Position numbers and translations under genes: made by a program. A model generated the notes under the pieces. That model was not told where the DNA came from. It did not search any database and worked only from the letters and a program-made list of their open reading frames with translations. From Methylacidiphilum infernorum V4 (GTDB taxonomy: Bacteria > Verrucomicrobiota > Verrucomicrobiia > Methylacidiphilales > Methylacidiphilaceae), in contig NC_010794.1 of the NCBI RefSeq assembly GCF_000019665.1, positions 682,001 to 746,000 on the forward strand: DNA of 64,000 bases, given 5' to 3'. Shown one piece after another: positions 1 to 64,000 of this stretch; positions within the stretch are counted from its first letter, which is position 1, and each line of letters begins with the position of its first letter.

Positions 1-582
1 TATGGCCGATGGAAAAACACCCCTAAGTATTTTATTTTGGGGCTGTCCAAGCCGTATGTCCCCATTGCTTATAAAAACAAGATCCAGGGTGAAGAAAAAA
101 AAACAGAGGTACCTTTTCTCATGGGACCGGCTCAAACTCTACTGGTCCTGGCGAACATCAACCGCAGCTTTCCCCTTTTTTTTCTTTTGGATACCGCTAC
201 TCCTGCCTATTTTGCTTGCTCTCCGTCCATTGCAAAGCTTTCGAGAGTCTGGATACAAAGAAATTTTTTTGAGCAAGAGCCCTATATACACAGGGGTGGA
301 GCTTCCGGTTTTGACATGCAGTGGGAATTGGGGGCGAGCAGAAACACCTCCCAGCTTGGGCAAGCAAGCCAGATTGAATTGATGGGAGAGAAAGTTCATG
401 GTTCTCTAGCGGGAATCGTCGGTTCACTCCCCTACGAAGGGAATTTGGATCTTGGATTATGGACGGGAGGGACAATTGGATTTGGCTTTCTTTATGACAA
501 ACGAACAATGATCGATTACAAAAACCAGAAACTTTATTTCTGGACCCCTAGGGCCTCTTCATCCAAAGAAAAAGCCAGGTAA
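1..582 (+). CDS. Retropepsin-like aspartic protease family protein, C-terminal part (cut by window edge)
   Basis: The reading frame is open from base 1, so the gene begins before the window and only about 193 C-terminal residues are seen. A stretch reading FPLFFLLDTATPAYFA looks like the hydrophobic-Asp-Thr-Ala active-site strand of pepsin/retropepsin-like proteases. The segment near the end, GFGFLYDKRTMIDYKNQKLY, resembles the family's closing strand (large residue, x, IDY, KLYF). A GG-containing segment (WTGGTIGFGF) lies between. The assignment rests on these patterns only, and the second family landmark is loose. The stop codon abuts the stop of the convergent putA with no base between them. 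Confidence 0.5.
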   Translation, partial: YGRWKNTPKYFILGLSKPYVPIAYKNKIQGEEKKTEVPFLMGPAQTLLVLANINRSFPLFFLLDTATPAYFACSPSIAKLSRVWIQRNFFEQEPYIHRGGASGFDMQWELGASRNTSQLGQASQIELMGEKVHGSLAGIVGSLPYEGNLDLGLWTGGTIGFGFLYDKRTMIDYKNQKLYFWTPRASSSKEKAR

Positions 583-3500
583 CTAAGATTGATCTAAGAA
601 ATAGAGGGAAGGATCTCCCAAGGCTGCCGTATTGATGGAGCAAACTCTTTCACGGGCAAAACGCAACAGGTAATTTGGCCCTCCGGCTTTGGGTCCTGTG
701 CCTGAGAGTCCTTCTCCTCCAAAGGGTTGGGATTCGACGACGGCGCCTATGATCGGGCGGTTGACGTAGAAGTTGCCTACGGGTGCGCTCAAGGCAATTT
801 CTCGAGTGAGGTTTTCCCGCCTTGTCTGCAATCCCATAGTTAGGCCATAGCCCTTTTGGTAAATTTCTTCCAGTATGCGGGGAAGTTCTTCTCTTGAAAA
901 ACGCAGAACGGGCAAGATGGGCCCAAATATTTCTTGGTTGAGGAGGCCAGTTGAAGAAATCTCGAAAAGATGAGGGGCAAAGAAATATCCATCGCTGGAG
1001 GCGGTTTCCCCAATAGGTGCCTTGGCGAGTAGCCGCCCATGAGTTTGAAAAAATTGAGAAAAATTTTGCAGCTCTTCCACAAGAGATTTGCGGATAATAG
1101 GGCCCACATCGGTTTCTGAAAACCGCGGATCTCCGACAATCAACTGCTCTGTGGCATCGGAGAGCAGGTCTAAAAGCTGGTGAGAAATTTCTTTTTGAAC
1201 AAGGAGTAGTCTAAGCGAAGAGCATCTCTGCCCGCCATGATTAAAGGCAGAGATAAGGATGTCTTTGACCGTTCTTTCGATGGCCGCCGTGGCCTCCACC
1301 ACCATGCAGTTGATTCCTCCCGTCTCTGCTATCAAGGGAACAATCGGACCTTCTTTTTGGCTTAGGCATTGGGCGATCCTTTTAGCCGTGGCTGTCGATC
1401 CTGTGAAAGCTATACCGCGAACAGACGGATGCTTGACCATTTGTTGCCCGCTTTGGCCGTTCCCTAAGATTAATCTTAGCACTTCCTTGGGTATACCCGC
1501 CTTGTAGGCCAGTTGAACGACAGCCGCAGCAACAAGAGGAGTCTCTTCAGCGGGCTTGGCAGCAACGGTGTTGCCGGCAAGAAGTGCCGCTACGATTTGT
1601 CCAATGAAGATCGAAAGAGGGAAATTCCAAGGGCTGATACATACCCAAAGGCCACAGCCATGGTAGTGAAGCTTGTTTTCTTCACCATGGGGACCGGGAA
1701 GTAAAAGGGGGTGGGAAAAAAGCTTGACCGCTTCCTTGGCATAATAGTTACAGAAATCTATAGCTTCTCTTATTTCGGAAAGTGCATTGGAAACGGTTTT
1801 CCCCGCTTCGGCACATAAAAGGTATAAAAGTTCTTCTTTATGAGCCCAGATTTCTCGGGCAAGCTTGCTTATTTTTTCAGCTCTTTTCTCGACGGGAACC
1901 CGATCCCATTCTTCTGCATGAGAAGCGGCCTCTGAAAGACTTTTTTGGATATAGTCCTCGGAAGAAAGGAGAACTTCACCGATGCATTCTTTAGAATTAG
2001 CCGGAGAAAAGATTTTCTGCCTGGTCCCGTTGGCTTGGGGATAAAGGAAAAAAAGTTGAGGCTGGGAATGCGGGCCTGTAGTTTTTTGAACCAGGTTTTC
2101 CCAGGTCTCTGGATTGGCAAGATCAAGTCCAGGCGCATTTTCCCTGTCCTTGTACAGGTGAGGAGGAAGAGGAATACGGGGGTTATGCCGCTTGCCCCTC
2201 TGCTGTAATTTGCTTAAGGGATCCCAACGCAATTTTTCGAAGTCGAAGGGGTAAAGGAAGTTTTCTAAAGCGGTGCCATTTTCTATCAATCTTCTTGCCA
2301 AGTAGCCAAAAAGCTCTTTTCCCTTCCCAATGGGGATATAAACCCGGGTGGGATAGCCCGTGGTTTTCAGCCATTTCCCCAGGCTTTGGCCAAGGCCATA
2401 AAGTCTTTGAAATTCAATAGGATTTTCCTTAAGGGAAGAATGGAACTCGAGGATGGCTGCGATCGTAGAGGGGTTATGGGTAGCCAGTCGAGGGGCTAGG
2501 ACTTCTTTATGTTGAAATAACTTCTTTAAGCAAAGCATATAAGAAAGCTCGGTCAACTCTTTGAGGGTATAGACCGGATACTGCTCAAGGCCGACCTGTT
2601 GGGCATGGATGATTTCATGATCCCAATATGCCCCCTTGACCAAGCGTATAGAGAGCTTTTTTTTCTTTTCTTTGCAAAGTTCGGCCAAGTAATCGACCAG
2701 CTGCTCGCTGTTTTTCAAGTAAGATTGAACAACAAACCCCATTTTGTTCCAATCCTTGAGATCGGGATCAGATAAGAGAGCCTCGAGCAGGTCTAAGGCA
2801 AATTCAAACCGCCAGTATTGTTCGGCATCGATACATAAGCCTACGGCCTTTTTCTGGGCAGTGAGACAAAGGGATTTAACTTTAGAATAGATCCTATCGA
2901 AGGATATACGGCCATAGTGCAATTCGTACTTGGAGTCTAGAGCGGAGATTTTAACGGACATTTCGGGATCTGACCGGGGAAAGGTAGTTTTAAGATCCCC
3001 TAACATTTCTATGACTTTTTGGCAGTTTTCCCAATGGCTTAAACCATCTTTTGATCCTTGAGCGTCTTCTCCAAGGAGATCCAAGGAAACTTCTTCTCCC
3101 TTGACCAGGAGATCAAAAAGCCTTCTCCGCGCTCTCTCAACATCCGGGGCCAGAACGAATACATCGACAAGAAGCCTTGTAGCCACCTGGATGAAAAGGA
3201 TGAGGGCCTTGTCAGAAAGGACCGATAGGAGGGGTAAAAGATCGAACGTTTCAACCAGTAATTTTAACTTGCTTATCAGAAAAGAAAGCCAATACTTGCG
3301 GGTCGTATTGTGCCAATTTCCCTTGCGGATCTCCTCCTTAAAAAAAATGAGGGCGGTTTGATCATCGGTGATCCGGGGTAGAGCTTCGGCAAGCCTAAGA
3401 AGAAGCAAGCCTTCCGGGGTATTCAAGGGATAGACTTTTGTCAACTGCTCGGTAACAGATCCTTTGGCCTCTTTGCCGAGGGTATTCAAAAGGAGTTTTA

Positions 3501-3660
3501 ATCTCTGGTTAACCTTTTCAGGAGAAAGCTGCAGGACTTCAAAAGAGCGGATTAACTCTTCGGCCCTGTTTTCCTCGGGCTGGAGAGATTTTTCTCTCAG
3601 TTCTTTCCTTCCCCTGTTCATGCTGGAGGAAGGGCAGAAAAACTGGAAATAGCTGCTCAT
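583..3660 (-). CDS. putA: Bifunctional proline dehydrogenase / 1-pyrroline-5-carboxylate dehydrogenase
   Basis: Oxidises proline to glutamate in two steps: an FAD-dependent proline dehydrogenase, then an NAD-dependent P5C dehydrogenase with substrate channelling. The N-terminal half has the ProDH barrel with the RLVKGAYWD motif and the YLARRLIENG segment. The C-terminal half is an aldehyde dehydrogenase: SPWNFPLSIF, AFTGSTATAKRI, ETGG, the catalytic cysteine in GGQRCS (Cys813), EIFGP, and the closing QPFGGEGLSGTGPKAGG. At 1025 residues it is a compact PutA without an obvious N-terminal ribbon-helix-helix DNA-binding domain, so it is probably purely enzymatic. The ATG at 3660 opens the frame. 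It may be co-transcribed with the transporter gene 48 bases downstream. Confidence 0.96.
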   Translation of the reverse strand: MSSYFQFFCPSSSMNRGRKELREKSLQPEENRAEELIRSFEVLQLSPEKVNQRLKLLLNTLGKEAKGSVTEQLTKVYPLNTPEGLLLLRLAEALPRITDDQTALIFFKEEIRKGNWHNTTRKYWLSFLISKLKLLVETFDLLPLLSVLSDKALILFIQVATRLLVDVFVLAPDVERARRRLFDLLVKGEEVSLDLLGEDAQGSKDGLSHWENCQKVIEMLGDLKTTFPRSDPEMSVKISALDSKYELHYGRISFDRIYSKVKSLCLTAQKKAVGLCIDAEQYWRFEFALDLLEALLSDPDLKDWNKMGFVVQSYLKNSEQLVDYLAELCKEKKKKLSIRLVKGAYWDHEIIHAQQVGLEQYPVYTLKELTELSYMLCLKKLFQHKEVLAPRLATHNPSTIAAILEFHSSLKENPIEFQRLYGLGQSLGKWLKTTGYPTRVYIPIGKGKELFGYLARRLIENGTALENFLYPFDFEKLRWDPLSKLQQRGKRHNPRIPLPPHLYKDRENAPGLDLANPETWENLVQKTTGPHSQPQLFFLYPQANGTRQKIFSPANSKECIGEVLLSSEDYIQKSLSEAASHAEEWDRVPVEKRAEKISKLAREIWAHKEELLYLLCAEAGKTVSNALSEIREAIDFCNYYAKEAVKLFSHPLLLPGPHGEENKLHYHGCGLWVCISPWNFPLSIFIGQIVAALLAGNTVAAKPAEETPLVAAAVVQLAYKAGIPKEVLRLILGNGQSGQQMVKHPSVRGIAFTGSTATAKRIAQCLSQKEGPIVPLIAETGGINCMVVEATAAIERTVKDILISAFNHGGQRCSSLRLLLVQKEISHQLLDLLSDATEQLIVGDPRFSETDVGPIIRKSLVEELQNFSQFFQTHGRLLAKAPIGETASSDGYFFAPHLFEISSTGLLNQEIFGPILPVLRFSREELPRILEEIYQKGYGLTMGLQTRRENLTREIALSAPVGNFYVNRPIIGAVVESQPFGGEGLSGTGPKAGGPNYLLRFARERVCSINTAALGDPSLYFLDQS

Positions 3661-3708
3661 AACAGAAAATAGGATGATTCAGCTTTTATGGGGAGCCAAA
3701 TGTCATTT

Positions 3709-4761
3709 TTAGGGCGTTTCGACAAAATCTTTCCATGCCACCAGCAAGGCGGCGATGATCGTTGGCCCGGCAAAAAGACCAAGCAAGCCAAAGGAGCTTA
3801 GCCCTCCCAGGGTTCCTAAAAGAACCCAGTAAAAGGGAAGATTGACCGCTCCTCCTATGAGAGCAGGCCTGATAAAATGATCGGCTACGAAAAGGACGCT
3901 AAAACCGAAAATGACAATGGCGATGGCTTGGATAATCATACCCTGGGCAAGAAGAAACAGGGCAGCGGTGCAAAATACAGGGGGTGCAGCAAAGGGAATC
4001 ATGGCCAAAATCCCCGTAACGCCTCCCAGGGTTACGGGATCAGGCAGGCCGACGATAGCATAGGCTATTCCTAGAAGGATGCCTTCTCCCAGGCTGACCA
4101 AGACAAGGCCGTTGACGGTGCCGCGTATGACTAAGACCAAGTGTTGAGCGTATTTTTCTCCGGGAGTACCGAGAATTTTACGAATAAAGGCGAGGAATTT
4201 TTTACCAAGGACTCTCCCGTCCCTATAGAGAAAAAAGAGGGTAAGCAGGGTAAAGGCAAGGACTTCAATCCGGTGGATGACCTGCACGCCGATCGTCTTT
4301 CCCCAACGGAACAAGAAGGCGGAGTCGATATGGGCTAAAGTCTTGGATGCCGCTTCGGGAGTTGCCAAGTTGAGATTCCAGCGCACGGTCAGCCAATTGC
4401 CGATGAAAGGGATTCGCTGAAACCAATCCGGAGCGGGTGCTCCTTCTTTCTGGGCATGGGCGATATATTGACCGAGAATGATGGCTTCTTGGCCGGCCTT
4501 GAAAACACCATAGACAAGGGGGCCGAAAAGCAAGGCTCCAACAAGAAGGGTAAAAAACAAAGAACTTACCCAAAGGGGAGTATTTCGTGGCAGTTTCATC
4601 CGGACCCAACTGTAAAAAGGCCACGTGGCTATGGCGATTAAGAAAGCCCAGGCCATGGCCACGATAAAACCACGCAAAATCCAGATGGCCAGGAGGACAA
4701 AAAGGATGGAGGCAATGACGCGGGCTGTTTTTTGGTAGGGGGTGGGAGTCATCGCTGTCAT
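3709..4761 (-). CDS. AI-2E family transporter (PerM/YdiK-like membrane protein)
   Basis: A polytopic membrane protein of 350 residues with the usual layout of the AI-2 exporter/PerM family. Two to three N-terminal membrane segments come first (IASILFVLLAIWILRGFIVA onward), then a soluble stretch at about 85-150, then a C-terminal bundle including GLPDPVTLGGVTGILAMIPF and ADHFIRPALIGG. Family members have been linked to autoinducer-2 export, but many act as Na+/H+ or general exporters, so the substrate is unknown. An in-frame ATG three codons in is an alternative start. It follows putA on the same strand with 48 bases between them. Confidence 0.85.
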   Translation of the reverse strand: MTAMTPTPYQKTARVIASILFVLLAIWILRGFIVAMAWAFLIAIATWPFYSWVRMKLPRNTPLWVSSLFFTLLVGALLFGPLVYGVFKAGQEAIILGQYIAHAQKEGAPAPDWFQRIPFIGNWLTVRWNLNLATPEAASKTLAHIDSAFLFRWGKTIGVQVIHRIEVLAFTLLTLFFLYRDGRVLGKKFLAFIRKILGTPGEKYAQHLVLVIRGTVNGLVLVSLGEGILLGIAYAIVGLPDPVTLGGVTGILAMIPFAAPPVFCTAALFLLAQGMIIQAIAIVIFGFSVLFVADHFIRPALIGGAVNLPFYWVLLGTLGGLSSFGLLGLFAGPTIIAALLVAWKDFVETP

Positions 4762-4934
4762 GGGCCTTTGGAAAAAAAGATTACCTGAATATCAGAGATA
4801 GTCATCAAGGTATTTTCTTTATTTTTTCGAGAGCGAAATTTTCCCTGTCCTTGGGTATAAAAATAAGGATCGTCGAAGAGGAAGCCTATTTTGGATGCTT
4901 TTTGGTTAAAAAGGTAAGGGAATCGAGATTTTTC

Positions 4935-6338
4935 TTAGGAGACGATGGGAGCTGGGTTAATCTCTTCTTGAAGATCAAACTGCAATGCTTCATCAATGCC
5001 GGAAATAAGGGGTGTGCCATAAAAAGTATGTCCTGTGGTTTCAACTATTCGGACGGGTAGAAATTCCCCCCTCCACCTTTCGTTTTTAGGTATAATGACA
5101 AGATGGTTTGTTCGTGTTCGGCCTTGAAATTTAGAGGCATTTTTTTTGCTTTCTCCTTCGACAAGGATTTCAACCACTTGCCCTACCCATTTTTGAGCTT
5201 TCTCCATGGTGATCTTGTTTTGTATCTCGAGTAAGCGGTAATTCCTCTCGAACTTAACCTCTTCGCTCAGTTGATCCCCTAAGGAAGCCGCGGTTGTCCC
5301 CTCCCGAGCTGAATAACGAAAAATAAAAGCGTTATCAAATCGAACCTCGTTAAGCAGCGAACAGGTTTGTTGAAAGTCTTCTTCGGTTTCTCCTGGATAG
5401 CCTACTATGATGTCCGTAGAAAGAGCGAGCTGGGGGATCGCTTTTCTCAACTTGTCAACGAGAGAAAGAAACTTCGAGCGGCTATATCCCCTGCGCATGG
5501 CCTTCAAAATCTTGTCACTTCCCGATTGTACGGGCAGGTGCACATGTTCGCAGAGTTGAGGAATGTCCCTTAGAGCTGCGATCAGATCCTCTTTAAACCC
5601 CAGGGGATGAGGGGAAGTAAATCGAATCCTTTTAATTTCTTCAATAGTGCTTAATTTTTCAAGAAGCTGGACAAAAGGAGACTTTCCCTTTACCCACGGG
5701 AATTCTTTTGCCCCGTAACGGTTGACGATTTGACCGAGGAGGACGATTTCTTTAACGGACGTCTCGGCAAGCCTTTTGACCTCTTCAAAGATTTCGTCAA
5801 TGGGACGGGAACGTTCTTCGCCCCGGGTGGTGGGGACGATACAAAAAGAGCAATGCATGCTACAACCTTGCATGATAGAGACATAGGCTATGGGTTGGGC
5901 TTTTGTGGAAAGATGTTTGTTGATCGCGTTATGGGCGGCTTCTTCTTTCGAAAGATCAACGTAGGATGACGATCTATCGGGGTTTTTCAACAAGTTGTCC
6001 GCAATTTCGGCCACCTTGTGGAATTTTTGAGTACCCAGGACAAGATCGACGAAACGATACTTTTCGGCTATTTCTCTGCCCCGGTTTTGTGCCATGCAGC
6101 CTATGATTCCCAAGACCAGGTTGGGATTTTTCTTTTTTGCCGTCTTTAAAGACGCCAGCTTGTCTATGGCCTTCTCTTCAGCCATGGCCCTAACCGAACA
6201 GGTGTTAATGAGAATAATATCCGCCCATTTTTCGGAAGAGGCGATCTGGTATCCCCGTTCGATAAAATCCTGGAGGACCTGTTCGGAATCCCGCACGTTC
6301 ATCTGGCAACCGAATGTCTTGATAAAAACCGAAGGCAT
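4935..6338 (-). CDS. miaB: tRNA-2-methylthio-N6-dimethylallyladenosine synthase
   Basis: Radical-SAM methylthiotransferase that converts i6A37 to ms2i6A37 in tRNAs reading UNN codons. The UPF0004 domain starts with TFGCQMNVRDSE. The radical-SAM cluster motif CxxxCxxC is at Cys159, Cys163 and Cys166 (QGCSMHCSFC), followed by the TTRGEERSRP segment typical of MiaB. A TRAM RNA-binding domain fills roughly residues 375-450. The length of 467 is normal. The N-terminus MPSVFIKTFGCQMN fixes the ATG at 6338. The gene is divergent from nagA across a 106-base AT-rich gap that must hold both promoters. Confidence 0.96.
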   Translation of the reverse strand: MPSVFIKTFGCQMNVRDSEQVLQDFIERGYQIASSEKWADIILINTCSVRAMAEEKAIDKLASLKTAKKKNPNLVLGIIGCMAQNRGREIAEKYRFVDLVLGTQKFHKVAEIADNLLKNPDRSSSYVDLSKEEAAHNAINKHLSTKAQPIAYVSIMQGCSMHCSFCIVPTTRGEERSRPIDEIFEEVKRLAETSVKEIVLLGQIVNRYGAKEFPWVKGKSPFVQLLEKLSTIEEIKRIRFTSPHPLGFKEDLIAALRDIPQLCEHVHLPVQSGSDKILKAMRRGYSRSKFLSLVDKLRKAIPQLALSTDIIVGYPGETEEDFQQTCSLLNEVRFDNAFIFRYSAREGTTAASLGDQLSEEVKFERNYRLLEIQNKITMEKAQKWVGQVVEILVEGESKKNASKFQGRTRTNHLVIIPKNERWRGEFLPVRIVETTGHTFYGTPLISGIDEALQFDLQEEINPAPIVS

Positions 6339-6444
6339 AATTTTTAGATAGGGATAAAGAAGGAAATTTGTAAAGCACTCTCTTTTTTATATCTTATCAT
6401 TTATAAAAGTAAGTTGGGATAAAAAGGAGACAAAAAGAGAATTT

Positions 6445-7668
6445 TTGTCTTCTTTTTATTTTTTTCGCTTTTTAGAAATCTTCAAAGGATTGATTGGAGC
6501 CGTGCAAGAAAAGCCGAGTAACAATGGCCATCCTTGTTCTTCTGTTATCGCTGCAAGAGATTACCGCACCGGTATGCCTTTGAAAATCAGCCTGGCTGAA
6601 GGAGTTTATCAAAAAATTGAGGCCCAGCCTAAGGAAAGCGCCGGATCATTGCCCTGGATCGCTCCCGGGCTTTTTGACCTTCAAATCAACGGTTTTGGAG
6701 GAATCGACTTAAATGGAGAGAGCCTTTCTCAACAACAGTTTGAAATTCTCTGCCGAAAACTTCTTGAAAGCGGCTGTTCCCACTTTTTAGCCACCGTTAT
6801 TACTCGACCTTTGGACTCCTATCGTCATTGGATAGAAAAATTAGAAAAGCTACGCCAAGTTGTTTCTCTTAATTGCCTGGGCTTTCACTTAGAAGGCCCT
6901 TTTCTTTCCGGGGATCCAGGCTGTCGGGGTGTACACTGCCCCGAATGGATGACCAAGCCCGATGTAGCCTGGCTGGAAGAAATCTTTTTAGCCTCGGCAG
7001 GCAGTATCAAATTGATCACCCTGGCCCCGGAAGTCGATCCTGAAGCTACAGCAAACTTTATAAAAAAAGCGGATTCCTTGGGCATTACCGTTGGCTTGGG
7101 TCACTCTAAAGCCTCCTGGGAAGTTATTCAATCCTCGGTCCTAGCCGGAGCAAAACTCTGGACTCATCTCGGCAATGCCCTCTCTCATACGATTCCAAAA
7201 TTTGACAACCTTCTTTTGAATGTTATCGCTTCGGACCTGCCCTATGTTTCCCTTATTCCCGATGGGAAACATATACCCCCGGTAGCTTTTCGGGCTTTGA
7301 TCACGGCTCTTGGACAGAAGGTCGTACTCGTTTCTGACGCCATGGCAGGGGCGGCTGCTCCTCCGGGAAATTATTTTCTAGGCCACGTCGAGATAGAAGT
7401 GGACAGCCAGGGCAAAGCCAGAGATAAAAAAAGCGGCCGGCTGGGAGGATCGACCTTGCGGCCTTTTGAAGGGGTTTTTATAGCTCAACGGATGACGGGT
7501 ATATCTTGGAGGTGGTGGTGGGATGCTTATTCGATAAGGCCGGCCGCCGTCCTGGGGATAGACCATGGCCTAAAAGAAGGAAACGAAGCCAGTTTTTGTC
7601 TTTTTGATCTTGTTCCTTCCCCCGTATTGAGAGCTCTTTACCTCAGGGGGAGGAAAGTATATCCTTAG
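6445..7668 (+). CDS. nagA: N-acetylglucosamine-6-phosphate deacetylase
   Basis: Hydrolyses GlcNAc-6-phosphate to glucosamine-6-phosphate and acetate in amino-sugar and cell-wall recycling. Amidohydrolase landmarks in order: APGLFDLQINGFGG, GFHLEGPFLS with the metal-site Glu, LGHSKA, THLGNA, IPDGKHIPP, and the catalytic Asp in VLVSDAMAG. The start is uncertain. A TTG at 6445 lies 16 bases after AAGGAG (6423-6428), while a GTG at 6502 and an ATG at 6571 are also in frame. The first residues from 6445 look unlike the family, so the true start may be one of the later codons. purL follows at once. Confidence 0.92.
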   Translation: MSSFYFFRFLEIFKGLIGAVQEKPSNNGHPCSSVIAARDYRTGMPLKISLAEGVYQKIEAQPKESAGSLPWIAPGLFDLQINGFGGIDLNGESLSQQQFEILCRKLLESGCSHFLATVITRPLDSYRHWIEKLEKLRQVVSLNCLGFHLEGPFLSGDPGCRGVHCPEWMTKPDVAWLEEIFLASAGSIKLITLAPEVDPEATANFIKKADSLGITVGLGHSKASWEVIQSSVLAGAKLWTHLGNALSHTIPKFDNLLLNVIASDLPYVSLIPDGKHIPPVAFRALITALGQKVVLVSDAMAGAAAPPGNYFLGHVEIEVDSQGKARDKKSGRLGGSTLRPFEGVFIAQRMTGISWRWWWDAYSIRPAAVLGIDHGLKEGNEASFCLFDLVPSPVLRALYLRGRKVYP

Positions 7669-7669
7669 C

Positions 7670-9958
7670 TTGAAACTGAAGATGAAGCCTATTGAAGAAC
7701 AATGCCCGGTTACAGAAAACGGGGAAGAAGCTATCGGCGAAATCCGATCCTTTGGCCTTTCGATTGCAGAATACAACCGACTTTGCCTCTTGCTGGGCCG
7801 TAAGCCTACCCCGGCTGAAATGGCCATTTTTGGGGTGATGTGGAGTGAACATTGTTGTTATAAGAGCTCCAAAAATGAACTTCGAAAGTTGCCTTCCCTG
7901 GGTAAAAGGGTGCTGGTCAAAGCGGGCGAAGAAAATGCGGGAGTGGTCGAGTTGACGGAGGGTTGGGCTGTTGTTTTCAAGATTGAATCTCACAATCATC
8001 CCAGTGCCGTCGAGCCGTTCCAGGGGGCGGCCACGGGAGTCGGAGGGATATTCAGGGATATTTTAACCATGGGGGCACAACCCCTCTGTTTTATGAACTC
8101 CTTGAGATTCGGAGAAATAAGGGAAGAAAAAAGTCCAGGGGCAAACCATAATGCTTTTCTTTTGCGCCACGTTGTAGCGGGCATAGCTCATTACGGCAAT
8201 TGTGTGGGTGTGCCGACCGTGGGAGGAGAGCTGGCTTTCGATAAAAGCTACGAGGACAATCCTCTTGTTAATGTATTTTGTCTTGGCGTGGTGAAGACAG
8301 AGCGGATCCAGCGCGGGGTGGCTCAAGGCATAGGCAATCCTGTTTTTATTGCGGGTTCAAAAACAGGCAGAGACGGGCTAAAGGGGGCTGCTTTCGCCTC
8401 CCGGAAGCTTGAAGAAAATAAGGCTGAACAGAGGCATTCGGTGCAGATCGCCGATCCTTTCATGGGAAGGATACTGATGTCTGCCTGCTTGGAACTTTTC
8501 CAGATTCCTGGCGTAGTGGCGGGAATCCAGGATATGGGTGCTGCAGGGCTTATCTGTTCAACGTCGGAAACGGCGGCAAGAGCGAAGAGGGGCATGGAAA
8601 TCAACTTGGACGAGGTCCCGGTCCGGGAGGAGGATATGAGTGCTGAAGAAATCCTTCTGTCTGAATCCCAGGAAAGAATGCTCTTGATCATCTCCAAGGA
8701 TAAGGAAGAGGTGGCCAAGCGGGTCTTCGATAAATGGGCTGTGCCCTTTTGCCGGATCGGGAAAGTGATCCAGGAAGAAAAACTGCGGTTTTACCGTTGG
8801 GGAAAGCTTGCCCTGGAAATTGCTCCTGGGTTGATTGTTCACGAGGCCCCGGTATATACCCTGCCAGTCCATGAACCTTCCCAAAAAGATTCTCTTCCTT
8901 CAAGGCGGTGGCCTGAACCTAAAGATTACAAGAATCTCCTTATAGAATTTTGTTCTTTACCCCAAAATTGTTCTAGAAAGTGGATTTATAGCCAATTTGA
9001 CTACATGATAGGATTACGTACTGTTGAAGATCCCGGATCGGATTGCGCCGTGATGCGTCTTTTCTTGGAGGATAAACCGATCCGGCTGGGTCTTACTCTT
9101 GATGGTAACGGCCGTTATTGCGGGATCGATCCCTACAAGGGGTCAATGATGGCTGTAGCTGAAGCGATGAGGAATCTCGCCGTTGTAGGTGCAATCCCTT
9201 TGGGTATTACCGATAATCTTAACTTTGCCGATCCCAATGATCCTTTTTCTTATTGGCAATTTAAAGAAGCGGTTAGGGGTATTGCCGAAGCCTGCCGCTT
9301 TTTTGAAATTCCCGTAACGGGAGGCAACGTCAGCTTTTATAATTTTTCCAAGCAAAGTTCCATATTGCCCACCCCTGTCATTGGGGCGGTCGGTCTTATT
9401 GAAACCGACAAAGCTTTAGCCAAGATGGCCTTTCAAAACCCCGGAGATGTGATTGTTCTATTGGGCGGTTGGGGAAATGGACTTGAAGGCTCTTTGTATC
9501 TTCAAGAATATTTTGGGGAAAGTGGCCAGAAACTTCCCCATTTTAGCTTGGAAGCAGAAAAAAAACATAACGAGTTGCTGTACTCTTTGGCTAATGAAGG
9601 CATAGCCAGCAGTATCCATGATCTTTCCGAAGGGGGGCTCGGGTTGGCGCTGGTGGAATGTAGCGTGAGCGGGGATAAAAAACTGGGCTTTTCGATCTCT
9701 TTGCCCGCGGAGTTGCGTCTTGACGAGCTCTTATTTAATGAGGCGGGTGCAAGGTCTGTTGTTTCACTCCCTGGAGAAAACCTTTCTTCCTTGCTCAAGA
9801 TTGCCGAGGGCAAGGGAGTGCAAGGAATAGTTCTGGGAGAGGTGACAGAAGAGTACTTTCTTAAACTACGTCATGGAGAACAATCAATTGAAATTGATGG
9901 AGCGGAAATCGAAGAGGAATGGGAAAAGGGTCTAGAAAAAATTTTGGAAAAGGACTGA
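7670..9958 (+). CDS. purL: Phosphoribosylformylglycinamidine synthase, PurL subunit
   Basis: ATP-dependent amidation of FGAR to FGAM in purine synthesis; this is the small-type PurL that works with PurQ and PurS, neither of which is in the window. Motifs: WSEHCCYKSSK, KIESHNHPSAVEPFQGAATG (substrate and metal site), GNVSFYN, and IHDLSEGGLGLAL near the C-terminus. The length of 762 is normal. The start is either TTG 7670, about 15 bases after a GGGGGAGG sequence inside the end of nagA, or ATG 7682. It begins one base after the nagA stop codon, so the two are almost certainly co-transcribed and perhaps translationally coupled. Confidence 0.96.
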   Translation: MKLKMKPIEEQCPVTENGEEAIGEIRSFGLSIAEYNRLCLLLGRKPTPAEMAIFGVMWSEHCCYKSSKNELRKLPSLGKRVLVKAGEENAGVVELTEGWAVVFKIESHNHPSAVEPFQGAATGVGGIFRDILTMGAQPLCFMNSLRFGEIREEKSPGANHNAFLLRHVVAGIAHYGNCVGVPTVGGELAFDKSYEDNPLVNVFCLGVVKTERIQRGVAQGIGNPVFIAGSKTGRDGLKGAAFASRKLEENKAEQRHSVQIADPFMGRILMSACLELFQIPGVVAGIQDMGAAGLICSTSETAARAKRGMEINLDEVPVREEDMSAEEILLSESQERMLLIISKDKEEVAKRVFDKWAVPFCRIGKVIQEEKLRFYRWGKLALEIAPGLIVHEAPVYTLPVHEPSQKDSLPSRRWPEPKDYKNLLIEFCSLPQNCSRKWIYSQFDYMIGLRTVEDPGSDCAVMRLFLEDKPIRLGLTLDGNGRYCGIDPYKGSMMAVAEAMRNLAVVGAIPLGITDNLNFADPNDPFSYWQFKEAVRGIAEACRFFEIPVTGGNVSFYNFSKQSSILPTPVIGAVGLIETDKALAKMAFQNPGDVIVLLGGWGNGLEGSLYLQEYFGESGQKLPHFSLEAEKKHNELLYSLANEGIASSIHDLSEGGLGLALVECSVSGDKKLGFSISLPAELRLDELLFNEAGARSVVSLPGENLSSLLKIAEGKGVQGIVLGEVTEEYFLKLRHGEQSIEIDGAEIEEEWEKGLEKILEKD

Positions 9959-10032
9959 TATCGATCCACTGCCCTAGCTTCCTTTCGGAATTTAGGCAAG
10001 CGGCTTAAAAAAATGAACCCAAATTCATGGAA

Positions 10033-11493
10033 CTAGCCCCGGGAAGAAAGAAAGCTCAAGATTTGTTCGGCGAGTTTTTTCCCTATTCCCTTTACCGCCG
10101 CAATTTCTTCGACGGAAGATTTCTTGATTTTTTCTATGGAACCAAAAGCGCGAATCAAAAGCTTTTTTCGATTTTCACTTATCCCCGGGCAATCATCCAG
10201 AATACTTTCTCTCATCCTTTTCTTAAGAAGGAGCTGGTGATAAGAATTGGCCACGCGGTGCGCCTCATCTCTTATTCTTTGCAGTAGCCGCAAGGCCTTG
10301 CTCCTTTTGTCCAGAACGAGAGGATCGGGAAGAGCTTCGCGGTAGATCTCCTCGTTTTCTTTAGCCAGCCCAATGACACATAGGTCGTTTAACTGCAGGG
10401 AATGCAAGGCCTTCAGGGCGGATGAAAGTTGGCCCTTGCCCCCGTCCACGACGATTAAATCCGGCAGCCTACCCCCTTCATCGAGAACCCTTTTATACCT
10501 TCTGCGGATGACTTCTTGCATGCAAGCAAAGTCATCTTGTCCGGCAACGGTTTTTATCCGGTATCTCCTATAGGAGGACCGATCGGCCTTCCCCTCTCGG
10601 AACGTGACCATGGAAGCTACTTTGTGGGTTGAAGATATGTTGGATATATCGAAACATTCGATGAGATGGGGAACTTGGGGTAGAGCAAGAACAGCCTGGA
10701 GTTCTTCCAGGTCTTCAAGGGGAGAAGACACTTTGGGGAGTTGTTTAACAAAACGCCGAGCGGGCCTCGTCGTTTCCTCCAAGGCTTCCAAGAGATTTCT
10801 AAGTTCAGCGGCTTTCTCGAAATCCTGGGCTTGGGCAGCCTCTTCCATTTTCAGTCGTATTTCATCAATCATTTCCTTGGATTTACCCTCTAAAAAGGCA
10901 CAGGCCATTTTCACCCTTTCGAGGTATTCGGCTTGACTGATCTTGGCGATGCAAGGAGCCGAGCAGTTCTTGATAATGTGATCTAAGCAATGTTTATAGT
11001 CTTTTTCAGAAGGGATAAGGGCGCTACAGGAGCGCAAGCCAAACTTTTTTTTCATGAGATTGAGGGTGGTTCTTAGGGCACTAGAACTGGCAAAGGGTCC
11101 AAAATACCTGGCATTGTCCTGTTTTTTCAGCCGCGTGACTTGGAATCTGGGGAAAGGTTCGCTCAAGTCAACTTTTACAAGCAGGAACCGTTTATCATCT
11201 CGAAAACTTACATTGTAGCGGGGTCGAAATTCCTTGATCAACCTTCCTTCCAAGAGGACAGCTTCGGCTTCAGAATGCACAACGTAATATTCGAGATCAA
11301 CAGCGGCCTCGACAAGGGCATTGAGTTTTCTATCGGCTCGAAGTCTCCTGGAAGGATGAAAATACTGGCTTACCCGTTTGTGAAGATCTACGGCTTTACC
11401 CACATAGATGACGCGGTTGAACCTATCTTTGAAAAGATAAACTCCCGGCTTGTGCGGAAGATCTCGGATTTTTTCTTGCAATGACATGATCAA
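10033..11493 (-). CDS. uvrC: Excinuclease ABC subunit C, shortened form
   Basis: Makes the dual incisions in nucleotide-excision repair with UvrA and UvrB. The GIY-YIG nuclease spans about residues 15-95 (KPGVYLF, VIYVGKA), the UvrB-binding UVR motif 205-240, the RNase H-like nuclease begins at ECFDISN (Asp282), continues through VVDGGKGQ and EAHR, and two helix-hairpin-helix motifs close the protein. At 486 residues it is over 100 shorter than the E. coli protein. The missing part lies between the UVR motif and the second nuclease, while all catalytic landmarks remain. TTG 11493 is better spaced from AGGGAG than ATG 11487. Confidence 0.94.
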   Translation of the reverse strand: MIMSLQEKIRDLPHKPGVYLFKDRFNRVIYVGKAVDLHKRVSQYFHPSRRLRADRKLNALVEAAVDLEYYVVHSEAEAVLLEGRLIKEFRPRYNVSFRDDKRFLLVKVDLSEPFPRFQVTRLKKQDNARYFGPFASSSALRTTLNLMKKKFGLRSCSALIPSEKDYKHCLDHIIKNCSAPCIAKISQAEYLERVKMACAFLEGKSKEMIDEIRLKMEEAAQAQDFEKAAELRNLLEALEETTRPARRFVKQLPKVSSPLEDLEELQAVLALPQVPHLIECFDISNISSTHKVASMVTFREGKADRSSYRRYRIKTVAGQDDFACMQEVIRRRYKRVLDEGGRLPDLIVVDGGKGQLSSALKALHSLQLNDLCVIGLAKENEEIYREALPDPLVLDKRSKALRLLQRIRDEAHRVANSYHQLLLKKRMRESILDDCPGISENRKKLLIRAFGSIEKIKKSSVEEIAAVKGIGKKLAEQILSFLSSRG

Positions 11494-11599
11494 ACTTTTA
11501 AAAAGCTCCCTTAAACAAAAAGCTTTTTTATTTTAATCTCCTCTAATTTAAGCCACTTTTAAGTAAAGATAAGTAAAGAAAGACCTATATTTTCTCTAT

Positions 11600-13855
11600 T
11601 TGATTGTTATGATTACTTTTTTCAAAGAAAAAGATCATCTAAAGTGTCTCTTTCATACTCTTATGCATGGGATTAATCCAAAAAGACTCTTGTTTGTTCT
11701 TTTTTTACCCTTTAGCCTGTTTTTCGTTCAACTGGGGATGGCGGCGACTTCAAGTTCTGCCCGAAGCCGTCATGTTGAAGTGAGCTTGCTTTCCGAACTC
11801 GATGCGGTAAGCCCCGGGAGCCATTTTTACGTAGCTTTGCGGATGAAAATGGATGAAGGATGGCATACCTATTGGCTTAACCCTGGAGATGCAGGTTCCG
11901 CAACAAAAATTGATTGGACTCTTCCCGTGGGTGTTCATGCCGGACCGATTCAATGGCCAAGCCCTAGCGTCATATCCTTGCCTCCGCTTACAAGCTTTGG
12001 CTATGAAGGAGAATGCTGGCTCTTGATCCCGATGGATATATCCCAGGAGCAACAGCTAGGCAGTTCGGTGAACATCAAGGCTTTCGTGCAATGGGTGGAA
12101 TGTGCGCAAAGCTGCCTGCCGGGAAGCGCTGAGTTGAACTTGACTTTGCCTGTTGAAAGTAGTCCCAGGGTGGATGAGTCTTTGAAAGAAGGCTTTCAGA
12201 AGGCCAAGTACGAGATTCCCCGGAGTCCGCCTGAATCGGTTAGTATCAGCTTTATGGATACGGGTAAGAACTTGATCATTTTTTTCCAGAACAAATCGGG
12301 CAAGATCCTTAATTTTGAGTCCGCCCATTTTTTCCCCTTTCAAAATGGAATCATCCAGTATTCAGCGCCCCAACAATTGCGCTTGCGGAAGGAAGGAGTA
12401 TCCCTGGAGATTGCCCGTCCCAGCAACAATGCTTCGGCTTTGACCGAACCCTTAAGCGGAATATTTACGGCCAAGCTTTCGGGCTTGAAAGGGATAGAGA
12501 AAATTAACTGGGATATAAGGGCAAGAAAATATATTCCACCGAAGGTGGAGACCCAGAAGACAGGAGCTTCCCCTTATTTTAATAAGAAGTTTTTCTCCTA
12601 TCTTGGGCTGAGCTTTATTGGGGGATTAATTCTCAATCTCATGCCTTGTGTTTTACCCGTTATTTCTTTAAAAGTACTTAACTTGGTGGGGGCCGCCAAG
12701 GAAGGAGGCGGTTCTTCTATTGCCCATGGATTATCCTTCGTGCTGGGGGTGTTGTTTTCTTTTTGGATCGTGGTGGGGCTGTTAATCCTTCTGCGACAAA
12801 AAGGGTTGGAGCTTGGATGGGGTTTTCAACTCCAGTCTCCTCCCTTCGTTGCTTTCATGGCTCTTTTCTTTTTCCTGATCTCCTTGAATCTTCTTGGAGT
12901 ATATGAAATTGGGGTTTCCCTGGTTTCAGCCCAATCTCTTGTCGAAAAAGCCAAAGGCCTATTGGGATCCTTTCTCAATGGCATGCTTGCAACACTGGTG
13001 GCTTCCCCTTGTACCGCCCCTTTCATGGGATCAGCCGTGGGATTTGCTCTTTCTCAACCCCCCCTTGTCATCATCCTGGTCTTTAGCTCGCTCGCCTTGG
13101 GCATGGCTTTCCCGGTGTTCGTCTTGTCTATTTTCCCCGGTCTTCTCCGGCTGCTCCCCAAGCCCGGCCCGTGGATGGTCAGTTTTAAACAATTTCTTGC
13201 TTTTCCCATTCTCGGGGCGGTGATCTGGCTCATCTGGGTTTATGGCAAACTCAGGGGAGTAGATGGGGTTCTGGACATCCTGTTGGCCTTGCTCTTTGTA
13301 GGCTTGGGATCTTGGATTTATGGCAAGTTCAGCGGTCCTTTTCATCCCCTTGGCGTGCGTGTGCTCTCTATACTCTTATCCCTCGCTATCCTCTTGAGCA
13401 GTTTTTATTACGTGGTCGTGGAAATAGAAAGGTCCTTTTCCACAAAAGTGGCTAAAAAAGAGGAATGGGTTCCTTTTTCGGAAAGCAAGTTAGAAGAGTA
13501 CCTACAACAGGATGTTCCCGTATTCGTTGATTTTACGGCTTCTTGGTGCCTGACCTGCCAAGTGAACAAAAAAGTAGCCTTGGAGAACCCCGAGGTGAAG
13601 AAGAAGTTCGAGGAACTCGGAGTGATAAGGATGGAGGCAGATTGGACTAATCGCGATCCGAAAATCACCGAAGCCTTGGAAAGTCTCGGTAGAAGCGGGG
13701 TTCCCACCTATGTTTTTTATGGCCTTGGTTCTGCTTCTCCACTCCTCTTGCCGGAAGTGATTACCCCAAAAATGCTTTTGGATGTATTGAACAAGATTGA
13801 GAAAGAAAAAAAACAGAAGGAAGCCCAGGCTAAAAGTGGGGAGTTTTTCCAGTAA
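11600..13855 (+). CDS. DsbD-family thiol:disulfide interchange protein
   Basis: Carries reducing power from the cytoplasm across the inner membrane to envelope thiols. A signal peptide ends around LGMAATS. A periplasmic N-terminal DsbD/ScsB-like domain has the pair in VECAQSCLPG. The membrane core has paired cysteines in LNLMPCVLPV and VASPCTAPF. The C-terminal thioredoxin domain carries the redox motif WCLTC (Cys650 and Cys653 counted from 11600). Candidate starts are TTG 11600, ATG 11609 and ATG 11663; the last gives the cleanest signal peptide, but no start has a good ribosome site. The pabC-like gene follows after six bases. Confidence 0.9.
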   Translation: MIVMITFFKEKDHLKCLFHTLMHGINPKRLLFVLFLPFSLFFVQLGMAATSSSARSRHVEVSLLSELDAVSPGSHFYVALRMKMDEGWHTYWLNPGDAGSATKIDWTLPVGVHAGPIQWPSPSVISLPPLTSFGYEGECWLLIPMDISQEQQLGSSVNIKAFVQWVECAQSCLPGSAELNLTLPVESSPRVDESLKEGFQKAKYEIPRSPPESVSISFMDTGKNLIIFFQNKSGKILNFESAHFFPFQNGIIQYSAPQQLRLRKEGVSLEIARPSNNASALTEPLSGIFTAKLSGLKGIEKINWDIRARKYIPPKVETQKTGASPYFNKKFFSYLGLSFIGGLILNLMPCVLPVISLKVLNLVGAAKEGGGSSIAHGLSFVLGVLFSFWIVVGLLILLRQKGLELGWGFQLQSPPFVAFMALFFFLISLNLLGVYEIGVSLVSAQSLVEKAKGLLGSFLNGMLATLVASPCTAPFMGSAVGFALSQPPLVIILVFSSLALGMAFPVFVLSIFPGLLRLLPKPGPWMVSFKQFLAFPILGAVIWLIWVYGKLRGVDGVLDILLALLFVGLGSWIYGKFSGPFHPLGVRVLSILLSLAILLSSFYYVVVEIERSFSTKVAKKEEWVPFSESKLEEYLQQDVPVFVDFTASWCLTCQVNKKVALENPEVKKKFEELGVIRMEADWTNRDPKITEALESLGRSGVPTYVFYGLGSASPLLLPEVITPKMLLDVLNKIEKEKKQKEAQAKSGEFFQ

Positions 13856-13861
13856 ATTCTT

Positions 13862-14644
13862 ATGCCCAATCTCAAGGATTTCGGAGACTTTCTTCCGGGA
13901 TATGGAGTGTTTGAAACCCTTAGGGTGGAAGAAGGAACCGCGTTTTTTGTCGAGGAACATTGGAAGAGCCTTCTGCAAAGCGCCAAAATGCTCGGCCTTT
14001 GCCCTCGGCAAGATTTTCGCAGGTGCGTCGGTCGTCTTCCCAAGAAGGCAACCGGAAAATGGCGGTGGATAGTGAGCGGAGGAGAAGAAAAAGATTTTTT
14101 TGATTCCCGGGCAAAAGAGCCCCAGGAGGTTTTTAGCTTGGCTGTTGCCGAGACAAGGGTGGGCTCCCGTAATTGGGACAGTCGACTCAAGACTTTAAGT
14201 TACCTTGTCCATTACCAAGCCAGGCTTTCGGTGGAGGCGGATGAAGCGGTCATTTTAAACGAGCATGGCGAAGTGGTATCGGGAGCAATGAGCAACCTTT
14301 TTTGGGTTAAAAACGCAAAGATCTATACCCCTTCTGTTGAAACAGGATGCCGTAAGGGGATAATCAGGGGATGGGTCATGTCCGAAATGGAGGTGATTGA
14401 AACAAGGATGGGACCAGAAATCCTCCAAGAAGCCGACGAGATTTTTTTGACCAATAGCTGGATAGGGATTAGACCCGTCGTGCGGTTCCAAAACAGGATC
14501 TTAGAAAAAGGGAAAATCGCAATGGAGCTGTCAAAGAAGCTTAAAGCCACCTATAGCTTATTTAAAAGTTCATCTTCGCTGGATGGAATTTCTTCCCAGA
14601 TTTTTAACCAAGGGGCAGAAGAGCTGTCGGAAGGGGCCCGGTAA
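13862..14644 (+). CDS. pabC: Class IV aminotransferase, probably aminodeoxychorismate lyase (PabC-like)
   Basis: PLP-dependent class IV fold. The N-terminus GYGVFETLRVEEGTAFFVEE is the classic opening of PabC and branched-chain aminotransferases. LKTLSYLVHYQARL supplies the PLP-lysine region, and EAVILNEHGEVVSGAMSNLF then TPSVETGCRKGIIRG give the family's closing motifs. PabC releases 4-aminobenzoate for folate synthesis; D-amino-acid or branched-chain transaminase activity is possible. The last 94 bases overlap the end of the convergent nadE, so the C-terminal 30 residues share DNA with another essential-looking gene. Confidence 0.85.
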   Translation: MPNLKDFGDFLPGYGVFETLRVEEGTAFFVEEHWKSLLQSAKMLGLCPRQDFRRCVGRLPKKATGKWRWIVSGGEEKDFFDSRAKEPQEVFSLAVAETRVGSRNWDSRLKTLSYLVHYQARLSVEADEAVILNEHGEVVSGAMSNLFWVKNAKIYTPSVETGCRKGIIRGWVMSEMEVIETRMGPEILQEADEIFLTNSWIGIRPVVRFQNRILEKGKIAMELSKKLKATYSLFKSSSSLDGISSQIFNQGAEELSEGAR

Positions 14645-16635
14645 TCCCCCCTGGGACTGAGAGAGCCTCCGGAACCGACTTTAGGAGCATTGGCTATGCA
14701 GCTCCTTTTGAATTGACTGGTACGGAAAAAACGGTCGAGAAAGACTCTCAGCCAATATTTTATCTGATCAATGGAGTATGCTTCCCTTTTCTTTTCCATT
14801 TCAGGCCACTGACCCCTATTTTTATCATGCCAAGCAGACCAACAGAGAAAAGCGGTTTTTGTGGGTAAATAGCCGTATCTCAATGTATAATAAAGATTAA
14901 AATCCTGGAGATTATAAGGGCCGATTTGTTCTTCTGAGCTTTGGAGAGGTTCTTGAGCGTTTTCCCCGGGAATAAGTTCTGGACTGATGACCGTATCAAG
15001 GATCTCATCGAGAACCTCACTCACCTTCTCGCCTAGCTCTTGGGTCTTGGAGACCCACCTAATTAGAAACTTAATCAAGGTTTTAGGAACACTGGCGTTG
15101 ACATGATAATGAGCCATATGATCGCCTACCCCGTAGGTCGACCACCCGAGGGCAAGTTCACTTAAATCGCTTGTGCCCACGACCAGGGCGTTTTCAAAAT
15201 TGGCGAGCCTAAAAAGATGATTCGTTCTTTCACCGGCCTGGACATTTTCGAAAGTCACATCATAGAGTTTTTCGCCCCTGGCAAAAGGATGCCCAATATC
15301 CTTAAAAAGCTGCATGCAACTGGGTCGAATATCGATAAAATATTCCCGGCATCCAGTAGCCTCGATGAGCCTGCGTGCCTGCTCGAGGGTCTTTTTAGTC
15401 GTTGCAAACCCGGGCATGGTACAGGCCAAAATATTTTGCCTGGGAAAGCCTAAAATATCCATCGCCTTGGCACAAACGATAAGGGCATGAGCCGAATCCA
15501 GCCCTCCGGATATACCGATGACCGTTTTGCGAATGGAAGTAGCCTTGAGCCTCTGGATAAGCCCCTGGGTCTGGATAGCATAAACTTCCTGGCATCTCTG
15601 GTCCCTTGTTAGTGGATCGCTGGGGACATAAGGGAACCGTTCCAGGACCCTTTCCAACAAAAGGATAGATTCCTTGTTGACATCAAGGGAAAAAGTCAAG
15701 GTTTTAAAGGAGCTGATCTCTTTTTTAAAATGGACTTTTGTTTGACCGAAACTGTTTTGTCTCATTCTATCTGCTTGGAGCCGGTCAAGATCGACGTCGG
15801 CAAAAACCAGCTGTGAATCGTAGGCAAAACGTCGGGTTTCGGCAAGCTTGGTCCCGTTTTCATAAATCAACCCTTCGCCGTCCCATGCAAGATCGGTCGT
15901 TGATTCTCCAAAGCCCGCTGCGCTGTAGATGTAGGCGGATATACACCTTCCCGACTGGCTGGCTACCAGCAGTTTCCTATAATCGCTCTTTCCAATGGTA
16001 ATGTTGGAAGCTGAAAGGTTGACAAGCACGGTGGCTCCCGCCAAGGCGGCAAAAGAAGAAGGAGGTAGAGGAACCCAGAGATCTTCGCAAATTTCAATGG
16101 CCAATTTGAAAAGGGGTTGCTGCTCCCATTCAAAGATAAGGTTGGTTCCAAACGGAATCGCCTTTTGTCCCAGCAGATCGACGTATTCCTCCGTGGCCAA
16201 TGCAGCTTGGCTAAACTGCCTGGACTCGTAAAACTCGCGGTAGTTAGGCAGATAACTTTTAGGGATAACCCCTAGGATTTTTCCCCGGCTGAAAAGACAG
16301 CCGCAGTTGTAAAGCAGCTGGTTAACCCTTAACGGAAGGCCTACTAGGGTGAGCAGGGAAAGGGGAGCGGTTTCTTCAAGAAGGTATTCTAAAGCCCTCA
16401 GTGAAACTTCAAGGAGAGCGGATTGGTGAAAGAGATCTTCGCAGGAATAGGCAGAGAGGCATAGCTCGGGAAAAACGACCAGGGTGGCTTTCTTATCGGC
16501 TGCTTGCCTACATAATTCGGCGATTTGGGTAGCGTTATAAAATGGATCGGCCACCTTTCCCACCGGAACTCCAACGGCAACCCGGACGAAATTGTGGGTA
16601 TATAAATTAAAAAAGCTTTCTTTCCCCATTATCAA
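14551..16635 (-). CDS. nadE: Glutamine-dependent NAD+ synthase
   Basis: Converts nicotinic acid adenine dinucleotide to NAD+ with glutamine as nitrogen donor. The N-terminal nitrilase-type glutaminase has the Glu (VFPELCLSAYSCEDLF), Lys (PKSYLPNYREFYE) and Cys (AIEICEDLW) triad. The C-terminal synthetase has the ATP-pyrophosphatase loop GISGGLDSA and the end signature KVGSGGSLSPRGDYRAPSD. The length of 694 is usual for the fused form. ATG 16629 is the likeliest start; a TTG two codons upstream is also open. The gene end overlaps pabC on the other strand by 94 bases. Confidence 0.95.
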   Translation of the reverse strand: MIMGKESFFNLYTHNFVRVAVGVPVGKVADPFYNATQIAELCRQAADKKATLVVFPELCLSAYSCEDLFHQSALLEVSLRALEYLLEETAPLSLLTLVGLPLRVNQLLYNCGCLFSRGKILGVIPKSYLPNYREFYESRQFSQAALATEEYVDLLGQKAIPFGTNLIFEWEQQPLFKLAIEICEDLWVPLPPSSFAALAGATVLVNLSASNITIGKSDYRKLLVASQSGRCISAYIYSAAGFGESTTDLAWDGEGLIYENGTKLAETRRFAYDSQLVFADVDLDRLQADRMRQNSFGQTKVHFKKEISSFKTLTFSLDVNKESILLLERVLERFPYVPSDPLTRDQRCQEVYAIQTQGLIQRLKATSIRKTVIGISGGLDSAHALIVCAKAMDILGFPRQNILACTMPGFATTKKTLEQARRLIEATGCREYFIDIRPSCMQLFKDIGHPFARGEKLYDVTFENVQAGERTNHLFRLANFENALVVGTSDLSELALGWSTYGVGDHMAHYHVNASVPKTLIKFLIRWVSKTQELGEKVSEVLDEILDTVISPELIPGENAQEPLQSSEEQIGPYNLQDFNLYYTLRYGYLPTKTAFLCWSAWHDKNRGQWPEMEKKREAYSIDQIKYWLRVFLDRFFRTSQFKRSCIANAPKVGSGGSLSPRGDYRAPSDSSSAPWLKIWEEIPSSEDELLNKL

Positions 16636-17069
16636 AATATTTTTCGATTATCTTAGAGGACAAAAAGAAAAGAAAAGAAAAATTGGTTAAAAAGACAAAA
16701 ATTGAAGAAAAAATTTTCTTTTTTTCAATTTTTTTGGAGTTAAATCCGCTCCTTCATTCAAAACGTTAACAAAGCTGACCCGAAGCGAAGAGTTCCTGGT
16801 TTTGGTTTTTTATCCTGTCTACCCCTAGCTTTTTTTTGTCCTTCGATTGTCCCGGAGTGGGGACTACAAAACGGTCAATGGGCCTTTCTCCCCGCTTTTT
16901 CTATAAAAAGCTAAAAGGAGGGTAAAAAAAAGAGGCGCCACCGAACGCAGGGGGAAAGGGAGCATTTTGAGAAACAAAGCCAATGGGCAGTCGGGAGTGC
17001 AAAAGGAGGAACAAGGAAAAAAAGGGTGCAAGCCTATTGATAGAGTAAGATTTCAACAAGGAATGATGA
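16636..17069. other. 434-base gene-free divergent intergenic region
   Basis: Lies between nadE (leftward) and a secreted orphan (rightward) and must carry promoters for both. It is rich in A and T runs and contains a long AT palindrome near 16697-16736 (separate entry). Purine-rich runs such as AAAAGGAGGG at about 16913 resemble ribosome sites, but no start codon follows at a useful distance. I see no tRNA, riboswitch or convincing small gene. Confidence 0.5.
16697..16736. repeat. AT-rich palindrome
   Basis: AAAAATTGAA on the left pairs with TTCAATTTTT on the right. The stem is extended by a G-T wobble and A-T pairs to about 15 base pairs around a short AATTTT-like loop. It has no GC core. 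It lies between divergent genes, where a terminator is not expected, so a regulatory or structural role is as likely as termination. Confidence 0.4.
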
Positions 17070-17714
17070 ATGAAAGAGAATAAAACCATGCTGTTCTTTC
17101 TTTTTTTCTTTTTTCCAATCTTGTCCCTTCCCCTTTTGGGAAAATCGCAAGCGGGGCGGCTCATTGCCCTGGTCAATAAAGAGCAATTGGACCTTTCAGA
17201 CTTAAAGGAAATAAACCGGATAGTCCAGTATTATTTTTTTCAAGCCGGCCTTGAAAAGATGGGCGAAGAAACCCCTATTTTTGTTTCCCATAAAAAAAGA
17301 TCGCTTTTGGGTCCTCGTCGTCCTATCCCTCCCGATTACCCTGCCAAGCTTATGTCATATGGTCATGCTCATGAGGAAACCCAATCCTATTCCTATCATT
17401 CGCCCGCTCATGCCCAAAGAGCGATCCGGAGCATCGAAGCGGAGATTAAAAGTAGGGAAAGTACTGACTGGGCGGCAATATCAGCGGGGCCATATTTTCT
17501 AACACCAACGAACTCCTCGGTCCATAGGCGCTTGACGGTGAGTTTTGATCCCCACCAAGTGGCCTGTTCTTTTCCCGAAATCCGAAAACTTTATGCCATC
17601 AATGGAAATCTCACCCGAAAAAATGCCTTGGATTATGCCGAAGGCAAAGCAGGAAAGATGGATGTCAGTTGTGTCTTCCAATCCGGTAGGCTAGTTCGGT
17701 TAACCTTTTATTAA
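17070..17714 (+). CDS. Secreted protein of unknown function
   Basis: Not recognised. The first 27 residues form a signal peptide: a charged start, a run of Phe/Leu, then LLGKSQA. The mature part is about 187 residues, mostly polar, with a His/Ser/Tyr-rich patch near residues 95-115 (YGHAHEETQSYSYHSPAHAQ) and a C-terminal section that looks beta-rich, ending RLVRLTFY. One cysteine pair (VACSF and VSCVF) could form a disulfide. AAGGA seven bases before the ATG supports the start. It leads the rightward group that continues with a small ORF and the ChaN-like gene. Confidence 0.7.
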   Translation: MKENKTMLFFLFFFFPILSLPLLGKSQAGRLIALVNKEQLDLSDLKEINRIVQYYFFQAGLEKMGEETPIFVSHKKRSLLGPRRPIPPDYPAKLMSYGHAHEETQSYSYHSPAHAQRAIRSIEAEIKSRESTDWAAISAGPYFLTPTNSSVHRRLTVSFDPHQVACSFPEIRKLYAINGNLTRKNALDYAEGKAGKMDVSCVFQSGRLVRLTFY

Positions 17715-17807
17715 TATAAATGCTTCCGGGCAAGCTTCCGGCCAAACAGAAAGGCGCTCAAGGACAATCCATCGTTTTAAAATGCTGGATAAAGGAGGGT
17801 CAAAAAA

Positions 17808-17876
17808 ATGAGCATTTTCTTTCCTTTTAGAAAAGAAACTTGGGTCAGAGACTTTCGGATCGACTTACTTCAATGA
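17808..17876 (+). CDS. Small ORF of 22 codons with a strong ribosome-binding site
   Basis: ATG 17808 is preceded by AAAGGAGGG at 17790-17799, one of the best Shine-Dalgarno sequences in the window, at an ideal distance. The peptide begins MSIFFPFRKETW and ends DLLQ before TGA. It is aromatic- and Arg-rich and stops 25 bases before the ChaN-like gene. It could be a leader peptide that governs the next gene by coupling, or an independent small protein. No homologue is known to me. Confidence 0.4.
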   Translation: MSIFFPFRKETWVRDFRIDLLQ

Positions 17877-17901
17877 AAGAAAGAAAGATCGGAGCTATGC
17901 C

Positions 17902-19212
17902 ATGAACCGGGATTTAAAGAAACTCAACGCCCTTGTGGTCAGTTGCGGGGAAATTCACGACCATGACCATTATCAAGCTTTGATTCGATCCCTTCCGGAA
18001 CTTGCCCGGAATCACTTTGTTTTAACCCTGGAGTTACCCCGGGATTTTAATCCGTTGATGAGAAAATTTATCGATAAGGCCACCTCCCTTTATGAAAAAG
18101 TAGCGGCTCATGAAATCCTTCCCGAAAAAGCGGAAAGAAAGGTCGATCAGCTTGAACTGGAGTTGATCGATAAAATGGAAAAAAAATACCCCAGTTCATT
18201 AAACTGGGAGTATGGGTTTTTCAAGTCTAGGGGAAGTCATTGCAGGAAAGAAAAAGGCAAATGGGTCATGGACGATCCGGTGGAAGGGAAGATAGTTTCT
18301 TCTATCGGTCATTACACGGACATCATGAGAGAGGTGGCTCGATACAATGCCGAGCATGGAAACCGACTCGGAGTTTATGCCGTTGATATCACCACGCGGG
18401 AAATGAAAGCCCAACAAAGGAAAAAAAACCTTTTTGTAGAAATCAACCTTCCCAAGGAATGTCAAAAAGCGGTGGACGACTATTTAGCGAAAGCAAAAAA
18501 AAGCGCCTTTTTGAGGAAAATACCCAAGGAAGGGTTAAAGGCAAAGTTTTTAGAAAACATAGAAAAAGAAGGGATTCCGCTCGAAAAGGAGCAAAAAGAG
18601 ATTTTATTAGGCAAGTTAGATTTTCTAGCCAGGCTGCAAAGAAAAGACAAAAGCCTTACTGTTTTGACGAAGAACCTAGACAAAACGGCATTTCGATATT
18701 TCGTTGAGAATTACCCCATAAAAGAGAAAGCGGGAGACATGAACACCCGATTGAATTCTGCTTTTCTTGACTACAGGGACCGGAGGATGGCGGGCAATGA
18801 TCCGAAACCCGAAGACAGGCGGTTCGGCCCTTGTGATATAAAAAAAGTGGCTTTATCCTATCCTTATCATTATCCCGGACCTCGGATATTGCATTGGGGC
18901 GGAGCTGCACACCTTGGTGAATGGAAACGGAAAACCAACCTGCCGTTGGAATTAGGAAAAGCGGGTTTTCCCCACGGGCTAACCGCCGATGCTTACACGG
19001 TTGACATTCTCTCCCCGGAGGCTTCTCTCGATGAGAAGGGAAGATGGGAAAGGCGTTATCCAACGGACTTTGTCTTTGAGAGCCAGAAGGGTTTACTTAA
19101 GGCCGTGCAAGAGGGGATCAAAGGACAGGAAAAAACGGCCGCTGGGCATGCGACTATCTCTACCGCCGGGTCAATAACGGGAAAGCAAAAAAATAGCGAA
19201 AAACAAAGGTGA
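17902..19212 (+). CDS. ChaN/EreA/TIKI-like superfamily protein (putative), function unknown
   Basis: A soluble 436-residue protein with no signal peptide. The N-terminus has the superfamily's opening pattern: a hydrophobic strand, then Gly-Glu-x-His (VVSCGEIHDHDH, Glu17, His19), then LPELA and a strand ending LELPRD (Glu44). A central segment reads like helix-Asn-x-x-His-Gly then VYAVDI. A late strand-Gly-Gly-x-x-His element (LHWGGAAHL, His337) matches the family's second site. Such folds occur in haem-uptake ChaN, erythromycin esterases and TIKI metalloproteases. A Lys/Glu-rich insert covers about residues 195-265. Its place beside a TrbL-like array raises the idea of a secreted or toxin-like role, which is speculation. 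Confidence 0.5.
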   Translation: MNRDLKKLNALVVSCGEIHDHDHYQALIRSLPELARNHFVLTLELPRDFNPLMRKFIDKATSLYEKVAAHEILPEKAERKVDQLELELIDKMEKKYPSSLNWEYGFFKSRGSHCRKEKGKWVMDDPVEGKIVSSIGHYTDIMREVARYNAEHGNRLGVYAVDITTREMKAQQRKKNLFVEINLPKECQKAVDDYLAKAKKSAFLRKIPKEGLKAKFLENIEKEGIPLEKEQKEILLGKLDFLARLQRKDKSLTVLTKNLDKTAFRYFVENYPIKEKAGDMNTRLNSAFLDYRDRRMAGNDPKPEDRRFGPCDIKKVALSYPYHYPGPRILHWGGAAHLGEWKRKTNLPLELGKAGFPHGLTADAYTVDILSPEASLDEKGRWERRYPTDFVFESQKGLLKAVQEGIKGQEKTAAGHATISTAGSITGKQKNSEKQR

Positions 19213-19213
19213 T

Positions 19214-20017
19214 TTACCTGTACCAGGCGTACCATTCGACCTGTATTTTTTGATCGATGTGGTGAATGTTTTGCCATAGCCAGTAGGCCTGGCTGCCGAA
19301 AATCTTGTATCCTAGAGGAGAGAGCATAAAAAAGCTGTTGCATAACCACTGGAGAAAATAGGGAGAGGTAGTTTTCCCGATGCCCGGGATAACCCTGAAC
19401 ATCTGGCCAAGATCAAGGACGAAGGTGAAATACAAGGGTTGGTCGCTATCCCCGTTGACTATGTAATAAAACTTATCGATTTTTTCATAAGCTTGGTCGG
19501 GAAGAACGTTAAATTCAGCCTGTATTTGTGAAGTGTATCCCCCGTAAGAATGGAAAGGCTCTGAAAGCCAAACGTATTCGGCATAAGAGGAGGCATAGTG
19601 TCGAGCAAATATTTTTTTTGCTTCTTCTCGTGGATATCTTCTCATGGTTACAGGAGAGCCGTTGAACCAGCCTTTGACCCACAATGCAGGAAACTTGGGA
19701 TCTTCGGGTAAAAAAAGATTGCCGACTCCGCCGAAAGGCATTGGAGGGAGCACCGAAGAGTATTTCCAGTCAAAAAAAACGTGGGGTTCTTTTATCGGAG
19801 ATCCGGGCTTTTGGGTAAGGAAAAGCCGGGCATAAATGTCCACCCTCTCGTAATAAGAGGCAAAAAAATAAAAACAGAAAAGGATCGAAGGAATCGACAA
19901 TAACCCCATGACTCTTAGAGTATAGGGAAAATGCTTGTGGTAAGAGAATAAAAAATTCCATCTTTCCTGTGCTGCTTGCACGGGATAGAATAAAAGGAGG
20001 TTTAAATACAACTGCAT
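19214..20017 (-). CDS. Diverged fourth member of the WYAWYR membrane-anchored family
   Basis: Function unknown. It shares with the three genes upstream a single membrane segment followed by YA-LFLT, the strand PEDPKFPALWVKGWFNG, a central YVWLSEP, and the C-terminus IDQKIQVEWYAWYR. It is 267 residues because of about 45 extra N-terminal residues before the membrane segment (YTLRVMGLLSIPSILFCFYF). The internal ATG of RVMGLL is too far downstream to keep the charged lead, so the longer start is kept with modest confidence. It lies at the end of the leftward array and is much less similar to the others than they are to each other, marking it as the older branch. Its stop is one base from the convergent ChaN-like gene. 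Confidence 0.7.
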   Translation of the reverse strand: MQLYLNLLLFYPVQAAQERWNFLFSYHKHFPYTLRVMGLLSIPSILFCFYFFASYYERVDIYARLFLTQKPGSPIKEPHVFFDWKYSSVLPPMPFGGVGNLFLPEDPKFPALWVKGWFNGSPVTMRRYPREEAKKIFARHYASSYAEYVWLSEPFHSYGGYTSQIQAEFNVLPDQAYEKIDKFYYIVNGDSDQPLYFTFVLDLGQMFRVIPGIGKTTSPYFLQWLCNSFFMLSPLGYKIFGSQAYWLWQNIHHIDQKIQVEWYAWYR

Positions 20018-20122
20018 CCGCTTTTTGCGATGTAGTCTGTCCGCTAGAGATCACAGGAATGAATGAGGGGACAAGAATCTATAGGGTTTCTTTTCTTTTT
20101 TCCTTTTATAACAGTTGATCTT

Positions 20123-20785
20123 TTACCTATACCAGGCATACCACTGGACTCGGATTTTCTGGTCGATCCGGGGGACGTTGGTCCAGCGCCAGCTCAAGGT
20201 TGATCCCACCCGTTGGTAACCCGGGGGCTCGAGCCTGAAGAACGTCCCGTAAAGCCACTGGACGTAATAGGGGTTGGATTGCCGGCCTATGTCCGGGATC
20301 GCCATGGTGATCCCTCCAAGATCCATGGTAAAGGTCACTTCCTTTATGGGCCTGTCCAAGTCATCCCAGTTTAAAATACAGATATACTCATCGATCTTTT
20401 GAGCTCCCTCGGCGGGAAGAACGACAAACTCCGCCTGCTTGTGAAGCTCCCCATTTTCTTGGTAGCTAGAAAGCCACACGTAGCGGGAATGGCGTGAAGT
20501 TGTTCCCGTCATCCTTGATTGTGCGGCGGTGTACCTATGCATGGCGAGAGAACGGTCGTTGATCCAGGCCCTAGCCCAGAGAGCGGGATACCGGGGATCT
20601 TCGGGGATGTAGGCACGCATCCCATTATCTAAAGTGATTACTTTTTGGTCAAACCTGACATGGGCTTCAAGGGCATAAGGATAGGTTTTTGACCTGGTTA
20701 GGAACAACTTGGCATAAGTATGAGTCGATTCGATGACATGGTAGAGAAAGAAAAAAGAAAAGAGAGGAAAAAACCCAAAAACCAT
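20123..20785 (-). CDS. Array paralogue C: membrane-anchored WYAWYR-family protein
   Basis: Function unknown; 220 residues. One N-terminal membrane segment (VFGFFPLFSFFFLYHVIEST) is followed by a globular domain predicted outside the membrane. Marks shared with the neighbours are AYIPEDPRYPALWARAWIN, SRYVWLSS, HKQAEFVVLPAEGAQKIDEY, MDLGGITMAIP and the end IDQKIRVQWYAWYR. It differs from copies A and B mainly near residues 35-60 and around the YVWLS motif, so variation is clustered rather than even. TATAAT occurs about 27 bases upstream of the ATG, in the gap after the preceding trbL fragment. Confidence 0.75.
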   Translation of the reverse strand: MVFGFFPLFSFFFLYHVIESTHTYAKLFLTRSKTYPYALEAHVRFDQKVITLDNGMRAYIPEDPRYPALWARAWINDRSLAMHRYTAAQSRMTGTTSRHSRYVWLSSYQENGELHKQAEFVVLPAEGAQKIDEYICILNWDDLDRPIKEVTFTMDLGGITMAIPDIGRQSNPYYVQWLYGTFFRLEPPGYQRVGSTLSWRWTNVPRIDQKIRVQWYAWYR

Positions 20786-20819
20786 GGTTCTTGAAGAATG
20801 TGTATTATACCTGATTTAA

Positions 20820-21212
20820 TTATGGGGGTCCTTGTCCACCCTTCCCCGCTAGTGCCCTGATCACGCCGCCGACCCGGCCCTGGATGTTTTCTCCCACACC
20901 ACGCAGTCCCTCGATTCCTGCGCTGTGGACCCTTCCGAAATGCCCGCTAAAGCCTTCGAGGAGGGCTCCGGCCATGTCCGCAAAAGCCGAGGACCAACCG
21001 TAGGCGATCCTTACGGCCACGAGCGGAAACATGGACCCTGCGTAAATGAAAGCGGCCACGATGTTAATGCCCAGGGAATAAAGCACCCAGGCTCCCGAGG
21101 CTTGCAAAAGCCCAAGGATCGTGTAAACCACCGCACAGAGGAAAGGGGGCTGACCGCCGGAAATTGGGGATAGTTTCAATTTAATTGTCAATTTTTTTAA
21201 TGGATAAGGCAT
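20820..21212 (-). CDS. Chimeric trbL C-terminal fragment, copy 3
   Basis: A 130-residue open frame. The first 18 residues (MPYPLKKLTIKLKLSPIS) are unrelated to TrbL and strongly basic. From GGQPPFLCAVVY on, it matches the last ~108 residues of the complete trbL-like gene almost exactly. The retained part has two probable membrane segments and the Gly-rich cytoplasmic tail (GVGENIQGRVGGVIRALAGK). The last six residues (GGQGPP) differ from the other copies. Whether it is translated is unknown. The intact frame and added start argue against a plain remnant, though very recent duplication could also explain them. Confidence 0.65.
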   Translation of the reverse strand: MPYPLKKLTIKLKLSPISGGQPPFLCAVVYTILGLLQASGAWVLYSLGINIVAAFIYAGSMFPLVAVRIAYGWSSAFADMAGALLEGFSGHFGRVHSAGIEGLRGVGENIQGRVGGVIRALAGKGGQGPP

Positions 21213-21248
21213 AATCTTCTATTATTCATACAATAGTCCTTTCCATGG

Positions 21249-21926
21249 TTACCTATACCAGGCATACCACTGGACTCGGATTTTCTGGTCGATCCGGGGG
21301 ACGTTGGTCCAGCGCCAGCTCACGGTTGACCCCACCCTTTGGTAACCCGGGGGTTCAAGCCTGAAGAACGTCCCGTAAAGCCACTGGACGTAATAGGGGT
21401 TGGATTGCCGGCCTATGCCCGGGATCGCCATGGTGATTCCCCCAAGATCCATGGAAAAGGTCACTTCCTTTATGGGCCTGTCCAAGTCATCCCAGTTTAA
21501 AATACAGATATACTCATCAATCTTTTGAGCTCCCTCGGCGGGAAGAACGACAAACTCCGCCTGCTTGTGAAGCTCTCCGTTTTCTTGGTAGCCATTAGAA
21601 AGCCACACGTAGCGGGAATGGCGTGAAGTACCTGACACCATCATTCTTGCTTGGGCGGCGGAATACTTATGCATGGCGAGAGAACGGCCGTTGATCCAGG
21701 CCTTTGCCCAAAGGGCGGGATACCGGGGGTCTTCGGGGATGTAGGCATGGCTTATCCTTACCCCATCGTAAAAATAATCGACCCTTTGATCAAACCCAAC
21801 ATGAGCTTGTAGTCCGTAGGGATATGTCTTTGCCCGTGTTAAGAACAGCTTGGCGTAAGTATGGGTCGATTCGATGAAATAATAGAGAAAGAAAAAAGAA
21901 AAGAGAGGAAGTAGCCCAAAAAGCAT
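21249..21926 (-). CDS. Array paralogue B: membrane-anchored WYAWYR-family protein
   Basis: 225 residues, function unknown. A membrane anchor (FGLLPLFSFFFLYYFIEST) leads into the same external domain as copies A and C. It has small insertions relative to C (for example YDGVRISHAYIPEDPRYP, and an extra pair near MMVSGTSRH). The C-terminal 110 residues are almost identical to C. TTTGGAGCC sits just before the ATG. It lies 36 bases upstream of the next trbL fragment on the same strand, so the whole array may be one transcript. Confidence 0.75.
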   Translation of the reverse strand: MLFGLLPLFSFFFLYYFIESTHTYAKLFLTRAKTYPYGLQAHVGFDQRVDYFYDGVRISHAYIPEDPRYPALWAKAWINGRSLAMHKYSAAQARMMVSGTSRHSRYVWLSNGYQENGELHKQAEFVVLPAEGAQKIDEYICILNWDDLDRPIKEVTFSMDLGGITMAIPGIGRQSNPYYVQWLYGTFFRLEPPGYQRVGSTVSWRWTNVPRIDQKIRVQWYAWYR

Positions 21927-21956
21927 GGCTCCAAATAAAACTTTTTATCCTTGGTT

Positions 21957-22343
21957 CTAAGGTATTATATCCTTCCCCGCTAGTGCCCTGATCACGCCGC
22001 CGACCCGTCCCTGGATGTTTTCTCCCACACCACGCAGTCCCTCGATTCCGGCAGAATGGACCCTTCCGAAATGCCCGCTGAAGCCTTCGAGGAGGGCTCC
22101 GGCCATGTCCGCAAAAGCCGAGGACCAACCGTAGGCTATTCTTACGGCCACGAGCGGAAACATGGACCCTGCGTAAATGAAAGCGGCCACGATGTTAATG
22201 CCCAGGGAATAAAGCACCCAGGCTCCCGAGGCTTGCAAAAGCCCAAGGATCGTGTAGACCACCGCACAAAGGAAAGGGGGCTGACCGCCGGAAATTGGGG
22301 ATAGTTTCAATTTAATTGTCAATTTTTTTAATGGATAAGGCAT
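21957..22343 (-). CDS. Chimeric trbL C-terminal fragment, copy 2
   Basis: 128 residues with the same foreign 18-residue basic leader as copy 3, joined to the TrbL C-terminal region at the Gly-Gly before QPPFLC. GAGAAG precedes the ATG at a short distance, and TATAAAT lies about 18 bases upstream. It ends ALAGKDIIP, whereas the complete gene ends ALAGKDWT. Two membrane segments are kept, so a product would be a small membrane protein, perhaps able to compete with or pair with the full channel protein (inference). Confidence 0.65.
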   Translation of the reverse strand: MPYPLKKLTIKLKLSPISGGQPPFLCAVVYTILGLLQASGAWVLYSLGINIVAAFIYAGSMFPLVAVRIAYGWSSAFADMAGALLEGFSGHFGRVHSAGIEGLRGVGENIQGRVGGVIRALAGKDIIP

Positions 22344-22379
22344 AATCTTCTCTTATTTATACAATAGTCCTTTCCATGG

Positions 22380-23048
22380 TTACCTATACCAGGCATACCA
22401 CTGGACGCGGATTTTCTGGTCGATCCGGGGGACGTTGGTCCAGCGCCAGCTCAAGGTTGATCCCACCCGTTGGTAACCCGGGGGCTCGAGCCTGAAGAAC
22501 GTCCCGTAAAGCCACTGGACGTAGTAGGGGTTGGATTGCCGGCCTATGCCCGGGATCGCCATGGTGATTCCCCCAAGGTCCATGGTAAAGGTCACTTCCT
22601 TTATTGGTCTATCGAGATGGTCCCAATTAAGGATGCAAACATACTCATCGATCTTTTGAGCTCCCTCGGCGGGAAGAACGACAAACTCCGCCTGCTTGTG
22701 AAGCTCTCCAGTTTCCTGGAAATCGTTGGAAAGCCACACGTAGCGGGAATGGCGTGAAGGTGTTCCTGTCATCCTTGCTTGTGCTACGGAATACTTATGC
22801 ATGGTAAGGGGACGACCGTTGATCCAGGCCCTAGCCCAGAGGGCGGGATACCGGGGGTCTTCGGGGATGTAGGCATTGGAGTTCCCAGCATAAAAACAAT
22901 CAACTCTTTGATCGAACCCAACGTGAGCTTCAAGGGCATAGGGATAAGTTTTTGACCTGGTTAGGAACAACTTGGCATAAGTATGAGTCGATTCGATGAC
23001 ATGGTAGAGAAAGAAAAAAGAAAAGAAGTGAAGGAAACATAAAAGCAT
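22380..23048 (-). CDS. Array paralogue A: membrane-anchored WYAWYR-family protein
   Basis: 222 residues, function unknown. It stands directly after the complete trbL-like gene, separated by about 60 bases, and is therefore likely the original partner. A membrane segment (LLCFLHFFSFFFLYHVIEST) is followed by the family domain with PEDPRYPALWARAWINGRP, SRYVWLSND, VVLPAEGAQKIDEY and the closing IDQKIRVQWYAWYR. One membrane pass plus an external domain is the layout of many secretion-channel accessory proteins, but I see no specific match to VirB8/TrbF or other named components. Confidence 0.75.
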   Translation of the reverse strand: MLLCFLHFFSFFFLYHVIESTHTYAKLFLTRSKTYPYALEAHVGFDQRVDCFYAGNSNAYIPEDPRYPALWARAWINGRPLTMHKYSVAQARMTGTPSRHSRYVWLSNDFQETGELHKQAEFVVLPAEGAQKIDEYVCILNWDHLDRPIKEVTFTMDLGGITMAIPGIGRQSNPYYVQWLYGTFFRLEPPGYQRVGSTLSWRWTNVPRIDQKIRVQWYAWYR

Positions 23049-23109
23049 TGCTTCAAATTGATCTCAAAAACAAATTTAATAACAATCTCCGATCTTCCTT
23101 GATTATTTA

Positions 23110-24705
23110 TCAGGTCCAATCCTTCCCCGCTAGTGCCCTGATCACGCTGCCGACTCGGCCCTGGATGTTTTCTCCCACTCCACGCAGTCCCTCGATTCCT
23201 GCGCTGTGGACCCTTCCGAAATGCCCGCTAAAGCCTTCGAGGAGGGCTCCGGCCATGTCCGCAAAAGCCGAGGACCAACCGTAGGCGATCCTTACGGCTA
23301 CGAGCGGAAACATGGAGCCTGCGTAAATGAAAGCGGCAACGATGTTAATGCCCAGGGAATAAAGCACCCAGGCTCCCGAGGCTTGCAAAAGCCCAAGGAT
23401 CGTGTAGACCACCGCACAGAGGAAGGGGGGCTGACCGCCGGCAGCATTTGCTTGTTCTAAGCATTGTTGGATCGGTATACCTCCTAAAGCCCCGTTATTG
23501 GTAAAAATGCTTTGGAGAAAAACCTGTAGGAGGCTTGAAAAGTTCCCGATGCTGCCTCCAAAAAGATTGGAAAGACTGAGCCCGTTGATGGGCCAACCTA
23601 TGGTCGCCTCGATGATCATCGGGATCATCGCTCCCAGGGTAGTGGCCCCCGCCACAAATCCCATATCCCCACTGGCACTTATGCCAAAGAGGGTATTGAA
23701 AATGATATCCGCCATCATGTAGCCCAGGCCGGCCAGGATACAGTAAAGGGTGGGGACGATGGAAACGGCGACAAGACCCATGAGCATCGGTCTCCAGAGC
23801 CCACGGAAGGAAGCAAAAAAGGTCAGGGGGACAAGGGCGATGCCGAAACCCGTTAAGGCTTGGTAAGCCGCTTCGCTTCCACCCAAGAGAACGATTTGGC
23901 TGAAGATGATGGTAAAAATTGCTCCTATGCAAAGCAGGGCAGCCGCAAGCACGAGGGCGAACACCCAGCCGATGGAAGTCATGAGGGGGACGGCCCATAT
24001 CTGCATCGCGGTGATGGCCTGGGTAGCCGGTGCGGAGGGATCGGCTTTGACGACGTTCATCCAGGAAAGAAGCCCTTGGAAAGCTTGATTGAGGTACTTG
24101 TAGACCACGGGGTTGAAGATCGCCAGGTTGTTGGCCAGGCCAAACATCCGGCTTACAAATATCGGGCCAAATTTAAAGTCGGCTATGTTGCCCGGGCAGA
24201 CCGCCCCGGGAGAAGCGACCACCCCCACTCCACTCGAAGGGGGAACGTGGATCCAACAGATCCACCATTGGGTCGGGGTACTGCCCATTGGGGGATCGAA
24301 CGCCAAATTGGCTATCTCACGGCCCCACTGTAAGCCCCCTTGGATCAAGGCCTGCCTGCCGTAATCGATCAGGTGTTGGGGGAACTGCGCGTAGACGACG
24401 ATCCAGATAATCACCGCATGAATGGTGTAATCGATCAGCTCATCGATGATCGGTCTTCCGAAAGCAACGCGGAACCCTCCCATGGCCGCAGCCATGAAAA
24501 ACAGAAAAGGAGCGATCGTTACAGCGATCGCTTGGCCTTCCTGCCTTGCCTGTTGGCCAAACTGAAAAACTTTTTGGATAAGGGGTCCTAGGCTTGGATC
24601 TACCCCGGAAAGAGCCCCGTTAGGTTGGTAGGGTTGCTGTTGGCCATAGGCTAGGGGAATAAAAAATAAAAAGAAGAACAATAAGAAGAGAGCCTTTTTA
24701 GCCAT
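23110..24705 (-). CDS. TrbL/VirB6-like polytopic membrane protein (conjugation/type IV secretion type)
   Basis: 531 residues from ATG 24705, which begins a signal-like segment (MAKKALFLLFFFLFF to YGQQQ) and has AGGAA upstream. Upstream in-frame codons add 37 residues that look like noise. Several hydrophobic spans follow (for example TIAPFLFFMAAAMGGF, FALVLAAALLCIGAIFTIIF, GIALVPLTFFASF), then the region reused in the downstream fragments. The order of spans, the central soluble loop and the Gly-rich tail resemble TrbL/VirB6 inner-membrane channel subunits. No VirB4, VirD4, VirB8-10 or relaxase gene is in the window, so either the rest lies elsewhere or the protein works on its own. Confidence 0.65.
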   Translation of the reverse strand: MAKKALFLLFFFLFFIPLAYGQQQPYQPNGALSGVDPSLGPLIQKVFQFGQQARQEGQAIAVTIAPFLFFMAAAMGGFRVAFGRPIIDELIDYTIHAVIIWIVVYAQFPQHLIDYGRQALIQGGLQWGREIANLAFDPPMGSTPTQWWICWIHVPPSSGVGVVASPGAVCPGNIADFKFGPIFVSRMFGLANNLAIFNPVVYKYLNQAFQGLLSWMNVVKADPSAPATQAITAMQIWAVPLMTSIGWVFALVLAAALLCIGAIFTIIFSQIVLLGGSEAAYQALTGFGIALVPLTFFASFRGLWRPMLMGLVAVSIVPTLYCILAGLGYMMADIIFNTLFGISASGDMGFVAGATTLGAMIPMIIEATIGWPINGLSLSNLFGGSIGNFSSLLQVFLQSIFTNNGALGGIPIQQCLEQANAAGGQPPFLCAVVYTILGLLQASGAWVLYSLGINIVAAFIYAGSMFPLVAVRIAYGWSSAFADMAGALLEGFSGHFGRVHSAGIEGLRGVGENIQGRVGSVIRALAGKDWT

Positions 24706-24873
24706 GAATGAATTCCTATGTTTATTTAAATAGGCAATTTTTTTGGGGATGCCTTTACCCAAAAGGCTTCTTTTTTCTTTGATCGTGAAAAGAAAAGAAT
24801 GCGCCAACGAACGCATTCCTCTGCCTGGATTTTTTATTTGTAACTCAACTAAGAAGGAGTAATTATTATAGCT

Positions 24874-25098
24874 GTGGATCCCTTAGAAGAAAGAGCACAG
24901 AGAGCGGCAAAGATAATTGCTTCTCCCGGTGATTATCAAGTCTGCGAAAGCTGCGGATCGATCGTGTCTAAAAAGGTCGTCTTTTGTCCAAACTGTAACG
25001 GCTACCGCTTTGATTCCTCGAGGGAAAGGGTTATAGAACAAGCTGAAATTTTGGGCAAACGGGCGCCGACTTCAATCTCTTTTGAAGATTATCTCTAG
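24874..25098 (+). CDS. Small zinc-ribbon protein of unknown function
   Basis: 74 residues from GTG 24874. Two CxxC pairs (VCESCGS and FCPNCNG), 16 residues apart, form a zinc ribbon. A helical charged N-terminus (LEERAQRAAKIIA) and an acidic end (SFEDYL) flank it. It resembles a short conserved protein I associate with Verrucomicrobiota-type genomes, without a known role. The start is odd: AAGGAG at 24854-24859 is 14 bases from the GTG but well placed for in-frame ATT/ATA codons at 24865-24870, so a non-canonical start is possible. Confidence 0.7.
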   Translation: MDPLEERAQRAAKIIASPGDYQVCESCGSIVSKKVVFCPNCNGYRFDSSRERVIEQAEILGKRAPTSISFEDYL

Positions 25099-25150
25099 GC
25101 CCCCTGTTGCCGATATCCTGGCACAGTTATTGCTTATTCAATCCCGTTTT

Positions 25151-25510
25151 ATGAAAAAAATCTCTTTTATTCTTTTTGTATGACTGGGTTTTTATTTTCT
25201 TGGACGCGGAGCGGTAGTTCAGACCCCTAAAGGGCAGAGATTGACCATTCTCAGCGGTATTGAAGAAGCCAAGAACATTCCACCGGGAAAAACGTTTGCG
25301 TTCATATGTGGAAAATGTAAAGGGGTTTGGATGACAAAAGTCAAAAAAGAGAGCCGTGAGCATCTTCTGTGGTTTAATCCTGACCAATCCCAGGATTGTC
25401 CCGGGTTATGCCAGGGATCGGTTCGATCCCAACAAACAAAAGATCGCAAGACCCTTTTTCTTTGCAGCCGTTGTGGAGATCAATCGGCTTTTGCTTGTTG
25501 CGGTGGTTAG
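25151..25510 (+). pseudogene. Cys-rich exported protein with an in-frame TGA in its signal peptide
   Basis: From ATG 25151 the frame reads MKKISFILFV, then TGA (25181-25183), then LGFYFLGRGAVVQTPKG and on without a break to 25510. The two parts together look like a signal peptide followed by a mature protein with three Cys clusters (FICGKCKG, CPGLC, LCSRCGDQSAFACCGG), suggesting a metal-binding protein. It could be a nonsense mutation, a sequencing error, or a gene that really starts later; TTG 25241 gives an 89-residue cytoplasmic form that keeps all the cysteines. Selenocysteine in a signal peptide would make little sense. Confidence 0.5.
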
Positions 25511-25607
25511 CTGAAAAAACCTCTCTGCTTGGAAACACGGCAGCCGCTTTTTTTAAAGGATTTTTCCACGCCATGGAATTCCCAAGGATCCAAGATGAGC
25601 TGGAAAA

Positions 25608-27953
25608 TCAGGAAAGTTGAAGTTTACGAAAAAGCCGAACTTTTAAAAAATCAACAATCGCCATGTAAAAAACGATGATGCCGAGGAGAACAAGAAATGG
25701 ACCCAGTCCTATTTTTTCCATGCCTATGCCCAAGCTGGCTTGGATCGCTAGGCTTAAAAGGACGAAGGCGGAAGTCAGGACCATACAAGAGCTCGGCCAT
25801 GAGTTCCAAAAATGGCGGCGTTCCCTTACCAGATATAGGGTGGCTTGTCCTTCCAAGGCGAGCACCAAGAAGCTCAATGACTGAAGATGGTTGGTGTCAA
25901 ACCCCAGAACCTGTTTGGCAATTAAAAAAAGGCTAAAAGAAAAGGCAAGGAGCATTAAACCGATGGCACCTCCCCCGATCACTATGGATCGAATGGGCCA
26001 TTTTTTAATCTTGGACGAAGGCTTGACCCGGTCGGTGACGAGGGATAAAGTCAGCACATCGTTATACAGAACGAGGATGACTCCCAGGAAAGGATTGAGC
26101 ACGAAGGTTTTTCCCGCAACCAGTCCTAGTGTCATGAAAAAAGCGACTTCAATGGTCTTGACTATCTTGTTAAGAATGTAGGTCAGGATCCTTTCGAAGA
26201 TGACGCGGCTGAGCATAATGGCGGGGATGATATCCATGAGGCCTGGGTTGGTAAGCACAAAACTGGCGGCCGCCTTGGCCACGTCAACCGCATTGGATAC
26301 GGCAATTCCCACTTGGGCTTGACGGAGAGCGGGAGCATCATTGACTCCATCTCCGGTCATGCCCGTTACATGGTTTTTCTTTTGAAAAGCCTGGACGATC
26401 ATGTACTTGTCTTCAGGGAAAACCCCCGCAATAATGTCGTACTTTTCTATTTCCTGGAGTTGTTCCGTCGAGGCGTTGGGAAGGGTAATTGAATTTTCAC
26501 CGATCCCCACTTTTTTCCCGATGGATTTTGCGGTGAGTTCCTGGTCTCCCGTGACCATGACGACCTTGATCCCTAGGCTCTTGATTTTCCGAACCAACAC
26601 CGGGGATTCCTCCCTTAGAGGATCGGTAAAGCTAATGAGTCCCACAAGGTTGTTGGGCTGGGAGTAACCATAGGCGACGGCAAGGACGCGGGATCCATCT
26701 GCCTCTAGTTCCTTGGCTCGATTAAATATTTCGGTGGAATAGGCGGGTATATTTTTTAAGACGGTAGAAAGAGCACCTTTGACCACCGTTACCGATTTTC
26801 CCTCTTTATCAAGGTAGAGAGCTTTGGACATTTTCGTTTTGGGATCGGCCGGGGTGTAACGTTTGAAGTTGAGGAGAAGGGCTTGGGTCGAAAGGTTGTT
26901 TTCGGCCAACTTTTTCAAGATAGCCTTATCGATTGGGTTTTCAGCGAGGGGATCAGAACATAGGGCTGCCCAGATCAAGAGCTCTTTTGGGGTGTAGGGG
27001 GAGGAGGGGATGAGATTATTGATTTCCAGCTCGTTGCGAGTTAAGGTGCCTGTTTTATCCACTAGGAGAACGTCCATGACCGATGCATCTTCCAGGGCGG
27101 AAAGTTTTGAGGTCAACACTCCCTTGGCAGCCAATTCCTTGGATCCTATCGCCGTGGCCAGGGTAAAGATTGAGGGTAGAGTTGCCGGGACGGAGGCGAT
27201 GAGGATGACCAGGGCATAAGGAAGCAAAAGGGAAAAGGGAAGGACTGCAATCACGCTATAAAGGGATATGCAAGCGATGAGCAAGCTATCTATCCAGAAC
27301 AGGGATTTTACAATGTCAAAGACGACTTTTTCAGCTTGACTGGGAGGGTGAGCCTTTTCAATCAAGCGAGCCGTTTTCCCTAGGTGGGTCTGGGCCCCTG
27401 TAGCGATGACTATCCCATGAGCTTGTCCGCTTTCAATAAGCCCTCCTCCAAGAAGAATTTCCCCTTCGTGGACGGTACGGGGAAAGGATTCCCCGGTAAT
27501 CATCGATTCGTTGACTTCTATTTCCCCGTCGATAACCCGAAGATCGGCAGGAACGATGTCCCCACTGCGCAGCAAGACCAGGTCTCCCCTGACGATTTCC
27601 TTGGCGGAAATAGTCGTCCACGTTCCTTCTCTTAGTACCCGGCAGCGGGGAGAAAGTCGGCTGATGAGAGAGTGGAGCGCCCGCTGCGCTCGAGATTCCT
27701 GTACAAAAGAGATGATTGAAGAGCCGATGAGGAAACCGGCAATGGCTATGCCATCGTGTATTCGCTGAAGCAGGATTTCCAAGATAATGGTGATCTCGAG
27801 CATCCAGGGGATGGGGGCCCAAAACTTGGAGAGGAAAAGTAAAAGGGGATGGCGCTTTTTTTCAGGGAGGGCATTAAACCCTTCTTGAGAGAGCCTTTTT
27901 TTTGCTTCTGCCCAAGATAACCCCAATTGGAGGTTGATGTCAGTATCAGGCAC
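25608..27953 (-). CDS. Plasma-membrane-type (P3A) proton-pumping ATPase
   Basis: Pumps H+ out of the cell at the expense of ATP. The N-terminal actuator segment has ITGES, the phosphorylation motif DKTGTLTRN has Asp299, and the hinge is GDGVNDAPALRQAQVGIA. The first membrane pair (FWAPIPWMLEITIILEIL) is characteristic of the P3A H+-ATPases of fungi, plants and some bacteria. The length of 781 fits the bacterial form without the long regulatory tail. The start is GTG 27953 with AGGAAGG five bases before it. It begins 30 bases after tRNA-Ser, so the two may share a transcript. Such a pump suits life at low pH. Confidence 0.9.
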   Translation of the reverse strand: MPDTDINLQLGLSWAEAKKRLSQEGFNALPEKKRHPLLLFLSKFWAPIPWMLEITIILEILLQRIHDGIAIAGFLIGSSIISFVQESRAQRALHSLISRLSPRCRVLREGTWTTISAKEIVRGDLVLLRSGDIVPADLRVIDGEIEVNESMITGESFPRTVHEGEILLGGGLIESGQAHGIVIATGAQTHLGKTARLIEKAHPPSQAEKVVFDIVKSLFWIDSLLIACISLYSVIAVLPFSLLLPYALVILIASVPATLPSIFTLATAIGSKELAAKGVLTSKLSALEDASVMDVLLVDKTGTLTRNELEINNLIPSSPYTPKELLIWAALCSDPLAENPIDKAILKKLAENNLSTQALLLNFKRYTPADPKTKMSKALYLDKEGKSVTVVKGALSTVLKNIPAYSTEIFNRAKELEADGSRVLAVAYGYSQPNNLVGLISFTDPLREESPVLVRKIKSLGIKVVMVTGDQELTAKSIGKKVGIGENSITLPNASTEQLQEIEKYDIIAGVFPEDKYMIVQAFQKKNHVTGMTGDGVNDAPALRQAQVGIAVSNAVDVAKAAASFVLTNPGLMDIIPAIMLSRVIFERILTYILNKIVKTIEVAFFMTLGLVAGKTFVLNPFLGVILVLYNDVLTLSLVTDRVKPSSKIKKWPIRSIVIGGGAIGLMLLAFSFSLFLIAKQVLGFDTNHLQSLSFLVLALEGQATLYLVRERRHFWNSWPSSCMVLTSAFVLLSLAIQASLGIGMEKIGLGPFLVLLGIIVFYMAIVDFLKVRLFRKLQLS

Positions 27954-27983
27954 GAAGACCTTCCTCGACGTGGAAAAAGGGTT

Positions 27984-28071
27984 CGGACAGAGAGGGATTC
28001 GAACCCTCGAGTCGGTTTCGCCGACTACACGCTCTCCAGGCGTGCCCGATCAACCACTCCGGCATCTGTCC
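27984..28071 (-). tRNA. tRNA-Ser (anticodon GGA)
   Basis: 88 bases with the long variable arm of serine tRNAs. The acceptor GGACAGA pairs with TCTGTCC, and the discriminator is G. The anticodon loop CTGGAGA gives GGA, reading UCC and UCU. The T arm carries GGTTCGAATCC. CCA is not encoded. It lies between the SH3 lipoprotein gene and the proton ATPase on the same strand. Confidence 0.96.
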
Positions 28072-28144
28072 TCGGGACTTAATTGTTATATTATAACTGG
28101 AGGTGGAAAAAACAGAAAATTTTATTTTCTTGCCCTTGCCTTCT

Positions 28145-28465
28145 TTACCAGCTAGGCCCCAAGGTACTCGATGGAGTGCCGTAGTAAGCATCCTGCTTTT
28201 CTAGGTACGAAGAAGGAACAAATCCCTTTTTGCCTCGAGTCGTTTCGACACGAACGAATCCTTCTCCTGTAGTTCCGAGAAGTTTTAACCGGGTTCCTTT
28301 TTCAAGATAACTGTCGGGAACTTCTTCTCCCGGACCTTGAGTATAGAATGGTGTTCTATCCTTGGTGATGAGATTATACTCGTAGCCGCCAATCGTTGAA
28401 GAGCAGGAGAGAAAAGAAAAACATAAAGAAACGAAAAAAACCCAAAGGAGGTTCGATTTTTTCAT
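28145..28465 (-). CDS. SH3-domain lipoprotein
   Basis: 106 residues from ATG 28465. The signal peptide (KKSNLLWVFFVSLCFSF) ends in the lipobox LSC, so the mature protein is lipid-anchored at that Cys. A single bacterial SH3 (SH3b) domain follows: SYLEKGTRLKLLGTTGEGFV, then RGKKGFVPSSYLE. SH3b domains usually bind peptidoglycan or other envelope partners. An in-frame start ten codons upstream is less likely because it would spoil the signal peptide. Partner and role are unknown. Confidence 0.8.
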   Translation of the reverse strand: MKKSNLLWVFFVSLCFSFLSCSSTIGGYEYNLITKDRTPFYTQGPGEEVPDSYLEKGTRLKLLGTTGEGFVRVETTRGKKGFVPSSYLEKQDAYYGTPSSTLGPSW

Positions 28466-28519
28466 CGAATGAGTCTTTTTCTTCCCGCCAAGCACCGCCA
28501 GTTACTCCACTATAAAGGG

Positions 28520-29887
28520 TTACAAAAATTCTCGGGGATCGGTAATTTTGCCCGTTATGGCCGAAGAAGCCACGGTTAGGGGGGAGGCCAAGTAAACCTG
28601 TGAAGATTTGTCTCCCATCCTTCCCGGGAAATTGCGGTTTGTCGAAGAGATACATACAAGGGGCTTGTTGACCCTTCCGAAGGTATCCATGGGGCCTCCA
28701 AGACATGCTGCACAAGAAGGATTTTCGGTGATTTGAACTCCCGCCTCCCTCAACGTGTCCCAAATACTTTTGCCCTCAATCTCGATTTTATGGAGCTGGT
28801 CGACGACTTCCGGGGTAGAAGGAACGGCAAAAGTTTCTACGCTGACCGTTCGATTTTTAAGGATGGAGGCAAAAGCGATGAAATCGGACAGTTTACCCCC
28901 TGTACAGGACCCAAGATAGGCACGGTCGATTTTAACCGAACCCAGTTCTTTAGCTTTCATCCTGTTGCCGGGATTATGAGGGGCGGCAACGGTGGGTTCT
29001 ACCAGGGAAAGATCGATAAAGTAAGAGGCGAAGAAATGTTGATCCTTGTCGGGATCGACCACTTCGAACTCTTTTTTGGTACCGTTTTTCAATACCTTTT
29101 GTCTTACAAAATCGATGGTTTTTTGATCAGCGGGGAAAATGCCATTTTTGGCTCCCGCTTCTATAGCCATGTTGGCTACCGTCATGCGATCTTCAATTTC
29201 CAGGGTAGAGACACCGGGTCCTTCAAACTGCATCGCCATGTAGGTAGCTCCATCGAAACCGATTTCCCCAATGATATGAAGGATCAAGTCCTTGGCCATG
29301 ACCCCCTTTTGAAGTTCCCCATCGAGGTAAAACTGCAGGGTTGGGGGCACCTTGATCAGCAGCTTGCCCGTCCCCATTACAAATCCCGCGTCGGTGTTAC
29401 CGATACCGGTTGCAAACTCATTGAAAGCTCCAGCCGTACAGGTGTGACTATCGGTGCCAAAAAGGACTTCTCCGGGACGCACGTGCCCTTTTTCGGGAAG
29501 GGCTGTATGGCAAACTCCGGCATATTTCGTTCCGTATTGGCGTCTGAAATACCCTTTAGCCGGATCAAACTTCCATGTTCCCCTGGGATCGTCGATGACG
29601 TCGTAGAAATAAACGATTCCCTGTTCCTCGGCAAAAGCCCTGAGAACATCAACATTGCGGTTGGATAAGGAGTCGGCGGTAAAAATGTAGTGATCGGGCA
29701 TCATCACGATTTTGTAAGGATCCCATACCCGGGCCTTTTTCCCGAATTCCCTGTAGAAAACCCCAATGGTTCCCGGTCCGCATACATCATGGGTAAGGAG
29801 AATATCCGCATCAACCCAGATATTGTCTCCAGGGGAAACTCGAGATCTCTTACTGGCTTTAGCAAGTATCTTTTCTGTTAAAGTCAT
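28520..29887 (-). CDS. leuC: 3-isopropylmalate dehydratase large subunit (aconitase family)
   Basis: Isomerises 2- to 3-isopropylmalate in leucine synthesis, together with a small LeuD subunit not seen here. The 4Fe-4S ligands are Cys328 (GSCTGGKLSD) and Cys392/Cys395 (SCAACLGG). The active-site segment LFGTDSHTCTAGAF is present. 455 residues is normal. The related homoaconitase large subunit is hard to exclude by sequence alone, but the neighbours hom and thrC show an amino-acid synthesis context. It follows thrC after about 100 bases. Confidence 0.88.
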   Translation of the reverse strand: MTLTEKILAKASKRSRVSPGDNIWVDADILLTHDVCGPGTIGVFYREFGKKARVWDPYKIVMMPDHYIFTADSLSNRNVDVLRAFAEEQGIVYFYDVIDDPRGTWKFDPAKGYFRRQYGTKYAGVCHTALPEKGHVRPGEVLFGTDSHTCTAGAFNEFATGIGNTDAGFVMGTGKLLIKVPPTLQFYLDGELQKGVMAKDLILHIIGEIGFDGATYMAMQFEGPGVSTLEIEDRMTVANMAIEAGAKNGIFPADQKTIDFVRQKVLKNGTKKEFEVVDPDKDQHFFASYFIDLSLVEPTVAAPHNPGNRMKAKELGSVKIDRAYLGSCTGGKLSDFIAFASILKNRTVSVETFAVPSTPEVVDQLHKIEIEGKSIWDTLREAGVQITENPSCAACLGGPMDTFGRVNKPLVCISSTNRNFPGRMGDKSSQVYLASPLTVASSAITGKITDPREFL

Positions 29888-29989
29888 GACTACAATTTCT
29901 CCATTTTAGGTGTACCGTTCAACAAAAGGAACAATTTTTTTTATGCTTTTTTAAAGATCAATGCTCCAAAAGTGGGCGACGCTAACTAC

Positions 29990-31081
29990 TCAAGTCCTGC
30001 CTTCCACGATTTGCAGGGCTTTTTCTATCAAGGGAGGAATTTGGTGGCGTGGGAGGGAAGAAGAAAAAGATTCGGTAAAAGAAGGATCTTTTAATCCATG
30101 CCCGGTAAGGGTCATAACGATGGTGGAACTTGGCCTTATCCGGTTTTCTTTGCAAGCTTTTAAAAATCCGGCAACGGATACCGCCGAGGCGGGTTCGACA
30201 AAAATACCCTCCTTATCGGCCAAAAAACGGTAGGCTTCACAGATTTCAGCATCGCTCACGGCATCAATATTGCCGGATGATTCTCTTGCCGCTGCCAATG
30301 CTCCTTTCCAACTGGCCGGGTTACCGATTCTTATGGCCGAAGCGATCGTCGTTGGGTTTTCAATGATCCTTCCTTCTACAAGAGGAGCAGCTCCCTCGGC
30401 CTGGAACCCTAGCATTTGGGGAAGTTTCTTGGACAACTTGCTTTCGTAATATTCTTTGTAGCCCTTCCAGTAAGCGGTGATGTTTCCCGCATTGCCCACG
30501 GGTAAAATATGATAGTCGGGTGCATCTCCAAGCACGTCACAGATTTCAAAGGCGGCCGTCTTTTGTCCTTCGATCCGGCTTGGGTTAACCGAATTGACGA
30601 GTTCAATTTCAGGTTTTAGTGTCGCCAACTTTATAACAAGGCGCATCGTGTCATCAAAGCTTCCTTCCACTTCCACGATTTCCGCGCCATGGACCATGGC
30701 TTGGGAAAGCTTGCCTAAAGCGATTTTTCCCCGAGGAAGAAAAACAAAGCATTTTAAATCGGCCCTTGCGGCGTAGGCTGCTGCAGAAGCTGCGGTATTG
30801 CCGGTACTGGCGCAAATCACCATCTGTTTTTTTTGTTCCAAGGCCTTGGTCATGGCCACGACCATTCCCCGATCTTTAAAGGAAGCGGTAGGATTGAGGC
30901 CTTCATACTTGAAATAGACTTTGAGGTCTTTTCCCGCAAGCCGGGATAGTTTTAGAGAAGGGATTAAAGGGGTATTCCCTTCAAGAAGGGTGATGTCGGC
31001 CGTAGTACCGCTTAAGGGAAGACGGTCGCGATAACGATTGATTATGCCTTGCCAGGACTTTAAGTTATTCTCCTTGAACAT
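29990..31081 (-). CDS. thrC: Threonine synthase
   Basis: PLP-dependent conversion of O-phosphohomoserine to threonine. The PLP lysine is Lys69 in ASFKDRG. The N-terminal LLEGNTPLIPS, the ASTGNTAASAAAYAARA segment and the phosphate-binding LPVGNAGNITAYW are typical. At 363 residues it is the short (class II/archaeal-like) form. Its ATG overlaps the last 17 bases of hom, which suggests translational coupling of the two threonine-pathway enzymes. Homoserine kinase is not in the window. Confidence 0.94.
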   Translation of the reverse strand: MFKENNLKSWQGIINRYRDRLPLSGTTADITLLEGNTPLIPSLKLSRLAGKDLKVYFKYEGLNPTASFKDRGMVVAMTKALEQKKQMVICASTGNTAASAAAYAARADLKCFVFLPRGKIALGKLSQAMVHGAEIVEVEGSFDDTMRLVIKLATLKPEIELVNSVNPSRIEGQKTAAFEICDVLGDAPDYHILPVGNAGNITAYWKGYKEYYESKLSKKLPQMLGFQAEGAAPLVEGRIIENPTTIASAIRIGNPASWKGALAAARESSGNIDAVSDAEICEAYRFLADKEGIFVEPASAVSVAGFLKACKENRIRPSSTIVMTLTGHGLKDPSFTESFSSSLPRHQIPPLIEKALQIVEGRT

Positions 31082-32381
31082 GAAAATCCTCTACCCTGTA
31101 AACGATAGGTTCACATTTAAGAAAGGGAAGCCTAGAAATTTCCAAGCAGGCTTCTTGAAAAAATTTTTCTTTCGCGTCATGGACCATTATAACCAGAGGG
31201 ACCCCCTGGGCAAAACTCGAAACTTCGGGTTGGACTACTGAAGAAATACCGATATTTTTTTTACCCAAAATTTCGGCAATCGAAGCCAAAACACCGGGCT
31301 TGTCCACGACGTTCAGCCTTAAATAATATCGAGAAACAATCTCGGAAATGGGCATGACCTTGTATTCGCTCTCCGTATCGGCAAAAAAGAGCCGGGGAGC
31401 ACATTCAACATAGGGATAGCGGGCAAGTTCTACCAGATCGCTGAGCACGGCACTGGCCGTGGGATCTCCTCCAGCTCCCCTTCCATAGAAGAGCTGGTCT
31501 CCCACAATATCTCCCTTGATAATGACCGCGTTGAATGACCCTGAGACTGAACTCAAGATGTGGTCTTTTTTCAGCAAGGTCGGATGGACTCGAATTTCAA
31601 CCTCTTTGGAGCACTGGTGCTTTTTTATAATGGCCAACAACTTAAAAACGTAGCCCAGCTCACCGGCATATTGGATATCAAAAGGATCAACCGATTCGAT
31701 CCCCTCGGTGTAAATTTCGCCTACTTTTGGCCAGAACCTGTAGGATAAGGCACAGAGAATCGCTGCTTTGTGGGCGCTGTCTTCTCCGCTTACATCCAGT
31801 TTTTCATCCGCTTCTGCATATCCCATCTCTTTTGCCTTTTTGAGTGCATCGGCATAGCTCATCCGACCGTTGGTCATTTCCGTGAGAATGTAATTGCAAG
31901 TGCCGTTGACGATTCCTGAAATCATAAGAAAGCGGTTGGCTACAAGGCCATCTTGTATAGCTTGCAGAAGGGGAATGCCACCGGCAACGCTGGCTTCAAA
32001 GAGGATTCTTCTTTTGTGCTTGGAAGCCAGGCTGGCTATCTCATGACCATGGAAAGCTAAAAGAGCTTTATTGGCTGTGACCACATCTTTGCCTTTTTGC
32101 AAGGCCTGGGTAATAATTTCATAAGGGACATCGATACCCCCGATCAGTTCGACGACGGCGTCTAGACCTGGATCGTTCACAATTTCTCTCCAATCCGTGG
32201 TGAGCCTTTCCTGGGGAACGCCTACTTTCAAGGCTTTCTGGGGTGAACGCACGGCGATTTTTTTAATTTCGATGGTTTTTCCCGACTTTTTTGTCAGTAA
32301 TTCCTTGTGGGTGAGCAGGTTATGCCACACCCGGGACCCTACATTGCCAAGACCGATTAATCCCACCTTGAAAGAATTCAT
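31065..32381 (-). CDS. hom: Homoserine dehydrogenase
   Basis: Reduces aspartate semialdehyde to homoserine, the branch point to threonine and methionine. The Rossmann motif is GLIGLGNVGS near residue 8. The catalytic-domain signatures are SGIVNGTCNYIL and KLDVSGEDSAHKAAIL. A C-terminal ACT domain (about residues 350-425, LNVVDKPGVLASIAEILGKK) implies feedback control, probably by threonine. 438 residues is normal. It sits 18 bases after lpxD on the same strand and overlaps thrC by 17 bases. Confidence 0.95.
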   Translation of the reverse strand: MNSFKVGLIGLGNVGSRVWHNLLTHKELLTKKSGKTIEIKKIAVRSPQKALKVGVPQERLTTDWREIVNDPGLDAVVELIGGIDVPYEIITQALQKGKDVVTANKALLAFHGHEIASLASKHKRRILFEASVAGGIPLLQAIQDGLVANRFLMISGIVNGTCNYILTEMTNGRMSYADALKKAKEMGYAEADEKLDVSGEDSAHKAAILCALSYRFWPKVGEIYTEGIESVDPFDIQYAGELGYVFKLLAIIKKHQCSKEVEIRVHPTLLKKDHILSSVSGSFNAVIIKGDIVGDQLFYGRGAGGDPTASAVLSDLVELARYPYVECAPRLFFADTESEYKVMPISEIVSRYYLRLNVVDKPGVLASIAEILGKKNIGISSVVQPEVSSFAQGVPLVIMVHDAKEKFFQEACLEISRLPFLKCEPIVYRVEDFHVQGE

Positions 32382-32399
32382 GAACCAGGAAAATTACTC

Positions 32400-33455
32400 T
32401 TATGAGTTATAGGGATCCGCCTCGGGTCGAGGACTGTCTCCGTCGTATTTTTTTTCTAATTTCTTGAGCCTTTCCCACAACTCGGGAAGCTTGTTATAAA
32501 GAACCTCCAACTTATGGGTAAGGTTGATGGGGCGGGCATGGCGGCCCGAAAGGACGGCCCGCGGGGGAACGTCTTTTGTCACCCCGGATTGGGCCGTGAT
32601 GGTGGCCCCATCACCGATATGAATGTGGCCGGCAATGCCTACCTGTCCGGCTAGGGTTACATGTTCTCCTAAAGAGGTGCTGCCGGAAATCCCCGTTTGG
32701 GCGGCAATGATGGAATTTTTCCCGATGATAACATTATGGGCAATCTGGACAAGATTATCGATTTTGCAGCCTTCTTGAATCCATGTTTTGCCGAATCTTC
32801 CTCGATCCACGGTAGTGTTAGCCCCAATTTCGACATCGTCATCAATCTGGACTATCCCTACCTGGGGGATTTTTTCATGGCGGCCGTTTGTCTGTTCATA
32901 ACCAAACCCGTCAGATCCGATAACAGCTCCCGGATGGAGAATCACCCGTTTACCAATCCGACTCCTTTCTCTTATGGTCACGTGGGGATAAAAAAAAGAT
33001 TTCTCTCCGATGATACTTTCCCTCCCAATGAAAACGTATGCGCCTATGACACATCCATCCCCGATCTTCACCTTGTCTTCGATCACGGCATAGGGCTGGA
33101 TGCTGACCTCTTTCCCTATTTCGACTTCCCGGCCTATGAGCGCCGTGGGATGAATGCCGGGTTCATAGGAAAAAGGTTGAGGACTAAACAGTGAAATGAT
33201 TTGAGAAAACGCTAGGGAAGGAGAATCGACACGAATTAGGGTAATAGGGGAGGAACTTTTGTAGCTTTTTGACACCACGATGGCCGAGGCCTGGGTTTTT
33301 TCGACAGCCGCCTCATAGCGAGGATTACTCAGGAAAGTGATTTGTCCTTTTTTGGCATCCAGAATATCGGAGATGCCGGTGATTTCGATCTCAGGTTCTC
33401 CTTCGACAATGCCTCCAACAAGTGAGGCGAGCTGTTTTACCGAATAAGAGATCAC
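32400..33455 (-). CDS. lpxD: UDP-3-O-acylglucosamine N-acyltransferase
   Basis: Third acylation step of lipid A synthesis. After a small N-terminal UDP-binding domain comes a left-handed helix of hexapeptide repeats (for example [19 protein letters not shown]). The catalytic-site His is in [11 protein letters not shown], and the family loop [21 protein letters not shown] is complete. The start is GTG 33455 with AAGGA about seven bases before it. It follows ompH by 54 bases in the conserved bamA-skp-lpxD order of outer-membrane biogenesis operons. Confidence 0.95.
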
Positions 33456-33509
33456 TTTTTGTTCCTTCTCCAGTCGTGTAAAAGTTAGGGACTATCCCGA
33501 TAAGCTTCC

Positions 33510-34109
33510 TTATGGAGAGGTAGATGCGGCCTTGGTCTGCGGCTTCGTTGCGTTTATTGTTCTAATGACTTCATCGGTGATGTCTTTGACATCCTGCGAA
33601 TAGAGAAGAACGTTTGTTCCGCTCAAGCTTTTCCCGGACTTATCGAAGACAAGGGTAAACTTTTCGCGGCTGCTGATTTCTAAAATCGTTTTTGTTATGT
33701 CATCGATGATGCTCTGGCGTATTCTCTGTGAACGATCTTCCAGTTCCTTCGTCCGAATGTATTGAAATTCTTGGAATTTCCTCTGCATCGCTTGAAAATC
33801 TTGCGCCTTGGCCTCAAAAGCCTTTTGTTTTTCGGCTCTTGCAGCTTCCGAAAGGGTCTTGTCTTGGGCGGCATCGTGCATCTTTTTTGCCTCTTCACCG
33901 ATTTTGTTCAAGTCGTTGGCCATCTCTTGGCGTTCCTTTTCAAAAGCGGCGACTTTGGATTTCATTTCGGAGTCCGCCTCCTTTGTTTTATAAAAATCGT
34001 TGAATGCTTTTTGAAGGTCGACAACGGCTATTTTTAATACCTGTTGGGCATGGAGCGAACCGATCGATAAGGCACTAATAATGCTAAAGACAAAGATAAA
34101 TGGTTTCAT
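33510..34109 (-). CDS. skp: OmpH/Skp-family periplasmic chaperone
   Basis: 199 residues with a clear signal peptide (FIFVFSIISALSIGSLHA), a short beta-strand start (LKIAVVDLQKAFNDFYKTKEAD) and a long charged helical arm rich in Lys, Glu, Ala and Gln (about residues 45-130), the tentacle layout of Skp trimers. The end returns to strands (FTLVFDKSGKSLSGTNVLLY). Skp shields unfolded outer-membrane proteins on their way to BamA. A 508-base gap separates it from bamA upstream on the same strand. Confidence 0.92.
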   Translation of the reverse strand: MKPFIFVFSIISALSIGSLHAQQVLKIAVVDLQKAFNDFYKTKEADSEMKSKVAAFEKERQEMANDLNKIGEEAKKMHDAAQDKTLSEAARAEKQKAFEAKAQDFQAMQRKFQEFQYIRTKELEDRSQRIRQSIIDDITKTILEISSREKFTLVFDKSGKSLSGTNVLLYSQDVKDITDEVIRTINATKPQTKAASTSP

Positions 34110-34617
34110 AGGTATTTCATTCTTTATTAAAAATAGAAATGTTTTAAGTTCAATCTTGATTGATTAGCTTCGAGTTTAGATCCTTTCCCATCCTTAATTG
34201 GATCTCTTTTCTCCCTCTTTTGCAAAGCAAAGAAAAGTATAATGAATTTCAGTGATAACACAAGAAATTCCTTCTTTATCCAACCTGAAACTTTTATAGC
34301 TTCGAAGCTAGGAACAAAAGGAAAAAGTGCTTTTTTGTGGAGCGCAGCCTTTCCTAAAAACCGGCTTAAGGATAGAAAAAGGGAGGTAAGCTTTTCGCCC
34401 TTATCTTGGCCTGTAGAACTGCCGGCAGGATGGCCCCTTGGTTCTTTTTTCAATAGGGTGGTAATGACACGGCCCAAGAGGATACCCCCCCTTACGGATT
34501 TTCCTTAATCCTACTCGCATTCATCTCGAGGAGCTATGCTTTATTTCCCCTGCTTTTTATCGCTAAAGCCTGTTTTTTTGTGAAGGGCAGAAAGTCCTGG
34601 AGTACCGGCCAGTCCGC
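34110..34617. other. 508-base gap inside the bamA-skp-lpxD cluster
   Basis: The largest gene-free stretch inside an otherwise tight operon. It contains a weak TTG-started open frame of about 116 codons on the minus strand with no ribosome site and a low-complexity translation, which I do not call. No tRNA, clear hairpin terminator or known riboswitch is visible. It may hold a separate promoter for skp-lpxD or an unrecognised RNA. Confidence 0.5.
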
Positions 34618-37347
34618 TTAGAAAGAATACCCGACGTCGAAGTAAAACCTCCCCGTTTTATTGAGCCAACTCTGCCTTAGGTAGGGAATACCGTAGTCGA
34701 GCCTTAAGGGCCCGATGGGTAAAAACAACCTTAAGCCAAAGCCATAATCGGCATCGATGTTAATCCCTTGGCCTGCTACTATGGGGGTAGGAACATATTC
34801 ATTGGGACCGATGAGAGAGCCGGCATTAAACCCCATGTCATTAAAAACAGCAAATCTTACCCTGTCTACAACCGGAAAGGTAAATTCGAGATTCCAGACC
34901 GCCATGGTTTGACCGCCAACCGGAAAATCAAGGGGAAGATAGTTGGGACCTACAAGGTTATAATCAAAACCTCTCAACGAACGTGGACCGCCGACAAAGT
35001 AGCTGTCAAAAAGGGGAACGAAGCTACTTTTGCCATATTGCTGGACAAACCCGGCCGTCAGGTGATTCCACATGATTATATCCCACAAGGGAAAGTTTTC
35101 AAAATGGGATACATCTATCTGGAGTCTGTAGATATCGGTTTGCCCAAGTAGAGGACCTCCCGCACCGAGGATGTTGAAATCTAAATAGGTTCCATGCCTC
35201 GTAACAAAGACGCTATCCCGGCTGTCATAAATGAGATCCATGGTAATATCGCTTTGGGTACGCGATCCTCTATTCTGGGCAAAAACGGGGATATTCTCAA
35301 TTTCCGGCAGATAGCCCCAAAGATCGTAAACATTAAAATCGTACCGGGTCGAAAGGGTGAACCACTGGTTGAGTCTCTTGGCCAGTCGCAGATCCAGTCC
35401 ATACTGGGTTTCGTTAAAACCATTGTAAAACTGCAGGTAGGTCAACTGATTGAAAAAGAGGTCAAAGCCGACCATCAGAGGTTGGTCCATAAACCAAGGC
35501 TCGGTGAAGGATAACATGGCGCTTTCCATGAAAATTCCTAGCTGCAACCGAAACCTAAACTTCTGGCCGGCGCCCGTAAACGAAGGGGGATTGGCGATAT
35601 CAAAGTTCCCCTGGTTGAGCTCGACAAAACCAAGAAGGCTTTCTATCGTGCTGTAGCCTAATCCAAAAGTCACATTTCCCGTTCTTTTTTCCTGGACGGA
35701 AATGACCATGTTTTTCCTGTTCGGAATGTTGGTGTCTTGAGGATTGATCTCAACCTTTTCAAAGTAGCCGAGATTTTCCAGCCTCTTCTTGCTCGCTTCT
35801 ACCCGCACGCTGTCATATACATCCCCGGGCGTTACCGCCAGTTCCCGGCGAATAACCTTATCCTTGGTCTGGTTGTTGCCTTGGATTATAATTTTATCGA
35901 TATAAGCCTGGCTGCCTTCGGATATTTTAAAGAGCAGGTCAATGCGGCCATTTTCAATGTTGGCCAGTCTTTCGGGTTTAATTTCGGCATCTATATAACC
36001 TTGTTTGCCGTAAAGATCCCTGATCGCCTTGATGTCGTCATCCAGACCCTTTGGAGAAAACACACTGCCTTCTTTCATTTTGATCGAGTCAAGCAGATCG
36101 CTATTGGTATGAATGAGGTTTCCCTGGAATTGGATGGTCCCCACTTTATATTGGATCCCTTCAAAAATGGTGATGGTAACGACCATTTGCTCTTTTTGTG
36201 GGGTGGAAATTTTAACATCCTTGATCTGCATGTCGATGTAACCATGATCTTGGTAAAATTCCTTGAGTTTTCTTAAATCTTCCTGGAGCTGATCTTCTTT
36301 GAAGATTCCCGACTTGTTAACAAAGGAAAGAATATTCTTCTTTTTCGTTTTGAGTTGTTTTTGCAGTTCGGCGTTGGTAAAGGCCTTGTTCCCCACGAAA
36401 TTCACCATAACGATGAACTGCTTTTCTCCCTCAGAAATGGAAAAGCTGACGATGGCTCTTCCGAATTCTTCGTTAACGTCGATCTTGTAAGTGACTTGGG
36501 CATTCCCGAACCCATGATTCTGGTAGTATTCCCGGATCTTTTCCGCATCCGCCGAAACTTGAAATTCGCTTAGGGGATCTCCAATCTTCGTTTTGACTTG
36601 TTTTCTAATCCTTTCTACAGGGATCTGCTTTGCTCCTTGAATGGTAACCTCTTTGACCAAAGGTTTAGGCTGGACAATAACTATAACCTTTATCCCTTCG
36701 GCGAGCTGTTCGGTCGATATTCTCAGGTTGGTAAAAAGCCCGGTGGCATAAAGATTCCTGACATCCTCTTCTACGGTCGTTGCCGAATAAGGTTGACCAA
36801 CCGTAGTATGCATGTTGGAAAGAATCATCGAACGGTTGACCGACTTCGGTCCCACATAGACGATTTCGATTTCCTTGACGGGCGGCCCTTTCTTCTGGCT
36901 TTCGGCTCCGCTTGGAGGACCGACTACCTTTTTAGGCTTTTTTTTGACCGGGATGGCTTGGGGAGGGGCTTGGATTTCTTGTTCTGGAGGTTTTTCTTCT
37001 TCAGCCGGGGGAGCTTCGGGAGGTTGGGGAGGAGCAAGACGGGGAGCAGAGGGAGTAAGTTGTTCTCCACTTTCCTGGGCAAGGTTCGAAGAACTTCGTG
37101 CTGAACTCGAAGGGGCTGTATTATCCGTGGATGGGTTGTCCGTTTTTTGGGGTTGTGTATCGATGGAGGAAGGCAAAGGAGGAAGATTGAGCCCTCCTGA
37201 AGGCGATGGGGATTGGCAAAAAGCATTTTCTAATAGAAGGATAAAAAAAGGGAAGCTGAAAATGATGAAGCAAACCCTCGAAAGCCTTAGACCAATATAT
37301 TTCTCTATTCTATTTCTAGATAAAAAGAGAAAAACATTGGGTTTCAC
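34618..37347 (-). CDS. bamA: Outer-membrane protein assembly factor BamA
   Basis: Inserts beta-barrel proteins into the outer membrane. A signal peptide (VCFIIFSFPFFILLLENAFC) is followed by about 115 residues of Pro/Ser/Gln-rich disordered sequence, then POTRA repeats (about 155-560; starts such as KEIEIVYVGPKSVN and VKEVTIQGAKQIP), then the Omp85 barrel to residue 909. The conserved barrel element DSYFVGGPRSLRGFDYNLVG carries the RGF motif, and the protein ends in Phe (FYFDVGYSF), the barrel export signal. The start is GTG 37347. The Pro-rich insert before POTRA 1 is unusual; E. coli BamA is about 100 residues shorter. Confidence 0.95.
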   Translation of the reverse strand: MKPNVFLFLSRNRIEKYIGLRLSRVCFIIFSFPFFILLLENAFCQSPSPSGGLNLPPLPSSIDTQPQKTDNPSTDNTAPSSSARSSSNLAQESGEQLTPSAPRLAPPQPPEAPPAEEEKPPEQEIQAPPQAIPVKKKPKKVVGPPSGAESQKKGPPVKEIEIVYVGPKSVNRSMILSNMHTTVGQPYSATTVEEDVRNLYATGLFTNLRISTEQLAEGIKVIVIVQPKPLVKEVTIQGAKQIPVERIRKQVKTKIGDPLSEFQVSADAEKIREYYQNHGFGNAQVTYKIDVNEEFGRAIVSFSISEGEKQFIVMVNFVGNKAFTNAELQKQLKTKKKNILSFVNKSGIFKEDQLQEDLRKLKEFYQDHGYIDMQIKDVKISTPQKEQMVVTITIFEGIQYKVGTIQFQGNLIHTNSDLLDSIKMKEGSVFSPKGLDDDIKAIRDLYGKQGYIDAEIKPERLANIENGRIDLLFKISEGSQAYIDKIIIQGNNQTKDKVIRRELAVTPGDVYDSVRVEASKKRLENLGYFEKVEINPQDTNIPNRKNMVISVQEKRTGNVTFGLGYSTIESLLGFVELNQGNFDIANPPSFTGAGQKFRFRLQLGIFMESAMLSFTEPWFMDQPLMVGFDLFFNQLTYLQFYNGFNETQYGLDLRLAKRLNQWFTLSTRYDFNVYDLWGYLPEIENIPVFAQNRGSRTQSDITMDLIYDSRDSVFVTRHGTYLDFNILGAGGPLLGQTDIYRLQIDVSHFENFPLWDIIMWNHLTAGFVQQYGKSSFVPLFDSYFVGGPRSLRGFDYNLVGPNYLPLDFPVGGQTMAVWNLEFTFPVVDRVRFAVFNDMGFNAGSLIGPNEYVPTPIVAGQGINIDADYGFGLRLFLPIGPLRLDYGIPYLRQSWLNKTGRFYFDVGYSF

Positions 37348-37454
37348 AGAGCTTTCCTTTCCCTGCTATCCCCACAAAAGCGAAAACCATAGCAAAAAGT
37401 CTTCCTGAGTTGTACTTTTTATCGAAATCCCTTAACCGCAGGGCTTCTTTAGAC

Positions 37455-38045
37455 TTATTTTGAAGAATCTTCAGCTTTCTTTGCCTTTGTTTTCTTTGCC
37501 TGTTTCTCCTTTTTTTCTTTCTTATCTTTCTTTTTTTTGTCGCCTTTCTTGGCTTTTTCCTGGTCAGCTCCCGTGGTCGATTCTTTTTCTTTCTTAGGGA
37601 AAATCAACTCCACTTGGAGCTGGGCGAGAACTTCTGGATGAACATGGATGGGAACCACGTGAAGACCGGACTCCTTGAGTGGCCTATCGAGGGAAATTTT
37701 TTTCCGGTCTATCTCTATGCCTTCCTGAAGAAGCCTCTGGGCGATATCCTGCGTGGTGACCGCTCCGAAGACTTTGTTGGTTTCTTTTTCACCTAACAAG
37801 TTGAAGGTGAGTCGAAGAGAACCGATTTTGGAAGCCAGTTCTAAAGCTTGCTCTTTTTCTTTCTCTTCTCTTTCGGCACGTATCTTTTTCAGTCGCTCAA
37901 CTTGAGCCTTTGTTGCTGATGTGGCAATAGTGGCCAGGCCACTGGGAATCAAGTAATTTCTTGCAAATCCCGCTTTGACTTTTACCAGGTCACCTTCAAA
38001 ACCAAGTTTATCGAGTTTTTTATGAAGAATAACTTCTATATCCAT
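37455..38045 (-). CDS. rplI: 50S ribosomal protein L9 with Lys-rich C-terminal extension
   Basis: Standard L9: an N-terminal RNA-binding domain (MDIEVILHKKLDKLGFEGDL, AGFARNYLIPSGLA), a long connecting helix and a C-terminal domain to about residue 150 (VHPEVLAQLQVELIF). The last ~45 residues are an added tail, almost entirely Lys with Glu, Ala and Asp, absent from usual L9 (about 150 residues). It sits 59 bases after ssb. The rpsR gene that commonly stands between ssb and rplI is missing here. Confidence 0.95.
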   Translation of the reverse strand: MDIEVILHKKLDKLGFEGDLVKVKAGFARNYLIPSGLATIATSATKAQVERLKKIRAEREEKEKEQALELASKIGSLRLTFNLLGEKETNKVFGAVTTQDIAQRLLQEGIEIDRKKISLDRPLKESGLHVVPIHVHPEVLAQLQVELIFPKKEKESTTGADQEKAKKGDKKKKDKKEKKEKQAKKTKAKKAEDSSK

Positions 38046-38104
38046 AATTAATCCTCTTCCGATGGGAGACTTTTATTTCTTTTCCCTTCATGGGATGTCA
38101 AGAC

Positions 38105-38542
38105 TTAAAATGGAACTTCTTCTTCGCCTTCTTGTTGCTCTTCATGAGAAGAAAAGGAAGTAGGGGACTTGGAAGGTTGGGTTTCCATTGCCGCACTTGG
38201 AGCTGATCCCTTGGCCTTCCCAAGGAATTGAATCCTGTCCGCTCTCACTTTCATGCGGGTTCTTTTTTCTCCTTCTTTTGTTTCCCACTGCTCCATTTGC
38301 AGTCTTCCCTCAACGAATATGAGAGAACCCTTTTGGAGATATTCCTTGCACGTTTCGGCCTGCCTTCCCCAAATGACCACATCGACAAAACAAACTTCAT
38401 CTTTGATTTGACCATCCTGGGATCGGAACGAACTGTTTATAGCCAGGGAAATATCGCCCACGGGTGTCCCTTTTGGGGTATAACGGCATTCAGGATCCCG
38501 TGTTAAGTTACCAATGAGGAAAACCTTGTTGAGATCAGCCAT
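38105..38542 (-). CDS. ssb: Single-stranded DNA-binding protein
   Basis: 145 residues: an OB fold from NKVFLIGNLTRDPECRYTPK through GRQAETCKEYLQKGSLIFVEGRLQ, a short linker rich in Ser, Pro and Glu, and the acidic tip EEEVPF that recruits partner proteins. The gene lies four bases after rpsF in the rpsF-ssb-rplI ribosomal operon, as in many bacteria. Confidence 0.96.
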   Translation of the reverse strand: MADLNKVFLIGNLTRDPECRYTPKGTPVGDISLAINSSFRSQDGQIKDEVCFVDVVIWGRQAETCKEYLQKGSLIFVEGRLQMEQWETKEGEKRTRMKVRADRIQFLGKAKGSAPSAAMETQPSKSPTSFSSHEEQQEGEEEVPF

Positions 38543-38546
38543 AAAA

Positions 38547-38882
38547 TTAAGTCACGATATTTTGCAGCTGGTCCTTTGGAGTAGGCTGCAGGCTCTGTTT
38601 TCTTTTAACATAAAATTGTCTGAAAACCGAAGGATTGTTCTTAAGCTTGGCCTCAAGTTCCTTAAGGGCATAAGGAGATAATTCAATTCCCATGTTGAGG
38701 TAATAGCCCGAATCGATTTTTGTAGCCACTCTTTCAAATTTTCTTTTATCCATTTTTTGGAGGCTGATGACCTTACCGCCAAGTTGGGTTATCGTTTTTT
38801 CGATCTGTTCAATCATCTCTTTGAGGGAATCTTCTTTAGCTTGAATATCGAGAATGTAAAGAGCGTCATAAGTTCTATTCAT
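38547..38882 (-). CDS. rpsF: 30S ribosomal protein S6
   Basis: 111 residues with the S6 ferredoxin-like fold. NRTYDALYILDIQAKEDSLK opens strand 1, KVISLQKMDKRKFERVATK gives strand 2 with the usual basic stretch, and YYLNMGIELSPYALKELEAK is the third strand and second helix. Just over 40 bases separate it from pth upstream. No acidic or Glu-repeat tail is present. Confidence 0.94.
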   Translation of the reverse strand: MNRTYDALYILDIQAKEDSLKEMIEQIEKTITQLGGKVISLQKMDKRKFERVATKIDSGYYLNMGIELSPYALKELEAKLKNNPSVFRQFYVKRKQSLQPTPKDQLQNIVT

Positions 38883-38935
38883 GGCGTAGTTCCCTTGCGA
38901 AAAATCTTCGACAAGTTAATTATTAATTAATACTT

Positions 38936-39496
38936 TTATGCACTCAATTTGTTCAATGCAATTTCAATTCCTTCTTTTTGCAAGCACTCAAAAAATTGGA
39001 TAGCCTTAAGGATCATCTCTTCAACTTTATCTTTTTCTTCTTCGAGAAAGGGTTTTAGGACATAGTCCGCCAACTGTTCCCCTTCAGGTAATGGACCGAT
39101 ACCCAAGCGCAACCTTGGAATGTCCTCCGTATGCAACTCCTCGATTATGGACTCCAATCCCTTGTGTCCGCCCGAAGAGCCTTTCGGTCTAAACCTCAAT
39201 TTTCCCAAGGGAAGAGAGATGTCATCAAGGATAACGAGGATGTCTTTGGAGCTGCATTTTTCTTTTTGTAACAAGTAAGAAAGAGCTTGACCGCTTAAAT
39301 TCATATAAGTCAGGGGCAGGACAAAAACCAGCTTTTCTTTAAAAGCAACCTTTGATTTTGCTTTTTTGTCTATTTTAAAAGAAAGGTTTTGTCTTTTTAC
39401 CAGCTCTTCAACAACCCTCCAGCCGATATTATGCCTCGTCTTTTCGTATTCCTGTCCCGGGTTTCCCAGACCCACCACGATATGAAACACGCCCAC
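38936..39496 (-). CDS. pth: Peptidyl-tRNA hydrolase
   Basis: Recycles peptidyl-tRNA released during translation. The N-terminus VGLGNPGQEYEKTRHNIGW holds the catalytic His and Asn. LTYMNLSGQAL and ILDDISLPLGKLRFRPKGSSGGHKGLESI complete the active-site signatures. 186 residues is normal. It lies between rplY and rpsF on the same strand, a common bacterial arrangement. Confidence 0.96.
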   Translation of the reverse strand: MGVFHIVVGLGNPGQEYEKTRHNIGWRVVEELVKRQNLSFKIDKKAKSKVAFKEKLVFVLPLTYMNLSGQALSYLLQKEKCSSKDILVILDDISLPLGKLRFRPKGSSGGHKGLESIIEELHTEDIPRLRLGIGPLPEGEQLADYVLKPFLEEEKDKVEEMILKAIQFFECLQKEGIEIALNKLSA

Positions 39497-39529
39497 TATC
39501 CTTTAGCTTTAGAGAAAACGTTTATCCCT

Positions 39530-40189
39530 TTATTGTGAAGACTCTTCAGCTTTTGGTTTCTTTTCCTTGATGATTTCCGGTTCAGCTGTTTCAATTGGAG
39601 CGGTTTCCACTTCTTCTCCTCCCTTGGCCGCGACAAGCGAAAGAACGACTTGGTTTTTGGGATTCATAGACTCCACTCCCGGGGGCAAGGGAATATCCCC
39701 TACATGAATAGATTCTCCTGTTTTTAAATGACCGATTTCTACTTGGATAGAGTCGGGAAGATCTTTAGGAAAACAGCTTATTTTGAGCCTACGCAAAGAT
39801 ATATCCAAGTTGGCTGTGCCCGACTTTAAGCTTTGAGGCTCACCGAGGAAAACCAGGTCTATTTCCGCGTGGACTTTCTCATCGGCAGACAGCTCATGCA
39901 GGTCCAAATGGAGAAGCTTGTCGGTGATCGGATGCAGTTGGATTTCTTGAAGAAAAGCCAAGGTTGACTTCTTTTCTTGGTCGGCTGCGATTTCCAAGTT
40001 TAAAAGGACTTTTTCTACTCGTTTCCCATGAAAGAGATTTTTGAATTCGGTTGCCGAAATTTCCAAAGGAAGAAGCGTTTTTTTGCCGTAAAGGATAGCC
40101 GGGATATTATCCTTGGACCGAAGTTTTTTGACTGCGGATTTCCCAACTGCTTTCCTAATGCTTGCCCTCAGTGTAATAGGTTGTGCCAT
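39530..40189 (-). CDS. rplY: 50S ribosomal protein L25, Ctc form
   Basis: 219 residues, so the long two-domain Ctc type. The 5S-rRNA-binding domain covers about residues 1-95 (ITLRASIRKAVGKSAVKKLR, IPAILYGKKTLLPLEI), the beta-rich C-terminal domain about 96-190, and an acidic/Lys tail finishes it. It heads the rplY-pth-rpsF-ssb-rplI group. ATG 40189 has GGGG nearby. A possible promoter lies about 55-85 bases upstream. Confidence 0.93.
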   Translation of the reverse strand: MAQPITLRASIRKAVGKSAVKKLRSKDNIPAILYGKKTLLPLEISATEFKNLFHGKRVEKVLLNLEIAADQEKKSTLAFLQEIQLHPITDKLLHLDLHELSADEKVHAEIDLVFLGEPQSLKSGTANLDISLRRLKISCFPKDLPDSIQVEIGHLKTGESIHVGDIPLPPGVESMNPKNQVVLSLVAAKGGEEVETAPIETAEPEIIKEKKPKAEESSQ

Positions 40190-40244
40190 AGTCTTTGCCC
40201 CTTTTCCAGTGCTGCTGTGTTCTTATTTACAGGTTAAAACGTTC

Positions 40245-40273
40245 TTGATAAAAGCGTACAAGATAATTGTCGA
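40245..40273 (-). promoter_or_regulatory. Possible sigma70-type promoter of the rplY operon
   Basis: On the minus strand TCGACA (40268-40273) and TATCAA (40245-40250) are separated by 17 bases, five of six and four of six matches to the -35 and -10 consensus. The position about 55 bases before the rplY start is suitable. Weak evidence in an AT-rich region. Confidence 0.3.
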
Positions 40274-40367
40274 ATTATTCTACAATAAGTAATAAAATTT
40301 TCAAAAAAAAGCCTGTTCATTTTATTTCATTTGGCTTTGTCCCTATTCATAGCTTCTATTTTGTATA

Positions 40368-43076
40368 ATGCAAGAGCAAATAGATAACCGGCCTAATCCT
40401 GACGCTTTGCTTGAAGTAGTACAAAAAGAGGAGGGGGAAAAAAACCGCGGGAGCTTAAAAATTTTCCTCGGTATGTGTCCCGGAGTGGGCAAAACCTATG
40501 CCATGCTCCAAGCAGCCCAGGTTGAGCTTACCAATGGCAAAGACGTGGTCATTGGATACGTGGAGACGCATGGGCGCAAAGAAACCGAGCAGTTGACTCG
40601 AGGTATTCCCATCATTCCAAGGAAAATTGTCCATTATAGAGACATGGTATTGGAAGAGATGGACCTGGATGCGATTCTGGAACGCAAACCCCAGCTTGTC
40701 ATCGTCGATGAGTTAGCCCATACCAATGCTCCCGGGATGAGGCATCTGAAACGTTATCAAGATGTTCTCGAAATCCTCGATGCGGGTATCGACGTGTTTA
40801 CCACCCTTAATGTTCAGCACATTGAAAGCCGGACGGATACGGTGAGTTATATCACCGGGGCCCCGATTTACGAAAAGGTTCCGGACAGCATCGTGGATAT
40901 CGCTGAAATAGAACTTGTTGATCTTTCCCCGGAAGACCTTCTCAAGAGGCTTGCCGAGGGTAAGGTGTATATTCCTGATCAAGCTAGGGCGGCGGCCCTG
41001 AATTTTTTTAGGGAAGGTAATTTGAGGGCGCTGCGGGAAATCGTCTTGCGACTCGCCGCAGAAAAAGCCGGCAAAGACGTCCAGGAGTATATGCAAATAA
41101 TGCATATACAAGGACCTTGGAAGATTTCACACCGCTTATTAGTGGCTATAAGCGCAAGTCCTTCATCGGAGACTTTGATCAGGTGGACAAGGAGAAATGC
41201 AGAAAGTCTAAAGTGCCCTTGGTATGCGGTCTATGTGGAAACGAGCCGAGTGTTGTCCGAGGAAGACCAACAAAGGCTTTCAAAAAACATGGAATTGGCT
41301 AAGCATCTTGGAGCCGAAATTATTACAACGGCAGACGAGGATATCGTTCGAGGCATTCTGCGGATCGCCAGGCAGTGGAATATCACGCAAATAGTCTTTG
41401 GGAAACCCCGGGGAAGAGGATTGTTGGAATGGTTTAAAAGCCGGTCCTTGCTGCACCGATTGGTGAGGGAAAGTGGACAGATAGACATCCACATCGTGGG
41501 GGAAGATGAAAAAGAGGAAAAAAGAAAAAAGCGGAAATTTCTTCTTATTCCCGAATCCGGTTTGTCCCAATATGGGCTCACCTGCTTGGTTATTTTCGTC
41601 ATTACTCTTTTTTGCTTATGGGCTAACCGATGGATAGGGAGCCGGTCCATCGGAATGATTTATCTTCTTGGCATCGTGATCATTGCCCTTTTTGTGGGCA
41701 GAGGTCCTGTCATTGTAGCGGCCTTGCTGAGTGCCATAATCTGGGATTTCCTTTTTCTTTCCCCCAAGTTCTCCCTCGGAATCCAGGGGATAGAAAACAG
41801 TTTCGTGGTATTTAGCTATTTTGTCGTGGCCCTGGTTTTGGGTCAATTTATTGCAAGATTGAGAGCCCAAGAAAAAGCCGAAAGAAGAAGAGAGGCGAGG
41901 ATTTCAGCCCTTTATATGCTAAGCCAGGAGCTGTCTCAAGCTGCCGGACTCGATGAAATCGTCATTAAAGTCATCGAGCAACTCTCCCACTTTTTTCAAG
42001 CCGAGGTGGCGGTCTTCCTTGTCAATCCCTACGACAATAAGCTTTCTGGCCTTCCCCATTGGGCCAGCACGCTAAAGGTTACAGAAAAAGAAGCCGGAGT
42101 AGCCGCTTGGGCCTTTGAGCATGGCAAAGCGGCGGGAAGGTTTACAGAAAACCTTCCTCTTTCCAAGGCTTATTATGTTCCCCTTTCTACCCATAAGGGT
42201 TCAGTAGGGGTCCTGGGGATCAACATCCCCGGTATACAATCCCTTTCTTTTGATCAGAAAAGTTTGATTCAAGCCTTTGCCAATCAGATTGCCCTTGTCA
42301 TCGACAGGCAAAGATTAGCCGAACTGGCCGAACATGCCCGGGTTGTCGCGGAATCTGAAAGGCTTAGCCGAACGTTGCTCAATTCTATCTCTCATGAAAT
42401 GAAAACACCCATTGCGGTGATTACAACCGCTATTGAGTCTTTGAGCAAGGAGGATCAATCGATAAAAACGGCGGATAGGGCTCAATTAATTGAGGAAATC
42501 CGCTCGGCTACGCTGCGGTTGAATCGGATTGTGAGAAACCTTCTTGATATGGCGAGAATCGAGTCGGGAAGATTCAAACTGAAAAAGGAATGGACCGATA
42601 TCCATGACCTGTTCAATCTTTCTCTTAAAGAAACGGCAAAAGAATTGGCCGGCAGAGAAGTCAAGGTGGATATCCAGCGGGATATACCCCTAATCCGAAT
42701 CGATTTTTCGCTCATGTTGGAAGCATTGAATAATTTGCTGCTTAATGCGGCCTTGCATACCCCTGCTTCTTCTCCCGTGGAATTGAGTGCGTCGGTGAAA
42801 AAAAACTCTCTTGTCATTCGGGTTGCCGACCGGGGGCCGGGAATCGATCCCGAGATTTTGAACCGAATCTTCGAGAAATTTTATCGAGGCACGGGAGCTC
42901 CTCCAGGGGGGACGGGCTTGGGCCTTTCCATAGTCAAAGGGGTGGTGGATGCTCATGGAGGCAAGGTCCTCGTTCAAAATAGGCCGGAAGGAGGAGCGGT
43001 TTTTTCCATCATTCTCCCCCTTGAGAGTGTTCCAGAAGTCCACCCGATGCCGTTGGAAGAATCCGCGAAAAAATGA
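40368..43076 (+). CDS. kdpD: KdpD-type sensor histidine kinase
   Basis: K+/turgor-responsive kinase of 902 residues. The N-terminal KdpD domain has Walker A GMCPGVGKT at 35-43. A universal-stress-like domain follows (about 255-385), then four closely spaced membrane segments (about 400-500), a GAF domain (about 525-650), the phospho-acceptor His676 in SISHEMKTPIAV, and an ATPase domain with DRGPGIDP and GGTGLGLSIVK. ATG 40368 has no ribosome site. kdpE follows after nine bases. No kdpFABC transport genes are present in the window. Confidence 0.94.
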   Translation: MQEQIDNRPNPDALLEVVQKEEGEKNRGSLKIFLGMCPGVGKTYAMLQAAQVELTNGKDVVIGYVETHGRKETEQLTRGIPIIPRKIVHYRDMVLEEMDLDAILERKPQLVIVDELAHTNAPGMRHLKRYQDVLEILDAGIDVFTTLNVQHIESRTDTVSYITGAPIYEKVPDSIVDIAEIELVDLSPEDLLKRLAEGKVYIPDQARAAALNFFREGNLRALREIVLRLAAEKAGKDVQEYMQIMHIQGPWKISHRLLVAISASPSSETLIRWTRRNAESLKCPWYAVYVETSRVLSEEDQQRLSKNMELAKHLGAEIITTADEDIVRGILRIARQWNITQIVFGKPRGRGLLEWFKSRSLLHRLVRESGQIDIHIVGEDEKEEKRKKRKFLLIPESGLSQYGLTCLVIFVITLFCLWANRWIGSRSIGMIYLLGIVIIALFVGRGPVIVAALLSAIIWDFLFLSPKFSLGIQGIENSFVVFSYFVVALVLGQFIARLRAQEKAERRREARISALYMLSQELSQAAGLDEIVIKVIEQLSHFFQAEVAVFLVNPYDNKLSGLPHWASTLKVTEKEAGVAAWAFEHGKAAGRFTENLPLSKAYYVPLSTHKGSVGVLGINIPGIQSLSFDQKSLIQAFANQIALVIDRQRLAELAEHARVVAESERLSRTLLNSISHEMKTPIAVITTAIESLSKEDQSIKTADRAQLIEEIRSATLRLNRIVRNLLDMARIESGRFKLKKEWTDIHDLFNLSLKETAKELAGREVKVDIQRDIPLIRIDFSLMLEALNNLLLNAALHTPASSPVELSASVKKNSLVIRVADRGPGIDPEILNRIFEKFYRGTGAPPGGTGLGLSIVKGVVDAHGGKVLVQNRPEGGAVFSIILPLESVPEVHPMPLEESAKK

Positions 43077-43085
43077 AGCCCTTCT

Positions 43086-43808
43086 ATGAACAAGGATAAA
43101 CAGATTCCGCTTTCCGTCCTGGTCATTGATGATGAACCGCAGATACTCAAACTTTTAAAACTGATCCTTGAGTCAAAGGGCTATAGGGTCTTTCTGGCCT
43201 CGACGGCTAAAGAAGGGATTTTGGAAACGGCCCAAAGAAGACCTAATATTATCATCCTCGATCTTCTCTTGCCGGACATGAACGGAACGGAGGTAATCCA
43301 GAGAATAAGGGAATGGAGCCAGGTCCCGATTCTTGTGCTTTCGGCTGTCGATCAAGAAAGAGAGAAAGTCCAAGCTCTAGACAGTGGGGCCGATGATTAT
43401 TTAACGAAGCCTTTTGGAGAAGAAGAGCTCATGGCCCGAATTAGGGTGCTTTTACGGAGGCTTCAGCCTCAAGCAGATCTCCAAGTTTTTCGTACGGGTG
43501 GTCTTGAGGTGGACCTGGTTAATAGGAGGGTTTTTTTTCAAAAAAAGGAAATACGGCTTACGTCGACTGAATATGGAATATTGAGACTGCTGGTTCGTCA
43601 TGCAGGTAAGGTATTAACGCATCGGCAGATATTACAGGAGGTTTGGGGACCACGGGGCGTGGACCAGGTCCATTATCTGCGGGTCTATATGGCAAGGCTG
43701 AGAGAAAAGATTGAGGAAAATTCTCTTCAACCTAAACTTCTTCTCACCGAACCGGGAATCGGGTATAGACTGATGATCTTGGATCCGGATCAAAATGGCA
43801 TAAAATAA
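43086..43808 (+). CDS. kdpE: KdpE-type response regulator
   Basis: OmpR/KdpE family. The receiver domain has the acidic pair in VIDDEP, phospho-acceptor Asp59 (IILDLLLPDMNG) and the Lys in LTKPFG. The winged-helix DNA-binding domain covers about residues 135-235 (LTSTEYGILRLLVRHAGK, VHYLRVYMARLREKIE). It pairs with KdpD nine bases upstream. With no kdpFABC beside it, its target promoter must be elsewhere or different. Confidence 0.93.
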   Translation: MNKDKQIPLSVLVIDDEPQILKLLKLILESKGYRVFLASTAKEGILETAQRRPNIIILDLLLPDMNGTEVIQRIREWSQVPILVLSAVDQEREKVQALDSGADDYLTKPFGEEELMARIRVLLRRLQPQADLQVFRTGGLEVDLVNRRVFFQKKEIRLTSTEYGILRLLVRHAGKVLTHRQILQEVWGPRGVDQVHYLRVYMARLREKIEENSLQPKLLLTEPGIGYRLMILDPDQNGIK

Positions 43809-43828
43809 GCTTGTTTAGGGCTAAAACA

Positions 43829-44770
43829 ATGAATCTTTTAAAAGTTGAAGAAGGTGCCTGGAAAGATATTTCGGGTAGGTGGAGACAGTTGGCCGGGGGG
43901 TTTTATTCCCATGGCTGGAGCTTGGAGCTTGTTGAATCCCGTATCGACGGTCCCTTTGACTGGGCAAAAAGTTTTCATCATAACAGCCTTGAAATCTGTA
44001 TTAACAATCTAGGACACGGTATCGTTTATTCCGATCATTCCCAACTGGAATTTCGCCCGGGAACCGTCGGTTTTTATGCCATTGCAAAGAAGAAGTTAAA
44101 TGCGCAAAGAAGGGCTGGAGAGTACACGCAGTTTGTAACCGTAGAATGGTCAAGATCGGCCCTAGCCAAAGAACTTAAGGGCATGGAAGAATGGCTGCTT
44201 CCCCCTGTAAAAGCCTGGCTGGAGGGAAAGAGAGAGGAGCCCTTGATCGGTTCTCCCCGTCCCATTTCTCCATCCCTGAGATCACGCCTAGAAAGCCTTT
44301 TGTCTGGAAGCTTTTCTCAACCCTCCCTGGCCTTGTTTGCCCATGCCCTATCCTTGGAAGCTGCGGCAGAAGTCCTTTTTGAACCGAATCAAGCCGATGT
44401 TAAAATGTGCCCTTTTTCTCCGGCCCATAAGTTGATCGTTGAAAAGGCCAAGGAGTATCTTAAAGAACATTTTACAAGCTCCATTCGGCTTCATGACCTT
44501 GCCCGGCATGTTGGGGTCAGCCCTTCCTACTTGAGCAGGCTTTTTTCAAAAGAAACCGGGATGTCCATTTCGGACTATGTGCGCAATTTACGAATAGAAA
44601 AAGCGGCGGAACTCTTGAAAAGGGGTGACTACAATGTCACGGAAGCTGCTTTTGCCGTTGGCTACTCCAGCCTAAGTTATTTTAGCAAGGTATTCTGCCA
44701 GGTCATGGGTTGTTGTCCTTGCGTATATCCATCGCCAAAAAGACTCGTCAACAAGCGATCTACCCCTTGA
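43829..44770 (+). CDS. AraC-family transcriptional regulator
   Basis: About 313 residues. The C-terminal ~100 form two helix-turn-helix motifs: HVGVSPSYLSRLFSKETGMS then the family signature from YNVTEAAFAVGYSSLSYFSKVF. The N-terminal ~200 residues are a probable sensing domain, not closely recognisable but with beta-rich spacing like a cupin. The last 15 residues depart from the usual R-x-x end (CCPCVYPSPKRL), with three Cys close together. ATG 43829 is preferred to an upstream TTG. It starts 20 bases after kdpE and may be co-transcribed with kdpDE. Confidence 0.88.
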   Translation: MNLLKVEEGAWKDISGRWRQLAGGFYSHGWSLELVESRIDGPFDWAKSFHHNSLEICINNLGHGIVYSDHSQLEFRPGTVGFYAIAKKKLNAQRRAGEYTQFVTVEWSRSALAKELKGMEEWLLPPVKAWLEGKREEPLIGSPRPISPSLRSRLESLLSGSFSQPSLALFAHALSLEAAAEVLFEPNQADVKMCPFSPAHKLIVEKAKEYLKEHFTSSIRLHDLARHVGVSPSYLSRLFSKETGMSISDYVRNLRIEKAAELLKRGDYNVTEAAFAVGYSSLSYFSKVFCQVMGCCPCVYPSPKRLVNKRSTP

Positions 44771-44931
44771 GTTATCGATCAAAAGGATCCGGTCAAAACA
44801 GAAAAAAACCTAAGCGGTCAACCTTTAGAAAAGAATTTTATCCCGTCCAGGTTGCGTTTTTCGAAAAATCCCATGAAAAAATTATTTAGCTCATGCTTGT
44901 CAACCTGGCCCGGTAACGTTTTCAAGGCTCC

Positions 44932-45795
44932 ATGAAAAAGGTGGCTCTTTTTCTTGTTTCTCTTTTTTTTTATACAGAATGTCGGCTTTATTGCCAGCCT
45001 AAAAGTTATTCCTTTGACTCTCTTCAATTAGCTGCCGAATACGATCGATTAAGCGATCCTCAATTCAATCAAGGCAGGGAGCTCGTCTCCTTGCTCAAGA
45101 TTAAAAGGGCAGACCGGGTATTGGATATAGGCTGTGGCACGGGCAGGCTTGCCGCCTATGTGGCGGGCATAACAGGAAAAGAAGGAAAAGTCATAGGGAT
45201 CGATCCCTCTCCTTTTAGAATTGCTATAGCCCGCCGCAGAGAAAAAAGCAATCTTCTCTTTAAGGTAGCGGGCACGGAAGAGCTTTCGTTGTTCGAGGAT
45301 AATTCCTTTGATGTCGTTTACCTCAATAGTGTTTTTCACTGGATAGGCGATAGGGCCCAGGCGATGGTGGAGATCTACCGGGTACTCAAACCGGGAGGAA
45401 AATTAGGTATCGCCATGGGAGCTAAGCATCAAGATTCTCTTTTAGTTTCGATCCTCAGGCGATCGGCTCAATCGGTTTTGGGCTATATACCCAAGGAATT
45501 CGCCCTCAACGAATACCAAAGGGAAGCGGATGAAGCCTTGGAGCTTTCTAGGGAAAGCGGTTTTAAAATCCAAGAAATAAAAACTAGGCACTACGTGGAT
45601 CTTTTTAGGAGCGGGGAGGAATGTATCCGTTTTTATGAAGCGAGCAGCGGGGGCAGCCTCTTAAGGGAATTTCCCGATTTTCAAAGAAAAAAGATTCTAT
45701 CTCAAATCGAAGAGCGGTTGGAGAGATTAAAAACGGCCAAGGGTATTGAGATTCCCCACAACATCTTATTTCTGATCGATGAGAAACCAAAATGA
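44932..45795 (+). CDS. Class I SAM-dependent methyltransferase with apparent signal peptide
   Basis: The core has the SAM motif VLDIGCGTGRLA (about residues 63-75), the acidic IGIDPS, and the post-motif FDVVYLNSVFHWIGD, as in UbiE/arsenite-methyltransferase-like enzymes; the substrate is unknown. The first 22 residues (KKVALFLVSLFFYTECRLYC) look like a signal peptide or membrane anchor, strange for an enzyme needing cytoplasmic SAM. AAGG five bases before the ATG supports this start, and no good start occurs between it and the core. A terminator lies about 155 bases downstream. Confidence 0.8.
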   Translation: MKKVALFLVSLFFYTECRLYCQPKSYSFDSLQLAAEYDRLSDPQFNQGRELVSLLKIKRADRVLDIGCGTGRLAAYVAGITGKEGKVIGIDPSPFRIAIARRREKSNLLFKVAGTEELSLFEDNSFDVVYLNSVFHWIGDRAQAMVEIYRVLKPGGKLGIAMGAKHQDSLLVSILRRSAQSVLGYIPKEFALNEYQREADEALELSRESGFKIQEIKTRHYVDLFRSGEECIRFYEASSGGSLLREFPDFQRKKILSQIEERLERLKTAKGIEIPHNILFLIDEKPK

Positions 45796-45949
45796 AAACA
45801 TTTCAACTAAAAGAAATGGGATTCAATCTTCGGCCTGCCGGCAAAAAGCCCGGATAAAACAACGCCAACAAGCTGATCTTTTGCTGAAAAAAAAGAACTC
45901 GCTCATTTTTTGACTCATTAAACAAAACAAGTTAAGCTGTTGTAAACTC

Positions 45950-45974
45950 AAGGGGAGCCTATCCCCTTTTTTTT
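45950..45974 (+). terminator. Intrinsic terminator
   Basis: AAGGGGA and TCCCCTT form a seven-base-pair stem around GCCTA, followed directly by a run of Ts. It would end transcripts from the methyltransferase gene, and it lies just upstream of the next small gene, so attenuation of that gene is also possible. Confidence 0.7.
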
Positions 45975-46008
45975 GGCTCCTGTCAAAAAATAATAAAGGA
46001 GATCAATC

Positions 46009-46332
46009 GTGGAAAATCATTGTTGTTGTGCGCATGAAAAAGAAGCTTCCTTAAAAGTAAAAGAAGGGGAGCAAAAAAATTGTCCATCCTCTTCTGCAAA
46101 CCTTGTAGACCGACTTGTCGAAGGTTGGCATGAAGCGGCATGCCAGGCTTGGGAAGAGGTTCTCAAGGAGATCCTTAAAGAAAAAATAAGGCTCAAATGG
46201 GGAGCGGAACTGGAGAGGGGAGCCCAAGCCTACGTTGAGTCGATGGACAAAAGTTGGCTGGCTAAAATTACTGCGGCGAAAGCCGAACAGGAGTTTCGCC
46301 AAGGAATGATAAAAGCTTTATTCAAGGAATAG
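46009..46332 (+). CDS. Small Cys/His-rich-headed helical protein, function unknown
   Basis: 107 residues from GTG 46009, with AAGGAG eight bases upstream. The first ten residues contain His-Cys-Cys-Cys-Ala-His, a likely metal-binding head, and another Cys occurs near 25. The rest is mostly helical and charged (LVDRLVEGWHEAACQAWEEV, EILKEKIRLKWGAELERGAQ), resembling a small coiled-coil. It stands alone between two terminators, so it is likely its own transcription unit. I recognise no family. Confidence 0.65.
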   Translation: MENHCCCAHEKEASLKVKEGEQKNCPSSSANLVDRLVEGWHEAACQAWEEVLKEILKEKIRLKWGAELERGAQAYVESMDKSWLAKITAAKAEQEFRQGMIKALFKE

Positions 46333-46359
46333 ATCCTAAGGCACAAAACAACTGAACTT

Positions 46360-46377
46360 CCCCTACTTGGGGTTTTT
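46360..46377 (+). terminator. Short intrinsic terminator
   Basis: CCCC-TACTT-GGGG followed by five Ts, placed 28 bases after the small Cys/His-rich gene. The stem has only four base pairs, though all are G-C. It lies ahead of the convergent acpS. Confidence 0.5.
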
Positions 46378-46414
46378 GCCTGGAGTTGGAATAAAGCAGC
46401 GAATAAAGCGGGGC

Positions 46415-46786
46415 TCAACCTCCGAGGATGACCACCGCGCTGCTCGCTAGCGGGGTATGCGTAAAGGATAAATAAACGGAGCTTACTCCCCTGGCCGAAC
46501 AAAGCTTGAATAGATTTCCATAAAAGAGGAGTGTTGGAGGAGAATTTTTTCGGGATGCCACTTCAATATCTTTCCAATGGGCAACGGGGCTTCCCAAGGC
46601 CTTGATGGCTGCTTCCTTGGCTGCAAATCTTGCGGCAAGATGGGGGATAGGGTTGGCCATCGAAAAGCAGTAAGAGAGCTCCGCTTCTCTGTAGATTTTT
46701 TTCAAGAAATGTTCTCCAAAACGATTATAGAGAGATTCGATACGGCTATTTTCGACCAGGTCGATACCCAACCCGAGGATATTCAT
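46415..46786 (-). CDS. acpS: Holo-[acyl-carrier-protein] synthase
   Basis: Transfers 4'-phosphopantetheine from CoA to acyl carrier protein. The signature GLGIDLVENSRIESL supplies the metal Asp, and AARFAAKEAAIKALG the second metal Glu and CoA site. LSFTHTPLASSAVVIL closes the domain. 123 residues is standard. It follows pdxJ with about a dozen bases between, a pairing seen in many bacteria. Confidence 0.94.
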   Translation of the reverse strand: MNILGLGIDLVENSRIESLYNRFGEHFLKKIYREAELSYCFSMANPIPHLAARFAAKEAAIKALGSPVAHWKDIEVASRKNSPPTLLFYGNLFKLCSARGVSSVYLSFTHTPLASSAVVILGG

Positions 46787-46797
46787 GGGACGGCGGC

Positions 46798-47538
46798 TTA
46801 CTGTTTTTCCAGCAGTTGGAGCATTTTCCTAACGGCGTTTTTAAGCCCGGAAAAAAGGGCTTCGGAGATGATCGCATGGCCGATGTTCACAGTATGCAGA
46901 AAGGGAACGGAGCGAATGTAGGTTGCCAGGTTGCTGTAGTTGAGGCCATGGCCGGCATTGACTTGAAGGTTGAGATCCTTGGCCAGATAAGCGCAAAGCT
47001 TGTGTTTTTCAATTTCCTCTTCGATGCGTTTTTGTTCGGTTGCCAAAGCATATTGGCCGGTATGCAGTTCGATGCAGTGAGCTCCGGTTTGTTTTGCGGC
47101 TTTCAGTTGGATCGGATCGGGATCGATGAAAAGGCTGACCGTTATGCCGGCCTGGGAGAGCTCTTGAACTACTTTTCTGAGCGTTGATTCGTTGCGGGAG
47201 ACGTCTAGTCCCCCTTCCGTCGTGATTTCTTCCCTTTTTTCAGGAACCAGGCAGACTTCATTGGGCTTAATATCGATCGCCTTTTCAACCATTTCGCTTA
47301 TAGGAGCCATTTCCATGTTCAGATGTTTTACGGCTTGCCGAATAAGTCTCATATCTTCGTCTTGAATGTGCCTGCGGTCTTCCCTAAGATGAGCGGTGAT
47401 AGAATGGGCGCCGGCTTCCTGAGCAATTTTTGCTGCTTGAAGAGGAGAAGGCTCGGCAAACGAAGAAAAGGGAGCATGCTTGTATCTGGCTTGTCTCAAA
47501 GTGGCCACATGATCAATGTTAAGTCCTAGACGGATCAT
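46798..47538 (-). CDS. pdxJ: Pyridoxine 5'-phosphate synthase
   Basis: Forms pyridoxine phosphate from deoxyxylulose 5-phosphate and aminoacetone phosphate. The opening RLGLNIDHVATLRQARY and the core GAHSITAHLREDRRHIQDED are diagnostic, with NLQVNAGHGLNYSN near the end. 246 residues from ATG 47538, which has AAAGGAA at good distance; an upstream TTG extends the frame by ten unlikely residues. It forms a pdxJ-acpS operon. Confidence 0.96.
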   Translation of the reverse strand: MIRLGLNIDHVATLRQARYKHAPFSSFAEPSPLQAAKIAQEAGAHSITAHLREDRRHIQDEDMRLIRQAVKHLNMEMAPISEMVEKAIDIKPNEVCLVPEKREEITTEGGLDVSRNESTLRKVVQELSQAGITVSLFIDPDPIQLKAAKQTGAHCIELHTGQYALATEQKRIEEEIEKHKLCAYLAKDLNLQVNAGHGLNYSNLATYIRSVPFLHTVNIGHAIISEALFSGLKNAVRKMLQLLEKQ

Positions 47539-47631
47539 TTTACTGTTCCTTTTTCTATTGTTGAGCAAGTTTTGGAAAGATTGAAGCGTTGAGTTATGAT
47601 AAATGCAAAGGGTTGAAGTTGCAAAAGCAAG

Positions 47632-50358
47632 ATGAGTCCATTTGATAAGTCGTTGAGAGAAATTGAGAAAGAATGGAGCCAGAGCAAGAGAAAACCTAAA
47701 GATCTTGTCTTATTTTACAAGAACTTCTTGAAAAAACAGGCTCATCATCTCCGAATGGAGTACGCCTTGGGCTTGAGCGGGAAAACAATCGCTTATCAGA
47801 GGGCCGAGCTTTTTCGAGCGGTGCTGACCCACCTGTGGACACTGGCCCTAGAGCAGGTTTTCCCTTCGACGTCTTCGAGAGATCCTTCCGTAGCTCTTTT
47901 AGCCGTTGGTGGATTTGGAAGAAAAGAGCTTTCTCCAGCCAGTGATATCGATCTTTTTTTTCTTTATGACCCCCAACAGGAGAGCGAAGAGTGTATTTTT
48001 GCTCTCATTCACCAGATTCTTTATTTTCTATGGGATATAGGGCTGGATGTGGGTCATTCGACCCACCAGCTCGAAGAGATTATCGCTTCGGCAAACAAGG
48101 ACTTGCAAACTAAAACCGCACTTCTTGATGCCGACCTGGTTTGCGGCTCAAAAGTTTTATGGGAAAAGTTTAGGGATGTTTTTGAACCCTCCTGTATCCA
48201 AGGGAAGGAAAAGGAGTTTATCGAGTGGCGCCTGGAAGATTTAAAAGAACAACATCAAAAATATGGCGGTACGGTCCTTGTCCAGGAACCTAACATTAAA
48301 TGGGGTTGTGGAGGCTTAAGGGATTATCAGAGCTTGTATTGGATCCTCCGAGTTAAAGAAAAAATAGATCAAAAAATAGATCAAAAAGAATATCTTCTAA
48401 AAAACCGGTGGATTGAGAGCAAGGACTGGGAAAAACTCGAAAAGGGCTATGATTTTCTTCTTCGCGTCCGGGAAGAATTGCATTACCGAGAAAAGAGAAA
48501 GTTCGATCTTTTAACCTTGGGCAACCAAGGGAAAGTCGCCACCGCCTTTGGCTATCCTCACAAAGACATCTTGAGACGCATCGAGGAGTTCATGCGGCAG
48601 TTCTATGATCATGCCCTTCAGATTTATCTTATTGCCAATACGACGGTGGAGGCTTTAGCTTATCAAAAGAAAGGATTTTTCTCTCGAGGAGGAACGAGAA
48701 AAAAAGTGGGTTCTTTTGCCATAGAAGATCATTGCCTGGAGGTAGTCAATCCGGAAAAACTCACCGAAAATCCCCTTCTTATTCTTAGGGCCTTTTCTTT
48801 TATCCAGAGGTGGGGATTAAGGATTGGACCAACTCTTAAGATGCAGATTAAAAACCGGCTCCATCTCCTAAACGCTTATTTTTTGCGTCGTAAAGATGCC
48901 AGGAATCTGGTTCGACTTATCTTTTCCCGCAAAGGACAGGTGGGAGAAATTTGCCGCCAGATGCATGAAATCGGATTACTGGGGAAGCTTTTTCCCGAAT
49001 TTGCTCCGCTTAGGTGCCTTGTTCAGCACGAGTTTTTCCATCGATACACGGCTGATGAACATACCTTGCGTGCCCTTGAAGTTATCGATTCGCTCATCGG
49101 AGCAACGGAAGCCCCTTACAAAAACTTTTCTTCCCTTTTTCAGAACCTACAAAATCCTTTCATACTCTACTTGGCGATCCTCTTGCACGATACGGGGAGG
49201 GCGGGCAGCCATAAAAAGCATCATGAGGAACTCAGTGCGGTCAATGCCATGAATGTGGCCAAAAGGTTGAAGTTATCTTCCGAGGAACTTTCCCAACTTG
49301 TTTTTCTTGTCGATCAACATCTTTTAATGGGGCAGACCGCCGTGAGGCGTAATCTCGAAGAGGAAGAAACCATCTTGGAGTTCGCCCGGGTAGTCATGAC
49401 CCAGGAAAGATTAGATATGCTCATGTTGCTGACCTTTGCCGACCAGGAAGGAACAGGAGAATCGAGCAACTGGTCCAGTTGGAAAAACCTCCTCTTGTGG
49501 GAGCTTTACCATCAAACCTCGCGGGCTTTATCAAACAAAGAAGAATTCATCGTGGCACGCAGGAAATCGATCGAACAGATAAAAGAAAAAGTCAAGGAAA
49601 GGCTTTCGGCAAAAATTGATCCCGAAGAAATCGATGCCCATTTTAACAACCTTCCTTTACGGTATTTTCAAGCCTTTTCCGAGGAATCGATCTCGGTTCA
49701 TATCGAGGTCATCCATCATTTCTTATTGAACCAGGTTGATTCCTATTCCAATGTATTGGCGCCGGTGGTTAAGTGGATAGACCGGCCTGAATTTGATCAC
49801 TCCGAGGTCATTATCGTAACTTGGGATAGGCTGGGAGTATTTTCTCGGATCTGTGGGAGTTTTGCCGTTGTCGGCCTTTCTATTTTAAGTGCGGATATTC
49901 ATACCCGGACCGATGGCATCGTGCTGGACGTTTTTAAAGTCTGCACTTCAAGAAAGGAATATGCTTGCAGGGAACAGTATAAAGATAGCTTTTGCAAGGT
50001 ACTCGAAGAAGCCTTTCTTGACGAAAGCTATGATATCTTTAGTCGTATCCCCAAGCCTGGGATCATGGAAAAAAAAGAATTTGAAGGAGAATTTCCGACG
50101 TCGATCCAGTTCGACCAGCAATCCTCGAAAAACTATACTATTTTAGATATTCAAACCCCGGACAAACCCGCCCTGTTGTATAGAATAGCTAATGCCCTTT
50201 TGGATTTAGGAATAGAAATCGTTTCCGCCCGTATAGCCACGGAAAAAGGGGCTGCCTTGGATACCTTTTACATTTTAAACAGCAGTGGAAATAAGGTGAC
50301 AAAGGAAACCGAGATTAAAGAAATATTAAAGAACCTGCGCAAGGCCATAGGTATTTAG
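47632..50358 (+). CDS. glnD: [Protein-PII] uridylyltransferase/uridylyl-removing enzyme
   Basis: Nitrogen sensor that uridylylates PII when glutamine is low and removes UMP when it is high. The nucleotidyltransferase motif GGFGRKELSPASDIDLFF lies near residue 87-104. An HD domain (AILLHDTGRAGSHKKHHEEL) sits mid-protein. Two C-terminal ACT domains (TWDRLGVFSRICGSFAVVGL and TPDKPALLYRIANALLDLG) bind glutamine. 908 residues is normal. The GAF kinase gene follows after seven bases, so the two may be co-expressed. Confidence 0.95.
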   Translation: MSPFDKSLREIEKEWSQSKRKPKDLVLFYKNFLKKQAHHLRMEYALGLSGKTIAYQRAELFRAVLTHLWTLALEQVFPSTSSRDPSVALLAVGGFGRKELSPASDIDLFFLYDPQQESEECIFALIHQILYFLWDIGLDVGHSTHQLEEIIASANKDLQTKTALLDADLVCGSKVLWEKFRDVFEPSCIQGKEKEFIEWRLEDLKEQHQKYGGTVLVQEPNIKWGCGGLRDYQSLYWILRVKEKIDQKIDQKEYLLKNRWIESKDWEKLEKGYDFLLRVREELHYREKRKFDLLTLGNQGKVATAFGYPHKDILRRIEEFMRQFYDHALQIYLIANTTVEALAYQKKGFFSRGGTRKKVGSFAIEDHCLEVVNPEKLTENPLLILRAFSFIQRWGLRIGPTLKMQIKNRLHLLNAYFLRRKDARNLVRLIFSRKGQVGEICRQMHEIGLLGKLFPEFAPLRCLVQHEFFHRYTADEHTLRALEVIDSLIGATEAPYKNFSSLFQNLQNPFILYLAILLHDTGRAGSHKKHHEELSAVNAMNVAKRLKLSSEELSQLVFLVDQHLLMGQTAVRRNLEEEETILEFARVVMTQERLDMLMLLTFADQEGTGESSNWSSWKNLLLWELYHQTSRALSNKEEFIVARRKSIEQIKEKVKERLSAKIDPEEIDAHFNNLPLRYFQAFSEESISVHIEVIHHFLLNQVDSYSNVLAPVVKWIDRPEFDHSEVIIVTWDRLGVFSRICGSFAVVGLSILSADIHTRTDGIVLDVFKVCTSRKEYACREQYKDSFCKVLEEAFLDESYDIFSRIPKPGIMEKKEFEGEFPTSIQFDQQSSKNYTILDIQTPDKPALLYRIANALLDLGIEIVSARIATEKGAALDTFYILNSSGNKVTKETEIKEILKNLRKAIGI

Positions 50359-50365
50359 AATAATT

Positions 50366-52090
50366 ATGAATTCCCCCTCAACGGGCAAATCGCCTTCTCC
50401 CCGCGGAAGAAAACGGAGAGAAATTTCCATTGAAAAGGTAAAGAAGTTGCTGACGGTTCCGGGAATTATCCGGCATTTTTTAAAAATAGCCATAGGCAGG
50501 ACACAGTCGGATAGCGGCTCCTTTGTACTCTTTAATCCCAATACAGGCTTGCTTGATATAGAAGCCAGTTATGGACTGAAACATAAAGCCAAAAAAACCA
50601 AGCTCAAAGTAGGCGAGGGGATTACCGGATGGGTGGCTACTTCTGGAAAGCCCATGCGCATAGATGATGTGTCCAAGGATTGGCGTTATGTTTCGATAGA
50701 TCCCAGGATTCAATCCGAACTGGCCGTTCCTATTGAATGGCAGTCGACCATTATTGGCGTGCTTAACGTCGATAGCCACGAGAAAAGCCATTATACTTTA
50801 GAACATGAAAAGGAGATGGAAGCTTTGGCTGCTGAGGCCGCACAGTGGCTGTCCTACGCTTGGGAATTTGAAAAGTTACGCCAGCAGGCTAAGCAGCTTT
50901 CCACGCTCATTGAAATTGGACGCACTATTGTTTCGCAGGAAGATCTTGAAAAAACCTTGGAAGGTGTCGTGCGCAGCGCGGTGTTGTTCATGAACGCCGA
51001 TAAAGGAAAGTTATTTCTCCTGAACCCGGATAAGACCGAGCTCCATCTGATCGCCTCTTGGGATAAGAACAAAGAGAATATGAAAAGAGAAAGGATGGCG
51101 ATTTCTTTGAGCGAATCCATTTTTGGAGTAGTCGTCAAAAAATGCAAGCCGCTTGCTATTCAGGATATCCACGAAGAATCCCTGATCCATTGTCCGGAAT
51201 TTGCCCTTGAAAAAGAGATGGTTTCTTTTTTATCCGTCCCCCTTGTTTTTGGGAATGAATGCCAAGGGGTTCTTGCCCTGTTTACTTCTTTTCCCCACCG
51301 GTTTTCCAACAGCCAGATCCAGCTTTTACAAACCCTCGCCGATCTTTCTGGGGTTGCCCTGGCCAAAGCGAGGCTTCTTGAAAGGATCGTCCAAACAGAG
51401 GAAAACCTGAGAGAAGGAGAAAGACTCCTCTCCCTCGGCCTTTTGGCAGCAGAAATCGCCCATGAAATTAGAAATCCCCTTACCGTGATCCACATGCTTA
51501 TTCATAGTTTAAAATCACGCATACAGTGTGATCCGGTTTCCCAGAAGGACTTGGAAGTCCTTGAAAAGAAGATGGTCCAGATGAATAGGATCGTGGATCA
51601 AGTCCTGGTGTTGGGGAAAGCTCCTCAACCTTTGCTGGAGTCCTTGAGGGTTGAAGAAATCATCGAAGATGTCCTTTTGTTATCCCGGCATAAACTGGCA
51701 GGTCAAAAAATTGAAGTCCAAACGGCCATCGCTCCTTCGCTTCCTAAAATAAAGGCCGAAAGAGCCCAGGTCGAGCAGGCTATCTTAAACCTTATCCTCA
51801 ATGGAGTCCAAGCGATGAAAGAAGGCGGAAGACTGGAAATTTCAGCCGAAATCGAGGATAACGAAACGGAGCCTTACTTGGCCATCCGGGTTAAAGATTC
51901 AGGGCCAGGAATGTCGAAAGCCGAAATGGAGGAACTTTTCGTTCCCTTTTTAACCAGGAAAAAACAGGGGACGGGCCTGGGACTGGCGATTGTTCAAAAA
52001 ATCATGGAAAACCACCGGGGAAAAGTCAAAGTCAGCTCCACTTTGGGAGAGGGGAGCACTTTTTCGCTGCTTTTCCCGCTTTTTGACTAG
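50366..52090 (+). CDS. GAF-domain cytoplasmic sensor histidine kinase
   Basis: 574 residues without membrane segments. Two GAF domains in tandem (about 35-175 and 185-335; LKVGEGITGWVATSGKPMRI opens the first active loop) precede a HisKA domain with phospho-acceptor His366 (AEIAHEIRNPLTVIH) and an ATPase domain (KDSGPGMSKAEMEEL, GTGLGLAIVQKIMENH). The layout is like NtrB-type kinases. It begins seven bases after glnD, which hints at nitrogen or small-molecule signalling. No response regulator is adjacent. Confidence 0.9.
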   Translation: MNSPSTGKSPSPRGRKRREISIEKVKKLLTVPGIIRHFLKIAIGRTQSDSGSFVLFNPNTGLLDIEASYGLKHKAKKTKLKVGEGITGWVATSGKPMRIDDVSKDWRYVSIDPRIQSELAVPIEWQSTIIGVLNVDSHEKSHYTLEHEKEMEALAAEAAQWLSYAWEFEKLRQQAKQLSTLIEIGRTIVSQEDLEKTLEGVVRSAVLFMNADKGKLFLLNPDKTELHLIASWDKNKENMKRERMAISLSESIFGVVVKKCKPLAIQDIHEESLIHCPEFALEKEMVSFLSVPLVFGNECQGVLALFTSFPHRFSNSQIQLLQTLADLSGVALAKARLLERIVQTEENLREGERLLSLGLLAAEIAHEIRNPLTVIHMLIHSLKSRIQCDPVSQKDLEVLEKKMVQMNRIVDQVLVLGKAPQPLLESLRVEEIIEDVLLLSRHKLAGQKIEVQTAIAPSLPKIKAERAQVEQAILNLILNGVQAMKEGGRLEISAEIEDNETEPYLAIRVKDSGPGMSKAEMEELFVPFLTRKKQGTGLGLAIVQKIMENHRGKVKVSSTLGEGSTFSLLFPLFD

Positions 52091-52103
52091 GAAGCTGTGA
52101 CTT

Positions 52104-52176
52104 TAGCCCCAACGGGATTCGAACCCGTCCACCGGCCTTGAGAGGGCCGTATCCTAACCAACTAGATGATGGGGCC
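52104..52176 (-). tRNA. tRNA-Glu (anticodon CTC)
   Basis: 73 bases. GGCCCCA pairs with TGGGGCT (terminal G-T) and the discriminator is A. The anticodon loop CTCTCAA gives CTC, reading GAG. The T arm contains GGTTCGAATCC, and CCA is not encoded. It lies downstream of the dehydrogenase-cupin gene on the same strand. Confidence 0.95.
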
Positions 52177-52249
52177 TATTCCTTTTATCTATCTATAGAT
52201 AATAAAGATTTCAACTTTTCTCAACTGCAACCAACGGTAAAACGCCAAG

Positions 52250-53407
52250 TCAGCCAATCCGGTAATGTTTTTTAATTTTGCTCGTTATTTCCCACCGGCA
52301 AGACAAGCCCGCAGGGAACATCACAAGTTGGCCTTTGTTGATTTTCAGGGGTTCTTTGTTCTCTACATAAATAATGGCTTCTCCTTCAAGGATATAACAA
52401 CTTTCTTTTTCCTCGTAGTGCCAATCAAAACTGGAGATGTCCTTTTCCCATAGGGGCCAATGCGCAACACCCAGCTCGGTAAGCTTGCTTGGGGAAGGAT
52501 TTTTCTCCACGATAATTTCTGGGGACTTTTCATTCATAGGATGAGGGGCAAAAACAACTTCAAAGAGGGCCGAGTAATCTTTATCGCCATAACCTCTCTT
52601 TAGGGCTTGTTCTATAATCGTTTTTGAAGTTTTTAACGGTGCTGATTCTATGGAAAGTTTTTCCAGCTCTTCCAAGCATAACCGGAGATCTTTTAAAAGC
52701 AACTCTAAGGTAAAATTGGCAGAAGAGTAATCTTTTTTTAACAACCGCGGCAGTTTTTTATCGAATGTCGAACAATAAAGAGCGCTTTTCCGAAGGATGC
52801 TCATAAAAAGTTCCGGATGGATCTCTTCTTTTAAGATCAGCGAAAAGCTTAGAGAAAATCCAATGATTGAAGAGATGATCAACTGGTTTAGGGCCAGTTT
52901 CAAGGCAGCGGCTTTTTTAGGATCGGCTACGAAAAATACTTGTCCGAGTTGGGATAAAAAGTCATGCCACTTGTGGTAAAGTTCCTCGCTTGCCCCAAAC
53001 ATGAGGAGGAGGGTTCCCTTTTTTGCTTCATTTTTACTTCCCAGCACGGGAAGGGCTACAAAATATCCTCCCCTTTGGGTAATTTGCCTATCCAGTTCTA
53101 GGGTTTCATCGGGACTAATGGTCCCGACCTGGAAAAATGTTTTTCCTCGGAAAGAGGTTTTTTCTTCGGCTAAAGCCAGGACCTCGGCTGTGGCCTTGGC
53201 ATCCGTAAGGACTAAAAAAATGCCCTCGGCCGCCTTGATGGCTTCGGCTGGAGAATTGCACAATGTCGCCCCTAGAGAGACCAGGTCTTCGGCCTTTGAT
53301 CGGCTCCGATTGTAAACATAAAGAGGATTGTTCCCCAGTAATAACCTTTCTGCGATACTGTGCCCCAGCAATCCTGTTCCTAGAAGAGCAATTCGCAAGG
53401 GGTTCAC
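52250..53407 (-). CDS. 3-hydroxyisobutyrate-type dehydrogenase fused to a cupin domain
   Basis: 385 residues in one open frame. Residues 1-165 are an NAD(P)-binding domain (ALLGTGLLGHSIAERLL, ILVLTD-like strand, GTISPD). About 166-290 is the helical domain of beta-hydroxyacid dehydrogenases (KLALNQLIISSIIGF). About 300-385 is a small cupin like TM1112/ureidoglycine-hydrolase cupins (ESCYILEGEAIIYVENKEP, VMFPAGLSCRWEI, ending KKHYRIG). Dehydrogenases of this class reduce small aldehydes or hydroxyacids; the fused cupin is unusual and could bind a related substrate or metal. The true substrate is unknown. Confidence 0.82.
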   Translation of the reverse strand: MNPLRIALLGTGLLGHSIAERLLLGNNPLYVYNRSRSKAEDLVSLGATLCNSPAEAIKAAEGIFLVLTDAKATAEVLALAEEKTSFRGKTFFQVGTISPDETLELDRQITQRGGYFVALPVLGSKNEAKKGTLLLMFGASEELYHKWHDFLSQLGQVFFVADPKKAAALKLALNQLIISSIIGFSLSFSLILKEEIHPELFMSILRKSALYCSTFDKKLPRLLKKDYSSANFTLELLLKDLRLCLEELEKLSIESAPLKTSKTIIEQALKRGYGDKDYSALFEVVFAPHPMNEKSPEIIVEKNPSPSKLTELGVAHWPLWEKDISSFDWHYEEKESCYILEGEAIIYVENKEPLKINKGQLVMFPAGLSCRWEITSKIKKHYRIG

Positions 53408-53496
53408 AAGCCTAAATCGGGACTGACTTAAAAAACATTATAGAGTAAATGACGGGATAAAAAAGTATTTTTATTTTTTTTAACTTTCTTTACCCT

Positions 53497-53982
53497 ATGG
53501 CCATGATCAGAACAGGAATCGGATATGACGTGCACAAGCTTGCTGCCGGCAGAAAGCTTGTCCTGGGAGGAGTCACTATTCCCTTTGAACTGGGCCTTGT
53601 GGGGCATTCCGATGGTGATGTGTTGATTCATGCCATGGCCGATGCCATCCTGGGAGCCTTGGGGAAAAGGGATATCGGTTTTTTTTTCCCCAACAGCGAT
53701 CCCAGGTGGAAAGATATTTCAAGCTTGGTTTTTCTGGAGCGGATCAGCCAAATGCTTTCTGAAGAAAACGGGCACATAGAGAACATCGATTCTGTAGTCA
53801 TTTGCGAAAAGCCCAAGATTGCTCCTTATATCGAGGAGATGAAAGAAAAAATCGCTTCTTCTTTAGGAGTTGACCGCTCAGTTGTGGGGATCAAGGCGAC
53901 AACGAATGAAAGCCTTGGTTTTGTGGGCAGGGCCGAAGGGATCGCCGCTTTTGCAACCTGCCTGGTCAGGAAGGCCGAATAG
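53497..53982 (+). CDS. ispF: 2-C-methyl-D-erythritol 2,4-cyclodiphosphate synthase
   Basis: Fifth step of the MEP isoprenoid route. The signature RTGIGYDVHKLAAGRKL supplies the metal Asp and His, and LVGHSDGDVLIHAMADAILG the second metal His. GIKATTNESLGFVGRAEG closes the active site. 161 residues is standard. The ATG at 53497 or the one two codons on is the start. ispD is in the window too, but 9 kb away. Confidence 0.96.
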   Translation: MAMIRTGIGYDVHKLAAGRKLVLGGVTIPFELGLVGHSDGDVLIHAMADAILGALGKRDIGFFFPNSDPRWKDISSLVFLERISQMLSEENGHIENIDSVVICEKPKIAPYIEEMKEKIASSLGVDRSVVGIKATTNESLGFVGRAEGIAAFATCLVRKAE

Positions 53983-54053
53983 TCCTCTTGGCTTTTAGGT
54001 CTTATCTCCTCCCCGGGAAAAAGGCTCCGGGTCAAGGGGCGGAAGTAAAAAAA

Positions 54054-54641
54054 TCACCTTTTTTGGGCGAGGATTTCTTGGGCTTGTTCGATTTCAATAA
54101 GCACAAGCCTGTCGAGGAGTTGCAGCTCTGTCCCGGTGGCATGGCTAAGGGCAGCAAGGTAGTGATGCAGGTAACTTTCGGCGGTTAAAGCTTCGGCTGT
54201 GGATGCCAGCTTCTGAAGAGCTTCTGAGGCATCGATAAATTCCTTGTAGGATAAAAACTTCGATATTTCTTTGCTTATGAAGTTGAGGAGCCAGCCCCAC
54301 ATCCCGATCATCATCGGATTCTTGACTTTTCTGCGTATGTGAATAATTCCCACGGCCGCTTGCCATGACCAGTAGTGAAGATCAAAAGGCCCACCGACGG
54401 TTCTTCTCCACCATTTTCTTAGCGTCTCCTCCCTTTTATCTCTCTCGGTGAAATCAAGAATCGAAGCGGTGAGAGGATAACCATAAAGGACATCGTAGAA
54501 GCCTTTGACGATCTGATCTTCGAGGGGATAAAGATAAGGTCTCAAGGATTGGATCTTTTCCCCGTCTTTTTCACTAAACCGGCAAGCTTCGGGCATCTCT
54601 TTGAGAATTGCCTGGGTTACCGAAACGATGTCCTGGTGCAC
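54054..54641 (-). CDS. Single-domain protoglobin / globin-coupled-sensor-like haem protein
   Basis: 195 residues, about the size of a stand-alone protoglobin, with no attached signalling domain. The proximal haem His is most likely His101 in the family-like IIHIRRKVKNPMMIGMW, after the aromatic-rich helix LHYWSWQAAVG. A helix ahead (KWWRRTV) and a long C-terminal helical bundle fit the fold. Such proteins bind O2, NO or CO. The start is GTG 54641, with no ribosome site. It is convergent with ispF across 71 bases. Confidence 0.75.
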   Translation of the reverse strand: MHQDIVSVTQAILKEMPEACRFSEKDGEKIQSLRPYLYPLEDQIVKGFYDVLYGYPLTASILDFTERDKREETLRKWWRRTVGGPFDLHYWSWQAAVGIIHIRRKVKNPMMIGMWGWLLNFISKEISKFLSYKEFIDASEALQKLASTAEALTAESYLHHYLAALSHATGTELQLLDRLVLIEIEQAQEILAQKR

Positions 54642-54789
54642 AGTTTAGCAATAGGGCAAGAAAAAAACTGTGCAAATAAGGGAAAATCCCCTATTTTACA
54701 TGGGGAAAAGGGCTAATCTTAATCGGTGGTTTGGGAGAGTGGGGAGAATTTTACGGCCTTTAGTTTTTTTTGCTTTCAATAGAGGAAGT

Positions 54790-55269
54790 TTAAAAGAAAA
54801 AACCTGGCCCTCCACCAATGTATCCTCCTTGGATAGGATTGAATTGAGGCCAAAGATAGATGGAGCGTGCCGCAAGATAAATTTTCTTTTCCTTGCCCAG
54901 TTTCCTTACCGTAATTTTCCCATAGGCGGTGACCAGCCGACCCTCGGTATAGATGTTGGGGTCGAGAAAGTCTTTCGTGATGATCAAAATGAGCCTTTTG
55001 TTCTTGGACGAAGAACCCACGGGTTTGCCTGAATGGTTTAATTTCCTTTGTTCAATGAGCAGCTCTGTACGATCTTCCAACGGTTCGTTGGAGAGGATTT
55101 TTCCTCCGACGAGAAAGAATCGATCCGGGTATCCTTCAGGTTTTTGAAGGATGGTTTCTAAGGGAGGTTGGTTTTTATATTGGTTGAGAAGGCCCTTGGG
55201 AATGATGGAGCAGAAGCCAATGGAGCCCAAGGAAGAAAGAGCAAGAAGAAAAAGAAGATTCTTTAGCAT
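54790..55269 (-). CDS. Slp-family-like envelope protein
   Basis: 159 residues from ATG 55269, with a signal peptide (LKNLLFLLALSSLGSIGFC). After the Cys the sequence SIIPKGLLNQ and later DRFFLVGGKI, DPNIYTEGRLVTAYGKI and SIYLWPQFN follow the pattern of the Slp outer-membrane lipoproteins. The lipobox is poor because Phe, not a small residue, precedes the Cys, so lipidation is doubtful. The protein ends in a Gly/Phe-rich tail. It follows a larger orphan envelope gene by about 35 bases. Confidence 0.65.
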   Translation of the reverse strand: MLKNLLFLLALSSLGSIGFCSIIPKGLLNQYKNQPPLETILQKPEGYPDRFFLVGGKILSNEPLEDRTELLIEQRKLNHSGKPVGSSSKNKRLILIITKDFLDPNIYTEGRLVTAYGKITVRKLGKEKKIYLAARSIYLWPQFNPIQGGYIGGGPGFFF

Positions 55270-55304
55270 AGTAACCCAGGAGTAAAGTTGAATGCGCAAA
55301 GAAG

Positions 55305-56390
55305 CTAAATGGGAATGACCGTGGCTTTTCTATTGAATTTGACTACCGTTCCCCGGGGTAAAATCGCCTTGTTGAATTGGACTTCCATCCCCTTTTTACC
55401 CTTATTTTTGAGGATCATCCCAAAAGCCCTTGTCCCCTCGGGGATTGTATAAGAGAGGATCTTGAGCGTCCTGGTGATGCGGATGGTGAGTTTTGAACCC
55501 TGTTCTTTATAGACGGCATCAGCCTTGAAAAAAGCAACCTTGACGATGCAGGGTTCATACAAGCTTAAGAGAGAGCTTTTTTTGTGTAGCGGTTCGGCCT
55601 TGCGCTCGGCAAGGGGTTGCCCGGTTGTCTTGAGTTCTTCTTTTTTAGCCTGGAGTTGAGGCGGGCTAAGCTGTTTCTTTTTTTGCTCGGCAAAGGCCTT
55701 TAATACCCTATTTTTTTCCACGGGGGTGTTCTCCAAGGCGAGGTATTTTTTCCATATCGAGCCCCAAGTCCTTACTTCCTGGACTTCGTCTTCGGCGATC
55801 TGCAGAGCTGTTCTTAAATAAGTCCCCGGGGTTTTTATGGCCCAGGGAGGATCTTCCATGTCCGCTTCGGTGGTCCAACTCCCTTGGGAGTTTTCAGAGG
55901 CCCTGACGCTCACTTTGAGCTTGATTTCTTCTCCACGTCTGAAAAGAAGCTGCTTGTTGCGGCGGTCAAAGGTCATTCCAGCTGGAAGCCCGGGAATGAA
56001 CACCGTGTTTTTGACGTTTTCCCTGGCGATCGCCTGGAGATCCTTGGGGATGAGATCTAGAAATTTGAGTTCGCCTGGATCTTGAAGGATGGCCAGGGAA
56101 GTCAGGCTGTAAATGTCCATATCGCAACTGACCACGAGGTTGCATTCGATCCGCCATCCCACAGCTGTTTGCTCCTCATGGGTTTCTTCGATCTCGATCG
56201 GGGTAACATAATCAGGAAGTGCTCCTTCGACGGCCGATTCTACTTGATCCAGGGTTGGTCTTTTCTTTTCCAGGGTCAGGTAAGCATTGTGAATATCGGC
56301 AATGAAGCCAAAATGATACCTTAAAAGACTTTGTAGGGCGATAACAAAGCCAATTAAAAGAACAAGGATAAAGATTGTCGTTTTCTTCAC
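55305..56390 (-). CDS. Membrane-anchored protein of unknown function
   Basis: 361 residues from GTG 56390, which has GAGGA eight bases ahead. One N-terminal anchor (TTIFILVLLIGFVIALQSLL) is followed by a large external part. Residues 45-195 read as mixed strand/helix, about 250-285 is a Lys/Gln/Glu-rich helical linker, and the last ~75 residues look like a beta domain (LTIRITRTLKILSYTIP). I recognise no family. It stands between a glycosyltransferase and the Slp-like gene on one strand, suggesting an envelope role. Confidence 0.7.
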   Translation of the reverse strand: MKKTTIFILVLLIGFVIALQSLLRYHFGFIADIHNAYLTLEKKRPTLDQVESAVEGALPDYVTPIEIEETHEEQTAVGWRIECNLVVSCDMDIYSLTSLAILQDPGELKFLDLIPKDLQAIARENVKNTVFIPGLPAGMTFDRRNKQLLFRRGEEIKLKVSVRASENSQGSWTTEADMEDPPWAIKTPGTYLRTALQIAEDEVQEVRTWGSIWKKYLALENTPVEKNRVLKAFAEQKKKQLSPPQLQAKKEELKTTGQPLAERKAEPLHKKSSLLSLYEPCIVKVAFFKADAVYKEQGSKLTIRITRTLKILSYTIPEGTRAFGMILKNKGKKGMEVQFNKAILPRGTVVKFNRKATVIPI

Positions 56391-56455
56391 CAGGATATCC
56401 TCTTTTAAATTAAAGGGGAAAGTGGGATGAAGGTAACGACCTTGCTTTCCTCCTT

Positions 56456-57517
56456 TTAATCTAGCTTTTTCTGGCCTTTCTCCAAGGGGTTATCCCGTGA
56501 AGAAGAGGAAGGGGGGCAAAACCAGTTTTTATAGATCTTGTGTCCTTCTAAAAACAACGAGTCGCCGAGTAAAAGGCGGAGGAAATAAACGATTTTTCTG
56601 CAAAAAGAAAAAAGAGTTTTTTCCTTGCTTAAGTAAAGGCAGCTTTGACAAAAAGCACGCCACTTGGGAAGGGAATAAAGCTCAAGGAGAAATTGCCGGA
56701 AGGCGATTTCTTCTTCAACCGTTTGAATTAAGCAACGAAGAGCGGCAGGGAGCTCTTCTCCCTGGAGCAAAGCCGATTTCACCTTTTCGGCAATTTCTAT
56801 TTGTCCTTTATAACCTTCTTGGGTGAAGCTTAGAGAAAGCCCCCAGCCTTGGGGATGGCATCGGTAAGATCCCAAGGGGCTACGAATGACCACGAAGGGA
56901 GAAAAAGCGAGGCCAAGGGCTTGGAGAAAAAAATCCGCGTTTAATTTGTAGGATACCTTGGCCAGGGGAAAGATTTTTTGGGCAACCGACCTGTGTAAAG
57001 TGATTCCCGAGGTGGGAACGGCAAAGGAAAAGAGCAGGTCGGCTTTTGATAGGGGAAGAAGATAGGCATCTTGGGTGAGCTGCTCGAGGCTAGAAAAAGG
57101 GCTGAGTCTTAAAACGGTTCGCCACGGAGCGGGGGAATCTACCAAGAGAAGGTCGTGATAAAAACAACCGATTTTAAACTCTTTATAGATTTTCCATAAG
57201 GTGGAAAGCTTTGTCGGGTGCCAAAAATCATCTCCATCGAGAAAACAGATCAATTCTCCCTTGGATTCTTCAAAACCTCGATTAAAAGCTGATGCCTGTC
57301 CCTCGTTGGTTTTATAGACATACTTGACCAGATGGCTGTACTTCTCCCTTATTATTTGCGGAGTATCATCGGTAGAGCCATCATCGACCACGATGATTTC
57401 GTAGCTGTCTTGCGGAAAATCCTGCTGTAAAGCACTTTCTATGGCTTCCGAAATAAATTGGGAATAGTTATAGGTATCGATGAGGACTGAAAAGAGGCAA
57501 GGAGATGCGCAGGCCAT
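56456..57517 (-). CDS. Family 2 glycosyltransferase
   Basis: GT-A fold transferase using a nucleotide sugar. The N-terminal FSVLIDTYNYSQFISEAIES, the metal-binding VVDDGSTDDTPQI and CFLDGDDFWHPTKL (the second Asp motif) are in place within the first 115 residues. The C-terminal ~150 residues are hydrophobic or amphipathic and may sit on the membrane. 353 residues. The acceptor is unknown: cell-surface polysaccharide or lipid. The start is ATG 57517; an in-frame downstream start is not obvious. Confidence 0.88.
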   Translation of the reverse strand: MACASPCLFSVLIDTYNYSQFISEAIESALQQDFPQDSYEIIVVDDGSTDDTPQIIREKYSHLVKYVYKTNEGQASAFNRGFEESKGELICFLDGDDFWHPTKLSTLWKIYKEFKIGCFYHDLLLVDSPAPWRTVLRLSPFSSLEQLTQDAYLLPLSKADLLFSFAVPTSGITLHRSVAQKIFPLAKVSYKLNADFFLQALGLAFSPFVVIRSPLGSYRCHPQGWGLSLSFTQEGYKGQIEIAEKVKSALLQGEELPAALRCLIQTVEEEIAFRQFLLELYSLPKWRAFCQSCLYLSKEKTLFSFCRKIVYFLRLLLGDSLFLEGHKIYKNWFCPPSSSSRDNPLEKGQKKLD

Positions 57518-57887
57518 GGATCTTTTCTTAGTTCATATAAGTAAAAAGAGGGTTATTTCAATTGGGTTTTTCCCCTAAGTTGAGGGCTCATTAAAGACTA
57601 GCTTGCTTGTGGCATTCTGTGGCGATGCTTTTTTTATTGTTAGCCCGATTGCTTTTGATCCTATTGTTTGTTTGTAAAAAGTTTTTTTTTATCTTCCAGA
57701 GAAGAAAGGACTTAAATAAAAATAGATCCCATTATAAACCAAGGTAGGATGAAAAATGGGCTTTTTTAGGGAAAGAAGGGAAACCTTGATGAGCCTTTCC
57801 TTTAATTATCCTTGAAGTCCAAGGGGGGGATTTCTACTTTGGATCTGCTTGGGAAACCTAAGCAAAGGATTGATTACGGGTGCTCGA
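57518..57887. other. 370-base gene-free divergent region
   Basis: Between the leftward glycosyltransferase and a rightward secreted orphan. AT-rich with T runs. An upstream TTG at 57849 is in frame with the orphan but gives a poor N-terminus, so ATG 57888 is preferred. I see no RNA gene or repeat here. Confidence 0.5.
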
Positions 57888-58352
57888 ATGGTGCATGCAA
57901 CAAGAGTCTTCCTTTTGGCTCTCTTATATTTACCTTTAATCGGCCAATTAACAGCTAAAGAGCTGTGGATAGACTATGAACCCAAGAAAATTCTTTATGG
58001 AGGGGGAGGGGCTTCTTATAGAGAACCCAAAACAAGGTTTAAAATCTATGTCTATGGCAGTCCTTTAAAGTACACCCCTTTAGGAGTGATCGTCCATAGG
58101 GGAAGCTTTGTGGATGCTTTCCGAAGCGAGGAGGGCCTGCTTAGGGACATGATCGCTTTGGCTAAACGGTATAATGCCGATGCGCTGATTATAATCGAAA
58201 AGAACAAGCCTTTGGTCTTTGCCGTGGCCGGCTTTTGGCCGGCAGTGGCATTGCCTACGGCAGGAGGAAGTTTTATGGCCCTTGCAGTTAAAGAAAGCCG
58301 GCCTGCAATCCAAAATTTTTCCCCTAGGGCAAACCGGCAAAAAAGGAAATGA
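57888..58352 (+). CDS. Exported protein of unknown function
   Basis: 154 residues from ATG 57888. A signal peptide (ATRVFLLALLYLPLIGQLTA) gives a mature start at about KELWIDYEPKK. The mature part has a Gly-rich patch, a strand-helix run (LLRDMIALAKRYNADALIII) and a hydrophobic stretch near the end (VFAVAGFWPAVALPTAGG) that could be a second membrane contact. The motif of helix, YNADALIII and EK resembles the small domains of DUF-type lipoproteins, but I cannot name it. Bases and codons look native. Confidence 0.65.
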   Translation: MVHATRVFLLALLYLPLIGQLTAKELWIDYEPKKILYGGGGASYREPKTRFKIYVYGSPLKYTPLGVIVHRGSFVDAFRSEEGLLRDMIALAKRYNADALIIIEKNKPLVFAVAGFWPAVALPTAGGSFMALAVKESRPAIQNFSPRANRQKRK

Positions 58353-58719
58353 AAAGAAGTCGATAACTTTTTTTTGGTTTTCTAGTTGGCCGACCGGGGA
58401 ACAGGATTGGGTGCTAATCTAGCCGTCGTCTTTCCACAGCCATCTTTGTCTCTTTAAGCGATAATCGTTTTTTTGTGGATAGATCGGTTGTATAAGGATC
58501 GTTTTTAATGATGGGTTGGTTGAAGCCTTGGGGATGATAGGACGGTTCTTCAGGGTGCATGAGGCCCGGGATCAAAGAAATAAAGCGCCAGCAATGCCGG
58601 CGGTAAAATCCTAAAACTTTTATGGAGCTTCTTCCTAAGAGAAATGATACAAAACCAATAGCGTTTCTTCGAGTTTAGTTTAAAAAAAAGAAAACATCAA
58701 CCAGGGTTGAAAGTCTCTT
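58353..58719. other. 367-base gene-free region
   Basis: Between two rightward genes. It contains several short stretches that translate to nothing recognisable and no clear terminator. A purine run AAAAAAAAGAAAA at about 58681 precedes the DsrE-like gene by some 30 bases. Nothing else supported. Confidence 0.5.
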
Positions 58720-59064
58720 ATGCAATCTGTGTTAATTGTGATTACTCAAGGAAAAGAAGCTTTCCAGCGGGTGCATTCTCTTTTCCACATGAGCCAAGTT
58801 TTAGCCCAACAGGAAGAAACCCAAGTAGAGTTACTGTTTCTCGGTCCTGGAGTGGAGTGGCTGCGCTCCAATCAAAGGTCTTCTCCCCTTGTGGCTGAAT
58901 CCCTCGATCAGTTACGCCGCACAGGAATAGATATCGTAGCCTGTGAAGTATCTCTGGAAGCTTTTGGCGTGGAAGAAAATAAGATGCTTCCGGCGAGGAA
59001 AGTTAAAGGAGCGGTAGAGATGCGCAAGCTTATAGGCCAAGGTTTTACGGTTCTTTCTTTTTAG
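58720..59064 (+). CDS. DsrE-family-like small protein
   Basis: 114 residues with an alpha-beta layout like DsrE/DsrF/YchN proteins: a first strand SVLIVITQGKEAF, a helix, a second strand VELLFLGPGVEWL, a helix with LDQLRRTGI, and a third strand with a Cys (DIVACEVSLEAFGV) at the place where sulfur-carrying Cys occurs in relatives. The C-terminal strand is FTVLSF. Family members carry sulfur or form oligomers in respiratory and tRNA-thiolation systems. No other sulfur gene lies beside it, so the role is open. Confidence 0.65.
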   Translation: MQSVLIVITQGKEAFQRVHSLFHMSQVLAQQEETQVELLFLGPGVEWLRSNQRSSPLVAESLDQLRRTGIDIVACEVSLEAFGVEENKMLPARKVKGAVEMRKLIGQGFTVLSF

Positions 59065-59445
59065 CCAAAAGAGCGGTTAAGAAAAAAGGGGGTATTTAGC
59101 CCTGTTATTCTTTTATCATCACTTTTGTCGTTTTATTTACTTAAGGATAAAATGATAAAGCTATTCTTATTTTCATATTTATATCCTAGATCTCTTGGTT
59201 TATAGTTTTGTGTTAATGGAATAAAAGAAAACAGTATTAAAACAAAATTGCCCCAATGAACAGGAGAGAAAGCACGAAAATAAAGCCTTTAATCCCGTAA
59301 GATCTGCGCCCTCTTTCCATGCCGTAATGAACTATTGTTAAAGGATATTTTTTTTAGTAGGAATCGTTTTATAGGATATATGAGTTTGCATGGAATTAAA
59401 TTTTCACAAGGATAGCCGGGACTAAAGAAAAAGAGTTTTTTCACC
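59065..59445. other. 381-base AT-rich gap upstream of the FRG gene
   Basis: Markedly AT-rich compared with flanking genes. It contains a possible 27-codon membrane peptide on the minus strand (separate entry). No direct repeat of the nearby tRNA-Arg end was seen here. Confidence 0.5.
59237..59320 (-). CDS. Possible small membrane peptide of 27 residues
   Basis: ATG 59320 opens a short frame: a basic head (MERGRRSYGIK) and one clean hydrophobic span (GFIFVLSLLFIGAILF) to TAA. The shape is that of small single-pass membrane proteins or type I toxin peptides. There is no evident ribosome site, so it may be chance in AT-rich DNA. Confidence 0.22.
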   Translation of the reverse strand: MERGRRSYGIKGFIFVLSLLFIGAILF

Positions 59446-60378
59446 ATGAACGGAAATGAGTTAATAGGAAACTTGAGCCAATTCCTAAAGAAAATAAGGG
59501 ATATCCGGGAGGAATGGACATTAAAATGGCAATTAAAAGACCACGAAGAGCTTTGGTTTAGGGGAGAGGGGGAAAGGTATGAGACGGCCCTTGTTCCCAA
59601 AATCTATAGGGGATTGGATGAAAAGGAGTTCTCCGATGAGTGTGCGAGGAAAGATTTTTTCGATAGAGAATACTGGATGTATGAAGAGTTCCAGCGGCTT
59701 TGTTACAAGTTCATGGCGAATTGGGCCTTAGACGAGGAAAATTTTGATTGGGATACCTACATTTTGATGCAAAACCACGGTGCCCCGACCCGGATCTTGG
59801 ATTGGACGGATGGGGCCTTGATTGCCCTCCATTTTGCGATCAAGGACGTTGACGCCGAGAGAAAGGAAAATGAAGGGAAAGAAGAGAAAAATCCCAGGGT
59901 TTACGTTCTTTATCCCGATAGTGAGAGGCTTCGACAAAAGACTGATGAATCTGAAGAGATACAAGAAAAGACAGTAAAAAGGTGGAAAGATTTCGTGAAA
60001 AACCATCCAGGAAGAAAGCTTAACGAGGAGGAATGGGAAGAAGCCTATCTGCCCTCTGGTGAAGAGGACAGGAAAGAGATCGACATTCCTGAGCCTCCTT
60101 TGCTGCTTTTATCTCCCCACCTTACCCCTAGGCTCGGATCCCAAAGAACCCGGATGATCCTTTTTGGAAAAGATCCCTTCTGGTTTAAAAAAAATAAAAA
60201 GGAGAGTTTTCTTAAGGAAATTGAAATCGATCGCTTGCAATGTGAAAGGCTTTTGGTAGAGCTGAAAGATTGCGGGATCACCGAGTCGGTCATCTTTCCC
60301 GACCTGGACGGACTGGGAAGGGAAATTGCCCAGTATTGGAAAGTCCTTTTTAAGGATTACAAGAGAGGGAATAGCTAG
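59446..60378 (+). CDS. FRG-domain protein
   Basis: 310 residues. The FRG signature is present: LWFRGEGERYETALVP with Arg39-Gly40, and ILMQNHGAPTRILDWTDGAL around residue 107-124 followed by the helix LHFAIKDV. The C-terminal half is charged and less conserved (KIDRLQ-like, SVIFPDLDGLGREIA). FRG proteins appear in defence islands and as possible ADP-ribosyltransferase-like toxins, but their activity is mostly unproved. It stands alone in AT-rich DNA on the 3' side of tRNA-Arg, a common place for acquired genes. No partner gene is adjacent. Confidence 0.8.
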   Translation: MNGNELIGNLSQFLKKIRDIREEWTLKWQLKDHEELWFRGEGERYETALVPKIYRGLDEKEFSDECARKDFFDREYWMYEEFQRLCYKFMANWALDEENFDWDTYILMQNHGAPTRILDWTDGALIALHFAIKDVDAERKENEGKEEKNPRVYVLYPDSERLRQKTDESEEIQEKTVKRWKDFVKNHPGRKLNEEEWEEAYLPSGEEDRKEIDIPEPPLLLLSPHLTPRLGSQRTRMILFGKDPFWFKKNKKESFLKEIEIDRLQCERLLVELKDCGITESVIFPDLDGLGREIAQYWKVLFKDYKRGNS

Positions 60379-60541
60379 CAGGAAATGGGAAAGGAGACCA
60401 GGGGGAAGAGGAGCTGTAGGGCCAAAAAAGAAGGTTCCTTGTTTTTAAACTTGTGGGATTTCCTAGGGATTCAAAAGGGTGGGGCGATGGCTTCGTGGAA
60501 TGATCCCTCGGCCTAGGCTATTTTGGTGTTGGGGCTAGGTG

Positions 60542-60614
60542 CGCACCCGGCGTGATTCGAACACGCGACCAACGGATTAGAAATCCGCTGCTCTATCCTC
60601 TGAGCTACGGGTGC
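60542..60614 (-). tRNA. tRNA-Arg (anticodon TCT)
   Basis: 73 bases: GCACCCG pairs with CGGGTGC, and the discriminator is G. The anticodon loop TTTCTAA gives TCT, reading AGA. The D arm is GTAGCTCAGAGGATAGAGC and the T arm has GTTCGAATC. CCA is not encoded. Confidence 0.96.
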
Positions 60615-60801
60615 GTATTGTCGGGTTGAAATGAGCTTTAAAATTCAATCTTAGAGAAAGATTATCTCATAAGAAAGCCTATATATCTTATTTATCTTGT
60701 AAAAAGAGTGAATAAGTTTTTTCTTTTTATTTTTTGGAAATTGTTTTTTTTCTTTATTAGAAAGAAAGCACATTCCGGTTATTAGCCAAAGGAGGATCAT
60801 A

Positions 60802-61578
60802 TTGATATATCGTGTTGGCAGCCTTTTCATTAAATTTCTGAAGGCAACGGGCGAGATCTTTTTCCTTTTGTTGGATACCCTTTATTCCTTCTTTTCTTTC
60901 CCCTTGCGATGGAGACTTTTTTTGATGCAAATTTTAACTATCGGGGCTAAGTCCCAGATAATTGTCCTTGTGACGGGGGCTTTTACGGGTGCGGTGTTTG
61001 CCGCCCAAGTGCAATTCCATTTTGGTAAGCTCGGTATGAGTTCGGCCACGGGCCCGGTGGTTACCCTGGCCATGTTGAGGGAGCTAGGCCCTGTTCTTTG
61101 TGCCTTAATGGTTTCAGGGCGGGTGGGCTCGGCGATGGCCGCTGAAATTTCGACCATGAAAGTGACCGAGCAGATCGATGCCTTGCGCTCTCTTGGGGTA
61201 TATGTCACTCAATATTTGATCGTGCCCCGGTTTCTCGGGTTGGTTGTATCCATGCCTTTGCTGGTGGCTATTACTTCAGGAGTCGGAATTCTTTGCGGTT
61301 ATCTCGTTTCTGTTCCCCTGCTTGGGGTAGAACCCGCTTATTACTGGGAAAATACGATCCGGTTTACTTCCCTGGATGATGTCTGGATGGGGGAATTAAA
61401 AGGGATGTTTTTTGGAGGATTAATTGTTTTAATCAGCTGTTATAGAGGACTCAACTGCCAGTTGAGCGCCGAGGGCGTAGGTATTGCAGCAACACAGGCG
61501 ATGGTCTATTCTTCGATCGCCATTCTGATTTCCAATTTTTTCTTCAGTTTCCTTATGAACATCCTGTTTGCCTCGTAA
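60802..61578 (+). CDS. mlaE: MlaE-type ABC transporter permease
   Basis: Inner-membrane permease of the Mla phospholipid-trafficking system. Typical elements are the first helix region LFLMQILTIGAKSQIIV, GAVFAAQVQFHFGKLG, the signature RELGPVLCALMVSGRVGSAMAAEI with TMKVTEQIDALRSLGV, and a final hydrophobic end. 258 residues. The start is TTG 60802, fixed by AAAGGAGG six to seven bases upstream. It leads mlaE-mlaF-mlaD, with a possible 46-codon gene between the first two. Confidence 0.94.
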   Translation: MIYRVGSLFIKFLKATGEIFFLLLDTLYSFFSFPLRWRLFLMQILTIGAKSQIIVLVTGAFTGAVFAAQVQFHFGKLGMSSATGPVVTLAMLRELGPVLCALMVSGRVGSAMAAEISTMKVTEQIDALRSLGVYVTQYLIVPRFLGLVVSMPLLVAITSGVGILCGYLVSVPLLGVEPAYYWENTIRFTSLDDVWMGELKGMFFGGLIVLISCYRGLNCQLSAEGVGIAATQAMVYSSIAILISNFFFSFLMNILFAS

Positions 61579-61587
61579 AAAAAATTT

Positions 61588-61728
61588 ATGCCGAGAAAAG
61601 AAGAGGAATTTTTAGAAAATCCCGGATTTTGGGTTGCTTTAAGAGAGGGTTTAAAGATGCTTGAAAGAAAAATATTGTTTTTAAGTTTTCGCGAAAGAAA
61701 ACTGTTGGGAAGTGCAGGAAGATGTTAA
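61588..61728 (+). CDS. Possible 46-residue protein between mlaE and mlaF
   Basis: ATG 61588 opens a frame that fills the otherwise empty 143-base gap and ends TAA 61728, overlapping the mlaF start by seven bases. The peptide is charged and helical (PRKEEEFLENPGFWVALREG, then LKMLERKILFLSFRERKLLG), ending in Cys. Its start lacks a ribosome site but lies close to the mlaE stop, so coupling is possible. The filling of an operon gap and the overlap with mlaF argue for it; no family is recognised. Confidence 0.4.
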   Translation: MPRKEEEFLENPGFWVALREGLKMLERKILFLSFRERKLLGSAGRC

Positions 61729-62468
61729 AAGTCCTCAACGTAAGAAAATCTTTTAATGGAATAACGGTCCTGGATGGAGTGAACTTGGAAATTCCAGAAG
61801 GAGATCGTTTCATGATCATTGGGAGAAGCGGAGGAGGCAAAAGTGTTCTTTTGCGGATAATCGTGGGGTTGATTAAACCCGATTCGGGGGAAGTGTGGTA
61901 CAAAGGGAAAAATCTTGTCAGTCTTTCCGAAAGAAAGCTTGCGCCGATACGAAGGGATATGGGAATGGTTTTTCAAAATGGAGCCCTTTTTGATTTTATG
62001 ACTGTCGAAGAAAATGTGGCTTTTGCCTTGCGTGAAAAAGGGGGTATGAGTGAAAAGGAAATTAAAAAGGAAGTGGGCGAGATCTTGGAAAGACTCTTGT
62101 TAAAAGGGCAGGAGAAGAAAATGCCCTCGGAATTGAGTGGAGGAATGAAAAAAAGGGTAGCGGTAGCCCGAGCAGTAATTGCTAAGCCTAAGATCATATT
62201 TTTTGACGAACCTACGGCCGGACTGGATCCTATTGCTTCTGCCGAGCTTAACGCCCTTATTTGTTCATTAAATAAAGATTTTAATGTGACGACGGTAGTC
62301 GTCACCCATGATATGGAGGCGGTCAGGCAACTAGGAAGAACCGTTGCCATGCTCTACAACGGAAAGATTTACAGTGTGGGCAGTCCGCAGGAGTTTGAAA
62401 TTTCCAGTGATCCTGTGATCCGGAATTTTGTTCATGGAATAATAGAATCTGAAGTGAGGTGTAGTTGA
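61722..62468 (+). CDS. mlaF: MlaF-type ABC transporter ATPase
   Basis: ATP-hydrolysing subunit of the lipid transporter. Walker A is GRSGGGKS (about residue 33-40), the Q-loop lies in MGMVFQNGALFDFMTVEENV, the signature is LSGGMKKRVAVARA, Walker B with the catalytic Glu is IIFFDEPTAGLDP, and the switch His is in VVVTHDME. The Phe-Asp-rich piece after the Q-loop (GALFDFMTV) is typical of the MlaF/Mkl subfamily. 248 residues. mlaD starts one base after its stop codon. Confidence 0.95.
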   Translation: MLKVLNVRKSFNGITVLDGVNLEIPEGDRFMIIGRSGGGKSVLLRIIVGLIKPDSGEVWYKGKNLVSLSERKLAPIRRDMGMVFQNGALFDFMTVEENVAFALREKGGMSEKEIKKEVGEILERLLLKGQEKKMPSELSGGMKKRVAVARAVIAKPKIIFFDEPTAGLDPIASAELNALICSLNKDFNVTTVVVTHDMEAVRQLGRTVAMLYNGKIYSVGSPQEFEISSDPVIRNFVHGIIESEVRCS

Positions 62469-62469
62469 C

Positions 62470-63255
62470 ATGGAACCAAAAAACTTGGAAATCAAGGTGG
62501 GGCTTTTTCTCCTGATAGGCTTGGCGATTCTCGGGGGATTGATTATTTATTTTGGCCGCTACGGCGAAAAGTTTCGACCTTCTTATCAAATTACGGTTGA
62601 ATTTCCCAATGCTTACGGCTTGATTAAAGGTGCGCCGGTGCAGTTTGCCGGTGCCCCCGTGGGAAGGGTTGTCAGTACTCCTAGGCAGATCCGAGAAGGA
62701 AGGGCTGTTGAGGTGGATTTAAAAATTAATGCCGATGCAAAAATTCGAAAGGATGCCCTTTTCCAAATTGTTGACGTGGGAATGCTGGGAGACAAGGCCA
62801 TAGCGATAACCCCTAAGGGAACGACCGCCCCTTTTTTGAGGAATGGAGACAAGGTCCGGGGAAGCCGGGCCTCGACCCTGAGCGATGTGACAAGCCAAAT
62901 TGCTCCTTTGATTAGTTCTGCCACCCAACTGCTTGAAGGAGCGGGAACGATCGTAAACCGAATCAATCAGAATGTGCTTACCGACGAAACGGCAGCTGAT
63001 CTGCGGGCAACGATTAAAGAGCTTCGTATGGTTTTAACCCGCACCGATCAACTGATTGCGGATGCTCAATATGGCAAAGGCCCCCTGGCGAAACTCCTGA
63101 ACGATCCCGAAATATCTGAAAATCTTTCCGCTTTTGTTTTTAATCTTCGAAAAAAAGGGATTCTCTTTTATTCCGATGTTGCGGCTAAGCAAGAAGCAAA
63201 AGGAACACCGGTCCAGCACCCGGTTATAAAAGCCAAGTTGGAAAAGAGTAAATAA
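62470..63255 (+). CDS. mlaD: MlaD-type MCE-domain lipid-binding protein
   Basis: One membrane anchor (LEIKVGLFLLIGLAILGGLI) is followed by the MCE domain: ITVEFPNAYGLIKGAPVQFA and GAPVGRVV, through IVDVGMLGDKAIAITPKG. A C-terminal helical tail (about residues 145-235) is longer than in the shortest MlaD forms. It binds phospholipids in the periplasm and docks on MlaE. 261 residues. It lies one base after mlaF and 32 bases before ispD. Confidence 0.93.
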   Translation: MEPKNLEIKVGLFLLIGLAILGGLIIYFGRYGEKFRPSYQITVEFPNAYGLIKGAPVQFAGAPVGRVVSTPRQIREGRAVEVDLKINADAKIRKDALFQIVDVGMLGDKAIAITPKGTTAPFLRNGDKVRGSRASTLSDVTSQIAPLISSATQLLEGAGTIVNRINQNVLTDETAADLRATIKELRMVLTRTDQLIADAQYGKGPLAKLLNDPEISENLSAFVFNLRKKGILFYSDVAAKQEAKGTPVQHPVIKAKLEKSK

Positions 63256-63287
63256 TAGTCAATAAGAGTAGCCTACGGTAGAACGCT

Positions 63288-63995
63288 ATGAACGTTGCGA
63301 TGGGTTCAATTCTTGTAGCTGCGGGACAGAGCCGGCGCATGGGTTTTGATAAAATATTTAAGGCTTTTTCCAACGGGTTTTGTCCTTTAGAAATCTGTCT
63401 TTGTAGGATAAGTCGATCGCCCCTAGTTGAACAGATCGTGGTCGTGGTCTCTAAAGAGAATGTTGAAAAAGCAAAAGGAAAAATTTCAACTCTCTCTTTG
63501 GATAAAGAGATAACCGTTGTTGTTGGGGGTAAAGAAAGACAGGATTCTGTATATCAAGGATTATTGGCTTTAGATCGAAAATGTCGCTATGTCATGATCC
63601 ATGATTCGGCAAGACCGTTTATCAATGAAGAGCTCATTGAGAAGGTTTACCAGGCCGCCGTTGAAGTCGGGGCCGCGGTTTGCGGGAAGCCCTGTTCGGA
63701 TACTCTAAAAGAGGTGGATCCCGATGCCAAGGTGCTGAGAACCTTGGATAGGAGTAAAATATGGACGGTTCAAACTCCGCAGATTTTCCGCAGGACATTA
63801 CTCGAAAAAGCCTATTTAGAGCTCCATGCCCAAAGGAAGCTTGTTACCGACGATGCTTCGGCCATTGAACTTCTAGGCGAAGCGGTAAAGGTCGTCCCTT
63901 ATACGGGCACAAACATAAAGATGACCTTTCCGGAAGATTGGGAAGTGGCAAACCTCCTCATCGAAAACAACAGGCTTTCCCATCAAAAGCCGTAA
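63288..63995 (+). CDS. ispD: 2-C-methyl-D-erythritol 4-phosphate cytidylyltransferase
   Basis: Third step of the MEP pathway, making CDP-methylerythritol. The nucleotide-binding opening GSILVAAGQSRRMGFDKIFK, the middle VVGGKERQDSVYQGL and VMIHDSARPFI, and later KPCSDTLKEV and WTVQTPQIFR are all present. 235 residues, complete, ending five bases before the window edge. The ATG at 63288 has no strong ribosome site; ATG 63300 four codons on is an alternative. Its position after mlaEFD suggests one transcript. Confidence 0.95.
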   Translation: MNVAMGSILVAAGQSRRMGFDKIFKAFSNGFCPLEICLCRISRSPLVEQIVVVVSKENVEKAKGKISTLSLDKEITVVVGGKERQDSVYQGLLALDRKCRYVMIHDSARPFINEELIEKVYQAAVEVGAAVCGKPCSDTLKEVDPDAKVLRTLDRSKIWTVQTPQIFRRTLLEKAYLELHAQRKLVTDDASAIELLGEAVKVVPYTGTNIKMTFPEDWEVANLLIENNRLSHQKP

Positions 63996-64000
63996 TGCCT

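Follow-up and report, generated by a model that had tools for sequence, protein, structure and literature searches.

Methylacidiphilum infernorum V4, a thermophilic and acidophilic methanotroph, carries a tandem array in which the C-terminal part of a VirB6/TrbL-like membrane protein (T) alternates with variants of an exported protein (P), and by their sequences such arrays originated independently in three lineages, those of V4, of a second Methylacidiphilum (G009) and of a member of a third genus (G012). We tentatively favour reading the locus as a multiplied accessory module belonging to a divergent T4SS encoded on the chromosome, with P as a dispensable envelope protein of the exclusion or immunity type. 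A broader generalization, possible though doubtful, is that in the Methylacidiphilaceae a VirB6-adjacent gene has repeatedly been made into a recombining array of clipped VirB6 plus exported variable partner, with unrelated partner families per genus. This would be a general, undescribed route to a repertoire for T4SS exclusion, immunity or recognition, in which the clipped VirB6 would be a working protein, for docking or as a decoy.

The window, a stretch of 64,000 nucleotides (G000:C1:682001-746000), lies on a single complete contig of 2,287,145 bases. On its minus strand the array runs from T through P_C, T fragment 2, P_B, T fragment 3 and P_A to the divergent P_D (Table 1), and all array ORFs (T, the T fragments, P_A, P_B and P_C) are open. 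An in-frame alternative start of T upstream at 24816 would give 568 residues. Over 300 nt the T-fragment repeats share 96-98% identity, and they are spaced 1131 and 1150 nt apart, in agreement with the original prediction of an open, one-stranded tandem array of trbL C-terminal part plus partner, with near-identical trbL parts and an offset of 1131 bases. Fragments 2 and 3 carry an identical new 18-residue N-terminus, MPYPLKKLTIKLKLSPIS. Overlooked in that prediction were P_D, which is kept near the locus in the sister species, and a fifth P paralogue (G000:C1:1083491-1084117), which brings the P copies of the genome to five. An assembly artefact was rejected as unlikely: V4 is assembled as one complete contig, its array copies have diverged at numerous positions, and another genome on a single contig (G009) has an array of its own.

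Table 1. Features of the array and its neighbourhood (positions in the window).
Feature	Position	Strand	Length (aa)	Description
T	23110..24705	-	531	Full-length polytopic VirB6/TrbL-like membrane protein
P_C	22380..23048	-		Exported partner, copy adjoining full-length T
T fragment 2	21957..22343	-	128	New 18-residue leader plus C-terminal two-helix part of T
P_B	21249..21926	-		Second partner variant
T fragment 3	20820..21212	-	130	
P_A	20123..20785	-		Third partner variant
P_D	19214..20017	-		Divergent fourth partner paralogue, 45% identical to P_C, without T fragment
Neighbour gene	17902..19212	+	436	GEIHD and HWGGAxHLGE motifs, weak Tiki/ChaN resemblance
Exported neighbour	17070..17714	+	214	Very fast-evolving, upstream of the 436-aa gene

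T is most likely a VirB6-like subunit of a divergent T4SS, its gene relocated to a locus of its own in Methylacidiphilum, because of T4SS cluster synteny in Methylacidimicrobium and co-occurrence with VirB4. The Methylacidimicrobium homologue of T (41-45%) sits in a chromosomal T4SS cluster with a VirD4-like ATPase, and the gene directly before it, which has no Pfam match, appears VirB5/TrbJ-like, judging by a signal sequence and a coiled-coil terminus. V4 has the corresponding cluster, minus T, at about 1.083-1.127 Mb, 0.4 Mb from the array; it encodes a VirD4-like ATPase (PF02534, 1e-9), a type II/IV ATPase (PF00437, 3e-81), VirB10/TrbI (PF03743, 5e-19), a VirB4-like TraG P-loop ATPase (3e-22), a weak VirB2 match (0.002) and ParB. 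VirB4 was recognised via the TraG P-loop domain; the N-terminal Pfam model PF03135 alone gives no match. Toxin-like and SUKH immunity-like genes also lie within this cluster. T and VirB4 co-occur in 12 of the 13 family genomes, and both are missing from the remaining one (G007). T has nine hydrophobic segments, the first probably a signal sequence, and each T fragment retains the last two. Searches of Pfam, NCBIfam, PHROGs, PADLOC and PDB sequences gave no TrbL match for T; the TrbL/VirB6 profile PF04610 matched neither T nor any of the 13 family genomes, and profile-profile alignment (hhalign) with seven plasmid TrbL proteins yielded a 34-column segment in the matching N-terminal position at a non-significant E of 0.13. 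The low quality of the AlphaFold models (pLDDT 47 for P and 33 for T) precluded fold searches. The earlier TrbL/VirB6-like label is thus upheld by context (synteny, VirB4 co-occurrence and a polytopic membrane protein) and not by a profile match, and an assignment made without a sequence match counts against our reading of the locus.

P consists of an N-terminal hydrophobic segment and then about 190 residues with WYAWYR at the end, and the family was found in Methylacidiphilaceae only (5 of the 388 genomes of the phylum in the sample). The last ~110 residues of P are almost invariant (dN 0.012-0.027), as had been noticed from the sequence. Variation, formerly placed in the first third and one loop, is approximately so located; it actually occupies the first 10 residues and four short stretches with indels, at about residues 49-58, 86-98, 107-113 and 142-147, a pattern of conserved scaffold with discrete variable loops. 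P has no match in Pfam or NCBIfam and no homology to VirB2, VirB5 or VirB7, and no P relatives were found in the viral contigs searched. Profile searches with T and P detected no family linked to toxins, immunity or defence, and contact-dependent toxin/immunity cassettes, whose orphan-cassette loci the array had been said to resemble, were accordingly rejected as a model. P is accessory and dispensable, because a T4SS occurs without P (G008, with T and VirB4) and P occurs without T or VirB4 (G007, with four P matches; as a draft, this genome makes absences less certain). The fifth V4 paralogue borders the T4SS cluster, with a counterpart at the equivalent site in G010, and P copies stand close to T in the clusters of G002 and G003.

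Among close relatives the copy number is 0, 1, 3 or 7. G009, assembled as a single contig, combines a full-length T with five clipped copies and has seven P genes in its array. The clipped T are of two kinds, one starting from residue ~208 and the other preceded by a new hydrophobic N-terminus and joining residues ~200-220 to 401-566; the break points differ from those of V4. G010 and Methylacidiphilum sp. Yel (L009), the nearest named relative in the sample, with a T 88% identical to that of V4, have one T and one P each. In G012, the array consists of clipped T copies (93-100% alike), spaced ~1.8 kb apart and interleaved with a lipoprotein from a different family, Q, which bears a lipobox and has eight or nine matches, every one at the array locus. 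The G012 array is split over two contigs, and one of its clipped T copies lacks the C-terminus. P and Q as a single family proved unsupported (hhalign E 0.32). No T fragment accompanies V4 P_D, G009 P7 or the P genes that stand in tandem in Methylacidimicrobium. In trees of the T end, the P front and the P back, copies group by species. This comparison across related genomes, with copy numbers that differ by species, independent arrays in G009 and G012, sequence exchange and loop-variable partners, favours the earlier idea of a diversity or copy-number system, and the recurrence suggests a changeable accessory module of the T4SS machine.

The array units, as their sequences indicate, swap stretches through gene conversion. 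Along one unit dS is uneven, at 0.09-0.20 in the T end, 0.43-1.13 in P residues 1-57 and 0.14-0.35 in P residues 112-222. Units of G009 are mosaic: T3 is almost the same as T5 (dS 0.014), whereas P3 almost matches P4, with residues 58-111 unchanged at the amino-acid level. In our own implementations, a PHI-type test on G009 gave p 5e-4, and run tests of the GENECONV type gave p 2e-4 in V4 and G009 alike. Clipped T has accumulated 18 synonymous and 3 non-synonymous copy-specific changes, for an omega of ~0.06 (p 1e-8 against neutral expectation), which points firmly to purifying selection on these copies; changes imported from unsampled functional T genes could lower this omega. Open frames and strong protein-level constraint argue that the clipped pieces are probably translated, and constraint of this kind fits poorly with a role that is silent throughout. 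For P, omega is ~0.33 over residues 1-111 and ~0.09 over the remainder; these are averages, and not above 1.

Four of the six P starts in G009 overlap the T stop as ATGA, and GGAAAGGA in the final T codons is a candidate Shine-Dalgarno sequence for P; in V4 the T-to-P gaps are about 61, 30 and 34 nt, and strict coupling is therefore not evident there. Coupling of this kind would account for P being copied along with the T end, and leaves unexplained the protein-level constraint on the T end and the P copies without a T piece. The 3' part of T and the exported gene directly downstream were co-duplicated in tandem, independently in several lineages and at differing cut points in T, and gene conversion now holds the T piece and the C-terminal half of P near-uniform, the P loops staying variable. 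According to our preferred reading, P would in the ancestral layout have been translationally coupled to T, such that a working P copy would need a T end alongside; the membrane hairpin of T may act as both expression lead-in and membrane partner for P. At the cell envelope, P might recognise the T4SS machinery or cargo of neighbouring cells, and the array would supply several recognition variants to one cell.

An exclusion- or immunity-like accessory is preferred to a structural subunit because P occurs without a T4SS, a T4SS occurs without P, and the exclusion genes of IncP, IncW and IncN plasmids adjoin a VirB6 gene (PMC11493245). Several observations weigh against this reading. The T end hardly varies, though exclusion partners usually co-vary, and the former suggestion of alternative channel-end and partner pairs consequently holds for the partner and not for the channel end. 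Neither P nor Q has a family match to any known exclusion or immunity protein, the P copies lacking a T piece speak against its necessity, and the G012 copy without a C-terminus is a further difficulty. The competing view that P comprises variant surface or pilus-associated T4SS subunits, co-expressed and displayed so that their loops bind different partner cells or surfaces, as in Bartonella Trw, seems somewhat unlikely to us. It draws on the variant surface components of the tandem trw genes (PMC2610397, PMC2883598), on the exported nature of P with its conserved scaffold and indel-bearing loops, and on the P genes at the T4SS cluster edge (V4 and G010) or near T (G002 and G003). The distribution in G008 and G007 would be odd for a structural part, however; P resembles none of VirB2, VirB5 and VirB7, and its variable half averages well below an omega of 1.

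A recombination-prone locus, in which unequal crossing-over duplicates T-P, copies are kept by dosage or chance and the P loops are merely relaxed without selected diversity, would suit the range of copy numbers and the single broken T copy in G012; we judge it quite unlikely, as arrays recurred independently in three lineages with two unrelated partners, open frames were long kept and clipped T is strongly constrained. Distinctly improbable is a silent-donor system, in which only the unit beside full-length T would be expressed and the others would be stores of P variants, with the T end and the P end as homology arms feeding gene conversion. A variable block between uniform blocks and significant conversion among units are what it would produce, but all P and nearly all T pieces are open with their own starts, and purifying selection on clipped T is unexpected for silent arms. 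A promoter and terminator scan counted no more sites than in shuffles, and no promoter-like site specific to unit 1 was found, a weak test that also speaks against the silent-donor system.

The closest precedent is Bartonella Trw, with tandem amplified trwL and trwJ-trwI-trwH (VirB5-VirB6-VirB7) units (PMC2610397, PMC2883598), and the original statement that no described system has such an architecture was too strong. Common to Trw and the V4-type arrays are tandem T4SS genes that include a VirB6 homologue (trwI in Trw), a species-variable copy number, concerted evolution between copies and one diversifying component. The Trw VirB6 copies are listed as members of the repeating trwJ-trwI-trwH unit, together with homologues of VirB5 and VirB7, whereas V4 has a single full VirB6, the other copies being reduced to the C-terminal part, its partners fall into no VirB family, and its array lies away from the remaining T4SS genes. 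We thus regard the genetics of the locus as Trw-like and assign no membership, in view of the clipped VirB6 copies and the partners; clipped VirB6, unrelated partners and recurrence are new against this precedent. Anaplasma phagocytophilum, an intracellular pathogen, likewise has T4SS gene paralogues including virB6 at one locus, namely 8-15 copies of virB2 and four virB6 genes with hypervariable regions (PMC3556328); its virB6 paralogues have repeat-extended ends and do not take the form of clipped pieces interleaved with an exported partner.

Entry exclusion pairs (VirB6/TraG/TraY with Eex/TrbK/ExcA/TraS) place a small exported or membrane gene, which acts in the recipient and exists in variants, by a VirB6 homologue (PMC11493245). 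P resembles these genes in directly following T, with the ATGA overlap in G009, and Q does so in its lipobox. The norm there is one full VirB6 and one exclusion gene, in contrast to the arrays here, which combine many partner variants with VirB6 fragments and have partners without homology to known exclusion proteins. The bacteria-killing X-T4SS is chromosomal (PMC6536674), like the T4SS of V4 with its toxin-like and SUKH immunity-like genes; unlike it, V4 has no demonstrated XVIPCD domain, and the array itself has no toxin.

Should the array serve as a repertoire for recognition or exclusion, it would show how a chromosomal T4SS stays specific towards neighbouring cells, and its natural series of 0, 1, 3 and 7 copies would suit tests of the roles of VirB6-adjacent genes. 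Its independent origin with two unrelated partners points to selection acting on the association between a VirB6 end and an exported protein, which bears on the plasmid exclusion genes beside VirB6, and the little-studied T4SS of extremophile methanotrophs is linked to toxin- and immunity-like genes. Beside the array, the 436-aa neighbour evolves fast and stays near T in the sister species, and it is associated with the array by position only.

The chromosomal type IV secretion (T4SS) cluster of strain V4 encodes a 599-aa protein that contains a glycine zipper and whose N-terminal motif we read as HNH-like; Pfam nuclease models give no match to it. Three tandem SUKH (SMI1/KNR4) immunity-like genes adjoin it. 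A C-terminal region of ~149 residues is common to this protein, a second protein of the same kind and a third, 226-aa ORF (90-91%), and is a candidate secretion signal. The cluster also encodes a PilB/GspE-type ATPase, together with small exported or membrane genes that we read as PilN/PilO-like and secretin-domain-like, for which Pfam returned no match; the cluster is possibly a T4SS/type IV pilus hybrid.

Close to P_D, the divergent fourth partner gene, lies a fast-evolving two-gene pair (window 17070-19212). Its 436-aa protein carries the motifs GEIHD, YRDxRM and HWGGAxHLGE, and its sister proteins give a weak Tiki/ChaN match (E 0.04). The 214-aa protein is exported and ~26% to its G009 counterpart. 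The two may constitute an effector/immunity pair.

Features in V4 (G000), its sisters G009 and G010, and other genera (L, examined DNA stretches; T, VirB6/TrbL-like gene; P, exported partner gene)
Feature	Coordinates	Position
599-aa protein, three SUKH genes	G000:C1:1099882-1106300 = L076:9383-15801	within T4SS cluster
Second protein of 599-aa kind, SUKH gene	L094:172-1944; match at G000:C1:275224-275664	near 272-276 kb of G000
Small exported/membrane genes, PilB/GspE-type ATPase	L074:8240-11209; L076:17493-19691	T4SS cluster
SUKH gene, G010	L066:5172-6374	directly upstream of T
Decayed SUKH relative, many stops, G009	G009:C1:1811377-1812199	equivalent to G010 SUKH gene
Four P paralogues in tandem, T fragments absent, one Methylacidimicrobium genome	L071:5675-9076	in T4SS region
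Array of clipped T and Cys-rich lipoproteins (Q), G012	L108:7723-17010 + L109:1-1656	

The array of the third genus (G012) is split across two contigs, and its Q copies have common ends and differ in the middle.

Follow-up and report, generated by a model that had tools for sequence, protein, structure and literature searches.

Shortened copies of a polytopic membrane protein gene may be real small genes that arose by tandem duplication and encode a constant membrane partner for a variable exported protein, X. We give this reading slightly less than an even chance. The copies lie on the minus strand of the 64-kb window (the whole stretch of DNA that was analysed), in the order membrane protein gene, X1, t2, X2, t3, X3, X4, where t2 and t3 are the shortened copies, or stubs. 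The features are:

23110..24816, minus strand: full-length polytopic membrane protein gene (parent), 568 aa from the first ATG; the protein is probably 531 aa, with an internal ATG as start
22380..23048, minus strand: X1, exported or anchored protein, predicted beta-sandwich, 222 aa
22344..22379, minus strand: non-coding stretch from the X1 stop to the t2 start, weakly similar to the spacer between membrane gene and X in genome G004
22290..22343, minus strand: t2 leader, MPYPLKKLTIKLKLSPIS, no source found elsewhere in the genome
21957..22343, minus strand: t2, chimeric stub, 128 aa; leader, parent residues G460 through the K of ALAGK, and a private tail
21249..21926, minus strand: X2, 225 aa
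21159..21212, minus strand: t3 leader, DNA identical to the t2 leader
20820..21212, minus strand: t3, chimeric stub, 130 aa
20123..20785, minus strand: X3, 220 aa
19214..20017, minus strand: X4, diverged X paralog, 45% to X1, not preceded by a stub

The repeated unit is a tandem module of about 1.13 kb, composed of the shortened membrane gene and the exported protein gene X. Stub and X blocks each occur three times at spacings of 1122-1150, with 93-98% identity over 300-nt blocks; the module array holds three X copies, and X4 is an additional, diverged one. The gaps from the stop of the membrane gene or stub to the X start are 61, 30 and 34 nt, and these spacers differ in every copy, while in front of both stubs 36 non-coding bases separate the X stop from the leader. 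An earlier note had read the stubs as a fusion that was then duplicated. The repeated unit also includes the downstream X, which the note did not mention. In both stub-X spacers, at 21950-21990 and 20800-20835, a TATAAT follows closely on ALAGK, the conserved end of the stub, and it is not found in the parent-X1 spacer; X2 and X3 might each be transcribed from a separate promoter. X4 immediately follows the X array, and two opposite-strand genes lie beyond it (17070-20017 of the window). G001, G003 and G004 have these two genes between array and X4, which indicates a rearranged gene order.

The name trbL, which the earlier note had given to the membrane protein gene, is not supported. The PF04610 profile gave no match to the window protein at E<=1, to any of nine aligned members (the window protein and eight homologs) at E<=10, or in a search of its own genome. 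PF03135 (CagE_TrbE_VirB), the only family used in searching for the type IV secretion ATPase VirB4/TrbE, matched none of 14 genomes, own included, and 1 of 14 control genomes. We found no match for the membrane protein in Pfam, NCBIfam or PHROG or in plasmid and phage collections, and a PDB sequence search returned chance-level matches only; an AlphaFold2 model built from five sequences to compare the fold with that of VirB6 reached a mean pLDDT of only 35.6. Like TrbL and VirB6, inner-membrane proteins of type IV secretion, the window protein is polytopic with an N-terminal hydrophobic segment; it differs from them in the missing PF04610 match and in a genome without a CagE_TrbE_VirB ATPase match. 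A very distant homolog in G014 (22% identity) has a weak PF04610 score of 19 bits, below the cut-off, so a remote kinship with TrbL may exist. The C-terminal hairpin is among the best-conserved stretches in comparison with 41-44% identical homologs of a sister genus, and hydropathy of the stubs fits about two spans, in keeping with the small two-span membrane protein proposed earlier.

We compared the copies for signs of selection, with synonymous and nonsynonymous counts restricted to a 97-codon core. Between t2 and t3 there are 11 synonymous and no nonsynonymous differences (p 7e-7, simple binomial test), against an expectation of about 72% nonsynonymous without selection. The 97-residue core is identical in the two stubs and one residue away from the parent, which differs over the 97 codons from t2 by 15 synonymous and 1 nonsynonymous changes and from t3 by 6 and 1. 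To allow for sequence exchange between copies, we used four relatives to polarise the changes. All ten t2-only changes are synonymous, with six derived, three unclear and one ancestral-like; three of the ten are a single serine codon switch, so there are fewer independent events than ten. The derived changes cannot come from the present parent, which argues for selection on t2 itself, unless they were imported from a lost copy. Since copies exchange sequence, the synonymous bias could also be partly inherited from a selected parent through gene conversion. Collectively, these patterns are best fitted by protein-level selection rather than decay, with gene conversion from the parent as the main caveat, and they support the earlier assertion that the fragments do not reflect decay, both in the comparison between copies and in the derived t2-only changes. 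An antisense gene over the stubs was considered and rejected: plus-strand frames of 82 aa are open, but the open antisense frame has 0 synonymous and 11 nonsynonymous differences.

The stubs could instead be decaying 3' ends of duplicates whose frames are open by chance, an explanation we consider very improbable. In its favour, few substitutions have accumulated, so an open frame alone is weak evidence, and single in-frame starts are common by chance (19-44%, see below). Genuine decay of this gene is seen elsewhere in G003, and it has another appearance: the decayed piece there has 39% identity and 6 stops in 288 nt. The decay explanation has to contend with the absence of nonsynonymous change among the 11 differences between stubs, and with five shortened copies in G003 that are all open over 200-365 codons.

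Gene conversion is central to a second alternative, which we regard as somewhat unlikely. The stubs would be homology arms that gene conversion keeps matched to the parent, and by recombining with it they could bring a different X directly behind the full gene; selection would see a stub only once it had become the parent's 3' end, and stub translation would be irrelevant. The copies are indeed homogenised, dS is lower between stubs (0.14) than between X copies (0.33-0.51), the stub-X spacers are different in each copy, and X loops appear to recombine between G003 copies. Synonymous-only change is also expected under such exchange, and recombination of orphan CDI modules is discussed in PMC3150448. 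Against it, the six derived t2-only changes are all synonymous, which has a chance of about 0.27^6 if they were unselected. Homology arms also have no need of in-frame starts, yet two species show them at three types of junction; the chance of an ATG is 19% at each, and the two types in G003 share upstream DNA and are not fully independent.

The reading of the stubs as small genes also raises the question of how they start. Both fragments lie at 20820-22343, each with its own ATG and, as the earlier note had described, a common 18-aa leader, with 0 of 54 nt differing between t2 and t3. The leader contains four Lys and no acidic residue and is joined in frame to the parent 3' end from G460, which supplies the last ~107 residues of the parent. 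The leader peptide and the private tails (KDIIP, KGGQGPP) distinguish t2, t3 and parent. The GAGAAG reported upstream is present at t2, but t3 has TAGAAG. Pairing with the presumed 16S tail was -2.9 for t2 and +0.2 for t3; complementarity was uninformative, with a median of -2.4 for 25 window genes versus -2.5 for 2000 random 20-mers, so the start signal carries no weight either way. X start regions likewise scored no better than random for a ribosome site. Homology to the parent does begin at the proposed CCGGCGG join, but, with no leader source found, this alone does not reveal how the two parts came together. Of 7678 intergenic position/strand cases in the window, 19% gave an in-frame ATG ahead of any stop on walking upstream, and 44% gave ATG, GTG or TTG; with chance starts this common, the leader alone is weak evidence for a made gene. 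The Lys-rich leader, earlier put forward as a key feature, is not kept in G003, where shortened copies begin otherwise. On these comparisons the leader looks incidental, and the unit that counts looks to be the hairpin plus X.

A source for the leader was sought in its own genome, with no other useful match and only short chance matches (best, unrelated, E 0.028), and in seven relatives, where none was convincing (best E 0.014). The leader region was then aligned against 22 candidate flanks. Its part up to and including ATGCC fits the G004 spacer between membrane gene and X with a score of 31, reached by 0 of 300 shuffles and 0 of 984 other windows in the G004 locus. When the G004 piece was scanned against the whole 64 kb in 90-nt windows, another position reached 32 by chance, so an origin from this spacer is suggestive only. 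The later part of the leader fits the flank downstream of the membrane gene in G002 (score 26; 2/300 shuffles, 0/982 windows), and flanks in G001 and G003 scored 22 (matched by 8/696 windows) and 20 (matched by 59/1884 windows). A search of five genomes matched the 5' element of the shortened G003 copies only within the array itself. The element shares 18 nt with the membrane-gene upstream of G003 (score 31, 0/498 other windows), but windows that score as high or higher by chance occur in the G004, G001, G002 and own loci.

The variable half of the module is X. X1-X3 of the window have an N-terminal hydrophobic segment, while G003 X1, the sole G003 copy tested, fell below the same threshold; the C-terminal end carries a conserved (V/I)xWxAWYR-like motif. 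X is predicted to be a beta-sandwich (pLDDT 84.7), and the best match in a fold search was 4g2a (Z 13.0, rmsd 3.3 over 174 residues), the double beta-sandwich ectodomain lpg2210. Other near folds were the ribophorin-I region of oligosaccharyltransferase and M1 aminopeptidase N-domains. Among the matches listed, double beta-sandwich ectodomains such as lpg2210 have 3-13% identity to X. A catalytic domain would not fit into X, and the common fold shows no function. Matches of X to the Pfam family Mcp5_PH (E 0.0066 and 0.064) were below the cut-off and were taken as chance.

Differences between X copies are concentrated in a few stretches (pairwise counts, which are not independent). Columns 46-60 have 9 synonymous and 35 nonsynonymous differences in the window and 11 and 194 in G003, where columns 91-105 (37/150) and 121-135 (46/146) are also hypervariable. 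Compared by eye, these stretches, which include indels, correspond to inter-strand loops of the predicted model, in which the rest of the sandwich is conserved. Across the seven X copies of G003 (L069), loop types recur in different combinations, also judged by eye, which suggests that loops are shuffled between copies.

We searched 40 genomes, own included, and matched the membrane protein in 16 and X in 11. Among five genomes of the genus, shortened copies were found only in the window genome and G003; G001 and G004 each have a single membrane gene with one X behind it, and the membrane gene of G002 has no X. The G003 order is full gene-X, t-X, t-X, T-X, t-X, T-X and a lone X, so that five of six membrane-gene copies are shortened, and an X stands behind each of them. 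A hydrophobic start, MSFCFFLLSFSLPFFLA, opens the three t copies, which continue with a short piece near residues 196-220 and then 401-566; the two T copies start with MNKI and continue with about 203-566. Differences among the six copies are mostly synonymous (14 of 15 pairs below p 0.05, the pairs not being independent), and the extra part of the two longer copies differs from the full copy by 28 synonymous and 8 nonsynonymous and by 14 and 1 changes. The G003 t2 copy has two nonsynonymous unique differences, both ancestral-looking.

In a tree of the core, the three window copies group together (support 1.000), apart from the G003 copies. Separate origins of the two arrays are favoured because leaders and break points differ; the alternative is an ancestral array with concerted evolution and losses. 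The earlier note had named random truncation points in relatives as a ground for refuting it; in G003 the truncation points do differ, and for the start this counts against that note. What is constant in both arrays is the 3' end of the membrane gene with X behind it.

The G003 junctions bear on a further explanation, translational coupling, in which the stub frame stays open since ribosomes finishing the stub start X, and the peptide has no role. At four of six junctions the stub stop overlaps the X start by 4 nt, the other two have gaps of 17 and 25 nt, and the random-like start regions of X would suit such coupling. The window gaps, however, are 30-61 nt, and both G003 X7 and X4 lack a stub. 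Coupling needs an open frame and not conserved amino acids, yet the change is almost all synonymous. We consider it improbable, though less so than decay.

More distant relatives vary in arrangement. LP2A (L092, 14890-18291) has four tandem X-like genes with signal-like N-termini and no stubs between them, about 3 kb from its membrane gene. Genus G005 has no X match; its membrane-protein relatives, of 386 aa, 242 aa (a truncated frame) and 336 aa, are found among diverse small lipoprotein-like genes in L082 (G005:C24:8000-17010) and L083 (G005:C38). This lipoprotein-like family comprises seven related reading frames over two contigs, one of which carries the unit twice, and has no sequence relation to X.

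In the reading we lean towards, the duplicated module would be the 3' end of the polytopic membrane protein gene plus the adjacent X. In the window species, the break point would have put about 89 nt of spacer-like DNA, with a chance in-frame ATG, before the 3' end, and this unit would then have been duplicated. The product would be a short membrane protein with the parent's last hydrophobic hairpin and C-terminal tail, presumably translated, located in the inner membrane and acting as a constant anchor or export partner of the X encoded just behind, such that each new X comes with its own partner. The G005 membrane-protein copies beside a different small lipoprotein-like family count for a partner role. 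Counting against it are X genes without a stub (G003 X7, X4 in four genomes and the four X-like genes of LP2A), the membrane protein without X in G002, and start signals no better than random.

A broader proposal, which we consider unlikely as it stands, is that Methylacidiphilaceae possess a hitherto undescribed variable-ectodomain system in which the membrane protein, or a hairpin re-started from spacer DNA, is the constant partner of an exported beta-sandwich whose loops diversify and are shuffled among copies, a related genus pairs the platform with an unrelated lipoprotein-like family, and the whole serves cell-cell recognition or competition. If the partner reading is true, the array would be a clear example of partial duplication giving rise to new small membrane proteins, in which selection can be read from the sequence and the constant, conserved half has acquired starts more than once while its neighbour varies. 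It would also suggest that acid-loving methanotrophs, which gave no type IV secretion ATPase match, have an uncharacterised system of variable exported proteins.

None of our literature search results describes the array, nor do the available parts of PMC4210602 or PMC6688271, and VirB6 or TrbL was not found in that of PMC3482391. The closest likeness is to orphan cdiA-CT/cdiI and rhs-CT arrays, in which a full-length gene is likewise followed by tandem 3' fragments, each with a small downstream gene (PMC3150448). In CDI orphan arrays, according to the same text, the variable toxin is the fragment end, and fragments generally have no translation starts. No toxin domain was recognised in the window fragments with Pfam, NCBIfam or PHROG. 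In contrast to the CDI and Rhs arrays, the window fragment is nearly constant and has its own start, and the variable gene is the downstream X.
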